Source: Bacteroidota bacterium (lineage in GTDB: Bacteria; Bacteroidota; Bacteroidia; B-17B0; Aurantibacillaceae). Taken from it: a stretch of 64,000 bases of DNA. Every line of letters begins with the position of its first letter. The first letter of the stretch is position 1. Made by a program: the position numbers and the translations under genes. This document shows, one piece after another, positions 1 to 64,000 of the stretch. The notes below the pieces were generated by a model. That model searched no databases. It was not told where the DNA came from and worked only from the letters and a program-made list of their open reading frames with translations. The DNA lies in NCBI GenBank assembly GCA_013816895.1, contig JACDDR010000003.1:1-64000 (forward strand), written 5' to 3'.

Positions 1-2271
1 AAAGTCCCAGTACCAGCTAACGGTAGTGGCATTTTTAGTTTCGTTATTGAAGTAAACATTGTTATCGTTTTCGTTCGGATTCTCGGGAGTAAAACTAAAA
101 TCCGCTTTTGGAATCGGATACCCCTCTACGGTGCCACTAATGCTGCTCTTACAGCCCCGGTTGTCGGTTAAGGCAATTGTTACGGAATGTGTTCCGGCTG
201 TTCCTACATAATACGTTGCCATGGTAGAGTCATTAAAAGCCGTTCCATTGCTGAAGATCCAGTGAATATCAGTAATGTTTTGCGTCATATTGTTCATGGC
301 GTATCTGGTAGCGAAAGGCACACAGGCACCCTCCAGCAAAGGTGCAACAGTTGCATAGGGCAGGCTGAGTACAACCGGATAAATAACTACCTGGTTATGG
401 CAGCCGTTTCCATCAGCACCTACCAGGGTGTAGGTGGATTGTAATTGCGGAGAAGTTGTAGAAACAGTATATGAGTTCGCCTGGCTTAATTCGCCAAAAG
501 TTGCCAGCCATTTATAATCGATACCACCGGTACCAACAAAAGAAAATATTCCGCCTTTACAGATTTCGGTACTGCCTGTAAACCCAATTACGGGATTCTG
601 TAAAATGTTGCAGAATGCAGTGGCAGTGGCTGCACAACCCGCCGCCGAAACGGTAACGGTATATACACCGGAATTACCAAACTGCGCGCCATAAATTATT
701 GGGTTCTGAAGGTTAGAGGTAAAGCCGGAAGGCCCGCTCCACTGATAATTGGTTCCGCCAACAGCAGATATAGGAAGGTCTTCGTTCAAACATTTAACAG
801 CTCCAAAAGCAACAGGACTTGGATTGGGATTTACCACCTGCACTACACTGGCAGTATTCACACAGCCATTGCCATCGGTACCGGTTACATTATAGGTGCC
901 TGTCATAATCGTTTGTGCATTACTGAAAGGCACAGAAGAAGACAGTGAACTAAAACCCATTGGGCCCATCCATGCATAAGCTGTTCCGCCGCCGGCGCTT
1001 AAGGTAAAGCCTGAATTAGCACAGATATTAGCCGAAGAAGTAGAAGCTGTAATGTTTGGTAAGGGATTGATCACAACATTTGTATTCGCCGTGGATGTAC
1101 AACCATTAATTGCTCCCAATACTGAATAAGTCCCGCTGTAGGCTAAAATATTATTTGAGAGAACAGGGTTCTGCAGATTGGATAAATAATTATTTGGGCC
1201 AACCCATGTATACGTGTTGGCGCCGTTTGTGGATAAACTGAAACTCTGCCCCGCGCAATAAGCTCCGGCGTTGGAAGCGGTAACAGTAGGGTTAGGTTTG
1301 ATGGTAAGGGATGTGTTGGCAGTGGCAGTGCATCCGTTGGCAGTACCAATCACAGTGTATAAACCTGAATTAATATTTTGAGCATTCGGAATAAATGGCG
1401 AAGAAATATTGGAAGCAAAGCTATTGGGGCCGCTCCAGGTATATGAGGTAGCACCGGCTCCCGTAATATTAGCCTGGGTTCCGGCACACACCGGACCGTT
1501 ATTATTAATTACAAGAGTTGGATTTTGAACTACAGTAATGGTTTTGGTAACCGAGCAGGTATTGGTTGCAGGGTTGGTACCAGTTGTAGTAGCAATGGCA
1601 GTGTATACACCGGTTGAGGTCATGTTCGGAATGCTTGTGTTTCCGGTGGGAGAAGAATATCCACCCGGTCCCGACCAGGCAACACTTACTACCTGTGTAC
1701 CTGTTGTTACACTCATGGTTGCGGTTTTACCTGCACATAAGGAGCCTGTAGCCGCTACGGTCATGCTGCAAAGCACGCCGCAATTGGTTTGACCGGCACC
1801 CGGAGCGTTAGCATTGGTTTGGCTGAAGGTAATTGGCTGATTGGCATTAGAGAAATTGGTGATCAGCAAAAGATAGAACTGTCCTGGTACCGCATTGGCA
1901 ATGGTAAGGGTTTCGGTAGCGGATCCTGAATAACTGCACCCTACGGTGTTTGCAGCCGTAAGATTACCGCAATTACCGGCCAGGGTAGGAAAGGGGCCGT
2001 AAGCAATAAAATCAATATCGTTTGCGGCAGACATGGTAATAACCATTGGGCCGGAAGTAGCAGCCTGAAAATAAAACCAGGCAGGATTGGGTTGTGAACC
2101 AAGGCAACCATAATTTGGCCCGGACTGCGCGCTTCCCGCGTTAACACCCGCAGGAAACTGCATGGTTTGACCGGTACAAAACGGAGTAGCGCCTGAACAC
2201 TGGCTATTTTGGGCAATAGCAGATGAACCCAGGCAAAACACAGCAAAAAATATGATTATTCGTTTGATCAT
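1..2271 (-). CDS. Large secreted Ig-like/PKD-repeat protein (partial, 3' end off left edge)
   Basis: My reverse-strand reading from ATG at 2271 is open for 757 codons to base 1: MIKRIIIFFAVFCLGSSAIAQNSQCSGATPFCTGQTMQF...; repeated GxxYTWSGPxxF...SGxYTVxxTxNGCxxTA units, then a PKD-like ...TTVSWYWDF. Not in ORF track because there is no stop in the window. Confidence 0.9.
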   Translation of the reverse strand, partial: MIKRIIIFFAVFCLGSSAIAQNSQCSGATPFCTGQTMQFPAGVNAGSAQSGPNYGCLGSQPNPAWFYFQAATSGPMVITMSAANDIDFIAYGPFPTLAGNCGNLTAANTVGCSYSGSATETLTIANAVPGQFYLLLITNFSNANQPITFSQTNANAPGAGQTNCGVLCSMTVAATGSLCAGKTATMSVTTGTQVVSVAWSGPGGYSSPTGNTSIPNMTSTGVYTAIATTTGTNPATNTCSVTKTITVVQNPTLVINNNGPVCAGTQANITGAGATSYTWSGPNSFASNISSPFIPNAQNINSGLYTVIGTANGCTATANTSLTIKPNPTVTASNAGAYCAGQSFSLSTNGANTYTWVGPNNYLSNLQNPVLSNNILAYSGTYSVLGAINGCTSTANTNVVINPLPNITASTSSANICANSGFTLSAGGGTAYAWMGPMGFSSLSSSVPFSNAQTIMTGTYNVTGTDGNGCVNTASVVQVVNPNPSPVAFGAVKCLNEDLPISAVGGTNYQWSGPSGFTSNLQNPIIYGAQFGNSGVYTVTVSAAGCAATATAFCNILQNPVIGFTGSTEICKGGIFSFVGTGGIDYKWLATFGELSQANSYTVSTTSPQLQSTYTLVGADGNGCHNQVVIYPVVLSLPYATVAPLLEGACVPFATRYAMNNMTQNITDIHWIFSNGTAFNDSTMATYYVGTAGTHSVTIALTDNRGCKSSISGTVEGYPIPKADFSFTPENPNENDNNVYFNNETKNATTVSWYWDF

Positions 2272-2426
2272 ACACAAATTTAACGAATATAGAGATGATG
2301 AAAGAATTACTACCTCATTAGTAATCACCACTAAAGGGTTAAAAAGTAGGGTTTACTCATTTTCGGATATTTTGGCAAAAAATGAAGAGCTATTAACCAG
2401 AATTAAAATTTGAATCGATTCAGATG

Positions 2427-2885
2427 CTATTTTTCACTGGTTCTGAGTTTATCCAGTAAAGAATTTAACATTTCTGCTTCCTCTGTAGAAAGGGAGGAGA
2501 ATATCCCTTTAATCGCCTCATCAATAAAATCAAGAGACTTTAAAAGTTCCAGTCCCTTGTCGGTTATTAAAATATTTACGCTGCGACGGTCATCAGGACA
2601 GGATTTTCGTTCAACAAAACCTTTTAGCAGGAGTTTGTCGATAATGCGTGAAGCATCGCTCATGCGGTCGAGCATACGTTCTTTAATGAGTTTTAAATTG
2701 CAGTAGTTGGGGTGTTGGCCTCTTAAAATGCGAAGAACATTGTATTGCTGTGTACTGATATCTTTTCCTTTAAAAAAGGAGTCGTAATGATTATGAAGCC
2801 AGTGAGTGGTATACAGAAGATTAATGGCCAGCTTTTGCTGCGGCGATTTAAACGCGGACTGCTGTATTTCATCTTCCAGTTTCAT
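2427..2885 (-). CDS. MarR family transcriptional regulator
   Basis: 152 aa; winged-helix pattern ISTQQYNVLRILRG...MSDASRIIDKLLLKGFVERKSCPDDRRSVNILITDKG. Confidence 0.9.
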   Translation of the reverse strand: MKLEDEIQQSAFKSPQQKLAINLLYTTHWLHNHYDSFFKGKDISTQQYNVLRILRGQHPNYCNLKLIKERMLDRMSDASRIIDKLLLKGFVERKSCPDDRRSVNILITDKGLELLKSLDFIDEAIKGIFSSLSTEEAEMLNSLLDKLRTSEK

Positions 2886-2897
2886 CTTTTTAAAAAA

Positions 2898-3003
2898 GCT
2901 GTCTCAAAGTACCCCAACGTCTTTGCGAGACATTGGTCGAAGCAATCTGGTTTATCAGGCAGATTGCTTTACGTTCGCAATAACGGTGCAGTTTTGAGAC
3001 AGC
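2898..3003. repeat. MITE/REP-like palindromic element with 11-bp terminal inverted repeats
   Basis: GCTGTCTCAAA (2898-2908) and TTTGAGACAGC (2993-3003) are exact inverted repeats; inner AAGCAATCTG (2940-2949)/CAGATTGCTT (2960-2969) exact arms. Confidence 0.75.
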
Positions 3004-3013
3004 CTCTGTAATG

Positions 3014-3616
3014 TTATTTTGCTTTATTTAGTTCAATGTTGATGTCCAGTTTTACCTCTTCGCTTACCGCTACACCACCTGCTTCCAGGGCAGCATTCCA
3101 TGCAAGGCCAAAATCTTTACGGTTAATTAAACCTGTAACTTTAAAACCATTTTTAATATTTCCGTAAGGATCTTTTACTGTTTTTGCAGCACCAATAGCG
3201 GTTAATGTAACTTTTTTAGTTACGCCATGCATGGTTAAATCACCCACAAGGTCGTACGCAGTTTTTCCTTTTTTAAGATTCTTTTTCATGCTGGTACTTT
3301 TAAAAGTGATCTTCGGATATTTTGCAACATCAAAAAAATCAGCACTTTTCAGGTGGCCATCGCGTTTCTCATCTTCAGTGTTAATAGAGGCAGCATCTGC
3401 AGAAAATTCGATTGCTGCATCGGTAAAGTCTTCATCCGTTTTTGAAGTTACTTTACCTTCGTACACCTTAAATTTTCCTTCCACATCACTCACCATCATG
3501 TGAGTAACAGAAAATCCAAGTTTAGAGTGACTGGCATCTACATTCCAGTTCGTTTGTGAAATAGCAGCGTTTACGCTTAGTAAAGCCACCGCAGCAGTAA
3601 GAATTAATTTTTTCAT
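3014..3616 (-). CDS. YceI family protein
   Basis: signal peptide; WNVDASHSKLGFSVTHMMVSDVEGKF...HLKSADFFDVAKYPKITFKST...LTMHGVTKKVTL, classic YceI. Confidence 0.93.
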   Translation of the reverse strand: MKKLILTAAVALLSVNAAISQTNWNVDASHSKLGFSVTHMMVSDVEGKFKVYEGKVTSKTDEDFTDAAIEFSADAASINTEDEKRDGHLKSADFFDVAKYPKITFKSTSMKKNLKKGKTAYDLVGDLTMHGVTKKVTLTAIGAAKTVKDPYGNIKNGFKVTGLINRKDFGLAWNAALEAGGVAVSEEVKLDINIELNKAK

Positions 3617-3638
3617 AAGAGTTTTATAATTTATAGCA

Positions 3639-3672
3639 CAAATGTATGTTATAACATTATATGTTACAACGT
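3639..3672 (-). promoter_or_regulatory. Bacteroidetes-type promoter (TTG-N20-TACATTTG) with 12-bp palindromic candidate operator
   Basis: Minus strand: TTG (3669-3667), 20-nt spacer, TACATTTG (3646-3639); ATGTTATAACAT perfect palindrome at 3646-3657 and a degenerate copy ATGTTACAACGT at 3661-3672. Confidence 0.7.
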
Positions 3673-3680
3673 ATAATTTG

Positions 3681-4349
3681 TTAAACTTTGAAAAATTCCC
3701 ATTTGCCCTCTTCCAGGTTTTTGAGCTCTACGTTATCAATCTTGGTTCTTTTAAGGCTTAAAACATTGTATCCTAATGTTTTACACATCTTGCGGATTTG
3801 TCTGTTCTTTCCTTCTTTTAGTTTCACTTTAATTTTATTTCCGCCCAATAAACTACACTCGCAGGGTTTTGTTACGTGATAACCAATATTTACTCCCTTT
3901 GTAAAGAGCGTTACAAAATCCTCCCCGGGCTCTTTATCAAGTTCCACTATATATTCTTTTTCTTTTTCGAATAAAGGGTTTGTAATATTTTCGACCCATT
4001 TGCCATTGTTACTTAGCAATAATAAACCTTCGGAAGCCTTATCCAGTCTTCCTGCTATTGATAATCCTTTCTGATCTGTAAAAAATTCAGAAAGATTATT
4101 TTCAACGTTCTTGCTCAGAGTACTTTCGTATCCCGCAGGCTTATTAAACTTGATATAAATAAAGTCTTTTTTAGGCCTTACTACCTTTCCCTCCACCTTT
4201 ATTTCCGCATCATCACTCAAAAAAACATTTTCCTTAACAACCACGTTGTCCATCTCAACGAGTCCTTTGGCAAGCATGTCCTGCGCAACTTCGTTGGTGT
4301 GTTTTAAAGTATGTACTAAAAAGTATTTAATGCGTCGGTAAAAGCTCAT
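3681..4349 (-). CDS. RsuA/RluF-type pseudouridine synthase
   Basis: IKFNKPAGYESTLSKN...SIAGRLDKASEGLLLLSNNG...EGKNRQIRKMCKTLGYNVLSLKRTKI. Confidence 0.9.
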   Translation of the reverse strand: MSFYRRIKYFLVHTLKHTNEVAQDMLAKGLVEMDNVVVKENVFLSDDAEIKVEGKVVRPKKDFIYIKFNKPAGYESTLSKNVENNLSEFFTDQKGLSIAGRLDKASEGLLLLSNNGKWVENITNPLFEKEKEYIVELDKEPGEDFVTLFTKGVNIGYHVTKPCECSLLGGNKIKVKLKEGKNRQIRKMCKTLGYNVLSLKRTKIDNVELKNLEEGKWEFFKV

Positions 4350-4399
4350 GTTGAAGGATTGTTTTTAATTCGACCGCAAATATCCTAATTTTACAGCTA

Positions 4400-5131
4400 A
4401 TGCAGGAAATTATTTCATTATCGCATATTCAGAAAACCTACAAAATAGGCGACGAGATCATCAATGCCCTCAAAGACGTGTCTTTAAAAATAATGAAGAA
4501 CGAGTATGTTGCCTTAATGGGTCCTTCGGGAAGCGGAAAATCTACCCTGATGAATATGCTAGGATGCCTGGACAGCCCTACTGGCGGGGAGTACATATTA
4601 AATGGACTTTCAGTAGCTAAAATGAGTGATAACCAGCTTGCCGAAGTTCGTAATAAAGAAATCGGATTCGTATTTCAAACCTTTAACCTTTTACCGCGCG
4701 CCACAACCCTTGAAAATGTTGCCCTTCCGCTGGTATATGCCGGATACAGCAAAGCTGACCGTAACAAAAGAGCAATAGAAGTATTGGAGCAGGTTGGTTT
4801 GGGTAACCGTGTAAATCATAAGCCGAATGAGTTAAGCGGAGGCCAGCGTCAGCGTGTGGCCATAGCCCGGGCCCTTGTTAACAAACCTGCCATTATATTG
4901 GCAGATGAGCCTACGGGAAATCTTGATAGCAAGACTTCTGTAGAGATCATGGGTCTGTTTGAAGAGATTCACAATAACGGAAATACAATTATACTGGTAA
5001 CGCATGAAGAAGACATTGCCTTGCATGCGCACCGCATTGTGCGCTTAAAGGATGGCCTGGTGGAGAGCGATCAGGACAATCTTAAAATAACTACTTACAA
5101 AACCAGGATGAGTCATTTTAAAAATGAATAA
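4400..5131 (+). CDS. ABC transporter ATP-binding protein (LolD/MacB-like)
   Basis: Walker [10 protein letters not shown], signature [15 protein letters not shown], Walker [13 protein letters not shown]. Confidence 0.93.
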
Positions 5132-5181
5132 CGCAACGGATCTTGTTTTTATTTAACGCAGATATGCATTACCTTTAATCC

Positions 5182-5916
5182 GTGATGAGAGTTACCTTAA
5201 TTCTGTTTTTATTTTCTTTTGTTTCAAGGGCTCAGATTGATTCCGCCATTTTTGTGCCTATCCTCTCCATTCATGTAGGAGGCCAGTTACCGGGTGGTGA
5301 TCTGTCGAAACGCTTTGGTCCGAATTTAAATGTGGGTTCTTCTTTTATGTTTAAAACAAAAAAGAACTGGATTTTTGGAGTTGAATATAACTACATGTAC
5401 GGCAGAAATGTTCGGGAAGATGTGTTGGTGCAATTAAAAACAGAGAACGGTACAATTATAGACAACGAAGGATACCCAGCCGATATCCGTATTACTGAAA
5501 GAGGATTTGGAGTGCACATCGTTGGCGGGAAAGTGTTTAAATTTCTTTCCGCGAATCCTAATTCAGGGCTCATGGTCACCGTTGGCGGCGGCTATCTCCA
5601 GCATAAAATAAATTTATTTGATTACCAGAAAAAAATTGCGGCGGTAAAAGGAGATCTTAAAAATGGCTACGACAGGCTTACCAACGGATTTTCAACATCA
5701 CAGTTTTTAGGATACATGTTTTTAAGTGATAATAAAATGCTGAATTTTTATTTCGGCTTTGAGTTTTACCAGGCCTTTACAAAAAGTGTCAGAAAAATGA
5801 ATTACGATACGGGCCTTGCCGATACGCAGTCGCGACTCGATCTGCTGTACGGCTTCCGTTTCGGGTGGATACTGCCATTGTATAAAAAAACACCGCGCGA
5901 ATTTTATTACGATTAA
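5182..5916 (+). CDS. Conserved hypothetical protein, predicted outer-membrane beta-barrel
   Basis: signal peptide followed by alternating aromatic/glycine strands; ORF supported by context. Confidence 0.7.
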   Translation: MMRVTLILFLFSFVSRAQIDSAIFVPILSIHVGGQLPGGDLSKRFGPNLNVGSSFMFKTKKNWIFGVEYNYMYGRNVREDVLVQLKTENGTIIDNEGYPADIRITERGFGVHIVGGKVFKFLSANPNSGLMVTVGGGYLQHKINLFDYQKKIAAVKGDLKNGYDRLTNGFSTSQFLGYMFLSDNKMLNFYFGFEFYQAFTKSVRKMNYDTGLADTQSRLDLLYGFRFGWILPLYKKTPREFYYD

Positions 5917-5926
5917 AAAGTATTCA

Positions 5927-7168
5927 ATGTTCATTTATAACCTGGTGGTGTTGTTGTATGGTCTTATTATCAGGCTTGCCTCTTTCAAAAAAACAAAAGC
6001 AAAACAATGGATACAAGGGCGGCGCGACTGGAAAAAAATTTACGCCCAAAAAATCGCCGCATTAAATTCACAGGATATTACCTGGGTGCACTGCGCCTCT
6101 TATGGCGAGTTTGAGCAGGGAAGACCCCTGATCGAAAAAATAAAAAAAGATTATCCAAACAGTAAAGTGGTGCTTACCTTTTTTTCACCAAGCGGTTACG
6201 AAGAGGTTAAGAACTGGCCGGGTGCGGATGTGATCGGTTACCTGCCCCTGGATACAAAATCAAACGCAGAAGAATTCATACGAATTGTAAAACCGAAAGC
6301 GGCCATTTTTATTAAATACGAATTCTGGTTGAACTTTTTGTTCTGTCTTCAGCGCCACAACATCAAAACATACCTTGTTTCAGCAGTATTTAAACCTCAC
6401 CATCCTTTTTTTAAATGGTATGGTTTCATCTTCAGGAAATCTCTGGCAACGTTTGAAAAACTTTACATACAGGATCAGCAATCTGCTTTATTACTGGAAA
6501 GCATTGGAGTTAAAAATTACGAAGTCTCCGGCGATACTCGCTTTGACAGGGTGATAGAGATCAGGGAAAGGTTTGAATCCATCCCATCTGTTCAACAATT
6601 TTGTGGAGACTCGCAGATCATTGTAGCGGGAAGCACCTGGAAAGAAGACGAAGAGTTATTAATTCATGTAATAGAAAAAATAAAATCGCCGGATGTTAAA
6701 CTTATTATCGCTCCTCATGAAATAAATCCCGGTTCGATTGAAAGGCTCGTTAAACTTCTTAAGGAGAATGGAATTTCATTTTCACTTTACAGTAGTAATA
6801 CTCCGTTCAAAAATGAAAAGATTTTAATTTTAGATACGTTCGGATTACTTTCAAAACTCTATCACTATTGTGATCTGGCGTATATTGGCGGGGGATTTAG
6901 CGAGGGCATACACAACTGCCTGGAAGCAGCGGTTTATCTAAAGCCTGTTATTTTTTACGGCACCACCCATCATAAGTACAACGAGGCGCTGGAGTTGATC
7001 AGTCTTGAAGCCGCTAAGAATGTAAACAGCATTGAGGAAGCCGTTGACGCCGCAAATTATTTCCTGGATAATAAGGGAGAAGAAAAATTAAAATCAACCC
7101 TTCAAAAATATTTCGATGAAAAATCAGGCACGACAAAAAAAGTGCTGGCGAGCCTGAAATTTAGCTAA
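5927..7168 (+). CDS. waaA: 3-deoxy-D-manno-octulosonic acid (Kdo) transferase
   Basis: MFIYNLVVLLYGLIIRLAS...VHCASYGEFEQGRPLIEKIK...KPKAAIFIKYEFWLNFLF...YIGGGFSEGIHNCLEAAVY; start moved from 5816 to ATG at 5927. Confidence 0.9.
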   Translation: MFIYNLVVLLYGLIIRLASFKKTKAKQWIQGRRDWKKIYAQKIAALNSQDITWVHCASYGEFEQGRPLIEKIKKDYPNSKVVLTFFSPSGYEEVKNWPGADVIGYLPLDTKSNAEEFIRIVKPKAAIFIKYEFWLNFLFCLQRHNIKTYLVSAVFKPHHPFFKWYGFIFRKSLATFEKLYIQDQQSALLLESIGVKNYEVSGDTRFDRVIEIRERFESIPSVQQFCGDSQIIVAGSTWKEDEELLIHVIEKIKSPDVKLIIAPHEINPGSIERLVKLLKENGISFSLYSSNTPFKNEKILILDTFGLLSKLYHYCDLAYIGGGFSEGIHNCLEAAVYLKPVIFYGTTHHKYNEALELISLEAAKNVNSIEEAVDAANYFLDNKGEEKLKSTLQKYFDEKSGTTKKVLASLKFS

Positions 7169-8291
7169 GCGAAGCAGTCTTCAAAACGCACTCCCACAAG
7201 AGGTCTGCGCTTTTGTCCCACGAAAACTTTTCCTTTTGTATATTTCCTTTTTGAATTAAATCCTGGCGTAATAAAGGATCCTGGTACATTCGCAGCATCG
7301 CGTTTTTTATTTCATCGATATTAAACGGATTCACCAGCAAACCTGCATTGCCTGTTACTTCCGGTAAACTTGTTACGTTACTTGTAATCAAAGGAACCTG
7401 GGCCTGCATGGCTTCTACTAATGGAATTCCAAAGCCCTCGTAATAAGGAATAAAAGTTAAGGCAAGCGCAGAACCCAGAACACTTGCAAGGTCTTCATTG
7501 GAAAGGCGTCCGGTGAACACTACTTCATCCTTTAAATGATTTTCGTTAATGACCGAATAAATTTCAGTGAGTCCCCAGAAATGTGGTCCCGCAAGCAGCA
7601 GCTTTAATTCAGACTGTGATTCTTTTTTAAACGCCGCGAAAGAGCGGATGAGGTTAAGAATGTTTTTGCGTGGATGAAGCGACCCTACATTTACAAAGTA
7701 GTCTTTGCCCGAAGAAAATTTCTGTTTAGTCGCAAGCTTTTCTTCTTCGCTTAAAGGCTTAAAAAAGGAATTGATGCCATTATAAACAACGTCAATTTTA
7801 TCAGCACTGATTTGGTAGCTGGAAACAATTTCCTGTTTACTGAACTGCGAAACAGTAGCTATTCGCGAGGCTTCCCGGGCATATTTAGGAAAATAATAAT
7901 TGTAATATTTTCCGGTAAGCCATTTCAGATCTTTCGGATGATGGATGAAGTTAAGATCGTGGATTACGGGCAGCTGCTTGCATCTGGCGCCCAGTGACAA
8001 AAAACCGTCGGGTGATAAAAAAACATCCGGCTGCATTTTATTGAGCAGCGATTTTACCGAATGTTGAAACCAGATATAGTAAAGCACCGGGTGACGGGCC
8101 TGCGGGCTAAGAATAACGGGCGTAATGTTATCCGAAAAAATAAAAGATTCATCAAAAGGCCTGTCAAATAAAAAAACAAAATGGTGCTTCGGATTATTGA
8201 TGGTGATACGCTTCAGGGTCTGATAAGCAAACCAGCCCATGCCCTCGAGACGGTCTTTAAGTAAAAGCCTTGTATTTACTACTATTTGCAC
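7161..8291 (-). CDS. Glycosyltransferase family 4 protein
   Basis: VGSLHPRKNILNLIRSF...FIPYYEGFGIPLVEAMQAQVPLITSNVTSLPEVTGNAGLLVNP. Confidence 0.92.
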   Translation of the reverse strand: MQIVVNTRLLLKDRLEGMGWFAYQTLKRITINNPKHHFVFLFDRPFDESFIFSDNITPVILSPQARHPVLYYIWFQHSVKSLLNKMQPDVFLSPDGFLSLGARCKQLPVIHDLNFIHHPKDLKWLTGKYYNYYFPKYAREASRIATVSQFSKQEIVSSYQISADKIDVVYNGINSFFKPLSEEEKLATKQKFSSGKDYFVNVGSLHPRKNILNLIRSFAAFKKESQSELKLLLAGPHFWGLTEIYSVINENHLKDEVVFTGRLSNEDLASVLGSALALTFIPYYEGFGIPLVEAMQAQVPLITSNVTSLPEVTGNAGLLVNPFNIDEIKNAMLRMYQDPLLRQDLIQKGNIQKEKFSWDKSADLLWECVLKTASLS

Positions 8292-8335
8292 ACTGCAAAT
8301 CTATTAAAAGGATTAGTTTAAGCCATAAAAAAAGG

Positions 8336-8343
8336 TATATTTG
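8336..8343 (+). promoter_or_regulatory. Candidate -7 box TATATTTG for the flippase gene
   Basis: TATATTTG matches TAnnTTTG, 11 bp before the ATG at 8354. Confidence 0.45.
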
Positions 8344-8353
8344 CCCGTTTTAA

Positions 8354-9790
8354 ATGCAGAAAAAGAAGTTCATACTAGATCTTGCTATCCTACTGGTTCT
8401 TAATCTGTTAATTAAGCCTTTCTGGACCATCATCATTGAACCTAAAGTGCAGGGTACTATTGGCAATATCAGTTATGGTGAGTATGCTGTCATTTTTAAT
8501 TTTTCTCTCCTTCTTAATATTCTTCTTGATTTCGGACTCAGTAATTTTAATAACAAGAACATTGCGCAAAACAGTCATTTGTTAAGCAAGCACTTCAGTA
8601 AAATGATGGGTCTTAAATTTGCGCTTGGGTTTTTTTATATCTGTATTTCTTTTTGTATCGGTTTTTTTCTGCTTCATTATAACATGAAGCTGTTGCTGGT
8701 ACTCTGTCTGAATAGTTTTTTCCTGAGCTTCATTCTTTTTCTCCGCTCAAACCTGCAGGCTTTGCATTTCTTCAGGGTAGACAGTTTTATTTCGGTGCTC
8801 GACCGTGTTATCATGATCAGCATTGTGGGTCTTATGTTATTAAATGTTTTCGGCATGGAGGTAAGCGTTATGGCTTTTGTGTACGCGCAAACAATTGGTT
8901 ATGCTTTAACTGCAATTGTTTCCTTTATTGTGGTGTTCAATAAAACCCACACGTTTAAACTCAATTGGGATTGGGCCTTCAACCGTTTTATTCTCAGGAA
9001 AAGCGCGCCTTATGCAATATTGGTTTTATTAATGACGTTTTATAACAGACTCGATAGCGTAATGATTGAAAAACTGCTTCCCGGAAATCTTGGAAAAGAA
9101 CAAAGTGGTATTTATGCGAAAAGTTTCAGGTTGCTGGATGCCGCCAATCAGATTGCTTATTTGTTTTCTGTATTGCTGTTTCCCTTGTTCAGCCGGATGC
9201 TCAAACAGAAAGAAAATATCGAGAACGTTGTAAAATTGGGTTTCACTTTACTAATTACACCTGCGCTGATTGTTTCCATTTCAACCATGTTTTATGCTGA
9301 ACATTTTTTTGAGAAAATATATACCGGTGATACACAAGGAGCCGATATTATGGCCGTACTCATGAACTGTTTTACCGCAATATCCATCACTTACATTTTC
9401 GGAACGCTTTTAACGGCCAACGGAAATCTCAAACATCTAAATTACATGGCCCTGTGTGGCATTGGCATCAATATCATTCTCAATTTTATTCTTATTCCTA
9501 AATATTTTGCAATGGGCAGCGCTATATCAAGTCTGGTTACTCAGTTTTTAACAGGGCTTATACAGGTTTATATTTCTTACAAGATCTTTAAATTCAAGCC
9601 CAACAAACGCTTGCTGGCCTCCTTGTTTCTTTTTATTCTGGGTTTGTTTCTCATTAATTATTTTACCCTGCACCTCACCAAACAATGGATGCTCAATTTC
9701 ATAATAATGCTTATATTTAGTGGCTTATTAGCCTTTGTTACTGGTATGGTGGACCCAAAATCCGTTCTTAGGTTCATAAAATATAAATAA
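8354..9790 (+). CDS. Polysaccharide biosynthesis flippase (Wzx/MATE-like)
   Basis: 478 aa, multi-TM; ...AYLFSVLLFPLFSRMLKQKE... and position in the polysaccharide cluster. Confidence 0.85.
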   Translation: MQKKKFILDLAILLVLNLLIKPFWTIIIEPKVQGTIGNISYGEYAVIFNFSLLLNILLDFGLSNFNNKNIAQNSHLLSKHFSKMMGLKFALGFFYICISFCIGFFLLHYNMKLLLVLCLNSFFLSFILFLRSNLQALHFFRVDSFISVLDRVIMISIVGLMLLNVFGMEVSVMAFVYAQTIGYALTAIVSFIVVFNKTHTFKLNWDWAFNRFILRKSAPYAILVLLMTFYNRLDSVMIEKLLPGNLGKEQSGIYAKSFRLLDAANQIAYLFSVLLFPLFSRMLKQKENIENVVKLGFTLLITPALIVSISTMFYAEHFFEKIYTGDTQGADIMAVLMNCFTAISITYIFGTLLTANGNLKHLNYMALCGIGINIILNFILIPKYFAMGSAISSLVTQFLTGLIQVYISYKIFKFKPNKRLLASLFLFILGLFLINYFTLHLTKQWMLNFIIMLIFSGLLAFVTGMVDPKSVLRFIKYK

Positions 9791-9792
9791 AT

Positions 9793-10785
9793 ATGACTGA
9801 AGGTATTTCAACCCGGGACTTTATCGTTAAACTCATACAATGGAAAAGAGTATTTCTGTTGGTTACTATTGCAACTGTACTGGTAACCGGAATTATCGCT
9901 TTTTTAATGCCGAAACAATATAAGTCTACTGCCATATTATTCGCTACCCGTCAGTTCTCTGTTTCCAAACTGGTTATTGAAGCAAACGCGGGCAATCAGG
10001 AAGATTACATGCAGATTGGCGATGAGGACGATTGTGAAAAGTTAATACAATTGCTGAGTTCCGACGCGCTGAAGATCAAGGTGGCCAACGCGTATAATTT
10101 GTGGGACCGCTGGAAAATAAAAGACACCAGTTTTTCTTATCATTACCTGAGGCTTAAATGGGAAGATATGGTGAGCATCAAGCGTACCGAATTCAACAGC
10201 GTAAAAGTTGAGGTTTATGATTATACGGCGAATGGAGCCGCTCAAATTGCAAATGGTATTTCTGATTATTGCGACACGGTAAAATATGAAATGACGAAAA
10301 CCGTTAGTTCGCAGGTGCTGAAAATAGTAAAGGAAGAATATCAGAACACTTTATTACGTATGAAAGAACTGGAGGACAGTCTTCAGTCGTTACGGATGCT
10401 GGGTGTGTTGCATTACAAAGAACAGGTAAAGGCGTATTCTAAAAGTTATGCAAGAGCCATTGAAAAGAATGACGTTGCCGCTATTAAACGACTGGAAGTG
10501 AAGCTGGATACACTTAAAAAATACGGCGGCGCATACCAGATCATGCACGATAACCTCGATAAATACGGGGCTAAATATCCTGATATAAAAGCCAAGTACG
10601 ATGAAGCGCTCGTAAATTACAGCACCATTCTTCCCACTAAGTTTATCGTTGAAAAGGCGATGCCCAATGAATATAAAGCGCGCCCGAAACGGATGATCAT
10701 TGTTTTGATTGCAGTGATCGCAAACAATCTTATTGCTTTATTGTTTATGTTGCTGAAGCAAAAATTTAAAAATTTTATACACTGA
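9793..10785 (+). CDS. Wzz/chain-length determinant-like protein
   Basis: N- and C-terminal TM segments, FLMPKQYKSTAILF after TM1, long periplasmic coil, C-terminal P-x-R-x-x-x-x-TM2. Confidence 0.75.
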   Translation: MTEGISTRDFIVKLIQWKRVFLLVTIATVLVTGIIAFLMPKQYKSTAILFATRQFSVSKLVIEANAGNQEDYMQIGDEDDCEKLIQLLSSDALKIKVANAYNLWDRWKIKDTSFSYHYLRLKWEDMVSIKRTEFNSVKVEVYDYTANGAAQIANGISDYCDTVKYEMTKTVSSQVLKIVKEEYQNTLLRMKELEDSLQSLRMLGVLHYKEQVKAYSKSYARAIEKNDVAAIKRLEVKLDTLKKYGGAYQIMHDNLDKYGAKYPDIKAKYDEALVNYSTILPTKFIVEKAMPNEYKARPKRMIIVLIAVIANNLIALLFMLLKQKFKNFIH

Positions 10786-10791
10786 ATACCA

Positions 10792-11712
10792 ATGGATAGT
10801 TTAAACTCTCTGAATATTGTAGCGGTAATCTCCAAAAGAATTAAAACCCTTGCAGTGCTTGTTTTTGCGGCCGCTGTGATCTCTTTCGGGTTTTCATTTC
10901 TTTTAAAGGAAAAATACAAATCAACCGCCGTTGTTTATCCGGTTAACATGTACCAGAATTCTGAAGAATCAAACAGCGAGCAATTATTGCAATATCTTTT
11001 AAGCGAGGATGTAAAGGACGAATTGGCCCGCGAGTTTAATCTGTATGAAAAATACGGGATCGATACGGTTTCAAGAAAAGGCGGAAGAGCGCTGTTTTCG
11101 TATGTTTACCAGGAAAACGTTTCCATTTCACCAACGCTGTATGAGTCTATCGAAATAGCGGTTAAAGATGGGGATCCGGCATTTGCACAAAAATTAAACG
11201 CGCGTTTAATTGTTTTAACCAATCAGCTTATTCAGCGCAACAAGATGCACGTTATTCAACAATATCTTGGTAATGCCCGCACGGTGCTAAAAGCTACGGA
11301 TCATGAAATGGATTCCCTGGACAACGAAATAAAAAAAATAAAAAACGAATACAATATTATTGATGGAAAGCAACAAGCAAAATATTTAAGCAAGGAAGCA
11401 ATTAAAGGGAATCTGTCGGAAACCCAGTTAAAACAATCTCAGGGACTGAAGAAAAATGGGGAAGCATTAAAGATACTAAGCGGCAAAATCAAAGCCAACC
11501 TGCGTGGTTATGGCGAAATGAAAGTGGCTTATGACAAGTATTTAATGGATGCTCAGGGCAATGTGGATTTTATCCTTTACGTTTCAAAACCCAGTCTGCC
11601 CGATAAGCGCTGTTACCCGGTACGCTGGATCATCGTTCTGGTATCGTCAATGTCGGCGTTACTTCTGGGTATTGTTGTTATCCTTATAAAAAACAGGGAA
11701 AAAATCGTTTAA
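10792..11712 (+). CDS. Second Wzz/chain-length determinant-like protein
   Basis: Same layout as upstream gene: FLLKEKYKSTAVVYPV, coiled region, PDKRCYPVRWIIVLVSSMSALLLG. Confidence 0.72.
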   Translation: MDSLNSLNIVAVISKRIKTLAVLVFAAAVISFGFSFLLKEKYKSTAVVYPVNMYQNSEESNSEQLLQYLLSEDVKDELAREFNLYEKYGIDTVSRKGGRALFSYVYQENVSISPTLYESIEIAVKDGDPAFAQKLNARLIVLTNQLIQRNKMHVIQQYLGNARTVLKATDHEMDSLDNEIKKIKNEYNIIDGKQQAKYLSKEAIKGNLSETQLKQSQGLKKNGEALKILSGKIKANLRGYGEMKVAYDKYLMDAQGNVDFILYVSKPSLPDKRCYPVRWIIVLVSSMSALLLGIVVILIKNREKIV

Positions 11713-11715
11713 CTC

Positions 11716-13158
11716 TTGGTAAGGTATTTAAAACTATATCTGTTTGAGTTGCTCATCCTAAGCTACATTTTAGGCAACGCCTATATTTTGGTTTACAAGA
11801 AGGATTATTTTTATCCGTACAATCTTTTACCGCTTCTCATTATTGTTGTGTATGTGGCGTTGGTTAATTTACAAAAGCTGGTTTTATTCCTGGCCTTTGC
11901 AACGCCGCTGGCCATTTCGCTTAAGGAACTGGGCATGACCGAGGGGATGGATCTTAGCCTGCCAACCGAACCCATCATGGCGGGCATTATGCTCCTGTAT
12001 ATTTTTAATGAAGTTAACAGCAGCATTACCGACCGCAAATTCGCGCGGCATGCTATTTCCATCATTATCATTTTACAATTGACATGGATGTTTGTTACCT
12101 CGCTTACAAGTACCGAAATTGCAGTATCCTTAAAATACCTTATCGCGCGTTTATGGTTTATTTTCAGTTGCTACGTAATCATGCCGCATCTTTTTCGTGA
12201 CAGAAAAAATCTCGTAAATTTTGTATTGTTTTGTGCGAGCGGCTTATTAATTGTTGTTTTTTATACAACCGTAAAGCACGCGGCCTTTAATTTTAATGAT
12301 AAAGCGGCAGACTGGGTTGTTTCGCCTTTTTACAACGATCACACGGCCTACGGCGCGGCTCTGGCAATGTTCATTCCTGCCTGCTTCAGTTTCCTGTTTC
12401 TTAAAAATTTGTCGCTACCCCTTAAAATATATTCCTTTTTTTTATTCCTTGCTTTTACAACGGCCATAATTCTTTCTTTTGCGCGGGCGGGTTGGTTAAG
12501 CCTGGTAGTGGCGCTTTGCATCCTTGTTACTTTGTTTTTAAAAATAAGATTCAGAACCATCCTGCTTACACTCGCGGTGGGAGGCATACTGTTTTATGCG
12601 TTTCAAACCGAGATACTCATTGCCCTTGGCAGAAATAACACCGACGCGGAAGGCGGCTTTTCCAACAACATTGAATCGGTATCAAATATTTCTACCGACG
12701 CTTCCAATCTTGAACGGTTGAACCGCTGGAGTTGCGCGATCAGAATGTGGGAGGACAAACCTTTTTTTGGATGGGGACCAGGAACCTACATGTTTAAATA
12801 TGCGCCCTACCAATTAAGCCGCGACCGTACCATCATCAGTACCAACTTCGGAACGAATGGCAATGCGCACAGTGAATACCTTGGTCCCCTTTCTGAACAG
12901 GGTGTGCCCGGTCTTATTATCGTACTCGCATTATTGTTTTACAGCACCGCACTTGGCTACAGATTGATCTACCAGATAAAAGAAACTGAAATGAAAATAC
13001 TTTCCATTGGTATATTTCTTGGTTTGATGACGTATTTTGTCCATGGATTTTTAAATAATTTTCTGGATACCGATAAGCTTTCGTTGCCCTTCTGGGGCTT
13101 TCTTGCCGCCCTGGTTACCATCGACTTATATTATCCCAAGAAAGAAATCGGGAATTAA
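11716..13158 (+). CDS. O-antigen ligase/polymerase family protein (TTG start)
   Basis: multi-TM; MWEDKPFFGWGPGTYMFKYAPYQ...NAHSEYLGPLSEQGVPGLI. Confidence 0.87.
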   Translation: MVRYLKLYLFELLILSYILGNAYILVYKKDYFYPYNLLPLLIIVVYVALVNLQKLVLFLAFATPLAISLKELGMTEGMDLSLPTEPIMAGIMLLYIFNEVNSSITDRKFARHAISIIIILQLTWMFVTSLTSTEIAVSLKYLIARLWFIFSCYVIMPHLFRDRKNLVNFVLFCASGLLIVVFYTTVKHAAFNFNDKAADWVVSPFYNDHTAYGAALAMFIPACFSFLFLKNLSLPLKIYSFFLFLAFTTAIILSFARAGWLSLVVALCILVTLFLKIRFRTILLTLAVGGILFYAFQTEILIALGRNNTDAEGGFSNNIESVSNISTDASNLERLNRWSCAIRMWEDKPFFGWGPGTYMFKYAPYQLSRDRTIISTNFGTNGNAHSEYLGPLSEQGVPGLIIVLALLFYSTALGYRLIYQIKETEMKILSIGIFLGLMTYFVHGFLNNFLDTDKLSLPFWGFLAALVTIDLYYPKKEIGN

Positions 13159-13210
13159 AATCCACTGGCATGCATTTTGTTGTGCACCATTGAAGTTTTA
13201 ACTCTCAGAT

Positions 13211-15076
13211 ATGCATCCTCTTTTTAACAAACCGGGCAGGGCATTAAAAGGGGTTTTATTACTCATCATTATCTTTTTTTTTCAAACACATCAGAGTTAT
13301 TCTCAGTCCAATGATACTCTCCATCCGGGAAAAGATTCTTTACGGTTTTATAAAAAAATAAAACACTTCGCGCAGAAGAACGGTTTTACGCGCTGGTTAT
13401 ATAACGCCACCTTTGTTGATCCTGAGCCCAGGCAGGAGCCCGTAGCCCCTGAATCAACCGAAGAAAAAAAAATCGTGAACCCCTATATTTATTATGAGCA
13501 TGCTATTATTCGCAATATTAAAATAACGGTGTACGATCCCTTTGGCCATTCTGTTAATGATACTATTTACCGGCGTGTTAATTATTCTCAGCGGATGGGT
13601 AACCTTGCGCATACCAAAACCAGGCAATATATAATCAACAACCGTTTGCTCTTTCATAAAAACGATACGGTTAATCCGCTGGTAATAAGTGAAACTGAGC
13701 GTTTATTGCGATCGGCTATTTTTGTAAACGATGCTAAAATTACCATTGAGTTAACAAGCAGTCGTGATAGCGTGGATGTGAATGTGGTGGTATTGGATAA
13801 ATGGGCCATCACCGTTCCTATACTCATCACCGATGTTTTTGCAAACGCGAAATTCCGTAACCAGAACCTTTTTGGCTGGGGCCAGCAGTTTGAGCAGTAT
13901 GTAGGCTTTACCCGCCCGGATGTGTTCGACTATCATGGGTATTATGCCATCGATAACCTTGATAATACTTACATTTCATCCAGACTTGGCTACGAAGTTA
14001 CACCAACCGGAACAAATGTTGGCATTGCTTTTAACAGAGGATTTTTTTCCCCGCTTACTCCCTGGGCCGGCGGCTTAGCTGTAAATAATGGCTGGGGCTA
14101 TTTTGCATATACCGATGCGATAGACAGTACCGTAAAAAAATTTAAAACCGATGTGTTAAGTTATGATGTATGGACTGGCCGTGCTTTTAAGCTGAGCAAG
14201 GAGAAGAGCTTTTTTAACCAGAGCACGAATATTATCGCGGGTTGGCGCAACTATCGGAGTCAGTACATTAACCGCCCGACTCAGGACATGGATCCGAAAC
14301 ATAATGTATATAATACTACCGCTTTTTTAGGGAACGTTGGATTCGCGCTCCAGGAGTATTACAAGGATAAATATATTTACAGATTTGGAGCCAATGAGGA
14401 CGTGCCGGAAGGAATGATCATACAATACATTTACGGCGGTATAAAAAAGCAGTACGATAAAATAAGATATTATTCAGGTATTGAAGTAGCAAGAGCAAAG
14501 CATTTTAAATTTGGATACGTGTCGGCTACCGTTGCCTATGGCGTGTTTTTCAACAAGTCTGTTTCAAACGATATTACCGCCAACTTTAACATGTATTATT
14601 TCAGTAACTTGAAACGCTCAGGCCGCTGGTTTTTCAGGCAGTTTATTTATTACAATATGGTATATGGCGCAAATAAATTATTCAATGAAACCATTACCCT
14701 GTCGGGGAGTGAGTTGTATGGCTTTAGTCCGGGGACTTTAACAGGAAATACAAAAATGGTGGTGAATTCTGAAACGGTGGCCTATGCCCCTTATAAATTC
14801 ATTGGCTTTAAATTTGCGCCGGTGCTGCTTGCCGGCTTTGGAATGCTGGGCGATCCGCAGCATCCGGTTTTACAAAGCAGCCTGTACCAGGGATATGCGT
14901 TGGGTATTATGTTCAGGAATGAAAATCTGGTGAGCAGTACCTTTCAGTTTTCTTTCGGTTATTATCCTTTTTTACCCGATGGTCATAATTCTGTCTGGAA
15001 ATACAACCCGGTGTCGAGCTTTACACTAAGGGTACGCGGTTTTGCTGTTTCAAGCCCGGGATTTATCGCATACTAA
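13211..15076 (+). CDS. BamA-like POTRA/surface-antigen outer-membrane protein
   Basis: signal peptide, POTRA-like HAIIRNIKITVYDPFG..., then long beta-barrel-like C-terminus. Confidence 0.7.
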   Translation: MHPLFNKPGRALKGVLLLIIIFFFQTHQSYSQSNDTLHPGKDSLRFYKKIKHFAQKNGFTRWLYNATFVDPEPRQEPVAPESTEEKKIVNPYIYYEHAIIRNIKITVYDPFGHSVNDTIYRRVNYSQRMGNLAHTKTRQYIINNRLLFHKNDTVNPLVISETERLLRSAIFVNDAKITIELTSSRDSVDVNVVVLDKWAITVPILITDVFANAKFRNQNLFGWGQQFEQYVGFTRPDVFDYHGYYAIDNLDNTYISSRLGYEVTPTGTNVGIAFNRGFFSPLTPWAGGLAVNNGWGYFAYTDAIDSTVKKFKTDVLSYDVWTGRAFKLSKEKSFFNQSTNIIAGWRNYRSQYINRPTQDMDPKHNVYNTTAFLGNVGFALQEYYKDKYIYRFGANEDVPEGMIIQYIYGGIKKQYDKIRYYSGIEVARAKHFKFGYVSATVAYGVFFNKSVSNDITANFNMYYFSNLKRSGRWFFRQFIYYNMVYGANKLFNETITLSGSELYGFSPGTLTGNTKMVVNSETVAYAPYKFIGFKFAPVLLAGFGMLGDPQHPVLQSSLYQGYALGIMFRNENLVSSTFQFSFGYYPFLPDGHNSVWKYNPVSSFTLRVRGFAVSSPGFIAY

Positions 15077-15110
15077 CCCAAAACAAACAGTTAAGAAGAC
15101 TCAAAATTTG

Positions 15111-15177
15111 CGAGGTAAGAATCTGTAAGATTTCAAGGTATTTTCAAGGGTAAAAAAATCTAACAGATTCTAACTCG
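15111..15177. repeat. Long imperfect inverted repeat (~22-bp arms)
   Basis: CGAGGTAAGAATCTGTAAGATTT (15111-15133) against AAATCTAACAGATTCTAACTCG (15156-15177). Confidence 0.65.
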
Positions 15178-15227
15178 GGGTTAACCGCAAAAGCCAGATA
15201 GTCAGCGATAAATCGTCTAATTGCGGT

Positions 15228-16199
15228 TTAAGATCCTAAAATTTCAATCAGTTCAACAAGGTCGCTGTTCAGTGCCTGGTGATGTTTTACCGCTTTTTCA
15301 AACGGGGTGAAAGAAACTTTTTTATTGATGATGCCGATCATTTCATTAGAGTGACCTTTCATGATGGCCTTTACCGCGTTAAAACCGATGATGCTGGCGT
15401 TTACACGCTCCATGCAGGTGGGATTGCCTCCGCGCTGAATATGCCCGAGTACGCTCACTCTGAGGTCAAACTCAGGGCAATGTTTTTTAATTATTTCGGC
15501 TACTTTAAAAGCGCCGCCGCTTTCATCGCCTTCGGCAACAACAATAATTTTGCTGCTTTTGGTGCTGCGCCAGGTTTTAATTTTTTCAATTAAATTTTCA
15601 CTGTCGTGTTTTAATTCAGGCACCAGGAGTGCCTCGGCACCGCTGGCAATAGCGCTGCGAAGGGCAATAAGGCCCGCATCACGTCCCATTACTTCCACCA
15701 CAAAAATACGATCGTGACTTTCGGCTGTATCGCGGATTTTATCGATGGCTTCAACAACGGTGTTAATCGCGGTATCATATCCGATTGTAAAATCTGTTCC
15801 TACCAGATCATTATCGATAGTACCCGGGCAACCAACAATTGGTATTTTTATAAGTTTGCTCATTTCAATGGCGCCGCGGAAACTCCCGTCACCACCGATA
15901 ATTACGAGGCCTTCCATTTCATGTTTAAAAAGAGTATCAACTGCCATGCCTAAACCTTTATCGGTTAAAAAACGTTCGCTGCGTGCAGTTTTTAAAGTAG
16001 TACCACCACGGTGAATAATACCTGAAACACTTTCGCGGCCGAGCTTTACAAAATCATTATCAATCAACCCTTCAAAGCCTCTTATAAAACCAACCGTTTC
16101 AATGTTATAATGCACGGCAGTACGCACCACTGCCCTGATGCAGGCGTTCATGCCGGGGGAGTCGCCACCTGAAGTTAAAAGACCGATCTTTTTAATCAT
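15228..16199 (-). CDS. pfkA: ATP-dependent 6-phosphofructokinase
   Basis: IGLLTSGGDSPGMNACIRAVVR...GGDGSFRGAIEMSK...GTIDNDLVGTDFTIGYDTAINTVVEAIDKIRDTAESHDR. Confidence 0.97.
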   Translation of the reverse strand: MIKKIGLLTSGGDSPGMNACIRAVVRTAVHYNIETVGFIRGFEGLIDNDFVKLGRESVSGIIHRGGTTLKTARSERFLTDKGLGMAVDTLFKHEMEGLVIIGGDGSFRGAIEMSKLIKIPIVGCPGTIDNDLVGTDFTIGYDTAINTVVEAIDKIRDTAESHDRIFVVEVMGRDAGLIALRSAIASGAEALLVPELKHDSENLIEKIKTWRSTKSSKIIVVAEGDESGGAFKVAEIIKKHCPEFDLRVSVLGHIQRGGNPTCMERVNASIIGFNAVKAIMKGHSNEMIGIINKKVSFTPFEKAVKHHQALNSDLVELIEILGS

Positions 16200-16385
16200 G
16201 GTGCTAAGGTAAAGTGAAATAAGGAGTGTTCAAAGGGGATTATATTCTTGCGGCAGCTGCTGACCAAAATAGTTGAGGAATGGTTTTTAAAAATCCCGTT
16301 GAATGTATCTTTTAGCGCATAGGTTTGTAGTAAACTGAATTGCAAAATCTCAATTCTTCATTCTTAATTCTTACTTTTACTTTCA

Positions 16386-16811
16386 ATGGGACGCATCCTC
16401 GCAATAGATTATGGCAGTAAACGTGTTGGCCTCGCGGTAACGGATAATCTGCGCATGATAGCCTGCGGTTTAATGACTATTCACAGCAAAGATCTCATCG
16501 CTTTTTTAGAAGATTATTTTAAAAAGGAAGTGGTGGACGAGATTGTGGTGGGCGAACCAAAAACCCTTAAAAATGTAAAAAGTGATAGTGCCCGTTTTAT
16601 AGATCCCTTTGTTCGTCACCTTGAAAAAAAATTTCCCGAGAAAAAAATAGTGCGTTACGACGAACGCTTTACCAGTGCTCTGGCGCATCAAACCATGCTG
16701 ATGGGCGGTGTAAAAAAGAAGGACCGGCAGAACAAAGCCACGGTTGACGTGATAAGCGCTATTATTATTTTACAGGATTATATGAGTTTTCTTGAGAGCA
16801 GCAGGCGTTAG
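16386..16811 (+). CDS. ruvX: Holliday junction resolvase RuvX (YqgF)
   Basis: MGRILAIDYGSKRVGLAVTD...VVGEPKTL...RYDERFTSALAHQ...DVISAIIILQDYM. Confidence 0.93.
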   Translation: MGRILAIDYGSKRVGLAVTDNLRMIACGLMTIHSKDLIAFLEDYFKKEVVDEIVVGEPKTLKNVKSDSARFIDPFVRHLEKKFPEKKIVRYDERFTSALAHQTMLMGGVKKKDRQNKATVDVISAIIILQDYMSFLESSRR

Positions 16812-16894
16812 TCCGCATGATTACAACGACTCTTTGATTTCGTAAAAAAACGCTGCGGCACAAAATTTGACGTGTTCTGTTAAATACCCGTGCC

Positions 16895-17368
16895 ATGAAA
16901 TTACTTATTTTATTAGGATGCTTTTTTCTTCAACAGAACAGCTTAACAGTAAAAAGCTCCGCGTTTGCAGATGGTCATTACATACCAGAACGTTATTCTT
17001 GTCAGGGGCAGAATATAAACCCAGAAGTACTGATAGGGAATTTTCCCAGCAACACTCAGAGCCTCGCTTTGATAATGGATGACACCGACTCACCAAACGG
17101 CGAATACGATCACTGGATCATGTGGAATATTCCGCCTGTTCAGAAAATAACGGAAAACAGCGCTCCGGGAGTACAAGGCAGGAACAGTAGTAAACAAAAC
17201 AAGTATTTTGGCCCTTGCCCCCCGAACGGTGTGCATACCTATCACTTTAAAGTGTACGCTCTCGATGTAAAATTAGAGATGTCCGATACTTGCGGTAAAA
17301 AAGAGTTGATTAAGGCAATGGATGGCCATGTGCTGGCTTCAGGAGAACTTAAAGGACTGTTTAAATGA
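16895..17368 (+). CDS. YbhB/YbcL family (PEBP) protein
   Basis: SLALIMDDTDSPNGEYDHWIMWNIPP...GPCPPNGVHTYHFKVYALD. Confidence 0.93.
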   Translation: MKLLILLGCFFLQQNSLTVKSSAFADGHYIPERYSCQGQNINPEVLIGNFPSNTQSLALIMDDTDSPNGEYDHWIMWNIPPVQKITENSAPGVQGRNSSKQNKYFGPCPPNGVHTYHFKVYALDVKLEMSDTCGKKELIKAMDGHVLASGELKGLFK

Positions 17369-17436
17369 TGGGAGTTCTTGAATTCTAAACTTTTTCAGTG
17401 AATCACTCGGAAAAATATCGATAGACTTTAATTTGT

Positions 17437-19110
17437 TTATTGTTTAATCAACTTGAAATTTGTGATAAAACTTTTACTTTGTATTGATACTATATAACAA
17501 CCTTCAGGTAAATCTTTAATATTAATTGCGTGTTCGTTTCCCATTAAAAGACCTGTTATTAAAACTTGCCCCTGAAGAGTTCTTATCGCTACCTCAATTT
17601 TTTCTTCTGGCGAAGTACCTTTTATAATTATTTCGTTTTGGGCTGGGTTTGGATATAAACTAATGTTTGAATTAATTGTATGATGCAGTAAACCGGTGAC
17701 GGTTACACCCAACTTGCAGACATAAGTATCGCCACCACTCGGGGCTGTGAGAGTATATGTTGAAGCTGAGGGATCAAAATCAGTTGTATTCTGGAAATAC
17801 CCGCATGAATATAAGCTTCCATAATTATCCGAGCTAATACTTGTACCAAACATCTGGTAGGAGGAAAATCCAACGGACCATACGTAGTTGCCGTTTAAAT
17901 CAAATTCGTTTACAAAAGCAGACGCGGAATAAGAAGTATGTGTTACAACCGACGGGCCTGGATCGAAATCGGGAGCTCCGGCATAATAGCCCGTGGCATA
18001 CAAATGCGAACCAGATACGTTAATTGATTGCATTCGATCATCATAAATGTCGCCAATTTGTTTTCCCCATAAAAAATTACCGGTTGAATCTATTTTAAGT
18101 AAGAACATGTCTTTACCTCCATTGGGAGTCATTGTAAAGCTTGCTGAACCAGGATCAAAATCAGGTGCCCACTTAAATTCTCCGGCCATGTAAAGGTTAC
18201 CCAGGGAGTCCGTTGCAATATCAAAGGGAGTAGCAAGACCATCTTTTCCGATTAGTTCAGCATAAACAAAGCCACCAGAACTATCGACTTTTGAAACAAA
18301 CATTTCTACCCCTGAAGCAGATAGATTATAGATGCCATTTCCTGGATTAAAATCAGCCGTCCCCTCGAAATTACCGGCAGTATATACATTGCCATGTTTA
18401 TCCAGTGCTAAGCCCTTAGGATACCATCCCGTGTTTTTACAAATTTGTTTTGCCCACACATAATTTCCCTGACTGTTAAGTTTTGACAGAAAGATTGGAA
18501 CAAAAAAAGGGTCACCCACAAGACTATCCTTTCCAAACCCAGGATTAAAATCCGCAATTGTTTAAAAAACTCCAGTGGTATAAACGTTTCCGTTATTATC
18601 ACTTGCTATTACCGTACCCTCATCGTCTCCGTTACCGCCCATATTTCGGGCCCACACAAAGGTGCCTGAAGAATCAAGTTTTAAAACGAAAATATCTTTG
18701 CTGAAGCTAGCTGTTAACGTAAATACGGCTGGACCGGGATCAAAGTCCATTATGTATTGAAACCAACCGGTTATTAAAATATTCGACTGATTATCGAGCG
18801 TGATCGCAGCTGGTTGTACCCCGCTAGGGCAGGTAAGTCTTTTTCCCCATACGAATTGGCCTGCTGAATTCAACTTACATATAAAAACATCCAGGCCATT
18901 GAGCGGCGAAAATGTATATGTTCCGGGTCCTGGGTCCAAATCAATAGTTGATTGAAATGTCCCGGTGATATAGGTGTTTCCCTGCGGATCCGTTATTAAT
19001 TGAGGTTCGTAGCAGGCAGCCTTAAAAGAGCCGGCCCAGGCATATGGAAGTGATTGTGACTTGATAATTAAACAGCTAAAGAAACAAACTGTGACTATAA
19101 TTGTTTTCAT
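17437..19110 (-). pseudogene. SBBP-like beta-propeller protein with T9SS type A sorting domain, split by an in-frame TAA
   Basis: ORFs 18562..19110 and 17437..18519 are in the same frame (19110-18519=591=3x197), separated by TAA at 18562-18564; repeats DFDPGxxxxTLT...FVxKLDSxGNFVWAK continue across it; C-terminus ISLYPNPAQNEIII...YIVSIQSKSFITNFKLIKQ. Confidence 0.8.
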
Positions 19111-19131
19111 TATTTAAAGATAACAAATTTT

Positions 19132-20307
19132 TCACTCTACCCAAAGCAGCATTCCCTTCAGATATTCTCCTTCCGGAAAATAGGGAATAACAGGATGGTC
19201 GGCCGGCTGGTGCAGATAACTTATTACTTTAACGTTCCTGCGCGCTTCAATGGCGGCGGCAGTGATAGTGTTGAAAAATAAATTCTTGTCAACCACTCCG
19301 CTGCAACTGAAGGTAAACAGCAAACCGTTAGGCCGGATGAGTTTGAGTGCCATGGCATTTAAACGCTTATAGCCAATAACCGCGTTATGCTTGCTGTCGC
19401 GACTTTTGGCAAAGGCAGGCGGATCAAGAATGATCACATCATAAACATCCTTTTTATCTTTTAAAAAATCAAAGGTATCGGCTGCGTATCCTTCGTGGTT
19501 GGTAAAATTATTGAGTTCAATATTTTTATTACACAGTTCAATGGCGCTTTTGCTCACGTCAACCGAATGCACAGTGCTTGCACCGGCAGCGCAGGCATAC
19601 ACCGAAAAGCCTCCTGTGTAGGAAAAGGTATTGAGCACCATTTTATCTTTACAGTAATTCGAAAGTAACAGGCGGTTCTCGCGCTGGTCCACAAAAAAGC
19701 CGGTTTTTTGTCCGCCAATAAAATCAATTTTAAAAACATGATCGTTTTCTTTTACCAGTACTTCTTCTTCATTTCCATAAAGAAACCCGTTTTGTGCCTG
19801 CTCTGAAAACTGTTTGGGTAAAGTCTCGGCGCTTTTATCGTAAATGCTTTTTAAGTCGCTGTCTATTGTTTTTTTGATGGCCGCAACAATATTATCCTTT
19901 TGCAGATAAATGCCCCAGGAGTGTGATTGAAAAACTACATGACCGTTGTAATAGTCCAGTATCAGTCCGGATGCGCCATCACCTTCACCAAAAAAAAGAC
20001 GGAATACATTTGTGCTGTTATTAAAAATTGCGAGCTGTTTACGGTAGTGGTAAGCGTTATTGATTTTATTGAACCAGAAATCTTCATTGATCTCCGTTTG
20101 CGTAAATGAGATCAGGCGAATGGCAATGCTTCCGTTGGCGTAATAACCTGTTCCCACGTATTGATTCTGCGAAGAAAATACTTCCACAATACCTCCTTCT
20201 TCAAGATCAGGCTCCTTTTTGGCAATAGCGCCTGAAAATATCCAGGGATGAAAACGCTGAGGAGAGGTTTCTTTTCCTTTGTTTAATGTAATACGCGAAT
20301 AGGTCAT
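19132..20307 (-). CDS. Class I SAM-dependent rRNA methyltransferase (RlmI/PUA-like)
   Basis: HPWIFSGAIAKKEP...FFVDQRENRLLLSNYCKDKMVLNTFSYTGGFSVYACAAGA...YDVIILDPPAFAKS; internal M at 20307 preferred over 20343. Confidence 0.9.
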   Translation of the reverse strand: MTYSRITLNKGKETSPQRFHPWIFSGAIAKKEPDLEEGGIVEVFSSQNQYVGTGYYANGSIAIRLISFTQTEINEDFWFNKINNAYHYRKQLAIFNNSTNVFRLFFGEGDGASGLILDYYNGHVVFQSHSWGIYLQKDNIVAAIKKTIDSDLKSIYDKSAETLPKQFSEQAQNGFLYGNEEEVLVKENDHVFKIDFIGGQKTGFFVDQRENRLLLSNYCKDKMVLNTFSYTGGFSVYACAAGASTVHSVDVSKSAIELCNKNIELNNFTNHEGYAADTFDFLKDKKDVYDVIILDPPAFAKSRDSKHNAVIGYKRLNAMALKLIRPNGLLFTFSCSGVVDKNLFFNTITAAAIEARRNVKVISYLHQPADHPVIPYFPEGEYLKGMLLWVE

Positions 20308-20339
20308 AATAACGATTTCGACAAAGATAGGAAAAGCCG

Positions 20340-21815
20340 TCAAAGCTTAATTGAAAAAACATAGAACAGGAAATAGTTTTCGTTGTTTACCATGGCTTCG
20401 TTAAAGCTTGTGATCTTCTGGAATTGAATACGTGGATCTTTAAACACGAGGGTGTCGTGAAGGTCGGTATGAAAATAATACTGATTTAAAACAAGCACCA
20501 GCGTATCGTTAGGAGCAAGTTGTTTTTCTATTTCATCCCTTAACTGATCATTATTAAGAAGAAAGGGCCAGGTGTTCCATTTGCAGTAACTTCCCGGGCC
20601 GTGCTGTTCGGCATAATAAACTTTTTTATGCAGGTAACAGGAAATGCCGGGCGCCGCGCTGAAATTGGACACGATTATTGTTTTATTCTGAAGATGTTTT
20701 TCTTCGATATAAGAGGCAACACGTTTTGAATTGGAGAAATTATTTCGGATATCTGCCGTGTACATAATAAATCCTGAAATCGTATGGACCGTACAAATGA
20801 TGATCAAATACCAGGAAGCGCCGCGACAAGAATTTTTTGTAAGCAGGAAAGAGGAAGTGTAAATAAAAAGAATAAACAGAATGCCACTGTAGCGTGCGCC
20901 CACTATTACCGGCGAAATGTGCATGAACCACAAATTTAACGAAGTGGATATAAAATAAAACAACAACAACTTCCTTTCTTTTCTGAAAAAATACAACGGA
21001 ATTAAGAAAGCAAAAAGACCGGCTATTATTCCTGGCAATTTTAATGTATTCGTAAAAAAATTTGAATTCCATTTTAAACGATCAGTGATGTCAGGCAATG
21101 GGAGAAATCCCTTCGCGAACATCGAGGCGGTTTTTGAAAGTCTGCGATAACTAATAATGGAGTCGGTATCGTAATGATACAGAAAATGATCAGCAGGAAT
21201 TTTAATGCTCCATACCACAATGCCATTAATGATAATAAGGAGTCCGAAAAAATATTTTTTACTGCCGGGTTTCTCAAACTGGTTTAAGAAAAAAAGCACA
21301 CAGATTACTGTACAGATAATAAGTCCGAAAATATGTGTCAGCGACAAAAAGAGCAGAGCTGCGTAGAGTTTCCAGGCTTTCGGATTTCCGGTAAGATGAA
21401 TAAAAGAAAGTGTTAAGGCAAGCATTAGCAGCGAATAACTCCGGCTTATTACCAGGTATTCGTAAATAAAAAAATAGCCACATAAAATCATCACGTTTAA
21501 AAAAATTGGGAACCTGCTATTCTTCAAAAAAAGAAAACAAACACTTGTCATGATAAATACATTCAGCAGCTGCATGTAAAAGACTGAATCCGTAAAACGA
21601 GTGATAAAAAACAGAAGAATGCTCCACAGCTGCGGATGTCCTTCATATTTTATTCTTTCAAAGAGATCGCTGAGCGAAGTGCTTTCCTTTGCTATTAAGA
21701 AGTGATGCGCTTCATCCAGCCAGACCTCGTGGTTTGAAATGCCAATCAATCCCACTATAAAATAGCAGGCTGTGATAATATAAATGAAATATCTGTTTCT
21801 ATCTGGGGGTAACAT
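20340..21815 (-). CDS. Multi-TM glycosyltransferase-like (GT39/ArnT-type) membrane protein
   Basis: GISNHEVWLDEAHHFLIAKES...YEGHPQLWSILLFFITRF; many TM segments; start at M 21815 avoids overlap with the next gene. Confidence 0.75.
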   Translation of the reverse strand: MLPPDRNRYFIYIITACYFIVGLIGISNHEVWLDEAHHFLIAKESTSLSDLFERIKYEGHPQLWSILLFFITRFTDSVFYMQLLNVFIMTSVCFLFLKNSRFPIFLNVMILCGYFFIYEYLVISRSYSLLMLALTLSFIHLTGNPKAWKLYAALLFLSLTHIFGLIICTVICVLFFLNQFEKPGSKKYFFGLLIIINGIVVWSIKIPADHFLYHYDTDSIISYRRLSKTASMFAKGFLPLPDITDRLKWNSNFFTNTLKLPGIIAGLFAFLIPLYFFRKERKLLLFYFISTSLNLWFMHISPVIVGARYSGILFILFIYTSSFLLTKNSCRGASWYLIIICTVHTISGFIMYTADIRNNFSNSKRVASYIEEKHLQNKTIIVSNFSAAPGISCYLHKKVYYAEQHGPGSYCKWNTWPFLLNNDQLRDEIEKQLAPNDTLVLVLNQYYFHTDLHDTLVFKDPRIQFQKITSFNEAMVNNENYFLFYVFSIKL

Positions 21816-21843
21816 TTTCAGGTCAAGATACAAATTAAAGCCT

Positions 21844-22434
21844 CTATTTTTCACCGGGAATGTGTTCGAGCCAGAAGCGGTAGGGGAGAAGGGCGTCTTC
21901 GCCAGCGTAATCAACGCCTATGCGCGGGCCCGCATGAATGTCTGCATTTTTTATTTTTATTCCGGTGTCTTCAAGCCAAATGGTTTTACCTGTAAGAGTG
22001 AGGTTGTCATGGAGGGTCTGAATTCCAAGCGCAGAGCTTACTTTACCAGGCCCTACGCAAAGATTTTTACTGAGCGATTTGGCATTCCTTCTTTTTAAAA
22101 TTTCTTCAATGCCTTTTGTGGGATGAATAGCCCTTATTAATACTGCTTCCGGCACATCGCGCACATTGGTGACTATATTAAACAGATGATGAATGCCATA
22201 GCAAAGAAATACATAACTTACCCCTCCGTGACTGTACATGGTTTCTGTACGTTTGGTGCGACGGCCTCCGTAAGAATGAGCAGCTTTATCCACCACACCG
22301 GCGTAAGCCTCGGTTTCAGTAATGATGCCCGCCGTGAGCTTCCCGTTAATTTTAGTGCAAAGCGTTTTCCCCAAAAGGTCTCTGGCGATCTTTACAACAT
22401 CTTTATGCTGATAATACGAGGCAGGTAAAAGCAT
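21844..22434 (-). CDS. DNA-3-methyladenine glycosylase (AAG/MPG family)
   Basis: ARDLLGKTL...GIITETEAYAGVVDKAAHSYGGRRTKRTETMYSHGGVSYVFLCYGIHHLFNIVT. Confidence 0.95.
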   Translation of the reverse strand: MLLPASYYQHKDVVKIARDLLGKTLCTKINGKLTAGIITETEAYAGVVDKAAHSYGGRRTKRTETMYSHGGVSYVFLCYGIHHLFNIVTNVRDVPEAVLIRAIHPTKGIEEILKRRNAKSLSKNLCVGPGKVSSALGIQTLHDNLTLTGKTIWLEDTGIKIKNADIHAGPRIGVDYAGEDALLPYRFWLEHIPGEK

Positions 22435-22513
22435 TTAGCAAAGTTCGGATTAAAAATATGATCTTATATTTTTGAATGCAATTTTTTTGTTTTACTTTTA
22501 GTTTTATCAATAC

Positions 22514-22927
22514 ATGAATATGATAGAAGTAGACCAGGTATATACACATGATTTTAAATTTTCTCAGGAAGAAGTAAATGGATTTGCGCAGGTTACCGGC
22601 GATAAAAACCCGGTTCACCTGAATGCAGAATACGCGGCAAAGACCATGTTCAAACGCCCCATAATGCACGGAATGCTGAGCGCTTCCTTGTTCAGTAAAG
22701 TATTTGGCACTTTGTTTCCAGGAGAAGGAACTATTTATCTGAAACAGTCACTCAGCTTTTTAAAGCCCATGTATGTTGATGTTAATTATGAAGCAGTATT
22801 CACTGTGAAAGAGGTGATCAAGGAAAAAAACAGGGCAACAGTGGAAACCCTGATAAAAGATAAAACAACCGGTATAATTTGTACCAGCGGAGAAGCAACC
22901 GTGATGAACGTTGATAAAATTAAATAA
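22514..22927 (+). CDS. MaoC family dehydratase ((R)-specific enoyl-CoA hydratase-like)
   Basis: FAQVTGDKNPVHLNAEYAAKTMFKRPIMHGMLSASLFSKVFGTLFPGEG. Confidence 0.92.
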   Translation: MNMIEVDQVYTHDFKFSQEEVNGFAQVTGDKNPVHLNAEYAAKTMFKRPIMHGMLSASLFSKVFGTLFPGEGTIYLKQSLSFLKPMYVDVNYEAVFTVKEVIKEKNRATVETLIKDKTTGIICTSGEATVMNVDKIK

Positions 22928-22941
22928 AAAAAAGAAACAAA

Positions 22942-23691
22942 ATGGAACAAGGAAACGGAAAACGGGTGGTACTGGTAACCGGTGCTACAGGCGGATTAGG
23001 AACTGCTATGTGCAAAAAACTTCTTAAAGACGGGTTTAAAGTAGTAGGTAATTATATTACCCCTGAAAAAGCCGAGAAATGGACCAAACAAATGAACTCC
23101 GAAGGCTGTCACATTGATCTGTTTCATGGAGACGTGAGTACATTTGAAGGTGCGGGTCAGATGATCAAAAATATTTTAGAAAAAGTAGGCCCAATTGATA
23201 CGCTGGTGAACAACGCGGGTATCACACGGGATGGGCGATTAGTAAATATGAAACCGGACGATTGGTATGCCGTTATAAATACCAACCTTAACAGTGTTTA
23301 CAATTGCACCAAGCATGTAATCGACGGTATGATTGAACGTAAGTTTGGAAGGATCATCAATATTTCATCGGTTAACGGACAGCGTGGCCAGTTTGGGCAA
23401 ACCAATTACAGCGCAGCAAAAGCCGGCATGCATGGTTTTACAAAATCCCTTGCCATGGAAGTTGCTAAATATGGCGTAACGGTTAATACAATTTCTCCCG
23501 GATATATTGGTACAGATATGGTAATGGCGGTTCCTGAAAAAGTACTGAACCAGATCGTAGCACAGGTTCCAATGGGCAGGCTTGGCGGAACGCATGAAGT
23601 GGCTCACCTTGTAAGCTTTTTGGCCAGCGAGGAAACCAGCTTTATAACAGGCGCCAATTACAGCATCAACGGCGGGCAACACGTTTATTGA
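22942..23691 (+). CDS. SDR family acetoacetyl-CoA/3-oxoacyl-ACP reductase (PhaB/FabG-like)
   Basis: VTGATGGLGTAMCKKL...DTLVNNAGITRDGRLVNMKPDDWYAVINTNLNSVYNCTK...INISSVNGQRGQFGQTNYSAAKAG. Confidence 0.93.
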   Translation: MEQGNGKRVVLVTGATGGLGTAMCKKLLKDGFKVVGNYITPEKAEKWTKQMNSEGCHIDLFHGDVSTFEGAGQMIKNILEKVGPIDTLVNNAGITRDGRLVNMKPDDWYAVINTNLNSVYNCTKHVIDGMIERKFGRIINISSVNGQRGQFGQTNYSAAKAGMHGFTKSLAMEVAKYGVTVNTISPGYIGTDMVMAVPEKVLNQIVAQVPMGRLGGTHEVAHLVSFLASEETSFITGANYSINGGQHVY

Positions 23692-23704
23692 TTTTCAATT
23701 TTCT

Positions 23705-23819
23705 AATTGACAATTGACAATTTTTGGTTTTTCGAAAATCGGAGACCCTCATTTGTCAATATCGGTAATGAATCGTGACCCCTTCAATCGTCAATTGTAA
23801 ATCTCTCAATTGTCAATTG
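23705..23819. repeat. Low-complexity CAATTG-type inverted repeats
   Basis: AATTGACAATTGACAATT (23705-23722) and TCAATTGTCAATTG (23806-23819), plus TCAATTGT at 23791. Confidence 0.5.
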
Positions 23820-23890
23820 CACCTCTCCCCCCAAAAAGGGGTTTGGTATCCTTAAATAAAACTTCTATTTTAGGGCCACTTAAAAAAACT

Positions 23891-25585
23891 ATGGAACACA
23901 CACAAGTTAAAACAGGTCACCCAAAAGGCCTTTGGGTATTATTTGGTACAGAAATGTGGGAACGCTTCAACTTCTACGGAATGCGGGCCATTCTTTCATT
24001 ATTTATGGTTAATTCTTTGATGATGAAAGACAGCGATGCTTCTCTTATTTATGGAGGATTCCTGGGTTTATGTTATTTAACTCCAATGCTTGGAGGATTT
24101 ATATCGGACAGATTTCTGGGAAACAGAAATTGTATACTCTTAGGAGGCACGATGATGGCAACAGGCCAGTTTTTACTCTTTACCAGTGCCATTGTCTTTC
24201 CAGGCAATTTAGCCTTAGCTACTAATTTATTATGGTTAGCACTTACCATTATAATTTTCGGGAATGGCTTTTTTAAGCCAAATATTTCCAGCATGGTTGG
24301 AAGTTTATATCCAAAAGAGGAAAAAAACAAGTTGGATTCGGCCTTCACTATTTTTTACATGGGAATTAATTTGGGTGCTCTTTTTAGCCAATGGCTTTGT
24401 CCGTTAATTGGCGACGTAAAGGATGCGGGAGGGGTTAGAGATATCCACGCGTTTAAATGGGGGTTTTTAGCGGCAGGTATAGCTATGATAATAGGAACGG
24501 TAGTCTTTTATTTATTAAAAAATAAATACGTTGTAACACCTGATGGAAAGCCATTAGGAGGTAAGCCGTCAAAAAACGATCAATCAGGTTTTGAAGAAGG
24601 AGAAGCTCAAAAGGCCGTTTTTTCAACTACCTCTTTAATTCTTGCAGGAGTTTCATTTATTGCACTGTTCTTTATTTTTCGATATGTTTCGTCGGGTACT
24701 AATTTTGTAAAAACCATAATTTATCCGATCATCTACTCAAGTGGTATTACCTTAGCCGGATTAATCATTTCAGACACCTCACTTACTAAGATTGAGCGTC
24801 AAAGAATAATTGTGATTTATATCATTTCCTTTTTCGTGATCTTTTTCTGGGCGGCATTTGAACAAGCCGGTTCATCGTTAACTTTTATCGCTGACTATCA
24901 AACCGACCGAACCTTTTTATTTGGTTGGCAAATGCCCGCATCAATGGTGCAGATTTTTAATGGATTATTCGTGGTCATACTGGCTTTTCCTTTTAGCTGG
25001 TTATGGAATAAACTGAGTTCAAAAGGCAAAGAGCCGATGTCTCCAGTTAAACAGGCAATAGGTCTCGCATTGATTGCTTTAAGTTATTTTATTATTGCCC
25101 ATAATGTAAAAGATTTAGGAAACGATGGTTTGTTAGCCATTAAGTGGTTGGTTTTATTGTATTTTATTCAAACTTGTGGTGAACTGTGTTTATCTCCAAT
25201 CGGTTTATCGTTAGTCGGAAAATTATCGCCGAAACGATTCGCTTCATTATTATATGGCGTATTTTTTATTTCAAACGCAGCGGGATATGCTTTAGCGGGA
25301 ACTTTAGGCGCTGTATTACCTGCAACAGGGGAGAAATTTAAGGAAGCTACCAAACTGGGTATTAATTTGCAAGGTGTTTTGGATAAGAGTGTGATTGCTA
25401 CTCCTGAACAACTTCAATTATTGGAAAAGAGTCAAATCAGCGCAATTTACCCTTCTTTTGCGGGATTCGAAATCCATAATCTGTACGAATTCTTTATGGT
25501 GTTCGTTGTTCTTTGCGGAGTGGCTTCAATAATTTTGTTAGCATTGTGTCCTACCTTAAAAAAATTAATGCACGGCGTTAAATAA
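23891..25585 (+). CDS. POT family peptide MFS transporter
   Basis: GLWVLFGTEMWERFNFYGMRAILSLFMV...GNGFFKPNISSMVG...GELCLSPIGLSLVGKLSPKR; start moved from 23810 to ATG at 23891. Confidence 0.94.
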   Translation: MEHTQVKTGHPKGLWVLFGTEMWERFNFYGMRAILSLFMVNSLMMKDSDASLIYGGFLGLCYLTPMLGGFISDRFLGNRNCILLGGTMMATGQFLLFTSAIVFPGNLALATNLLWLALTIIIFGNGFFKPNISSMVGSLYPKEEKNKLDSAFTIFYMGINLGALFSQWLCPLIGDVKDAGGVRDIHAFKWGFLAAGIAMIIGTVVFYLLKNKYVVTPDGKPLGGKPSKNDQSGFEEGEAQKAVFSTTSLILAGVSFIALFFIFRYVSSGTNFVKTIIYPIIYSSGITLAGLIISDTSLTKIERQRIIVIYIISFFVIFFWAAFEQAGSSLTFIADYQTDRTFLFGWQMPASMVQIFNGLFVVILAFPFSWLWNKLSSKGKEPMSPVKQAIGLALIALSYFIIAHNVKDLGNDGLLAIKWLVLLYFIQTCGELCLSPIGLSLVGKLSPKRFASLLYGVFFISNAAGYALAGTLGAVLPATGEKFKEATKLGINLQGVLDKSVIATPEQLQLLEKSQISAIYPSFAGFEIHNLYEFFMVFVVLCGVASIILLALCPTLKKLMHGVK

Positions 25586-25632
25586 CTCTTGTTAAAGACT
25601 CACCTCCCTCTTAAAGGGATAATATACATTCT

Positions 25633-27135
25633 TTGACAAATTATAAAGACATCCAGGATTTTAAAGGCAAATACCCCAGGCAACTGTGGTATTTGTTTTT
25701 TAGCGAAATGTGGGAACGCTTTAGTTTCTACGGCATGCGCGGTATGCTGGTGTTTTTTATGGTGGACCAGCTTCAACTCGATAAAGTTGTGGCCAACTTG
25801 CAGTACGGTGCTACCCAAGCTTTCGTTTACGCTTTTACGTTTATTGGTGGTTTATTTGCAGATAAAATTTTAGGATACCGCCGTTCGCTCTTCTGGGGCG
25901 GACTTCTTATGATCGTTGGAAGCATAGTGCTGGCAATAGATCCGAAAGAATTCTTTTTCCTGGGCATTGGTTTTAATATTATTGGTACCGGTTTTTTTAA
26001 ACCAAATATTTCTACTATGGTTGGCAACCTGTATAAAGAGAACGATCCAAGAACGGATGCGGGCTTTTCTTTGTTTTATGCAGGCGTAAATCTCGGAGCT
26101 TTGCTCGGTGGATATTTATGCATTGCTATTGGTAAACGACAGATGTTTGAAAATCTGATTCCCGCTAACATGGCCTGGCACGTGGCCTTTGGATTAGCTG
26201 CGGTAGTAATGGTCATTAGCCTTCTTACGTTTACCAATACGCAAAAAAGTCTTGGATCCATTGGCCTTTCGCCTTTACAACACCTGGAGCCAAAGAAAAA
26301 GCGAGCGTATGAATACCTTACCTATATTGGTTCACTGGCCGTCATCCCCATTATTATGACCATGGTTTCGAAAACAGAATACACCGATATGTTTATGTAC
26401 ATTATTGGTCCTGCCTCCCTTATTTACCTGTTTTACGAAATGCGTTATTTTTCAAGCACTGAAAATAAAAAGCTTATCGCGGCTGTTCTCTTTATGTTCT
26501 TTTCAATTTTTTTCTGGGCTTTCTTTGAGCAAAGCGGTGGATCATTAAGTATTTTTGCAGCCAATAATCTTAGCGGTACTGTTGCGGGCATACCCTTGGA
26601 TCCCAATGGTGTCAATAATTCCGCTAACTCTTTGTTTGTAATTATTTTTGCGCCGCTGATCGGACTGGTTTGGCTGTGGATGAATAAACGCAAAGCAGAG
26701 CCCAACACACTCATAAAATTTGGGCTTGGTTTTATTTTCCTTGCAATTGGCTTTTATGTTTTTTATTATACCCGCTTTTTCACGAACAAAGATGGCGTGA
26801 CTTCGCTTGATCTTTTTTCAACGGGCTGGCTCATTATTACGTTTGGAGAACTTTGTTTATCACCCATTGGTATGTCGGTAATGACCAAACTTTCACCTCA
26901 AAAACTTCAGGCAGTGATCATGGGAATGTGGTTTCTTGCCAGCGCCTATGGGCAGTACTTCGCCGGTCTCCTGGGCGCGAACATTGCCGAAGCATCCAAG
27001 GATTCAAGTAACATGGAAACATTATTGATCTATACGGACGGATATAAACAGCTCGCAATTTACTCACTCGTTGGTGGAGTTTTAGTGATAGCATTATCCC
27101 CATTCATAAAAAAGTTAATGGGTGGCGTAAAATAA
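25633..27135 (+). CDS. POT family peptide MFS transporter (paralog, TTG start)
   Basis: QLWYLFFSEMWERFSFYGMRGMLVFFMV...GTGFFKPNISTMVG...GELCLSPIGMSVMTKLSPQK. Confidence 0.94.
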   Translation: MTNYKDIQDFKGKYPRQLWYLFFSEMWERFSFYGMRGMLVFFMVDQLQLDKVVANLQYGATQAFVYAFTFIGGLFADKILGYRRSLFWGGLLMIVGSIVLAIDPKEFFFLGIGFNIIGTGFFKPNISTMVGNLYKENDPRTDAGFSLFYAGVNLGALLGGYLCIAIGKRQMFENLIPANMAWHVAFGLAAVVMVISLLTFTNTQKSLGSIGLSPLQHLEPKKKRAYEYLTYIGSLAVIPIIMTMVSKTEYTDMFMYIIGPASLIYLFYEMRYFSSTENKKLIAAVLFMFFSIFFWAFFEQSGGSLSIFAANNLSGTVAGIPLDPNGVNNSANSLFVIIFAPLIGLVWLWMNKRKAEPNTLIKFGLGFIFLAIGFYVFYYTRFFTNKDGVTSLDLFSTGWLIITFGELCLSPIGMSVMTKLSPQKLQAVIMGMWFLASAYGQYFAGLLGANIAEASKDSSNMETLLIYTDGYKQLAIYSLVGGVLVIALSPFIKKLMGGVK

Positions 27136-27137
27136 AA

Positions 27138-27158
27138 AAAGCGGAAATGATCCGCTTT
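27138..27158. terminator. Bidirectional intrinsic terminator candidate
   Basis: AAAGCGGA-AATGA-TCCGCTTT hairpin between convergent genes, A-run on the left and T-rich right. Confidence 0.7.
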
Positions 27159-27182
27159 CCTATTTCTTGTTTAAAAATTATT

Positions 27183-27869
27183 TTACATATTCTGTAATAC
27201 AACACCTTTCGGCACTTCAAATTTTTCAGCGGGAATTTCTACATTTTCCTTTACATCCGTAGCCACTGTTTCGCTTTTCATTTTCATGGAAGGATTATCC
27301 AACGTTGTTTTATATACAATATGGTTTCTGCCATACATGGTAATAAGTCCTGAAGGAGTTTCCATTGAAAAGCTGTTACATGTTTTTCCGCAAATGGTTT
27401 CGTCGTTTAATTTTTTAAATTTATTATCTTTCATTGTAGAAGCCTCATCCATGTTAAAGGGCGCAGCAACTCCATATCCGCTTCCTTTGGTTTTTAACCC
27501 GTCTTTTGAGCCTACTGAACAAATATAACGCTGGCCGTCTTTAACAAAGTCTCTTTTGTCAAGTGTTTCAGCGCCCGTTCCGTCAATTTTATATTCTTCT
27601 TCACATTCTTTCACACCATAATCATCAAAATACAGAACCCTTTTTGATTTTGTTACTACGCCGGCCATTTCCATTTTAATTTCATAAGAAACAATTCCAG
27701 ATTTAATATCGTATTTTCTGTGTCCTTCTGTTTCCGTGGTTGCGCCTGCTGTGTCGGCGCTTGCTCCTGCAGCAGTATCCTTTACCGGCCCGGCTGTATT
27801 TTTTTCTGACTCCTTAGTGCCACAAGAGAACATAATGGCCAAAGATAAAATTGCTGCTGTTTTTTTCAT
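27183..27869 (-). CDS. Hypothetical lipoprotein
   Basis: MKKTAAILSLAIMFSCGTKESEK lipobox; no recognised catalytic motif. Confidence 0.75.
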   Translation of the reverse strand: MKKTAAILSLAIMFSCGTKESEKNTAGPVKDTAAGASADTAGATTETEGHRKYDIKSGIVSYEIKMEMAGVVTKSKRVLYFDDYGVKECEEEYKIDGTGAETLDKRDFVKDGQRYICSVGSKDGLKTKGSGYGVAAPFNMDEASTMKDNKFKKLNDETICGKTCNSFSMETPSGLITMYGRNHIVYKTTLDNPSMKMKSETVATDVKENVEIPAEKFEVPKGVVLQNM

Positions 27870-28107
27870 GAGAGATTTGTTTATTAAGACAAGGTATGCA
27901 AAAAAATGAAATGTGCAATTATTGAATATTAACAGGGTTCAGGTCACAATCATAATTAATTAAAAAATGGTTTGTACGGTTTTCAGCAATGCTTTCACTG
28001 TTGTACCTTTAATGTAATCTGGCCTTATATACAAATCAAAAGAAGGATGTTAAAAACATTCTTTAAATGACCGGATTAAGCCTTTTATTACCTCTATTTT
28101 TATAACA

Positions 28108-31038
28108 ATGAAGCGTTTCTTTTTTCTATCCGTAATTTTTATTATTTGTGCCGGTTTTTATCATGAAGATCCGAAGTCACCTGCAAAAAAAACGCCGGAG
28201 TTCATCGTCGAGCAGAATCACTGGGTTGATTCGGTTTTTAATTCTCTTACTCCTAATCAGCGTCTGGGCCAGTTATTCATGGTGGCTGCATACAGCAATA
28301 AAGACATGAAACACGTTAAGGAAATACGGGAACTGATTACAAATTATGGCATTGGCGGATTAATATGGATGCAGGGTGGCCCCGTGAAACAGGGTAAACT
28401 TGCCAATTACTACCAGCACATTACAAAAACGCCTTTATTGTATAGTATCGACGGAGAGTGGGGGCTTGCAATGCGCCTCGACAGTACGCCGCGTTATCCA
28501 AAGCAAATGACACTGGGCGCAATGCGTAATGATTCGCTGATTTATTACATGGGCAAACAAATTGCAAAAGAGTGTAAGCGACTTGGTATTCATGTAAATT
28601 TTGCTCCGGTTGCAGACGTAAATAATAATCCCGCGAACCCTGTAATTGGGATGCGCAGTTTTGGCGAAAATAAATATAAAGTAGCGCAGAAAGCCTACAT
28701 GTATATGGCGGGAATGCAGGACGAACGCGTGATGGCAAACGGAAAACATTTTCCGGGACATGGCGATACGGATGTGGATTCGCATAAAGGACTGCCGGTA
28801 ATTAATCATAGTACCGACAGGCTTGATTCGCTGGAATTATATCCTTTTCAATATTTATTTGACCGTGGCCTGGGAAGCATCATGGTTGCTCACCTGAACA
28901 TTCCAAGCCTTGATACGACTAAGAACCTCGCGTCAACCTTATCACCCAAAGTAGTGAACGACCTCCTTAAAAACAAAATGGGTTTTAAGGGACTTATTTT
29001 TACTGATGCACTGAATATGAAAGGTGTTTCTAAATACTTTGCTCCCGGCATTGTAGATGTAAAAGCATTATTGGCGGGTAACGATGTTTTATTGTTCAGC
29101 GAAAACGTTGAAAAAGCAATTAACGAAATAAACAAGGCAATTAAAGAAGGAAAGATCAGCCAGGCAGAAGTAGATGAGCGATGCAAAAAAATTCTTCAGG
29201 CTAAATTTTGGTGTGGCTTATATAATAAACAGGAAATTGTTACGCGCAAATTATTTAAAGAGTTAAACACAACGCAAAGCAGCGAACTCAATGATAAACT
29301 GGCAACGGCGGCAGTTACTTTATTGAAGAATGATAATGATTTCCTTCCTTTAAAGAATACTGACAGCTTAAAGATAGTTGAAGTGTCCTTAGGGCTGGAA
29401 GAACAAAACACGCTCTTTACCACGTTAAAGGACTATACGAATATTGAGCATGTAGGGTTAAAGCATGATGCCAAACCAAAAGAAATTAATGAAGCATTCG
29501 AAAAAATAAGAAATGCCGATTTGATAATTCTTCAGTTGAACAAAGCTACTCTTAAAGCTGAGAATAATTACGGCCTGGGGAATCAAACACTGCGACTTGC
29601 GGATTCAATTGCACGGATAAAACCAACTATTCTGGTATTGCTTACCAATCCATACATTTTAAATAAAATTGAAGATGTCTCTCCGTTTAAATCGGTGATT
29701 CTTGCTTACGAATACATGCCTTCATTGTTAAGAGCTTCAGCCAACGCCATTCTTGGGATAAACAGGGTGGACGGACAATTACCGGTAACTACAAAATTGT
29801 TTAAAGTGGAGAGTGGAATTATTCTTGAGGCTTTGTCGCCCACGCGTATTAAAAATTCGCAGACTATTTTTCTGAAAAAACGTTTCGGTGTTGTGGATAG
29901 TATCGCCTTATGGGGCATCGAGGAGAAAGCATACCCGGGTTGCCAGGTGGTGGCGATGAAAGACGGAAAATTAATTTACCAAAAAGCCTTTGGAAAATAT
30001 ACCTACGCTCCCGATGCAAAAGAAGTAGACAACGGAACTATTTACGATCTGGCGAGTGTTACGAAGGTCACATCCTCTGCACTGGCGCTCATGAAACTTG
30101 CTTCTGAAAAAAAGTTCGATTATAAAAAAACTCTGGGCGATTATCTGCCTTATTTAAAAGGAAGCAATAAGGACAGTTTGTTTATTGAAGATGTTCTTAC
30201 TCACCGCGCCGGCTTACAGGCCTGGATTCCTTTTTATCTTAAAACGCTTACCAAAAAAAATGAATATAAGCCTGGGCTGTATTCTGTAAAGCCTTCTGAA
30301 AAATATCCTACTCACGTCGCTAAAAAGTTATACGTTGTCAAAGACTTTACTGATACTATGTACAGGCGTATTGTTGCATCAAAGTTGGAAACTCCGGGTA
30401 AGTACTTGTATAGCGATCTGGGTTACTATTTCATGCAGCAGATTATTGAACAGTTAGCGCAGAAAAAGCAAAGCGATTTTGTGAAAGACATGTATGCACA
30501 AATGGGCTTAACATTAACCTACGAACCATTAAAATATTTTTCTATAGAACAAATTGCTCCAACCGAAAACGACACTAAATTCAGAAAGCAATTATTACAG
30601 GGTTACGTACACGATCCGGGCGCGGCTTTACTTGGTGGAGTGGCAGGTCACGCGGGCTTGTTCGGCAATGCACTGGATGTGGCAAAGCTGATGCAGATGT
30701 ATTTAAATAAAGGTGAACTGAACGGTGTACGTATCCTTGATAGTAATGTGGTTAAAGATTTTACGGCATGCCATTTCTGCCCCGGTAACCGCCGAGGCTT
30801 ATGTTTCGAAAAGCCAGAACCGGATGATAAGAAAGACAGCCCGGTAACAAGCGACTGCAGTCTCGCCAGTTTCGGTCACAGTGGTTTTACAGGGACCTTT
30901 GTATGGGCCGATCCACAAACAAATCTTGTTGTAGTATTTTTAAGCAACCGGGTTTACCCGGATGCTGAACCTAATAAACTCGCAAAACTCGGAGTAAGAG
31001 GAAAAATACACAAAGCTTTTTACGAAGCGGTAAAATAA
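28108..31038 (+). CDS. Glycoside hydrolase family 3 (NagZ-like) / serine beta-lactamase-like fusion
   Basis: N-terminal GH3 with KHFPGHGDTDVDSHKGLP; C-terminal beta-lactamase fold with SVTK, YSD and HSGFTGT motifs. Confidence 0.92.
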   Translation: MKRFFFLSVIFIICAGFYHEDPKSPAKKTPEFIVEQNHWVDSVFNSLTPNQRLGQLFMVAAYSNKDMKHVKEIRELITNYGIGGLIWMQGGPVKQGKLANYYQHITKTPLLYSIDGEWGLAMRLDSTPRYPKQMTLGAMRNDSLIYYMGKQIAKECKRLGIHVNFAPVADVNNNPANPVIGMRSFGENKYKVAQKAYMYMAGMQDERVMANGKHFPGHGDTDVDSHKGLPVINHSTDRLDSLELYPFQYLFDRGLGSIMVAHLNIPSLDTTKNLASTLSPKVVNDLLKNKMGFKGLIFTDALNMKGVSKYFAPGIVDVKALLAGNDVLLFSENVEKAINEINKAIKEGKISQAEVDERCKKILQAKFWCGLYNKQEIVTRKLFKELNTTQSSELNDKLATAAVTLLKNDNDFLPLKNTDSLKIVEVSLGLEEQNTLFTTLKDYTNIEHVGLKHDAKPKEINEAFEKIRNADLIILQLNKATLKAENNYGLGNQTLRLADSIARIKPTILVLLTNPYILNKIEDVSPFKSVILAYEYMPSLLRASANAILGINRVDGQLPVTTKLFKVESGIILEALSPTRIKNSQTIFLKKRFGVVDSIALWGIEEKAYPGCQVVAMKDGKLIYQKAFGKYTYAPDAKEVDNGTIYDLASVTKVTSSALALMKLASEKKFDYKKTLGDYLPYLKGSNKDSLFIEDVLTHRAGLQAWIPFYLKTLTKKNEYKPGLYSVKPSEKYPTHVAKKLYVVKDFTDTMYRRIVASKLETPGKYLYSDLGYYFMQQIIEQLAQKKQSDFVKDMYAQMGLTLTYEPLKYFSIEQIAPTENDTKFRKQLLQGYVHDPGAALLGGVAGHAGLFGNALDVAKLMQMYLNKGELNGVRILDSNVVKDFTACHFCPGNRRGLCFEKPEPDDKKDSPVTSDCSLASFGHSGFTGTFVWADPQTNLVVVFLSNRVYPDAEPNKLAKLGVRGKIHKAFYEAVK

Positions 31039-31050
31039 TTGCAATAAATA

Positions 31051-32274
31051 ATGAAGCTACTCATACTCACTCAATATTTCCCACCTGAAGTGGGCGCGCC
31101 ACAAAACAGGCTGTTTGAGCTGGCTGTGAGGTTACAACGGGTTGGTGTGGAGGTTACAGTGCTGACCGCGATGCCCAATTATCCCCAAATGGAAATCTAT
31201 AAAGATTATCGCGGGAAAAATTATGTGTATGAGGAAATGGAAGGGATAAAAGTTCACAGAAGCCAGATCTTTGTCTCAAAAAATAAATCGATTTCGCATA
31301 GGCTCCGGAATTATTTTTCCTTTGTTATTTCAAGCGTGAAAGCTTCCGTTAAAATTAAAGAAGATTTTGATTTTCTGATGTGTGAGTCTCCGCCCTTGTT
31401 TTTGGGGTACAGCGCCATTCGTATCGCGAAAAAGAAAAAAGCTAAGCTCATTTTTAATGTAAGTGATTTGTGGCCCGAAAGTGCTGAAAAATTGGGAGTG
31501 GTAAATAATCGGTGGCTTTTAAAAATGGCTTATAATCTGGAGGAAAAGTTATACAAGCGTTCGGTACTTGTTACCGGGCAAACGCAGGGTATCTGTAAAA
31601 ATATACAAGATCGTTTTCCTTCAGTAAAAACTTACTGGCTGCCAAATGGCGTTGATCTTACTTATTACGATCCTCAAGCAATTTCTGCAAGTGGGTGGCG
31701 TAAACAAAACGGCTTTACTGATTTTGATATTATTTTTTTATATGCAGGGATCATTGGGATTGCCCAGGGACTCGAGGTGATCCTGAATGCCGCTGTGAAT
31801 TTTAAAGCAGAAGCCAATATTAAGTTTGTATTGATGGGAAGCGGACCTGAGAAGGAAAAACTCCTTGGTTTAAAAAATCAACTGGGATTAAATAATGTTA
31901 TTTTTCTGGAACCGGTTTCAAAAAAGGAAATGCCTCAGGTTTTAAAAACCGTGAATGCTGCCATCATCCCTTTGCGTAAACTCGATCTTTTTCTGGGCGC
32001 CATTCCCTCCAAAATATTCGAGAACCTGGCAATGGAAGTTCCGATAGTGTTGGGCGTTGATGGCGAAGCGCGTGAACTGTTTATTACAAAAGGCAACTGT
32101 GGCATCTACTTTATACCCGAAGATGTTCATGACCTTACTTCTGCCATCACTAAGATTGCCATGAACAGGGAATATGCGGCGCAATTAGGGAAGCACGGCA
32201 GAGTGTTTGTAAACGAACATTTTAACCGCGAAATTATTGCCAAAGCTTTTTTTGAAAGGCTTAAAGCACTTTAA
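31051..32274 (+). CDS. Glycosyltransferase family 4 (WbuB-like)
   Basis: LTQYFPPEVGAPQNRLFELAVRLQRVGVEVTVLTAMPNYP...LPNGVDLTYYDP...AIIPLRKLDLFLGAIPSKIFENLAMEVPIVLGVDGEA. Confidence 0.92.
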   Translation: MKLLILTQYFPPEVGAPQNRLFELAVRLQRVGVEVTVLTAMPNYPQMEIYKDYRGKNYVYEEMEGIKVHRSQIFVSKNKSISHRLRNYFSFVISSVKASVKIKEDFDFLMCESPPLFLGYSAIRIAKKKKAKLIFNVSDLWPESAEKLGVVNNRWLLKMAYNLEEKLYKRSVLVTGQTQGICKNIQDRFPSVKTYWLPNGVDLTYYDPQAISASGWRKQNGFTDFDIIFLYAGIIGIAQGLEVILNAAVNFKAEANIKFVLMGSGPEKEKLLGLKNQLGLNNVIFLEPVSKKEMPQVLKTVNAAIIPLRKLDLFLGAIPSKIFENLAMEVPIVLGVDGEARELFITKGNCGIYFIPEDVHDLTSAITKIAMNREYAAQLGKHGRVFVNEHFNREIIAKAFFERLKAL

Positions 32275-32350
32275 CCTTCATGTTGGTAAATTGTATAATT
32301 AGCCGGGCTGGGTTTTTAAGTAAATGATAACTTAGCAATGCGTTGAGATC

Positions 32351-33565
32351 ATGGAATTAACCCCGAAACAAAAACTTCTTTATTTTTTTCCTATCCTGTT
32401 TTGTTTTATCCTGCCATTTGGTACTCTGGCATTGTCGGGCATTATTATTTTGTGGGGTATCTCATCTTTCTTTAATATAGAAAAAGAACAGCTGAAAAGC
32501 GGTTTTAAAAATCCCATCTTAATATTATCGTATGCCTTTTTTTTACTTACCTGCCTGAGTGCTTTTTTTTCTTCTAATAAGAACGAGGCCTTGTTTAATA
32601 TAGAGAATAAATTGAGTCTCCTCTGCGTACCATACTATCTGTTTTGCTTTAAATGGCCGGCTGGTGTTGTAAGAAAATGTATTGTTTCGTTTGTTTCCGG
32701 TTGTTTCTTCGCCTGTGTTTACCTTATCGTTCGGGCAACAGTCTTCGCATTTGAAGGCCACCCGGAGTACTTTTTTTACACACTGTTCTCCGACCTCATA
32801 CACGCTTCGTATTTTGCCATGTATCTGATCCTGGCCATCGCTTTTGTTGTGTTGTATTATCCTAAATGGTTCGCTCAGCAGCTTCAGGTAATATATTTTT
32901 CCTGGTTTTATTTATTCGTTTTTGTTATCACTATTTTTTTATGTTCCTCCAAACTTGGCATCATCAGTTTTTTTATTGTTCTTCCAATTCTCATTATCTA
33001 CAAGTATAAAAGCTTTTTTAATTTTAAAAGAGGAGCGATATTGATAAGTGGCTTGTTGCTATTGGTGTTTTTAGCCGCTAAAGTCTTTCCGGAATCCTTC
33101 GCAAGACTGAATTCTATAATAGCGGTTTCAAAAAATAACCTGGACAAAACCTCCGGGGAAAGTACAACAGTTCGTGTTTTGATCTGGAAAGAGAGTCTAG
33201 CACTCATAAAACAAAATATGTGGTTGGGTGTTGGGGCAGGCGATGTGAATGACTGTTTAGTGGAAAGATATAAGCAGGAAGGAATAACCGGAGCGCTGGA
33301 ACATAAGCTGAATGCACATAACCAGTATTTCCAGACATTTATTGGTCTTGGGATTGGCGGGTTTATCCTGATTCTGATTCTTACTCTGGGCCAGCTCATT
33401 AACTCGATTAAAAAGAGAAATTTTATTCTGTTTTTATTCATGCTTTTAATTGTATTAAATTTTTTGGTGGAAAGTATGCTACAAACCTCCGCCGGAATTT
33501 TGTTTTATATTTTCTTTTTATGTTTTTTCAGTTTACCCATTTTTAATAATGAGCTTAAAGTTTAA
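32351..33565 (+). CDS. O-antigen ligase family protein
   Basis: multi-TM; MWLGVGAGDVNDCLVERYKQEG...LNAHNQYFQTFIGLGIGG. Confidence 0.88.
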   Translation: MELTPKQKLLYFFPILFCFILPFGTLALSGIIILWGISSFFNIEKEQLKSGFKNPILILSYAFFLLTCLSAFFSSNKNEALFNIENKLSLLCVPYYLFCFKWPAGVVRKCIVSFVSGCFFACVYLIVRATVFAFEGHPEYFFYTLFSDLIHASYFAMYLILAIAFVVLYYPKWFAQQLQVIYFSWFYLFVFVITIFLCSSKLGIISFFIVLPILIIYKYKSFFNFKRGAILISGLLLLVFLAAKVFPESFARLNSIIAVSKNNLDKTSGESTTVRVLIWKESLALIKQNMWLGVGAGDVNDCLVERYKQEGITGALEHKLNAHNQYFQTFIGLGIGGFILILILTLGQLINSIKKRNFILFLFMLLIVLNFLVESMLQTSAGILFYIFFLCFFSLPIFNNELKV

Positions 33566-35222
33566 AATTGCAGTTATAATTCTAGTGTTCCTTCACTTGC
33601 ATGGGGGGTCGCAAACCTATGCCTGGCCGGTTGATTCGCCAAGAGTAATAACAGGTAATTATGGTGAAATTCGTCCGGGGCATTTTCATACCGGCCTTGA
33701 TTTTTCAACCAATGGAAAAATAAATTACGCTGTTTATTCGATTGAAGAAGGATATGTATCGCGTATTAAAGTGAGCTCCGTTGGTTACGGCCGGAGCGTG
33801 TATGTTACGCATAAAGATGGAAAAGTAAGTGTGTATGGGCATTTGAATTCATTTAATTCAAACATTGCACCGGTTGTTAAAAATGAACAGTATGCGAAGC
33901 GGAATTACGAAATTGAAATTTTTCCAAAGCCGTTTTCTATCAAAGTAAAAAAACATGAATACGTTGGTCTGTCCGGCAATTCAGGGGCTTCTACAGGTCC
34001 GCACCTTCATTTTGAAATACGGGATGGGCAGACTGAAGTTCCTTTGAATCCACTGGAATATTTTAGTATTCAAGACACCGTAGATCCTACCATTACCGAA
34101 GTAGGATTTTACAACCTCGCGGATACATCTTCGCCGCATTATCTTGCCTCCTATAAAGTAGAATTAAAGAAGAATAAAACCTACGCGGTTAAAAAAGATT
34201 CGGTGATCCTAAACCAGGGTATTCTTGGTTTTGCTTTTTCAGGATTTGATCAGTTTACGCCGAAAGGGAATACAAATAATATTTTCAGCGCTAAAGTTTA
34301 TTTCGATGACCGGCTGATTTATTCGCATACGCTCGATAACATTGACTTTGCTGATCAGCGGTTTGTAAACGAATTTTCAGAGCTGGTTGAAAAGACTAAA
34401 ACGGAAAAAGTGCTTTTTCAAAAATGTTTCGTTCCCACACTGCATCCGCTTAATTTTTATGATCAATATAAAAATAAAGGAAGAATCTTACTCACAGATA
34501 CCAATTTCCATAAGCTTAAGTTGTCCGCCATTGATGAAAATGCCAATGAACGCGTTATAGAATTTTATTTTAAAACCCGTAAATTAAATTATTACGGCAA
34601 GCCATCCATTAACAGCGATGTGTATGTAGATTGCCGCAAAGACTTTATGATCGCAAAGAAAAAACTCCAGATCTATATTCCTGCTAATACATTTTATTAT
34701 TCTACCGGGCTTATCTTTGAAAATACGATCGAAAGTACCGGTAAGATCATTATCCTGCCCACCGACGCTAACCTCAGAACTACCAGTATCATCGGGTTTG
34801 AAGTGCCACCAAAATACATGAGAAATAAATCCAAACTTGTTTTAAAAAGCGGATCGAATGTTTTACCACCAATTGTAAACCATGATTCCGTTTTCTATTC
34901 CGTTAAGAATCTCGGATGGTTTTTGCTTGATCAGGACACGATTGCTCCGCAAATAAAAACTCAGATGACTCAGCTTCTATTCAAAAAAAATAAAAAGACA
35001 GAATCTGTTTCGTTTAGGGTGACGGATGAGTTAAGCGGAATAAAAAAATATAACCTGTTTTTAAACGACAAATGGGTGATAGGGGAGTATGACGCTAAGA
35101 ATGATCTTATTACTTATTTCTTCGATGAGGATTCTCCTAAAACGGGCGACTTGAATTTTAAGCTCGAGGCGGAGGATAGGGTGGGAAATAAAAACGATTT
35201 TTTCCGGACTTTAAAACGTTAG
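33549..35222 (+). CDS. M23 family metallopeptidase (LytM-type)
   Basis: GHFHTGLDF zinc motif and TGPHLHFEIRDG; overlaps the upstream gene by 17 bp. Confidence 0.92.
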   Translation: MSLKFKIAVIILVFLHLHGGSQTYAWPVDSPRVITGNYGEIRPGHFHTGLDFSTNGKINYAVYSIEEGYVSRIKVSSVGYGRSVYVTHKDGKVSVYGHLNSFNSNIAPVVKNEQYAKRNYEIEIFPKPFSIKVKKHEYVGLSGNSGASTGPHLHFEIRDGQTEVPLNPLEYFSIQDTVDPTITEVGFYNLADTSSPHYLASYKVELKKNKTYAVKKDSVILNQGILGFAFSGFDQFTPKGNTNNIFSAKVYFDDRLIYSHTLDNIDFADQRFVNEFSELVEKTKTEKVLFQKCFVPTLHPLNFYDQYKNKGRILLTDTNFHKLKLSAIDENANERVIEFYFKTRKLNYYGKPSINSDVYVDCRKDFMIAKKKLQIYIPANTFYYSTGLIFENTIESTGKIIILPTDANLRTTSIIGFEVPPKYMRNKSKLVLKSGSNVLPPIVNHDSVFYSVKNLGWFLLDQDTIAPQIKTQMTQLLFKKNKKTESVSFRVTDELSGIKKYNLFLNDKWVIGEYDAKNDLITYFFDEDSPKTGDLNFKLEAEDRVGNKNDFFRTLKR

Positions 35223-35609
35223 CTATTTCAATCTATTTTCCTGGCTATCCGAATTCGCCTTCTAACGATTTTTGAATATAAACTTCGTAAAACGTCTTAA
35301 TTTTATAGTAAGATTTGCCATAAAAAAACTGCGTTTGGGGTCTTACTGGTTTGTCAGGTTGGCGCAACGGACATCGGGAACATGGAGATTTCCCAACCTT
35401 CCTTCCATGATCAACGAAATGATAGACGAGCCTGTTATCCGTTAACCATGCAAACTCCAAGCGCTCTTTTAACGCTTCTGAAAAGTGAACATTTTGGCGA
35501 TGTAAAAACAATAAGTTTTGCAGCATTTTGTGATGCAAAAAAACTTAAGATATTCTGTGGGATGGCTGTTATTAAGTAAGACAGGAGCTAAAAAAATACG
35601 TTCCACAAT

Positions 35610-37076
35610 TTAATTGCAGTTTAACCTGTCTAAATTTCTGGAAATATATTTTTCGTTGGTGAGCAAGGAGCGCTGGATTCTGCGCGCATAAATAATACTA
35701 TCTGTAACCTCCTTGTTCTTTTCATGTAAAGCGGTAAAGGCCCGCTCGGCTATTTTTTTTTGAATCTCAATGATTTTTTTTTGTTTTCTGATTATTTTAA
35801 AACGATTAACCAGGAATAACAGGAAAGTTATTACTAAAGCCAGGCCGCCCATAACCGCACCAATAATTATTTTCTGGCGTTTGCTTTGGTCGGCATGCAG
35901 CAGATCTTTTTTTTCCTGTTGGGCTCTAATCGATAGTTCCTTTTTTTCGTATTCGTATTTAAATTGTTGCCGGGTACTTGCCTGATGTGTTTCGGCATTA
36001 TTAATGCTATCGCGCATCGTCATAAACAACAATAGCATTTTCAATGCCTCTTTAGAATTCTTTTGTTTCTTGTAGATCCCGTAGGATATTTCCGCTGCGT
36101 TTTTGATATGTCCCGGATAGCCTAATTCTTTTGCAATTTGTAAACTTCTGAGTGAAAGTGGCAGGGCCTCCTTTGTTTTTCCCTGCGCCAGGTAAATGGC
36201 CGCTATACTGTTTAGCGAAAATGCTAACCCGTCTTTGTCATTAATTTGTTCTTTTATCGTAAGACTCCTTTTAAAATAATCGAGTGCTTTTTCATAATCT
36301 TTTATCTGACGATAGGTGTTGCCAATATTATTTAATACACGTCCCATATTAAAACTGTCATTCATTTCTATTCTTATATCAAGACTCTTATTAAAAAGGG
36401 TCAATGCTTTGGTGACGTTGGCGGCCCGCCTGTACAAGTCTGCCAGGTTGTTCAACGAGATGGCTATTCCGTCCTTGTTTTTCAGAGTTTCATCAATTTT
36501 TAATGCTTTCTCATAATACTCTTTTGCTTTCTGATCATCTCCTTGCGACATGTATATAATTCCAATGTTGCTGAAGGAACCCGCGATACCCTCTTTATCG
36601 CCTGATTCCTCCATCAGTTTTAAACAGTTGTGAAACAGCTCCAGAGCTTTTGGAATGTTTCCTTGTTCCATGTAAATTTGTCCGATATTATTAAGGGTGC
36701 TGGCCATGCCAACTTTATCTGCCACTTCTTCTTCCATTGCAAGACCCTTATAATAATATTCTAATGCCTTAGAGGTATTGCTGTTCATTCGTTCTACATA
36801 GCCAATATTCGAAATAGTTCTGCCCAACCATCTTTTATAGACAAGGTATTCAGGATTTTGAATAACCTGCTGCTCACGTGGTAACTTTTTAATGGCTGCT
36901 TCAGCGAGCGCTCTCAGTTGTTCATTATATACGGGCCATACGTTGTCATCCGGTTCGGATTCAATCAGATCATTTAAGATACGGCAGCGGATAGTATCAT
37001 GTTTAGCTTTTAATAAAATTTTTCGCAAAGAATCATTTTGCAATATTTGCCTATTGGCATTCAGGTGCCCGGTCAA
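35610..37076 (-). CDS. Tetratricopeptide repeat protein with TM and coiled coil
   Basis: Repeated ALNNIGxIYxxQGNxxKALExYxKSLxI units; TM IIIGAVMGGLALVITFLLFLV; coil ...KEVTDSIIYARRIQRSLLTNEKYI. Confidence 0.92.
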   Translation of the reverse strand: MTGHLNANRQILQNDSLRKILLKAKHDTIRCRILNDLIESEPDDNVWPVYNEQLRALAEAAIKKLPREQQVIQNPEYLVYKRWLGRTISNIGYVERMNSNTSKALEYYYKGLAMEEEVADKVGMASTLNNIGQIYMEQGNIPKALELFHNCLKLMEESGDKEGIAGSFSNIGIIYMSQGDDQKAKEYYEKALKIDETLKNKDGIAISLNNLADLYRRAANVTKALTLFNKSLDIRIEMNDSFNMGRVLNNIGNTYRQIKDYEKALDYFKRSLTIKEQINDKDGLAFSLNSIAAIYLAQGKTKEALPLSLRSLQIAKELGYPGHIKNAAEISYGIYKKQKNSKEALKMLLLFMTMRDSINNAETHQASTRQQFKYEYEKKELSIRAQQEKKDLLHADQSKRQKIIIGAVMGGLALVITFLLFLVNRFKIIRKQKKIIEIQKKIAERAFTALHEKNKEVTDSIIYARRIQRSLLTNEKYISRNLDRLNCN

Positions 37077-37131
37077 ATCAAAGAAGAAGAGAAAGACTAT
37101 TAAATATGTTACTAATTGCTTCAGAGGGGAG

Positions 37132-38733
37132 CTATTTTAAAATTAATTTAATCAGTTGCTTTTCGATATATTTTTCGGTGGTTAACAGCGCACGTTGAAT
37201 TCTTCTTGCATACACAATACTATCAATAACTTCTTTGTTTTTTTCGTGAAGCTGTTTGTATGCATGATCCACAATTACCTTTTGGTCCTCAATTGTTTTT
37301 GTTTGCTGTCGTGTTATCCTGAACCGGCTGAAAATGTACATCACAAAAACAAGCAGCATAAACAGGCCTGTGAAAACACTTCCCATTAATATTTTTTGAT
37401 TCCTTGTTTCTTCAGCGTAAATAATTTCTTTTTTTTCCTGTTCTGCGTTCAAGGCTATTTCTCTTTTTTCGTACTCGTAAGAGATTTGCTGTTTTGTGGA
37501 AGCGTTTCGCGTTTCATGGTTATAAATGCTGTCGCGCATTTGCAGGTAGAGTTCAAGCATTTCAAGGGCTTCTACTGAATTCTTTTTTGCCTGATGGATA
37601 CTAAACAGAGTGTGCGCTGCGTTTCTTATATTTTCCGGATATCCTAATTCCTTTGAAAGCGTTAAGCTTTTATTTGCAAGCAGTAGTGCTGTAGTTAAAT
37701 TATGTTGCATGAAATTAATATCGGCAAGGTTAGTCAAACACGAAGCTATGCCAGCTTTATCACCAGTTTGTTCTCTTATTTTAAAACTTTTTTGAAAATA
37801 AATTTCAGCTTTTTGAAGTTCGTTTTTATTTTTATAAATGGCGCCAATATTATGGAGCGTTAAAGCAATGCCCGGTAAATCCCTTGTTCCCTCACGAATC
37901 TTCAGACTTTCAAAATATATTTCCAGGGCTTTTTCGGTATTGCCACCTGACTCATATGCTCCACCCATGTTAGTTAACGTATTGGCGTACTCTGTTAAAT
38001 CTCCGAGTTCTTTACGCAGTTGAAGACTTTTTTCAAAATAGTCAAATGCTTTTGCGGTTTCTCCCTGTGAAGCGTAGATGGAGCCTATATTGTTAAAGGA
38101 AGAGGCCATGCCGGCGCGATCGTTTAGAGACTCATCAATTTTTAAACTTTTATGAAAGTATTCGAGGGCCTTTTGAATATCACCCAGGTTTTTATATATG
38201 TAACCGATGTTGTTTATAGACTCTGAAAGGCCTGGCAAATCGCCAAGCGATTCTTTCAACCGAACGCTCTTTTTATAGTATTTGAGCGCCTCAGAAACGT
38301 TGCCCTGCGATTCATAAACAGAAGCAATATTATTCAGTGCATGCGCCACACCAAGGCTATCATTTACCTGTTGACTAAGTGTTCGCGCGGTGTTAAAATA
38401 GTCAAGTGCTCTCGGAAAATTTCCTTCACTATTATATTTAAAACCCGTGTTATTGTATGCAGCGGACAGGTAAGCAGTAAAAGTTTTATGAAGGGGATGG
38501 GGGGCGAGGTAAATTTTAAGATTTTTTTCAGCCAGTAATTTTAACTGTTCGTTATATCCAATCCAGATCTTTGGATCATATTCATTCTCAATGAATGCGT
38601 CTAATATCCTGCACTTGGTGGTATCGTGCGCCGCTCTATTTAACGAAGTTTTTAATTTTTCTTTTAAATCCTGTGAGGATAAGGTATATCCACAATTCAC
38701 CAAAAGGAAGATAAATAGGATGCGTGGATTCAT
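37132..38733 (-). CDS. Tetratricopeptide repeat protein with TM and coiled coil (paralog)
   Basis: Same architecture as 35610..37076, ending KEVIDSIVYARRIQRALLTTEKYIEKQLIKLILK. Confidence 0.92.
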   Translation of the reverse strand: MNPRILFIFLLVNCGYTLSSQDLKEKLKTSLNRAAHDTTKCRILDAFIENEYDPKIWIGYNEQLKLLAEKNLKIYLAPHPLHKTFTAYLSAAYNNTGFKYNSEGNFPRALDYFNTARTLSQQVNDSLGVAHALNNIASVYESQGNVSEALKYYKKSVRLKESLGDLPGLSESINNIGYIYKNLGDIQKALEYFHKSLKIDESLNDRAGMASSFNNIGSIYASQGETAKAFDYFEKSLQLRKELGDLTEYANTLTNMGGAYESGGNTEKALEIYFESLKIREGTRDLPGIALTLHNIGAIYKNKNELQKAEIYFQKSFKIREQTGDKAGIASCLTNLADINFMQHNLTTALLLANKSLTLSKELGYPENIRNAAHTLFSIHQAKKNSVEALEMLELYLQMRDSIYNHETRNASTKQQISYEYEKREIALNAEQEKKEIIYAEETRNQKILMGSVFTGLFMLLVFVMYIFSRFRITRQQTKTIEDQKVIVDHAYKQLHEKNKEVIDSIVYARRIQRALLTTEKYIEKQLIKLILK

Positions 38734-38883
38734 TCAATTAAGGTAACAAAATTTTCTTTTTAAAAGGTACTGAAAGAACTCTGTGGATTGAACGATCGTG
38801 AAAGCGTTCAGTTCATAAGGCATTCCAAATTCGTTGGTAGTTGCAGCAATTATAACTTCCGGCGTTCAGGCCTTATTGTCCCA

Positions 38884-40971
38884 TCAGTAGCTGAATAATT
38901 CGCCAATCGCTTTTTCAACTTTTTCTGCGTTGGGAAGCATTGCTTTTTCAAGAGTAGAATTTAATGGAATGGCTGGCATATTTTCGGCACCTATAACACG
39001 CACGGGCGCATCCAGATATCTGAAGCAGTTTTCACTGATCCGCGCGGCAATGCTTTGAGCAAAACCATTATGCACGGGCTCTTCCGTTAATACCATTACC
39101 CTGCTGTGTTTTTTCGCGCTCTCGAACATCGCAGTCTCATCTAATGGAGCAAGGGTTCTAAGATCGATGATCTCTACGCGGCCTTCGAATTTTTTAGCTG
39201 CTGTTTTAGCCCAGTAAACGCCCATTCCATAAGTGATGATGACCATGGATTCGCCGTTCTTAATTTTTGATTCGCTTGCTTCCTGCACCAGTCTTGCCTT
39301 CCCGAATGGAATAATGTAATCCTCGTCAGGCTCTATTGTCTTCGCGTCTTCAGTTCCTTTGATCTTGCTCCAGTATAATCCTTTGTGCTCCAGCATCACC
39401 ACAGGGTTCGGGTCGTAATACGCGGCTTTCATCAGGCCTTTTAAATCAGCTCCTGTACTTGGATAGGCTATCTTAATTCCTTTTATATTAACCAATACGC
39501 TTTCAACACTGCTGGAATGGTAAGGGCCACCGCTGCCATACGCGCCAATAGGCACTCTCAGGATCATACTTACCGGCCATTTTCCGTTACTTAAATAACA
39601 GCTACGGCTCACCTCGGTGAACAACTGATTTAAGCCCGGCCATATATAATCGGCGAATTGTACTTCTACTATCGGTTTAAGTCCTACTGCGCTCATACCA
39701 ACAGTTGAGCCTACAATAAACGCTTCCTGAATGGGTGTGTTAAACACGCGGTAATCGCCGAATTGCTGCGCGAGTGTAGCCGCTTCCCTGAACACTCCGC
39801 CAAGGCGGGCGCCTACATCCTGGCCATACAACAGGCATTCAGGGTGTTTGGTCATTAATTCTCTTATGGCGAATAAGGCGCTGTCAACCATAACGGTTGG
39901 CTGTTTGCCGCTTGGTGCCCTGATTCCTTTTTCTTCGGTAACCGGGGTAGGGGCATAGTCGTGAAGAAATAAATCTTCCGGCCTTGGATCTTCTTCGGCC
40001 ACTGCTTTTTTATAATCTTCCTCTACTAATAATTTTGCTTTTTCCTCAATCGCTTTAATTTCCTCAGCATCAATGCCTGAAATAATCAATTGGTTTCGTA
40101 ACCTTGGTAACGGATCGCGTTTTGCCGCCTCTTCAAGGTCATCACGGTACCATTCTTTTCTAACGCCGCTCGTATGGTGGTTGAGTAAGGGCACTTTGGC
40201 GTGAATCAGCATGGGTCGGCGTTCTGTCCGGATAATGTCAAGACACTCTTTAACCGTGTTGTAACTTAAAATAAAATCGGTACCGTCGATGGTACGCGTT
40301 TCGAGTCCTTTGAAACCTCTTGCAAATTCGGTAATGTCCTGAGAGCGGATCTCACGTGCGTGAGCGCTAATGTCCCACTCGTTATCCTGAATAAAATATA
40401 ATATGGGTAGTTTACGTAATACTGCCATTTGAAAAGCCTCGCTTACTTCTCCTTCGGTGCAACTGGCATCTCCCAGCGAGCAAACAGAAACCGGTTTGTG
40501 CGGATGTGGTTGCGCAATGCCTGCATCCTCAAGATATTTCATGCCCATTGCAATACCCGTTGCCGGAATGGCCTGCATGCCCGTAGCGCTGGATTGATGG
40601 GGAATCTTGGGCATGTTATCCCTTTTTAAACTCGGATGGGCGTAATACGTTCTTCCGCCGGAAAAAGGATCGTTGCGTTTGGCAAGCAGTTGAAGCATGA
40701 GCTCAAAGGGCTGAAGGCCTATGCCCAATAAAATAGAATCATCGCGGTAATAAGGACTAACAAAATCCTGCGGCAGTAACTGCAAGCCCAGTGCAAGCTG
40801 AACGGCTTCATGGCCGCGGCTTGTAGCATGGACGTATTTAGCGGTAATTTCCTTGTTTGCTTCGTAAAGCTCAGCCATCGATTTGGCCGTGCACATCAAC
40901 TCGTAAGCCTGCTTTAAAGTTTCTACTGGTATCTTGGTTTTTACATTCAATGTTTCAGAAGAAGTAGTCAT
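38884..40971 (-). CDS. 2-oxoacid (branched-chain) dehydrogenase E1, fused alpha and beta subunits
   Basis: ThDP motif SLGDASCTEGEVSEAFQMAVLRKLPILYFIQDNEWDIS in the N-half; beta-type LYGQDVGARLGGVFREAATLAQQFG in the C-half. Confidence 0.93.
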   Translation of the reverse strand: MTTSSETLNVKTKIPVETLKQAYELMCTAKSMAELYEANKEITAKYVHATSRGHEAVQLALGLQLLPQDFVSPYYRDDSILLGIGLQPFELMLQLLAKRNDPFSGGRTYYAHPSLKRDNMPKIPHQSSATGMQAIPATGIAMGMKYLEDAGIAQPHPHKPVSVCSLGDASCTEGEVSEAFQMAVLRKLPILYFIQDNEWDISAHAREIRSQDITEFARGFKGLETRTIDGTDFILSYNTVKECLDIIRTERRPMLIHAKVPLLNHHTSGVRKEWYRDDLEEAAKRDPLPRLRNQLIISGIDAEEIKAIEEKAKLLVEEDYKKAVAEEDPRPEDLFLHDYAPTPVTEEKGIRAPSGKQPTVMVDSALFAIRELMTKHPECLLYGQDVGARLGGVFREAATLAQQFGDYRVFNTPIQEAFIVGSTVGMSAVGLKPIVEVQFADYIWPGLNQLFTEVSRSCYLSNGKWPVSMILRVPIGAYGSGGPYHSSSVESVLVNIKGIKIAYPSTGADLKGLMKAAYYDPNPVVMLEHKGLYWSKIKGTEDAKTIEPDEDYIIPFGKARLVQEASESKIKNGESMVIITYGMGVYWAKTAAKKFEGRVEIIDLRTLAPLDETAMFESAKKHSRVMVLTEEPVHNGFAQSIAARISENCFRYLDAPVRVIGAENMPAIPLNSTLEKAMLPNAEKVEKAIGELFSY

Positions 40972-41280
40972 TCGGTTAGTTTAGCAAGTCTAAATATAAT
41001 AAATTCTGTTTCTAAAAGTTCGTATTTTTCTTTTAAAATAAGGGCTTCTCGTCGAAAATATCCAATATAATAATCCCCGGCAGTGAAGGGTAAAAAATCA
41101 TCCTGTTATTTACTATTGACAGGAAGCTGGTTATTCTTATGCATCGCCGAAATACCAAGCCTTTCCTGCGTTTTTAACAAAAGCAGGGGGTTATAAACAA
41201 TTGATTGTAAAGAACCTGTCTGTCAATGGGTTAAATTCGGTTTGAAGCATGATTAACTTTAAATCAGGATCATTTATCAA

Positions 41281-41817
41281 ATGCGCTTTTTACATGTTTT
41301 CATATTCTTAATTGCCCTGTTTGCATTTTCATGTAAGCAAAGGAAAGAAATTGTAAAAACTGCTGTGAATAAAGATAAACCGGAAACTACGGTTACGGGT
41401 AATACGTTGGAAGAAAAACTTGGCATCACCAGCAAGGAAATTAAACAGTCGAAATTATATTCCTTTATTGATGAATGGTACGGCGCTCCTTACAAATACG
41501 GGGGGTGTCTTAAATCCGGGGTTGATTGCAGCTGCTTTACCGATTTATTATATGAAAGCGTGTATGATCGAAAAACCGCCAGGAGCTCGGGAGATATTTT
41601 TAAAGAATGCGATAAAATAAGTAATGAAAATTTAAAGGAGGGTGACCTTGTGTTTTTTATTACTAACGGTAAAAGTATTTCGCATGTTGGAATTTATTTG
41701 AAGAACGACAAATTTGTTCACGCCAGCAGCAGCAAGGGAGTTATCATCAGCGATTTAAAAGAGGCCTATTACAAAAAAACATTTTATTCAGCTGGCCGGC
41801 TTAAGCACACATCATAA
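41281..41817 (+). CDS. NlpC/P60 (C40) peptidase, lipoprotein
   Basis: lipobox LFAFSCKQ; YKYGGCLKSGVDCSCFTDLLYESVY and SHVGIYLKNDKFVHASSSKGV. Confidence 0.9.
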   Translation: MRFLHVFIFLIALFAFSCKQRKEIVKTAVNKDKPETTVTGNTLEEKLGITSKEIKQSKLYSFIDEWYGAPYKYGGCLKSGVDCSCFTDLLYESVYDRKTARSSGDIFKECDKISNENLKEGDLVFFITNGKSISHVGIYLKNDKFVHASSSKGVIISDLKEAYYKKTFYSAGRLKHTS

Positions 41818-41819
41818 GT

Positions 41820-42953
41820 ATGGAAGGACTACAAACAGCAATCCCGCGGCGACTATTTTATCTAAGAACAATTGTTACACTGGGGATCTTCATCTCGTTT
41901 TTTTTAAGCATGAATCTTTGGGGTGGAGGACGTTATTTTCCAAGTATTCCTGTATTTGAACAGTTTCATCTTACTCCGCCTTTTGATTATGTCTTGGTTA
42001 TTGTAAGTGCTCTGTTTCTTCTGGCATCACTACTCTTCCGAAACACGCGGATGTTTATTTTTCTTTCACTATTAATAAATGTATTTCTTTTGCTGCTTGA
42101 TCTCAACCGCCTTCAGCCATGGTTTTTCGTATATAATGCCGTCCTCATTGTTTTCCTTTTTTACAACGGGAGGGTGGATAATTCAAACAAATTCACATCT
42201 GTCTTTATTTTTATACAAATGATTGTCGCATCTGTTTATGTATACAACGGTGTCAGCCAATTGATGAATCCTATCTTCATTGAAACAGATTTTAACGACA
42301 TTATTCTTCCGCTAAAAAAAGTTGTAAGCGAACGGCAATTTATTTTCTTTTTGAAAACAGGAAAGGTAGTGCCGTATGTTATGATTTTTATTGGCATTGG
42401 ATTACTTTTCAGGCAGGTAAAATATCTGGCTATTAGCCTGGGTTTATGTATGCACCTTTTTCTTTTTGTTTTGTTGTTCCCTTCGGCAGGAAACAGCAAC
42501 TACGCACTCTGGTTTATGAACCTTGTATTTGGAACCATGATCATTTTGCTGTTTTCAGGTAAAACCCAGCAGCGCTATTTCAGTTATTCTTTCCTTTTTC
42601 AAAAACCTTTGTTCTACCTTATCCTGCTCGCATTTTGGGTTATGCCTGCTTTTAACCATTCCCAACGCTGGCCCGATGCCCTTTCTTCCAATTTTAAAAG
42701 CGGTGCTTCAGGAAAAGAAAAGGTGTTGATTTCTAAAAACGTTTATGAAGGTTTGCCAAATTATATCCGTAGTTTCTGCAGCCCTCACAAAGAAGGACAG
42801 TACGTACTTAAACTGGATAAATGGTGCGGACACGAACTCCGTTCGGAATATTTTAACCACGAGATTTTAATGCCGGGCAGGTTTAAAGAGGCCATGCAGA
42901 TTGTTACAGCTGGCGCACCCTTACCGGAAGATGAGTTAAGTGTGAAAAGATAA
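41820..42953 (+). CDS. Multi-TM membrane protein (possibly HTTM/DoxX-like)
   Basis: 377 aa with many TM segments and a soluble C-terminal tail; family call tentative. Confidence 0.6.
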   Translation: MEGLQTAIPRRLFYLRTIVTLGIFISFFLSMNLWGGGRYFPSIPVFEQFHLTPPFDYVLVIVSALFLLASLLFRNTRMFIFLSLLINVFLLLLDLNRLQPWFFVYNAVLIVFLFYNGRVDNSNKFTSVFIFIQMIVASVYVYNGVSQLMNPIFIETDFNDIILPLKKVVSERQFIFFLKTGKVVPYVMIFIGIGLLFRQVKYLAISLGLCMHLFLFVLLFPSAGNSNYALWFMNLVFGTMIILLFSGKTQQRYFSYSFLFQKPLFYLILLAFWVMPAFNHSQRWPDALSSNFKSGASGKEKVLISKNVYEGLPNYIRSFCSPHKEGQYVLKLDKWCGHELRSEYFNHEILMPGRFKEAMQIVTAGAPLPEDELSVKR

Positions 42954-43025
42954 ATTTCAGTATTGATACGGCCTGGGTTTAACATACGTTAATTTTAGCA
43001 CTAATTGTCATTTTAAAAACTATTA

Positions 43026-43056
43026 TTGTGTAAACAATGGCGTAATTTTATATTTG
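43026..43056 (+). promoter_or_regulatory. Bacteroidetes-type promoter TTG-N20-TATATTTG
   Basis: TTG at 43026-43028, 20-nt spacer, TATATTTG at 43049-43056, upstream of ATG 43073. Confidence 0.6.
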
Positions 43057-43072
43057 CATAAATTTTAATTAA

Positions 43073-43738
43073 ATGAACAAAATACTTGTAGGGATAAATG
43101 TAGTATTGATAGCAGCTGTAGCTTTTTTATTTTATAAAATAAATAAGATCAGTCCGGCAGATACCGGGAAAGTGACGGAGGGAAGTTCATCTGAATTAAA
43201 GAAAGATTCAATTAAGCCACGTACCGTTGTTAATTCGGTGTCAACGCCTGTAACAGGTAAAATAGCATTTGTGAACATCGATCAGATAAACGAACAAAGT
43301 TCGGAAGTGAATGATCTTATTGCGGAAGCAAAGCGTACCAAGGGAAACATAGAGTCAAGCGTTGAAAGTCTGAGTCAGAAATACCAAACCAAAATGGAAG
43401 AATACCAGACTTCTGCCAAGGCCGGTATTCGTTCGCAGGCGGATATGGAGTCGCTGGCAAAGGAAATTCAGGGAATTGAGCGCGAAGCACAGAATAAGCA
43501 ATTGCAGATGGATAACCTGAGTATGAACATCAATGAAAAGAACGCAGCTTTCCAGCAGGGATTAAAACAATTTCTGGTAAAATGGAATAACGGTCGTTAC
43601 GATTATATCCTTACCTACAGCGAAGCAATTCCAAGTATGTTGCTCGGAAACGCGGCCCTCGATATTACCAAAGAGGTTATTGATCAGGTGAACGAGGAAT
43701 ACAAGAGCAGGAAAACAATGCCTAAAATCAAAAAGTAA
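43073..43738 (+). CDS. OmpH (Skp-like) family outer-membrane chaperone
   Basis: GKIAFVNIDQIN...coiled coil...YDYILTYSEAIPSMLLGNAALDITKEVIDQVNEEY. Confidence 0.85.
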   Translation: MNKILVGINVVLIAAVAFLFYKINKISPADTGKVTEGSSSELKKDSIKPRTVVNSVSTPVTGKIAFVNIDQINEQSSEVNDLIAEAKRTKGNIESSVESLSQKYQTKMEEYQTSAKAGIRSQADMESLAKEIQGIEREAQNKQLQMDNLSMNINEKNAAFQQGLKQFLVKWNNGRYDYILTYSEAIPSMLLGNAALDITKEVIDQVNEEYKSRKTMPKIKK

Positions 43739-44130
43739 TGAGTAAGCTGTACGAGAAAATAAAATCTGTTGAAGAATTTCATGACATTTTTAAAATCGGT
43801 AATGCTTCAGAAATTAAGCTTATTAGTGAACGCGACTATACCCTGCGTTATAACCTGATCAAGGAAGAAAACGAAGAATACCTTGAGGCCTGTAAAAATG
43901 GCGACATTGTTGAGATCGCAGATGCCCTGGGCGATCAGTTGTACATTTTATTCGGTACCATATTAAAACACGGCTTACAACATAAAATAGAAGAAGTGTA
44001 TGATGAAATCCACCGCAGTAACATGAGTAAGCTCGACGAAAAGGGTGAGCCTATTTACCGGGAAGACGGGAAGATCTTAAAATCAAATCTCTACTTCAGG
44101 CCGGATATTAAAAAAGTGCTGGACAAATAA
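43738..44130 (+). CDS. Phosphoribosyl-ATP pyrophosphohydrolase-like/MazG-like NTP pyrophosphatase
   Basis: LIKEENEEYLEACKNGDIVEIADALGDQLYILFGT: EExxE...ExxD all-alpha NTP-PPase motif; TAATG overlap with the upstream gene. Confidence 0.85.
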   Translation: MSKLYEKIKSVEEFHDIFKIGNASEIKLISERDYTLRYNLIKEENEEYLEACKNGDIVEIADALGDQLYILFGTILKHGLQHKIEEVYDEIHRSNMSKLDEKGEPIYREDGKILKSNLYFRPDIKKVLDK

Positions 44131-44147
44131 TTTCCAGATCTTAAAGT

Positions 44148-44504
44148 TTACTTTTTTGTTTTCTTTGTTTCGGCGGGTTGCTGAGGCTTCCGGTTTATAA
44201 AAACAGTAAGCTCTGTGGTTCGGGACTCATTCACTACAACATCCTTTTCAACAGCATCCATAAATTCATTACCCGAAACCATTATTTTATACTTCCCTTT
44301 CTCCAGCGAAATACGGGGCAGAGAACCATCATTCTGGGAGGTAAGCTTCTTTTTTATTGAATCATTAATAGCTACTTCAAAATCGGTCCTTACAACTGGT
44401 ATCTCGGCACTCTTGATTTTTTCTGTTACATAAATAATAACAGACTGGCTTTTCACATAAGTGGATGCCGAAATTAAAAGAAGGGATAAAAATAAACGTT
44501 TCAT
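44148..44504 (-). CDS. Small secreted single-domain Ig/CnaB-like hypothetical protein
   Basis: signal peptide; TDFEVAINDSIKKKLTSQNDGSLPRISLEKGKYKIMVSGNEF; Lys-rich C-terminus. Confidence 0.65.
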   Translation of the reverse strand: MKRLFLSLLLISASTYVKSQSVIIYVTEKIKSAEIPVVRTDFEVAINDSIKKKLTSQNDGSLPRISLEKGKYKIMVSGNEFMDAVEKDVVVNESRTTELTVFINRKPQQPAETKKTKK

Positions 44505-44512
44505 TTTTTTAT

Positions 44513-44887
44513 TTATTTACTTGTTTTTTTTGGGGCCGACTTTTTTTCTTCCGGTTTTTTTGCAACTGCAGGAGTGCAGGTAATTACTAAAGTTGTTAAT
44601 TTTTTTTCGGCTACCACAATGTTTTTAGTTTCAGGCGCTTCAAAAGCTTTATTCGCGAGTGTAAGTCTGTACGTGCCTGGATCTAACATTACCTTGCCCA
44701 ACATCCCGTCTGAGCCGCTCGTTAATTCGGTTTTAATCGTATCGTTCAGGGTTAGCTCAAATTTAGTGTCGGCGAGGGGCTTTACACCCGTGCTTGTTTT
44801 TTCCTGAACGGTAATACGAATTGCTTGTGCGTTACTTTGATTAACAAAAAAGGTAAAAGCAAATAATAAAAAGGAATTCAATTTCAT
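44513..44887 (-). CDS. Small secreted single-domain Ig/CnaB-like hypothetical protein (paralog)
   Basis: signal peptide; TKFELTLNDTIKTELTSGSDGMLGKVMLDPGTYRLTLANKAF; Lys-rich C-terminus. Confidence 0.65.
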   Translation of the reverse strand: MKLNSFLLFAFTFFVNQSNAQAIRITVQEKTSTGVKPLADTKFELTLNDTIKTELTSGSDGMLGKVMLDPGTYRLTLANKAFEAPETKNIVVAEKKLTTLVITCTPAVAKKPEEKKSAPKKTSK

Positions 44888-44898
44888 AGCAAATGGTT

Positions 44899-45585
44899 TT
44901 AGTGTATGCCTATGGATGTAAGGATGTGATTAAAAAACGGTGCAAATACAGAAGGTTTCACAATTAAAATAAATACGATGCCAAAAATAGCCCCCCAGAA
45001 ATGTGATTCGTGACTAACGTTATCCGTGTAATCCGAGGTTCGCTTCCTGCGGATGAGATAAAAGCTTATGCCCAGTAACAAGATGCCAATTAACCAGCCG
45101 GGCATTTGTGGAAGAAAAAAGAAAGAAAGTTTTCCTTTGGGCTGCACAATGATCCAGCAAAACATTATGGAAGAAATTGCGCCGCTGGCCCCAAGCGATG
45201 AATACTCCTGATTGTTTTTATGCCGAAGGTATTCTGTTATAGAAGCAGCATAAATTCCGCCGGTAAATAAAATCAGGTACCAGATTTTTGCGAGCCGCAC
45301 ATTGTCGGGACTTGGCAATATTTGAAAACCTTCCGCGTCGTGCCCCGCGATAATATTCGGAAAGGCGTGCTCTTCGAGATTTAGTCCGATTGAAAAAAGT
45401 GCAAGACAGTTAAACAGAAGGTGAAAATAATCCCCATGAATAAAGGCGTGCGTTAAAAAGCGGTAATGTTCATTAAAGTGATGGATGGAGTAAGGGTGGA
45501 ACATGTACTTGTTCATAGCCGTCCTGTTATTTAAGCAAACAATCGAAAAAACAATAATAATAGCCAGGAAAGTATACGTTATCAT
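44899..45585 (-). CDS. Rhomboid family intramembrane serine protease
   Basis: SSLGASGAISSIMFCW (GxSG) and ...ESHFWGAIFGIVF. Confidence 0.92.
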   Translation of the reverse strand: MITYTFLAIIIVFSIVCLNNRTAMNKYMFHPYSIHHFNEHYRFLTHAFIHGDYFHLLFNCLALFSIGLNLEEHAFPNIIAGHDAEGFQILPSPDNVRLAKIWYLILFTGGIYAASITEYLRHKNNQEYSSLGASGAISSIMFCWIIVQPKGKLSFFFLPQMPGWLIGILLLGISFYLIRRKRTSDYTDNVSHESHFWGAIFGIVFILIVKPSVFAPFFNHILTSIGIH

Positions 45586-45732
45586 CAGCGTAAATATAAG
45601 CAGGCCTTTAAAATATAACTAATTTATAAGATTTGTAACATCAACAATACGCGTTAATAATTGATTTTTCCCTAAATTTAGGGAAGTATATTAAATTTAA
45701 GCGCGACCTTTAGCCCATTTTAATATTCCCTT

Positions 45733-47901
45733 ATGATACATAAAAACCTCGCAATCCTTCTTCTCTTACTTTGTTTCTTCTTTACACAGGCGCAGTCAAC
45801 CGACAACTCCATTGTAAAAGCCGACAAGTCCTTTATTAAAAAACAATATAAAGAAGCCGCAGTTTCATATGAAAAGTTCTTAAAGAATAGTGCACGTGAT
45901 TTTTACGCTGCACGGCAGGCCGCTTTATGTTATTCGAGATTAAATGAGCACTCAAAAGCCATTGATTACTGGACCATTGTAGCCGATGACAGCAAGGCAA
46001 GCGAAAAGGATAAACTGGAATATGCCAAATGTTTGCTTTCAAATTACAGAACCGACGATGCAAAAAAGGTATTTATTAATCTGCAATCCAGTAAGGATAA
46101 AGAAGTGTTCGCATGGTCAAAAACTTATTTCAATCCCTCTTTTTTTTATGAAGATTCTGCTTTATGTAAGGTGATCGAGGTATCCGGAGTGAATACCGCA
46201 GGCCCCGAATATTCGCCTTTTTATTACAAAGAGCATCTTCTTTTTATAAGAAAGAGCTCCAAAAAACCGCGATCTGCGTCCATCTTGTCTGCTGAAGAAG
46301 TTGATTCCATCACTTTCAATAAAATTTTAAAGTTCAATAAGCAGATACAGAATAAATACGCTAATGGTGCTCTTTGCTTTACTCCCGACGACTCCACCAT
46401 TTATTTCACAAGAACCGCTTCGGTGAAAGAAACAAAAAAGAAAGCAAAAGATCCGAACGGTACTTTAAAATTACAAATTTTTATAAGTGCCATGAACAGT
46501 TTCGGTTTAGCGCATGAGGAGATCCATCCTTTTATTTATAATTCTTTTGAATATAACTGTATGCATCCTTCGATCAGTAAAAACGGTAAACGATTATATT
46601 TCGCAAGCGACATGCCCGGCTCTCTCGGAGGGAATGATATTTTTGTATGCGAGTGGCGCGATGGATCGTGGGGCCAGCCAAAAAATCTCGGAGAAGGAAT
46701 TAACACCTCGGGTAACGAAATGTTTCCGTTTATAGCCGCTGATGGCAGCCTTTATTTCACAAGCGATACCCGCCCGGGAATGGGGGGACTGGATATATTC
46801 TTTGCTGACCCGGCTACCGACGGAACCTTTGGCGAGGCTCAAAACGCAGGCAGTAAAATAAACACGCAATTTAATGATTTTGGCATTTATCTGTTTGACA
46901 AAACCAACAAAGGGTATCTTAGTTCCAATCGTAAAAATAATATAAACGACGATGATATTTATTACTTCATTAATAACAAGCCAAAGTCGTTCCCGGCAAA
47001 GATCATGTTTATTGATTCCCTCAGCCGAAACAGTGCGGCCGCCTCTTTTAAAATTGCCTCTCCTTCCGGTTCTTTCGAAAGCAGTGTGGACAGCGGTAAA
47101 TATTATTCTACGCGCCTGAAGGCCGGACAGGCTATTGATATTTCTGTGAACGCCGGGCAATATGTTGCCAGGAACTATCACAGGGAAATTGTAAAGGGGG
47201 ACAGCGTAGTTGTTATTGAGCTTAAGCCGGTTTCGCAGAAATGCATTGAAGGCACAATATATGACAAAGACAATAACCTGGCCCTGGCGGGTGTTAAGGT
47301 GTCTATTTTTGATGAAGATGGAAACAAGTATCTTGACCAGGTGACCGATGCAACGGGTAAATACAGTGTGTGCAACCTGCCGTTAAATAAACCCCTTTAC
47401 ATAGGTTCGAATAAAAAGCCGGATTATTTTTCCAATACCGATAAATTTGTTGTTCGCAAGGACAGTGACGTGGTAAAAAATATTTACGCGTTAAAAATTG
47501 TAGTTGGAAAGGCTATTAAGATTGACAATATTTATTTTGATGTGGCAAAGTTCAATGTAAGGCCGGATGCGGCTTTAGAGCTTGATAAGCTGGTAAAATT
47601 AATGAAGGATAATCAGGAGGTAATTATAGAATTAAGCTCTCACACCGATTGTAATGGAGCGGCGGCATCTAACTTAATGCTTTCCGACAAACGCGCCAAA
47701 TCTGCTGCGGCATATATAATAAGCAAATCGATCAGCAGCAAACGCATTAAAGGAAAGGGCTACGGCGAATCAAAACTGGTTAATGACTGTAAATGCGAGG
47801 GTAAAAAAGCATCCACCTGTACCGAAGAACAACACGCTCAAAACCGGAGAGTGGAGATTAAAGTTACCGGATTTGTAGGAACGAAGGCGAAGAAGAAATA
47901 A
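45733..47901 (+). CDS. OmpA family protein with TPR/PD40/carboxypeptidase-regulatory domains (PorE-like T9SS component)
   Basis: TPR start, beta-propeller repeats (RLYFASDMPGSLGGNDIF, SLYFTSDTRPGMGGLDIF), CIEGTIYDKDNNLALAGVKV, OmpA ELSSHTDCNGAAASNLMLSDKRAKSAAAYI. Confidence 0.88.
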   Translation: MIHKNLAILLLLLCFFFTQAQSTDNSIVKADKSFIKKQYKEAAVSYEKFLKNSARDFYAARQAALCYSRLNEHSKAIDYWTIVADDSKASEKDKLEYAKCLLSNYRTDDAKKVFINLQSSKDKEVFAWSKTYFNPSFFYEDSALCKVIEVSGVNTAGPEYSPFYYKEHLLFIRKSSKKPRSASILSAEEVDSITFNKILKFNKQIQNKYANGALCFTPDDSTIYFTRTASVKETKKKAKDPNGTLKLQIFISAMNSFGLAHEEIHPFIYNSFEYNCMHPSISKNGKRLYFASDMPGSLGGNDIFVCEWRDGSWGQPKNLGEGINTSGNEMFPFIAADGSLYFTSDTRPGMGGLDIFFADPATDGTFGEAQNAGSKINTQFNDFGIYLFDKTNKGYLSSNRKNNINDDDIYYFINNKPKSFPAKIMFIDSLSRNSAAASFKIASPSGSFESSVDSGKYYSTRLKAGQAIDISVNAGQYVARNYHREIVKGDSVVVIELKPVSQKCIEGTIYDKDNNLALAGVKVSIFDEDGNKYLDQVTDATGKYSVCNLPLNKPLYIGSNKKPDYFSNTDKFVVRKDSDVVKNIYALKIVVGKAIKIDNIYFDVAKFNVRPDAALELDKLVKLMKDNQEVIIELSSHTDCNGAAASNLMLSDKRAKSAAAYIISKSISSKRIKGKGYGESKLVNDCKCEGKKASTCTEEQHAQNRRVEIKVTGFVGTKAKKK

Positions 47902-48060
47902 GTTTAATTTTTTTGGATTTTTGCTTTTTAGCCCTTACTCGGTTAACGATAGATTTAGATTGAGTATCTGTTCGCGTTTCGCAGACAAGAGCTTTTCACT
48001 AGACGAAAATATTTGTATCTTTATTTGAAGTTTTACGTTAGACTAAAAACATCTATTGTT

Positions 48061-48480
48061 ATGAAAAAATCAGCCTTAATCCTTTTAATATGTTTGGTTG
48101 CGACACAATACGCAAATGCCCAAAACAAAAAAATGTATGTTTCAAGACATGGCGGGACAAAAAAAATATTGACGTTTGGTAAAATCGGGTATAACGTTTA
48201 TCGTTTCAGTAATAATTCAGACCAATGCGATACGCTAATTTGCACGGGCTCTGGCTTTGAAATATGCAAAATAGACAAAGACATTATAAAATCAAGTAAA
48301 GAAGTCGGTAGATATTATGCTCTTTATAATAAAGCAATTCGTGCGACACAGAAGCGGGTACGGAAGGACAAAAAAAGTTCAGGGCAATTTAACTTAGCTC
48401 TCGACTCTCAGACTCTTTCCATTAAATATTCCAACGCTGACAAAAAAGGTAACGCTGACATTGAAATGCAGGTGTTATAG
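48061..48480 (+). CDS. Hypothetical secreted protein
   Basis: MKKSALILLICLVATQYANAQ signal peptide; start moved from 48013. Confidence 0.7.
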   Translation: MKKSALILLICLVATQYANAQNKKMYVSRHGGTKKILTFGKIGYNVYRFSNNSDQCDTLICTGSGFEICKIDKDIIKSSKEVGRYYALYNKAIRATQKRVRKDKKSSGQFNLALDSQTLSIKYSNADKKGNADIEMQVL

Positions 48481-48499
48481 CTAAGAAGAGAGGATAAGC

Positions 48500-49438
48500 T
48501 TAAAACTTACTTCTTAACCTTGCGCGTTTACGCTTTTGTTTAAAGATGTACCCAACAGTTAATTCCAGGGTTACGTAAGAGTCTTTTTGAATATCTCCCC
48601 GTTGAGCGGCCACTCCCGATCCATCCGGCAAGGTAGCCCCCTGAATAACTCCGAGACTTGGGTCAGCCATTTGCGCCGCAAGAGGGCCATAAGCTGCCGA
48701 AATAGACGCATTGTCGTAATATCGGCTGCTCACATCATCAATGTAATCGGTAAATGTTTTTCTCCAGGCAAATTCAATTCCAACGGTCCATACCTTTTGA
48801 AAAGTTGCCTTATAGTAAATTCCCAAAGGGATACAGACACTGTAATTAGTATATTGTTTAGGGCCTCCGGCCAAGCCCTGCCCTTCGGTATGAAGCGGTT
48901 TTAGACTAACGTAACCTGATGGACCATAACCTTTTGGGTTGTAATAAAAGCCTCCAATGCCTGCGAACAGAAAAATACACTGGTTATTGCTTTTCATTCT
49001 ACGGTTTAAAGTCCGTTTAATGCCGTAGCGGTTACCGGTTTTCTGGCTCTGCCAGCCAATTTCAATCCGGCCGGATAACTCAAAAATATTGCTTTTGAAA
49101 TTCAGATTACGGTTGTGCCTGAATGGTTCAGCAGTAAGCGCGTCATTTCCTCTTACAATAAGGTAATTGAATTTACTGGCAATATTTAGCCACCTTAAAA
49201 TTTTATAGCGGTAAGCCAGGCCGAATGAAGTTCGGGTTTCCTGGAAGTTCAGGTCGACAGGACTGTAATCTGTACCTATTTTGCTTCTGCCCCCAAGATC
49301 ACCAAGGAAATTAGCAGTGCCCATAGTAACGAATACTTCCTTCCTAAACTTTTTCCAGTCACCGGGACGCGTGAAGTTCTGGGAGTACAGGGGGAATATA
49401 CAAACGTATAATATAATCAGGGCAACGCTTCTTCTCAT
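48500..49438 (-). CDS. DUF6089-type outer-membrane beta-barrel protein (PorG-like)
   Basis: FVTMGTANFLGDLGGRSKIGTDYSPVDLNFQETRTSFGLAYRYKILRWLNI...YVTLELTVGYIFKQKRKRARLR. Confidence 0.75.
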   Translation of the reverse strand: MRRSVALIILYVCIFPLYSQNFTRPGDWKKFRKEVFVTMGTANFLGDLGGRSKIGTDYSPVDLNFQETRTSFGLAYRYKILRWLNIASKFNYLIVRGNDALTAEPFRHNRNLNFKSNIFELSGRIEIGWQSQKTGNRYGIKRTLNRRMKSNNQCIFLFAGIGGFYYNPKGYGPSGYVSLKPLHTEGQGLAGGPKQYTNYSVCIPLGIYYKATFQKVWTVGIEFAWRKTFTDYIDDVSSRYYDNASISAAYGPLAAQMADPSLGVIQGATLPDGSGVAAQRGDIQKDSYVTLELTVGYIFKQKRKRARLRSKF

Positions 49439-49531
49439 TGAATAATAACTGTTTAAAAATACAATATTTATTCGAAATGGTAAAATTTTGGCCGATTATG
49501 TTATTATATGTCTGTTTAAACCGCTTTTTAA

Positions 49532-50959
49532 TTAACTGAAGAACAAAGGATTAAAATTAATGAGGTACACTTTTTCCGTGGCACGGGTGATAGCGGTGTA
49601 AAGCCAGCGGATGTAGTTACGGTCAATATCCTCTTCCTTTATATAACCCTGGTCGATAAAGACTACCGGCCACTGTCCGCCTTGAGATTTATGGCAGGTA
49701 ACCGCGTAACTGAACTTTACCTGCAACGCGTTATAGTAAGGACTGTTTTTTACATATACCTTTCTGACAGAACGTACAGGTTCGTTGTTCAGATCCGCCA
49801 ACACATTGGTATATAAACTTTTTTGTTGTTCTGTTGTGAGGGCGGGATTATCGGAATGCAGGCAATCGATCAGCAATTTTACTTCCTGCTCCGGCAGGTT
49901 AGGATAATCAATAAGCTTGATGTTACAATCTACAAAGTTAAAACCATATATTTCTTCTCTTCCTCTTATCCTCGTTATTTCAGCAATATCGCCATTGGCA
50001 ATAAAGCTTATGTCCTGAGTTTTTTCCCCGGCCCAGAAATAATTATTTTTTACGATCATTATTTTATCGCCGGTGCACACATTTTCTTCGTAAAGTTTAA
50101 TACGGTTACGAAAACTCTGGTTAAATAAATTGGCGCGTTTGTTGCTCCTTGTAATAATTATAATGTTGTCCTCCCCATACTGTGATATCGCTGAATTTAA
50201 AATATCTTCCAGCTCATCCCCTGGTACATTTACCACATCGCTGGCGCAGGTTATTTTGGGAATTATAGTTTCATCGTTTAATAAATTTTCACGGAGCGAT
50301 GTGGCATTAAAAAGTATTCCGCTTTCACTTTGCTGGCGGGCAACTTCGCGAAGCTCAAAAAAACGGATGTTCAGATGAAAAGCGTTTTTAAGATATTTTT
50401 CATCCAGCGCAGGACTATCATTGCTGCCCACCGGCGGAAGCTGCGCCGTATCACCAATGAGTATGAGTTTGCAATTCTCGCCACTATAAACATATTCAAA
50501 TAAATTTTCAAGAAGATTATTGAAGAGTCCGCTTTCGTTTACACTGTCGGCATTTATCATCGACGCTTCGTCAACAATAAACAAAGTATTCCGGTGCAGG
50601 TTTTCAGCGAGCGTAAAAAGCATTGCGCCATCTTCATTCATTGTTTTCCTGAAAATTTTTTTATGAATGGTCTGCGCTTCTTTTTGCGCGTAATTGCCGA
50701 TCACCTTGGCAGCCCTGCCAGTGGGGGCAAGTAGAACACTTCGCCATTTAATATTGGGAAGCGCTTTTGTAAAAGCTGAAATCAGGTTGGTTTTACCGGT
50801 ACCCGCATATCCACGTAAAATAAAAACCCCGCGCTCATCGGGGTCAAAAATAAATTGACTGATTAATCCTATCGCCGTTTCCTGATCGTGGTTGGCAACA
50901 AAGGGCAATTGCTTTTTTACTACCGATTCAAATTCAAAAGCAGAAAGTGGCTTGGACAT
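49532..50959 (-). CDS. RecD-like AAA helicase/ATPase
   Basis: RGYAGTGKTNLISAFTKAL, LFIVDEASMINADSV, LIGDTAQLPPVGSNDSPAL, VTCHKSQGGQWPVVFID...YTAITRATEKVYLIN. Confidence 0.93.
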   Translation of the reverse strand: MSKPLSAFEFESVVKKQLPFVANHDQETAIGLISQFIFDPDERGVFILRGYAGTGKTNLISAFTKALPNIKWRSVLLAPTGRAAKVIGNYAQKEAQTIHKKIFRKTMNEDGAMLFTLAENLHRNTLFIVDEASMINADSVNESGLFNNLLENLFEYVYSGENCKLILIGDTAQLPPVGSNDSPALDEKYLKNAFHLNIRFFELREVARQQSESGILFNATSLRENLLNDETIIPKITCASDVVNVPGDELEDILNSAISQYGEDNIIIITRSNKRANLFNQSFRNRIKLYEENVCTGDKIMIVKNNYFWAGEKTQDISFIANGDIAEITRIRGREEIYGFNFVDCNIKLIDYPNLPEQEVKLLIDCLHSDNPALTTEQQKSLYTNVLADLNNEPVRSVRKVYVKNSPYYNALQVKFSYAVTCHKSQGGQWPVVFIDQGYIKEEDIDRNYIRWLYTAITRATEKVYLINFNPLFFS

Positions 50960-50989
50960 GAATCTATTTGTAATTTGCTGTGAGAAGAT

Positions 50990-52195
50990 TTAAAACGAAT
51001 GACCCATTTTATCTTTTTTTGTCTGCAGATATTTTTCGTTGTGCGGATTGGATTTAATCACAATGCTGATGTTTTCCACGATCTCTAATCCGTACCCTAT
51101 AAGGCCTGCACGTTTTTTGGGATTGTTGGTCATCAGTTTCATTTTCCTAACGCCAAGGTCGCGCAAAATCTGTGCTCCCACGCCGTAATCCCGCTCATCC
51201 ACTTTAAATCCAAGTTCTACATTGGCTTCAACGGTATCCAGTCCTTCCTCCTGTAATTTGTAGGCTCTTAATTTATTTAATAAGCCAATGCCGCGACCTT
51301 CCTGATTCAAATAAACCACTACGCCTTTTCCGGCTTTTTCAATCATCTGCATCGATTTGTGTAATTGTTCGCCGCAATCGCAACGGCAACTTCCGAAGAT
51401 ATCGCCGGTAACGCAGGAGGAATGCATTCTCACAAGAACGGGCTCATCTTTATCCCACTCGCCTTTCACCAGCGCCAGATGTTCCTGGCCGTTGGTTTCT
51501 ACTCTATAATCAATCAGTTTAAAAGTGCCCCAGTCGGTAGGCATTTGAACTTCTACCTGGCGGGTAACGATGCTTTCTTTCTCAAGCCGGTAAGAGATAA
51601 GGTCTTCTATGCTTATAATTTTCAGATCGAATTTTTTTCCGATTTCCATCAGCTCTGGCAAACGTGCCATGGTTCCATCTTCATTTAAAATTTCTACCAA
51701 TACGCCGCAGGGTTCAAAACCTGCAAGGACTGAAATATCTACAGTGGCTTCGGTATGCCCGGTGCGCCGCAATACTCCGCCCGGTTTTGATTTTAACGGA
51801 AAAATGTGTCCGGGTCTTCCAAAATCAGAAGGTTTAATGGATGGATCAATAAGCGCTTTAACGGTTTTGGAACGGTCGGAAGCTGAAATGCCTGTAGAGC
51901 AACCGAAACCAAGAAGATCAACGGAAACAGTAAAGGGAGTTTCGTGTAAGGAGGTGTTTGCAGGAACCATCATGTCAAGCTTTAACTCATGCGCGCGTTC
52001 TTCGGTGAGCGGGGCGCAGATGAGACCGCGACCATGCCTTGCCATGAAGTTGATTACTTCGGGCGTGGCGTTGCGGGCTGCTGTTATAAAATCACCTTCA
52101 TTTTCACGGCTCTCGTCATCCACCACAATAATTACTTTGCCATTACGGATGTCTTCCAGCGCTTCCTCAATCGTATTTAATTTTATTTTAGTCAT
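50990..52195 (-). CDS. ribBA: Bifunctional 3,4-dihydroxy-2-butanone-4-phosphate synthase/GTP cyclohydrolase II
   Basis: [16 protein letters not shown]...[37 protein letters not shown]...[31 protein letters not shown]. Confidence 0.97.
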
Positions 52196-52332
52196 AATTT
52201 TTTCGGCAGTTGATGGGTCGGTTCTTTTGCATTCTTTAAAATACAGTTAGCCAATTGGTTTTCTGCCTTTTAACCTGGCTTAATTATTGTACAAATTTAA
52301 TTAATTTAAGCGGTTAAACTCATCCTATTCTT

Positions 52333-52962
52333 GTGCAACATATTATAAATAACATTATACAAAAGTTAAAAGAACCCTTGCCCGGAGAGACAGCTCAATA
52401 CATCATGGCTCCTTCTGAGCGTGGCAAACTGGCTGATTACGGCGATGCAAGTAAATTTAAAATGAGCGCGGTGTTGCTTGTTATTTGCAGGGACGAAGAC
52501 AATGAATTATTTATTCCTTTAACCGAACGGTTCGCTTATGATGGGGTGCATTCGGGGCAGGTGAGTTTGCCCGGTGGAAAATTTGAACCAGCGGATGGTG
52601 ACCTTACTGCTACTGCGTTGCGTGAATGTGAAGAAGAGATAGGGCTTAAAGATAACGTTCAGATTTTAGGAACACTCAGCAGATTATATATTCCTGTAAG
52701 TAATTTTTTAGTACAACCTGTAGTAGCTTACTGCACTTCGCCGCATGTTTTTATGACGCCTCACGTTCGGGAAGTTAAACAGATCGTACGATTGTACCTT
52801 GATGCGCTAATGGACGAAGCCCTGGTTAAAGATGGAATGATTACTGTTTTTAATAATGGGAAAAGAAAAGCCCCCTATTTTGAAATAGAGGGCTTAAAAG
52901 TGTGGGGCGCAACCGCTATGATATTGAGCGAGTTTAAAGTGTTGCTTAAAACTATTTCTTAA
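52333..52962 (+). CDS. NUDIX hydrolase (CoA pyrophosphatase, NudL-like), GTG start
   Basis: GQVSLPGGKFEPADGDLTATALRECEEEIGL. Confidence 0.94.
   Translation: MQHIINNIIQKLKEPLPGETAQYIMAPSERGKLADYGDASKFKMSAVLLVICRDEDNELFIPLTERFAYDGVHSGQVSLPGGKFEPADGDLTATALRECEEEIGLKDNVQILGTLSRLYIPVSNFLVQPVVAYCTSPHVFMTPHVREVKQIVRLYLDALMDEALVKDGMITVFNNGKRKAPYFEIEGLKVWGATAMILSEFKVLLKTIS
52869..52894 (-). terminator. Hairpin plus U-tract for the minus-strand gene 52952..53734, embedded in the NUDIX CDS
   Basis: AGCCCCCTATTT (52869-52880)/AAATAGAGGGCT (52883-52894), 11/12 complementary; minus strand continues TTTTCTTTT. Confidence 0.65.
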
Positions 52963-53734
52963 ATTCAGTCATTGTGTTATCATAACACAGGTAGTACTGA
53001 CCTTTTCCAAGGTTATCAGTTTTGATTTGTTTGCCAAAACCTTTCTTAACAACAACCCCGTAAGCGTCATAAACTTCGTAGCCTGTTTCAGAATTAAAAT
53101 CGATACCCGCGTTACCCTTTGCAATAGCAAAAGAAGGTTTATTGCTGGTTGATTTTACCGTAACTTCCTGTGAGTATTTAGCGATAGAGTTAAGTCCTTT
53201 TTGTTTAACCCTGTATTTATTTTCGCCACTGTGTAAAGTTGCCTGGAAAGAATAAGAATGATTTTCAGGAGAACCAATACCGTTTACTTCTCCGATCGGA
53301 ATCCATTTGTTCCATTTGTATTGCTCAATGATATAAGGTAAAGCGCCTGTTTCGTTTTTGGTGGTCCAGGTAATTAAACCTGCCGGAGAGGCATTCATGG
53401 TTAAAACCTCAAATGTAGGTTTTGGCTTAAGGTCTTCCATGTTAAGTACTTTTGGAGTACAACCGTCCTTGTGAACGATTTCGATGGTAACACTTTCACC
53501 GTATTTTAGTTGTAAAGAGGCCAAATCAATCTCAAAAGCGCTTGAATTGGTCTCATCTGTTGTAATTTTTCCGTTTACTTTAATCTCCTGGGCACAAAAG
53601 CCTACGCCGTTGCTATTGAACGCGTTCTGAACAAAAACGTTCTTGTTTTGATACTTTCCTTCAACAACGAGGGTAGCTGAGTTAACCTTTCCTGTAAAAG
53701 TAACCAGAACTGCCAAAGTTAAAAGATTCTTCAT
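52952..53734 (-). CDS. Hypothetical secreted protein
   Basis: signal peptide; fibronectin-like middle (LITWTTKNETGALPYIIEQYKWNKWIPIGEV...NKYRVKQKG) and sorting-domain-like tail (YEVYDAYGVVVKKGFGKQIKTDNLGKGQYYLCYDNTMTEFKK). Confidence 0.75.
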   Translation of the reverse strand: MKNLLTLAVLVTFTGKVNSATLVVEGKYQNKNVFVQNAFNSNGVGFCAQEIKVNGKITTDETNSSAFEIDLASLQLKYGESVTIEIVHKDGCTPKVLNMEDLKPKPTFEVLTMNASPAGLITWTTKNETGALPYIIEQYKWNKWIPIGEVNGIGSPENHSYSFQATLHSGENKYRVKQKGLNSIAKYSQEVTVKSTSNKPSFAIAKGNAGIDFNSETGYEVYDAYGVVVKKGFGKQIKTDNLGKGQYYLCYDNTMTEFKK

Positions 53735-53787
53735 GTTTTATTTAGTATTGATTTTAAGAGTACAAAATTATAAAAAATATCGACGAA

Positions 53788-53979
53788 TTAAAGGAATTTC
53801 CGGATTTTAACAATTAAAAAAAGAATACTTATAAACAGAAGAATTCCAATAAGCACCAACCAGGGCTTTTTAAAGTGGATTTTAGTCACTGCCAGGTCTT
53901 TACGGTAAGACCAAATGAGTCCTCCGATGAAAACAAGGGAGAAAAGAATAACAAATAGAAGCCGGCCGGGGGTTAACAT
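53788..53979 (-). CDS. Small two-TM membrane protein
   Basis: 63 aa with two hydrophobic segments; upstream minus-strand TATATTTG -7-like box at 53997-53990. Confidence 0.5.
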   Translation of the reverse strand: MLTPGRLLFVILFSLVFIGGLIWSYRKDLAVTKIHFKKPWLVLIGILLFISILFLIVKIRKFL

Positions 53980-54134
53980 ATTATGTTTGCAAATATACGT
54001 TCTATTGGCGGGAATATATTTTTTATTGCTTATAATTTTTTGAACTTCGCATTTTAATTTTTCTGAAAAGAACCATTCATATTTTTTACCGGACCGCCCT
54101 CACGGCTTGCTTTTTATTCGCCTTTTTTACAGGA

Positions 54135-56150
54135 ATGCCCTCGGTTAAAAAAGGATTTGAGGCCTTAAGCATGTATGATTATTTCCTGGCAAAGAAACAG
54201 TTTTACAAAGCCCTTAAAAAACAGGCAGATGCGCCCGCAGCTTACGGACTGGCCGCCATCTTCAGCCGCAATGATAATCCTTTTTATAACCTCGACAGCG
54301 CCGCTAAATACGCTTCTTTAGGCTATGTAGCTTTCCTTAAAAAGCCAATTAAGCAGAATATTGGCGGCTTCAGTATCGACAGTGTTTCTACACTTGCATT
54401 ATGCGATACTGTGGGCTTCCGGCAATGGAATAAAATAAAAAAGAGCGGTACTGTTGAGACCTATAATGCTTTTTTAATGGCCAATTATAACGCCAATCCC
54501 TTATTGCGCGAACAGGCCGTTTACCTTCGCGATGAACTGGAATACAATGCATGCATACTCAAAAACAGAAGTGATTCCACCCGGGAATTTATTCATACCC
54601 ATCCGCAGAGCGCATTTTTGCAGGAGGCCTTGCTGTTATTTCAGCGACAGGTTTATAATGAGGAAACGAAGGAGGGAACTTCGGCCCAGCTCATCCGTTT
54701 TCTCTCTAAAAATCCTTCCAGTGTAATGGTTAATACCGCATATGAAAATCTTTATAAGCTCTACCAGACCAACTCAGATACCAGTGGTTTGAGCTCTTTT
54801 GTAAAATCTTACCCTAATGCACCTCAGAACACCGAAGCCTGGAAACTTCTTTTTTCACTGACTGTAAAATCGTTTTCGAACCATGAACTTGAAAAATTTC
54901 TCCGCTGTTATCCTTCTTTCCCGTTTAAAGAATCAATTTTAAGGGAACTTGAATTAAATAAAGTCCGCTTGTTTCCATATGAGCAACAGGATGTTTATGG
55001 ATTTATCGACTCCACGGCACGCCTTGTTATCAGGCCGGTTTACGATGTGGTAAGCAAATTCAGCGAGGGCCTTTCAGTAGTTAATAAAAACGATACGGTT
55101 TATTTTATCAACAAGGAGAACATGAATCCTTTTAACCAGTTTTATAACGAAGCGTATCCCTTTCAAAATGGTATATCGGCGGTGAAACAAGGAAATAAAT
55201 GGATGTTTATTAACCGCCAGGGGCAGGTGATATCGGGGGGGTACGAGGAGGTGAATGAACTGTCGAACCAGGTGTATGTGGTAAAAATAAATAATAAATA
55301 TGGCGCCATTAACCATGTTGGACAAGTTATTATTGAATCACGGTTTCAAAAACTTGGTGATTTTAAAAATGATTTTGCTTACTATATTGAAGATGGGAAA
55401 TATGGATTTGTGTCAAAGGATGGCTATGTGCACAAAGCCGACTTCGAGTGGATCTCGGATTTTAACTCCGGAGGCATGGCTATCATTAAAAAGAATAATG
55501 TATTTGGTTTAATCAGCGCAAACGGAAATTTAGTGTTAGAGCCTCAAATGGATCTGATTGTAAGAGCCGCGGGAAACACCTACATTGTTGTAAAGAATGG
55601 ATTGTATGGTTTTTATAACGGTAATGGTTGTTACATTTCGCAGATTGCATACGATTATATTAAAGAAAAGCCGGCAGAGTATTACACGAATGGAAGCGCA
55701 TTTAAGCTTTTAAGGAAGGGCGAACAGGGACTGATTGATGCGAACGGAAAGCAAACAATAGATTTTGGCACCTACGATGAAATTAATTTTGCCTCGAACG
55801 GGTTGATACGCGTAAAACGTAAAAAAAAGTATGGGTATGTTGACAGAAAGTTAACGCTTGTAATCCCCTATAAATTTGATGAAGCCCGGGATTTCAGCGA
55901 TAGTCTTGCCATTGTTACATCGAAAGAAAAAAACGCGTTAATAAACCTGCAGGGAAAGGAGATTTTTAGTTCAGAAGAGGAAATCGAAAAACTGTCGTCC
56001 CATTTTTATCTCACCGGTGAAGACAAATCTGAGATCATCGATAGGCGTGGCGTAAGGATCTGGAGCGGGGTAGAGGATGTTCAAATGTGTGAAAATAGCC
56101 TGTTAATTATCACCCTTTCCAACAAAGAAATTAAATTACTCAAGGATTGA
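54135..56150 (+). CDS. WG repeat-containing protein (true start probably upstream)
   Basis: multiple units such as VYGFIDSTARLVIRPVYDVVSKFSEGLSVV, YGFVSKDG, FGLISANGNLVLEPQ, YGYVDRKLTLVIPYKFDEARDFSDSLAIV. Confidence 0.88.
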   Translation: MPSVKKGFEALSMYDYFLAKKQFYKALKKQADAPAAYGLAAIFSRNDNPFYNLDSAAKYASLGYVAFLKKPIKQNIGGFSIDSVSTLALCDTVGFRQWNKIKKSGTVETYNAFLMANYNANPLLREQAVYLRDELEYNACILKNRSDSTREFIHTHPQSAFLQEALLLFQRQVYNEETKEGTSAQLIRFLSKNPSSVMVNTAYENLYKLYQTNSDTSGLSSFVKSYPNAPQNTEAWKLLFSLTVKSFSNHELEKFLRCYPSFPFKESILRELELNKVRLFPYEQQDVYGFIDSTARLVIRPVYDVVSKFSEGLSVVNKNDTVYFINKENMNPFNQFYNEAYPFQNGISAVKQGNKWMFINRQGQVISGGYEEVNELSNQVYVVKINNKYGAINHVGQVIIESRFQKLGDFKNDFAYYIEDGKYGFVSKDGYVHKADFEWISDFNSGGMAIIKKNNVFGLISANGNLVLEPQMDLIVRAAGNTYIVVKNGLYGFYNGNGCYISQIAYDYIKEKPAEYYTNGSAFKLLRKGEQGLIDANGKQTIDFGTYDEINFASNGLIRVKRKKKYGYVDRKLTLVIPYKFDEARDFSDSLAIVTSKEKNALINLQGKEIFSSEEEIEKLSSHFYLTGEDKSEIIDRRGVRIWSGVEDVQMCENSLLIITLSNKEIKLLKD

Positions 56151-56196
56151 AAAAGCAGGGCAAAATTTTATTAATTTTAAAGTCAAATTCTTAATC

Positions 56197-57285
56197 ATGG
56201 CAACAACTACCATTTCAAAAATTCACAATTTCAGCGCGGGCCCGGGTATATTGCCTCTAGAGGTATTACAACAGGCCGCGGAAGCGTGTATTAATTTCGA
56301 CGGACTTAATCTTTCTTTGCTCGAGATTTCACACAGAAGTAAAAATTACGAGCGCGTAATGGAAGAAGCACGCAACACTGTAAAAGAATTGTTTGAAGTA
56401 GGCGATGAGTACGAAGTTCTTTATCTGGGCGGAGGAGCCAGTCTCCAGTTTGCCATGGTGCCTTATAACTTGTTAAGAGAAGGCGGTACTGCTGCTTATG
56501 TAAACACCGGGGTGTGGGCCAGTAAGGCTATTAAAGAGGCTAAGCTGATTGGCAATACCAAAGTGATCGCTTCCAGTGAAGATAAAAAATTTAATTACGT
56601 TCCTAAAGGGTATGATATTCCTGCGGACGCGGATTACCTGCACATTACCAGCAATAATACCATATTTGGAACACAGATGAAAGATTTTCCGAAAAGCAAT
56701 ATACCGTTGGTTTGCGACATGAGTTCTGATATTTTTAGCCGCAAAGTAAATGCAAAAGATTTTTCGTTGATCTATGCCGGCGCGCAAAAAAACATGGGTC
56801 CTGCTGGAAGCACCATGGTAATGGTAAAAAAGGATGTTCTTGGGAAAACAGGACGAAAAATGTTGTCGATGCTGGATTACCAGGTTCACATAAAAGGCGA
56901 CAGTATGTACAATACTCCTCCTGTATTCCCGATTTATGTTACTCTTTTAACCCTTCAATGGTTAAAGAAAAACGGCGGTATCGCATGGATTGAAAAATTA
57001 AACCAGCAGAAAGCTGATGCTATTTATAATGAAATTGATCGCAACAGTTTATTTGTTGGAACAGTTGAAAAGGCCGACAGAAGTAACATGAACGTGTGTT
57101 ATTTATTAAACAAACCTGAACTTGAGCCTGAATTTGATAAACTCTGCAACGAAGCATGTTTAAGCGGATTACGCGGTCACCGCGACGTTGGAGGTTACAG
57201 GGCCTCTTTATACAACGCCTTACCTCTTGAAAGTGTAAAAGCGCTGGTTGAAGTAATGCAGGAATTTGAGAAGAAGTTTGCGTAA
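56197..57285 (+). CDS. serC: Phosphoserine aminotransferase
   Basis: HNFSAGPGILPLEVL...YLGGGASLQFAMVPYNLL...CDMSSDIFSRKVNAKDFSLIYAGAQKNMGPAG. Confidence 0.97.
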   Translation: MATTTISKIHNFSAGPGILPLEVLQQAAEACINFDGLNLSLLEISHRSKNYERVMEEARNTVKELFEVGDEYEVLYLGGGASLQFAMVPYNLLREGGTAAYVNTGVWASKAIKEAKLIGNTKVIASSEDKKFNYVPKGYDIPADADYLHITSNNTIFGTQMKDFPKSNIPLVCDMSSDIFSRKVNAKDFSLIYAGAQKNMGPAGSTMVMVKKDVLGKTGRKMLSMLDYQVHIKGDSMYNTPPVFPIYVTLLTLQWLKKNGGIAWIEKLNQQKADAIYNEIDRNSLFVGTVEKADRSNMNVCYLLNKPELEPEFDKLCNEACLSGLRGHRDVGGYRASLYNALPLESVKALVEVMQEFEKKFA

Positions 57286-57291
57286 GCAAAA

Positions 57292-57460
57292 AAGCCACTA
57301 ATTCCACAAAGCTCACTAATTTAAGGGGTGAATTAACACCAGCCTCAGCTTCATTTTCTGCTGTAGGTAAATGTGCTTTAGTTTACTGAAAAACTATTTG
57401 CTAACTATCATAAGTGATTTTTAATTTTCTTTTTAGTGAAATTCGTGAAATTCGTGGCTT
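57292..57460. repeat. MITE-like intergenic element with 28-bp imperfect terminal inverted repeats
   Basis: AAGCCACTAATTCCACAAAGCTCACTAA (57292-57319) against the reverse complement of 57433-57460, AAGCCACGAATTTCACGAATTTCACTAA: 23/28 identical. Confidence 0.7.
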
Positions 57461-57464
57461 GGAT

Positions 57465-58610
57465 CTATAATATCACCGAACGCAACTTATCCCTCAAATT
57501 ATACTGGCTGCTCATTACCTCACCATAAGCACCGGCACTTCTTATCGCTATAATATCACCCCGCTCGGTTTCTATCATTTCTACAGCCTTTCCAAAACAA
57601 TCGCTGCTTTCACAAATAGGGCCAACCACATCGTATTTAAGCGACGTTTTTTTCTCTGAACTGATGTTCTCAATTTTATGATAAGCCTGGTATAATGCAG
57701 GACGTATCAATTCAGTCATCCCTGCATCGAGAATGGCGAAACTGGTATTAATGCCATGCTTCACGTAAAGCACCCGGCTGATAAGGCTGCCGCATTGTCC
57801 AATGATAGCTCTTCCCAGTTCAAAATGTATTTCCTGTTGGGGCTGAAGTTCGAGAAACTGTTTAAACACTTTAAAATAACTTTCAAAATCAACAATGGTG
57901 TTTGTGTCAGGGTCTTTGTAATCGATCCCAAGCCCGCCACCAACGTTAATGTGAGGTAGTAAATAACCCTTTTGAATAAACCACTTATTAATTTCGTTCA
58001 CACGCGAACATAGATTTTTAAAAGGCGTGAGATCGTTTATCTGTGAACCAATATGAAAATGAAGCCCGATAAAATTAATGTGACTTAATTTTTTTAGTTC
58101 TTCAATAACCGTATCAAATTCATAAGGATTAATTCCGAATTTATTTTCTTCAAGTCCCGTAGTAATGTACTTGTGCGTATAGGCGTCCACATTCGGATTG
58201 ATACGCAACGCGATGTTTGCTCTTGTGTTTTTCTTCCTTGCAAGTTCATCAATCACTTTTAACTCCGGCACACTTTCAACATTGAAGCAAAAAATGGAAT
58301 GATCAAGGGCGTAATTAATTTCTTTATCGCTTTTACCAACCCCTGCGAATACGATTTTGTTTCCGGAGTAGCCGGTTTCAACAGCACGTTTAACCTCGTT
58401 ACCGCTTACGCAATCTGCCCCAAGACCAGCTTCCTTAATAAGTTGCAGGAGTTGCGGGTGAGCGTTGGCTTTCAATGCGTAATGGATATGGTATTCCGGC
58501 GGAGCCGCTTTTTTAATGGCAGCAAGCGTTTTATTCAATACGCCCAGATCGTAATAATAAAAAGGAGTTTCTGTTTCCTTAAATGTATTTAATTGCTTTT
58601 GTGAAAACAT
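57465..58610 (-). CDS. lysA: Diaminopimelate decarboxylase
   Basis: TPFYYYDLGVL...HYALKANAHPQLL...GADCVSGNEVKRA...INVGGGLGIDY...GPICESSDCFGK. Confidence 0.96.
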   Translation of the reverse strand: MFSQKQLNTFKETETPFYYYDLGVLNKTLAAIKKAAPPEYHIHYALKANAHPQLLQLIKEAGLGADCVSGNEVKRAVETGYSGNKIVFAGVGKSDKEINYALDHSIFCFNVESVPELKVIDELARKKNTRANIALRINPNVDAYTHKYITTGLEENKFGINPYEFDTVIEELKKLSHINFIGLHFHIGSQINDLTPFKNLCSRVNEINKWFIQKGYLLPHINVGGGLGIDYKDPDTNTIVDFESYFKVFKQFLELQPQQEIHFELGRAIIGQCGSLISRVLYVKHGINTSFAILDAGMTELIRPALYQAYHKIENISSEKKTSLKYDVVGPICESSDCFGKAVEMIETERGDIIAIRSAGAYGEVMSSQYNLRDKLRSVIL

Positions 58611-58636
58611 TTTTTACTGTTTAATGGATAAAGAAA

Positions 58637-59959
58637 TTAATTATAATTGAACAGGCCTTTATTTAAAGCCATCAACGCTTCTTTTTTAAGATTGCTGTTC
58701 ACAAGCACAGAAATATTGTTAGAGCTACCGCCATATGACACCATGCGTAAGGGTATATCCTTTAAAGCGGCCAGTACTTGGTAGCCATATCCTGCTTTGT
58801 TTTTAGGCAGTTGACCTACGATGCAGATAATGGTTTGATTTTCTTCCACCTCCACCACTGCTATTTCTTTCAATTCCTTTATAATATCTGCAAGGTGCGA
58901 GCTGTTATCAATGGTTAATGAAATGGCCACCTCGCTGGTGGTGATCATGTCGATGGAAGTTTTGTGTCTTTCAAATACTTCGAACACCGCTCTTAAAAAA
59001 CCATGCGCAAGAAGCATTCGCTCACTTTTAATATTTAATGCAGTAATGCCATCTTTGGCGGCAACGGCTTTAATACCTTCTTTAGTATTGAGGTTGGCAA
59101 TAATCGTCCCTTCAGCTTCGGGCTGCAAAGTGTTTTTTAATCTCACCGGTACATTGCGTTTTTGAGCTGGCAGAATACAGGTAGGGTGGAGGATCTTGGC
59201 TCCAAAATACGCGAGTTCGGCCGCTTCGTCGAAACTCAACTGATGAATCGGATGCGTTTTGGTAACAATGCGCGGATCGTTATTATGCATGCCGTCAATG
59301 TCAGTCCATATTTGTACCTCCGGACTCCTGATGGCCGCGCCAATCAAGGAAGCTGTATAGTCGCTTCCGCCGCGTTTAAGGTTGTCAATTTCACCAAAGG
59401 CATTACGGCAAATATAACCCTGGGTGATAAAAAGAATTTGCCCCGGATATTTCTTTAATTCAGCAAGACAGTTCTTTTCGATATAAGTCATGTCAGGTTC
59501 ATCGTTCGCCTCAATGCGCATAAAATTAAGCGCAGGTAGCAGAACCGATTCAACACCAATTTCCTCCAGGTAATAATGAAACATGGCGGTACTTAATAGT
59601 TCCCCCTGGGCAAGGACTGCTTTCTCTTCGTTAGCAGTAAACATATCCATTGTAAAAGCGTTGAGGTAAGAGAAATGGTTATCAATTAACTGTTTCGCTT
59701 TTTCGAGACTTTCGGCTTTTGAATACAGTTCGTTTATTTCTTTAACGTATTTTTCTTTTAGCGCGCCTATTAATGTTTTTGCTTTTACAACATCTTTCGC
59801 GTACAGTGCCGAGCTTATTTCTACCAAGGCATTGGTGGTGCCGCTCATGGCGCTTAACACAACAATCTTTGGCGTTGCATTAACTGTTAGTTTAACAAGA
59901 TCTTTTATTCTCTGGGCCGTTCCAACACTGGTTCCGCCAAACTTTAATACCAATAACAT
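58637..59959 (-). CDS. lysC: Aspartate kinase
   Basis: MLLVLKFGGTSVGTAQRIKDL...LKRGGSDYTASLIGAAI...WTDIDGMHNNDPRIV; start moved from 60031 to 59959. Confidence 0.93.
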   Translation of the reverse strand: MLLVLKFGGTSVGTAQRIKDLVKLTVNATPKIVVLSAMSGTTNALVEISSALYAKDVVKAKTLIGALKEKYVKEINELYSKAESLEKAKQLIDNHFSYLNAFTMDMFTANEEKAVLAQGELLSTAMFHYYLEEIGVESVLLPALNFMRIEANDEPDMTYIEKNCLAELKKYPGQILFITQGYICRNAFGEIDNLKRGGSDYTASLIGAAIRSPEVQIWTDIDGMHNNDPRIVTKTHPIHQLSFDEAAELAYFGAKILHPTCILPAQKRNVPVRLKNTLQPEAEGTIIANLNTKEGIKAVAAKDGITALNIKSERMLLAHGFLRAVFEVFERHKTSIDMITTSEVAISLTIDNSSHLADIIKELKEIAVVEVEENQTIICIVGQLPKNKAGYGYQVLAALKDIPLRMVSYGGSSNNISVLVNSNLKKEALMALNKGLFNYN

Positions 59960-59978
59960 ATTTTTAATGTTTAAATTT

Positions 59979-60053
59979 TTAAAAAAAAAAGAATGGAGTG
60001 AAATTAATAGAGACCGTAGCTCTAAGAACAATGATATAATGGCTTAGTGCCAT
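59979..60053 (-). CDS. Candidate 24-aa leader peptide upstream of lysC-lysA
   Basis: ATG(60053)...TAA(59979): MALSHYIIVLRATVSINFTPFFFF; start codon lies in AATGGC-ACTAA-GCCATT hairpin (60054-60039). Confidence 0.5.
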   Translation of the reverse strand: MALSHYIIVLRATVSINFTPFFFF

Positions 60054-60129
60054 TTATATTTTTTCTTTATCTGAATAATGATCTGCATTAAGCAGGACAA
60101 AGAAAAAAAGTTTTTTAGTATTTCCAAAA

Positions 60130-60951
60130 TTAAGATGTTGGAAGTTGTAAGTAGAAATCGTAATTGGATGGAAAGATGAGTTCAGGCTTTTTATTGAAGA
60201 TTGCGTAAACACTGCTTCCACTTCCGCTCATTGATGAATAAACAGCCCCGGCTTTATAAAGTTGATCTTTTAGTTCTTTTATAGCGGGATATTTTTTCAT
60301 CACTGTTACATCAAAATCGTTGATCACAAGATTTTTCCATTCCGACAAAGGCGCGGTTTCAATGATGTGTTTCAGGTCATGCATTGGTTTTTTGGGTGTG
60401 AGACCATCAAAGGCTTCTTTCGTACTGCTGTGAACAGAAGGAAAAACCACCAAAATATAATATTTACTGAGGTCAACCGTCACCGGAGTAAAATCATTTC
60501 CACGTCCGATGGCATACAAAGGATTTTTAGACAGAAAGAAGGCACAGTCGCTGCCTAGCTGTGAGGCTATGCCGTGTTTTTCTTCATAAGAAAGTTCAAG
60601 GGAAAATTTTTTATCCAGTAACCGGACAAGAAAGGCGGCATCGGAACTTCCACCCCCAATACCAGCACCCATGGGAATAACTTTATGCAGGTGAATATGG
60701 AGGGGCGGAAGCTTTTTCAGCCCGGAAATAATTTTCCAGGTTTTATAGAGAAGGTTATCCTCCGTTTTACCCTGGATTTCTTTTCCTGTAACACTCAAGG
60801 TAAGTGGTTTATCTGACTGTTTTTCAACAACTTCTAATATATCGCACCAGTTTATGGGATAAAAAACGGTGTTAATATTATGAAAGCCATCGGGCCTTTT
60901 TGAAAGCACATTTAGTCCTAAATTTATCTTACAATTCGGGAAGGCTATCAT
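60130..60951 (-). CDS. ispE: 4-(cytidine 5'-diphospho)-2-C-methyl-D-erythritol kinase
   Basis: NCKINLGLNVLSKRPDGFHNI...IPMGAGIGGGSSDAAFLVRLL...SSMSGSGSSVYAIF. Confidence 0.96.
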   Translation of the reverse strand: MIAFPNCKINLGLNVLSKRPDGFHNINTVFYPINWCDILEVVEKQSDKPLTLSVTGKEIQGKTEDNLLYKTWKIISGLKKLPPLHIHLHKVIPMGAGIGGGSSDAAFLVRLLDKKFSLELSYEEKHGIASQLGSDCAFFLSKNPLYAIGRGNDFTPVTVDLSKYYILVVFPSVHSSTKEAFDGLTPKKPMHDLKHIIETAPLSEWKNLVINDFDVTVMKKYPAIKELKDQLYKAGAVYSSMSGSGSSVYAIFNKKPELIFPSNYDFYLQLPTS

Positions 60952-61025
60952 ACTTTTAACATATTTTGCACATTACAATCTTTTTGCTAAATTGCAGAAA
61001 ATAATTTCAATAACAATTTATGAAT

Positions 61026-62054
61026 ATGAAAAAAATTACATTGGGTTTTTCACTTTTAGCGGCAGTTGTATTTTTCACAGGCTGTAATAAGAAGACAAAT
61101 GTAGCCCCTGAGCAGGATATGGAATTTGAAAGTACCAAGAACGTTACTTTTGGTAATGCTCTTATTACTGAAATTGATATTATTGCAAGTTATGCGGGAG
61201 AAAATTATAATAACTCATCTCCTTTTTTTACACGCCTATCTACCAATATTAACGATAGTATTATTGTAAAAAGAGATACTGTTACCAAAAAGCTTACGGT
61301 TACCTACACAGGAAGTGTAACTTGTCGCGATAACAAAAAACGTAACGGCACTATCGTAATTGATTATTCATCTTCGAGCGTAACTTATGGTTCCAAGTTT
61401 TACAGAGATCCGGGTTATATCGCAAAAGTAACTTTGAATAACTATTGGGTTGACGGTTGGTATGTGGATGATGTTGTTCCTTTCGTGATTACTAACAATA
61501 TACCGTTTGGCTATAACCTGGCTTCAACGAGCCTAAACTGGACTATGGATGGGTACTTTTCCATTAAACCCCAGGTAGCCGCTGATTCTGTAAATAAAAT
61601 TGTTTGGCAGGGTAAGTTAACCAAAACGTTAACCAATACTCAACAAGTATTATCAAGCAAATTAACTCCGATCAACTGGGTAACGTATACTGTTTCCGGA
61701 ACACCAATCGCAGCGGCTAAACTTGCTTATACAGGAACAGTTACCGGTGTTACTTCACGCGTAATCAGTTACAAGTTCGTAATTGACAATAGCAAGCCTG
61801 AGCAGGCACTGGTTAGAGATTTCTCTTGTTCAACTGAGAAAATAGCCGGTGTGGTAACTACTCCATCAGTAAGCGCAATTTATTCTGAGTGGCATCCGTT
61901 CATCAGCGGTGTAGCTACGTTTACTTCTTTTGGTCCTGGTACTGTTGAGCCACGTGTTATTGATTATGGAAGTGGCGCTAATCCTGGTCCATGCGATAAT
62001 GCGGGTACGGTTACTATTAAAGGCATTACCTACAACATCGATTTTAAGAAATAA
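61026..62054 (+). CDS. Hypothetical lipoprotein
   Basis: MKKITLGFSLLAAVVFFTGCNKK lipobox; start moved from 61020. Confidence 0.8.
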   Translation: MKKITLGFSLLAAVVFFTGCNKKTNVAPEQDMEFESTKNVTFGNALITEIDIIASYAGENYNNSSPFFTRLSTNINDSIIVKRDTVTKKLTVTYTGSVTCRDNKKRNGTIVIDYSSSSVTYGSKFYRDPGYIAKVTLNNYWVDGWYVDDVVPFVITNNIPFGYNLASTSLNWTMDGYFSIKPQVAADSVNKIVWQGKLTKTLTNTQQVLSSKLTPINWVTYTVSGTPIAAAKLAYTGTVTGVTSRVISYKFVIDNSKPEQALVRDFSCSTEKIAGVVTTPSVSAIYSEWHPFISGVATFTSFGPGTVEPRVIDYGSGANPGPCDNAGTVTIKGITYNIDFKK

Positions 62055-62075
62055 TTTTTTATCTTATTTAGTCAG

Positions 62076-62105
62076 AGCCGGGTCTTTCAGATCCGGCTTT
62101 TTTTT
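62076..62105 (+). terminator. Intrinsic terminator of the lipoprotein gene
   Basis: AGCCGGGTCT-TTC-AGATCCGGCT stem followed by TTTTTTT. Confidence 0.85.
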
Positions 62106-62342
62106 GTTGTATAATGTGGTAACGCGTTTATAGTTGGCGTATCTCAGATTGTTCATTTGATAATACAGCTTAAAACAACTTAGAAAATTAAACATCTTAA
62201 TTGCACTGCTTTCAACTAAAGGATGCTTTTCGTTTGCTGCAGTTACAGGAAAGGATTTCAAAAAAGTTTTCGGAACATTCTTTACCTTTTATTGCACAAT
62301 TTGGGATAGATTCCAAAACGTTGCGGAGAATCAACCAATAAA

Positions 62343-62382
62343 AAAGCGTAAAACATTTTCGAAGGAAATTGTTTTACGCTTT
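62343..62382 (-). terminator. 13-bp perfect hairpin terminator for the DNRLRE/T9SS gene
   Basis: AAAGCGTAAAACA (62343-62355)/TGTTTTACGCTTT (62370-62382); minus strand continues in T-run TTTTTTATTGG. Confidence 0.75.
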
Positions 62383-62407
62383 AGGTGAGAATTGAAAAGC
62401 TTTTAAA

Positions 62408-63325
62408 CTATTTGGAAATAACGAGTTTTTTAATAGCAATTGTAACTGCGCCAGATATAATTTTACATACATAAATACCCGGAGCAAGGTCAAGCCCGTT
62501 TATCTGTAAATTCTTTTCATTCGGGTTTAAAGGATAGGTCTTTATAAATTTACCTTGTATATCTTCCATCACCAACTCCGCGCGATCTGTATTTGGCAAG
62601 CTATACGAAGCATTAATAATTCCCGTCGAAGGATTTGGATACAGAACCAGGTTGTTATTCTCTGCAGATGTTTCATGCAATCCCGCAGTGTTTACCGAAT
62701 ACGTGATTACAAGTTTTGGAGCTAAAGCAGGATTTGAGTTGTCCTTTGAATAAAATAATAAGCCGTTTGTAACGCTTTCATTTACGAGTTTTAAAAGAAA
62801 ACCAAAACTTGTAGAAGAATTACTGATCATGTCCTGCACAAGCGGCTTAACATTAATGTTCAGATAATTCTGATTAGATGAAGTGGATTGCGGCAGTATC
62901 ACACTGTTAACAGAGGTAGTGGCAGGCTGGTTGTTCCAGGTTACTGTGAACTCTCCCCAGCTTTGTGTAATCCTTTCAAGATAAGAGGCATTGGCAGAAC
63001 CGGTATGGCCCTGTAATGAACCTATCGGTCCGGTTGCATATAAATTAATTGAAGCGGTTAAGATTGTTGCGTTAGAAGGGAGAGAGGATAAGTTAAAATC
63101 GATAAGGGCCCTGTTCATGTTAACGCCTGGAGGAGGAGACGCCGATGCGGGAATGCAATAAGCGGCATTCTGAATGGCAGAGCCGTAATTATTAGCAGCC
63201 GTGCTTGCCCCGTCATGATAACCAATGGCAGCGTCTTTGCTTGCGGTTAAGGTTACCGTTGTTTGAGAAAAGGATGCGGTTAACATAAAGAATGCCATTG
63301 CGCCGGTTAAGTAAAATTTTGTCAT
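62408..63325 (-). CDS. DNRLRE domain protein with T9SS type A sorting domain
   Basis: TASKDAAIGYHDGASTAANNYGS...WGEFTVTWNNQPAT...LVLYPNPSTGIINASYSL...GIYVCKIISGAVTIAIKKLVISK. Confidence 0.9.
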   Translation of the reverse strand: MTKFYLTGAMAFFMLTASFSQTTVTLTASKDAAIGYHDGASTAANNYGSAIQNAAYCIPASASPPPGVNMNRALIDFNLSSLPSNATILTASINLYATGPIGSLQGHTGSANASYLERITQSWGEFTVTWNNQPATTSVNSVILPQSTSSNQNYLNINVKPLVQDMISNSSTSFGFLLKLVNESVTNGLLFYSKDNSNPALAPKLVITYSVNTAGLHETSAENNNLVLYPNPSTGIINASYSLPNTDRAELVMEDIQGKFIKTYPLNPNEKNLQINGLDLAPGIYVCKIISGAVTIAIKKLVISK

Positions 63326-63373
63326 AGTTCTGATTTAATTGATTTATACAAAAATAGAAAATTCTCTTCAACA

Positions 63374-64000
63374 TCAAAGGTCTTTATAGATACTCGAAAA
63401 TTGTCCCCCCACTGCTTGAAGATCATATTTCCCTTTTAAGATCGAAGAGATCTTTTCATGATCGTAATGCATGTGAGATACTTTACGAATTTTATCTTTC
63501 CAATCGTTAACATTGTCTTCAGCTATTGCTCCATTAGATTCGCTGATAACTTCGGTTGCTATTCCTACATTGCTCACTATGCAAGGCAATCCGCACATCG
63601 CGGCTTCGGCAATAACCACTGAAAAAGTTTCGTAGTCCGACCCGTGTAAAAAAACATGACTACGGTTTAATTCCTCACTGAGTTCATCCTGGTTTAGAGA
63701 ATCGATGTATTCAATTTTGTAAGCATAATTCTCCGATACAATTTTATCACGCAGAACACCTGTACCCACCAAAACCAATTGAAATTCGGGCAAAGCCTTT
63801 TCATGATATAACTGTTCTAAAGCTTCCGTAAAGTAAAAAGGGTTTTTTGGTGGCGACCAGTGCGCAACCGCTATAAACGTTAATATGTTCTTTTTTTTAA
63901 TAGAAGCGTTGTAAAAAAAACGGGATGAGTCGATGACATTTGGCACCACCGAAACATTCTTGTTGCTGGTAAATTTTTTCACCGTTTCCGCTAACTGCTG
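63374..64000 (-). CDS. Glycosyltransferase family 4 (partial, 5' end off right edge)
   Basis: FIAVAHWSPPKNPFYFTEAL...VFLHGSDYETFSVVIAEAAMCGLPCIVSNVGIATEVI; frame remains open (QQLAETVKKFTSN...) to base 64000. Confidence 0.9.
   Translation of the reverse strand, partial: QQLAETVKKFTSNKNVSVVPNVIDSSRFFYNASIKKKNILTFIAVAHWSPPKNPFYFTEALEQLYHEKALPEFQLVLVGTGVLRDKIVSENYAYKIEYIDSLNQDELSEELNRSHVFLHGSDYETFSVVIAEAAMCGLPCIVSNVGIATEVISESNGAIAEDNVNDWKDKIRKVSHMHYDHEKISSILKGKYDLQAVGGQFSSIYKDL

Follow-up and report, generated by a model that had tools for sequence, protein, structure and literature searches.

A candidate lysine-codon leader peptide upstream of lysC-lysA in a family of Bacteroidota

How are lysC and lysA controlled in the window, the whole stretch of 64,000 nucleotides analysed here? 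In well-studied bacteria, the L-box riboswitch or feedback on the enzyme is credited with the control of lysC by lysine. For this locus, the initial annotation had proposed a leader-peptide attenuator built on a 24-codon ORF between ispE and lysC, with Ile, Val, Leu and Thr as the regulatory codons and with the start codon of the ORF held in a hairpin. Leader-peptide control of lysC-lysA, as a class of mechanism, is well supported by comparison with relatives, but the ORF, the regulatory codons and the role of the hairpin all had to be replaced. The features are listed below. All are on the minus strand, in the order ispE, leader, lysC, lysA, and Pfam confirms the three genes.

60130..60951, minus strand: ispE, the upstream neighbour, dispensable for the leader, since other genes stand there in several leader-keeping relatives
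60098..60129, minus strand: promoter-like box TTTTG-N19-TTTCTTTG from the leader alignment, overlapping the end of ispE's neighbourhood and separated by 9 nt from the leader start codon
60044..60088, minus strand: leader ORF MQIIIQIKKKYKWH, with four Lys codons (AAG AAA AAA at 60067..60059 and AAA at 60055..60053), based on its translation, 39 leaders, enrichment and codon pattern
60038..60054, minus strand: hairpin 1, AAUGGC-ACUAA-GCCAUU, with the leader stop codon (60046..60044) in its loop, based on folding and covariation
60008..60024, minus strand: hairpin 2, (U)AGAGC-UACG-G-u-CUCU(A), with a UACG loop that most of the genus shares, based on covariation
59979..60053, minus strand: ORF MALSHYIIVLRATVSINFTPFFFF of the initial annotation, an out-of-frame by-product outside the system, unconserved in start, length and frame
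59981..59990, minus strand: T10 run, which in the minimum-energy fold may pair at long range, as the 3' strand, with AAAGAAAAAA at 60068..60059 in the Lys codons; the run itself is unconserved
58637..59959, minus strand: lysC, a monofunctional aspartate kinase of 440 aa (AA_kinase 1.3e-37, ACT_9 6.1e-17)
57465..58610, minus strand: lysA, diaminopimelate decarboxylase of 381 aa (Orn_Arg_deC_N 4.2e-58)

Two overlapping frames between ispE and lysC

The elements first described at this locus are present in the sequence. The 24-codon ORF encoding MALSHYIIVLRATVSINFTPFFFF runs from an ATG at 60053 to a TAA at 59979 and ends 19 nt before the lysC ATG (59959), in the T10 run (59990..59981). The perfect 6-bp hairpin AATGGC-ACTAA-GCCATT lies at 60054..60038, and a second stem of AGAG with CTCT lies at about 60024..60008. 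However, this ORF is not the meaningful one, and it was rejected as the leader peptide. Its start ATG is absent in 3 of 24 related leaders (L018, L028 and L066). Reading from the hairpin-1 ATG in those 24 gives products that range from 4 residues to over 50, and the frame shifts between relatives because the loop of hairpin 1 varies in length (3–7 nt). The peptide YIIVLRxTVSINFTPF, which was expected to recur before lysC, is not conserved when the 24 are aligned; a partly shared LRATV arises only because the hairpin-2 nucleotides that encode it (GAGCTACGGTC) are conserved. Nor is the T10 run conserved among them.

Overlapping this ORF in another frame, and starting 35 nt upstream of its ATG, is a conserved Lys-rich ORF (60088..60044) that the initial annotation missed. 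In the window it reads ATG CAG ATC ATT ATT CAG ATA AAG AAA AAA TAT AAA TGG CAC TAA, that is, 14 codons and a stop, with the Lys codons concentrated in the second half. Including the window's, 39 Lys-rich leaders of 14–20 codons were found before lysC in 7 of the 10 genera of the family, and the frame and its spacing are kept among relatives. Lys makes up 25% of the residues after Met in these leaders, vs 7.5% in the window's 42 large ORFs. Most share the core I-K-x-K-(Y/C)-K, preceded by exactly six residues of variable sequence, and the distance from the start to the core is 18 nt in most. Across the 27 distinct cores, 80 of the 81 codons at the three Lys positions are AA(A/G), AAA and AAG both being common at each position, and the codon between the first two is unconstrained. 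The Lys-rich frame is obvious in other genera as well, for example MKNILYIKSKCKRKARPSHI (L082), MTIVISYKRKCKAKKAVN (L066) and MATRSTFPKKKKDAFKKRK (L083).

The association was quantified by a fixed ORF search (ATG or GTG start, 10–24 codons, at least three Lys in six, stop 40–140 nt before the gene). A Lys-cluster ORF appears in 35 of the 62 lysC regions of the family, vs 2.8 expected from dinucleotide shuffles. When nine other residues were put through the same search, clusters appeared in 0–5 of the 62 regions, with Thr in one and Ile in five. The regulatory codons are not Ile, Val, Leu or Thr, as had been thought, but lysine. Before control genes the Lys search found 0 of 22 for dapA, 0 of 15 for hom and 1 of 12 for hisG, and no Thr or Ile leaders before hom or Lys leaders before dapA were found among the loci searched. 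By this comparison, a chance origin of the Lys clusters is untenable, because they recur in seven genera and are all but missing before the control genes, even though the sequences are related and hence non-independent.

Upstream of the leaders there is a recurrent box. In 34 of the 39, a TTTG ends 7–13 nt upstream of the leader start codon, usually as TTTTG-N18/19-TTTCTTTG. It resembles the Bacteroidota -33/-7 promoter consensus (TTTG/TAnnTTTG). If the box is a promoter, then the transcript would start a few nucleotides before the leader ATG.

Two covarying hairpins and their distribution

In about half of the genus, the gap between ispE and lysC is of similar length and contains hairpins of the form AATGGC-loop-GCCATT and GAGAGC-UACG-G(U)CUCUC. 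Both are conserved with compensatory changes, so the stems first noticed in the window are not random. Hairpin 1, however, does not hold the start codon of the leader ORF, as had been supposed, but the stop codon of the real leader; in the window its 5' arm begins within the fourth Lys codon. Over 23 distinct sequences, 94.2% of the cells in the two helices are paired and 7 pairs are altered on both sides. One pair of hairpin 1 shows a GC-to-CG exchange in 8 of the 23, and five of the six pairs of hairpin 2 have changes on both sides. The covariation score was reached by none of 500 shuffles, and sliding the partners abolishes the signal; the alignment was fitted to the covariance model, so the counts lean towards that model. 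The stretch folds with unexceptional energy by itself (z -1.59; minus-strand leader z -1.40). With an E-value cut-off of 5, Rfam gave no match from 59900 to 60130, and neither the lysine riboswitch model (RF00168) nor the T-box model matched in the leader. The case therefore rests on comparison.

A covariance model built from ten leaders was used to search whole genomes. It gave one strong match each in 20 of 40 genomes of the genus and in 24 of 87 in the order. All strong matches lie upstream of lysC, even where ispE is not the upstream gene. Two weak matches (L073 and L077) were set aside as chance matches. Among 395 genomes of the class, there was no convincing match outside the family; the sole one there (G256, L073) is inside a long ORF. 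In other families, one of ten lysC regions contained a Lys-cluster ORF (L109), roughly as often as expected by chance. The relatives compared are mostly metagenome assemblies, and the named records bearing the motif are uncultured Bacteroidota.

A search for LysC across 60 relatives retrieved 30 loci, in which the order ispE-lysC-lysA is widely retained. Roughly half of the genus has no leader, or none that could be recognised, from which it follows that there were repeated losses or replacements, or that the leader was gained late. The most similar LysC (90%) is encoded at L003 (G029), where the gap between ispE and lysC is 6 nt and the leader is gone. There, lysC seems to have been absorbed into the ispE transcript.

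The layout varies in two other genera of the family. In genus g33 (L082, L084–L087, L089 and L093), a longer hairpin without the UACG loop replaces hairpin 2, and the Lys codons lie within an extra hairpin (UUUACA...UGUAAA). In genus g27 (L083 and L090), the leaders are the variants MATRSTFPKKKKDAFKKRK and MLNNNTYLKIKRCASVKRK, and the last Lys/Arg codons and the stop are inside one strong hairpin near lysC, a simpler layout than the window's.

A lysine-sensing attenuator and its competitors

Our main reading, to which we assign a probability of roughly 0.84, is that this would be a lysine-sensing, ribosome-mediated leader-peptide attenuator of lysC-lysA that reads charged Lys-tRNA. Comparison with relatives supports the two hairpins as well as the Lys-rich ORF with its reading frame, placement and association with lysC; it also lets us name the Lys codons as the probable sensor with high confidence. 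That the leader is translated, that ribosomes stall there when Lys-tRNA is uncharged, and that control runs in the direction described next are inferred. The transcript would begin a few nucleotides before the 14-codon ORF. With ample charged Lys-tRNA, the ribosome would reach the stop codon in hairpin 1 and depart; hairpin 2 and the long-range structure around it would then form, and little lysC-lysA would be made. With charged Lys-tRNA scarce, the ribosome would stall on the Lys codons and cover the 5' arm of hairpin 1. It would thereby keep a long-range helix of the leader codons open, leading to an alternative RNA fold and expression of lysC-lysA. Given the usual footprint of a ribosome, one that halts at Lys codon two, three or four would cover that arm, and one that finishes the leader would let the hairpins re-form. 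Against the lysine attenuator stands that the leader is dispensable, since about half of the genomes of the genus show none, including that of the nearest LysC relative, L003.

The output of the Lys leader may be termination, intrinsic or by Rho, or it may be lysC translation. One reading, which we hold tentatively and at somewhat less than even odds, keeps the lysine-sensing ORF and lets it act through Rho-dependent termination or lysC translation, by pairing of the leader codons with the segment 3' of hairpin 2. This would be a lysine switch for the aspartate branch in Bacteroidota that needs no intrinsic terminator. The leader codons would be one strand of a long-range helix enclosing both hairpins, and a stalled ribosome would refold the stretch before lysC, governing either the access of Rho or the translation of lysC in the style of the LEU element discussed below; this fuller picture is offered just as tentatively. 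Leader codons 1–10 pair with the 35 nt after hairpin 2 better in their own sequence than in swapped ones (-7.67 vs -5.95 kcal/mol, p = 0.0004; p = 0.017 without a closely related group), in a permutation that does not remove relatedness. Because the register of the pairing varies between members, we treat it as moderate evidence that such a helix may form. The paired strand also stops short of the lysC start, which speaks against this output. The 50 nt immediately preceding lysC are rich in C and poor in G (C 15.3% and G 5.1%, vs 13.2% and 8.7% in controls), with C exceeding G in 28 of 30 leaders vs 19 of 30 controls. This would allow Rho but does not show Rho, base composition being weak evidence for it.

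That hairpin 2 is instead the intrinsic terminator of a classic attenuator, again with a lysine-sensing ORF, seems to us unlikely. Some members do have a U-rich tail behind hairpin 2, with 6 of 9 nt in L004, L012, L066 and L067, and by eye in L079 and L099. However, many have only 1–3 U in nine, and a conserved intrinsic terminator at this place was rejected because the U-tract is not conserved. The caution in the initial annotation that no U-tract follows directly on a strong stem is thus borne out family-wide. There is no supported antiterminator either. A classic 2:3 pairing, in which the loop of hairpin 1 would bind the 5' arm of hairpin 2, looks good singly in L009, L010 and L017, but over the set the own pairing is no better than the swapped (p = 0.19; 0.44 in a reduced set). 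The U-tract missing from many members and this unsupported pairing also count against the lysine attenuator as a whole, the former in contrast to the his leaders of the same genomes, which show the terminator form of the lineage.

It is improbable that the Lys-rich ORF is an accident and the leader a structured RNA whose ligand is either a protein or, as in a riboswitch for lysine or diaminopimelate, a small molecule. Two covarying hairpins, a conserved UACG loop and model matches found only before lysC would fit such an RNA. Against it, the Lys codons vary in the third position only (the 80 of 81 AAR above), and Rfam gave no match. Furthermore, the leader ORF persists where an unrelated hairpin replaces hairpin 2 (L082 and L084–L087 in g33) and where both hairpins have changed (L083 and L090 in g27), so the peptide outlasts the structure. 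A purely structural reading was entertained early and dropped once the Lys-rich frame was seen to persist in the outgroup with hairpin 2 replaced. A DNA-binding site as the reason for the conservation is very improbable in our view: hairpin 1 does form a palindrome (AATGGC-N-GCCATT), but its loop varies from 3 to 7 nt, both stems contain G-U pairs, stem 2 changes freely in sequence while pairing is maintained, and the sites are downstream of the likely transcription start. A leader peptide MALSHYIIV... sensing Thr, Ile, Val or Leu is hardly credible, for although its ORF exists in the place described, its start, length and frame drift and Thr and Ile clusters are scarce before lysC as given above, and translation of the real ORF would terminate beside its start in the other frame.

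His leaders in the same genomes and other known systems

The positive control came from the same lineage. When the fixed search was run with His before hisG, 9 of 12 loci passed, with His-rich leaders such as MKTTMHLHHHHNLHQVGC... and, in the window's genome (L148), MNFQLHHHYHLLNGRS. These ORFs end about 77–94 nt before hisG (e.g., L148 and L151), and the leaders end in classic terminators, GGCTTACC-loop-GGTAAGCC followed by T6 or T7. His-rich leaders with strong U-tract terminators occur at L148 (G000:C47, upstream of hisG), L147, L151, L154, L155, L156 and L157. Judged by sequence, these are classic his attenuators in Bacteroidia, and hence the lineage uses leader-peptide attenuation. The two systems share lineage and leader-peptide type, and they differ in that the terminator is clear in the his type and absent in the Lys leaders. 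Because of this difference within the same genomes, comparing the two types offers a direct test of how leader-peptide control in Bacteroidota produces its output, and the 39 Lys leaders are a ready set of natural variants.

A Lys leader attenuator was reportedly described for the lysine aminoadipate-pathway cluster of Thermus thermophilus (in J Biol Chem, 2005). The likeness is that Lys codons in a leader ORF control lysine synthesis; the phylum, pathway and gene are different, and the two are likened by description only. The ribosome-mediated attenuators of trp, his, leu, thr, ilv and pheA have a short ORF rich in codons for the end product before the cognate gene, with hairpins around and after its stop (PMC1183508, PMC2659441). 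The Lys leader is like these in its conserved short ORF, cluster of end-product codons and conserved hairpins at and after the stop, and unlike them in that the codon is lysine and there is no conserved U-tract terminator or supported antiterminator. The actinobacterial cys leaders have runs of the cognate codon and no obvious terminator, and in the actinobacterial LEU element the codon run pairs with a stretch before the gene (PMC1262725). Both involve other amino acids and sequences. The cys leaders resemble the Lys leader in lacking an obvious terminator; the LEU pairing covers the Shine-Dalgarno box, whereas that of the Lys leader lies upstream of the lysC start. In Sinorhizobium, the 5' leader of an aspartate-related gene contains SEP5, a short ORF in which Thr and Lys codons cluster and which has been proposed as a Thr/Lys leader (PMC10117765). 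SEP5 differs in its mixed codons, in its gene and in being conserved only in Sinorhizobium. In other bacteria, the lysine (L-box) riboswitch RF00168 controls lysC (PMC2659441, PMC1262725), and RNA-level lysine control has been attributed to it (PMC1262725). Here Rfam gave no match, and sensing is predicted to go through translation and not through lysine binding. A family-wide Lys leader would mean that translation-based lysine sensing has arisen in the aspartate branch as well. The literature searched contained no description of a lysine leader peptide from Bacteroidota, and priority cannot be firmly claimed because most subscription papers fell outside that search.

Two further observations concern the gene content of these genomes. 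The window's genome encodes a second, distant aspartate-kinase-like gene (G000:C134:9346-10476) that is 31% identical to LysC. Within the genus, G001, G003, G008, G009 and G012 have no match to hisG or homoserine dehydrogenase, although several of these assemblies are nearly complete; they are likely amino-acid auxotrophs, judging from gene content, and they have kept lysC-lysA.
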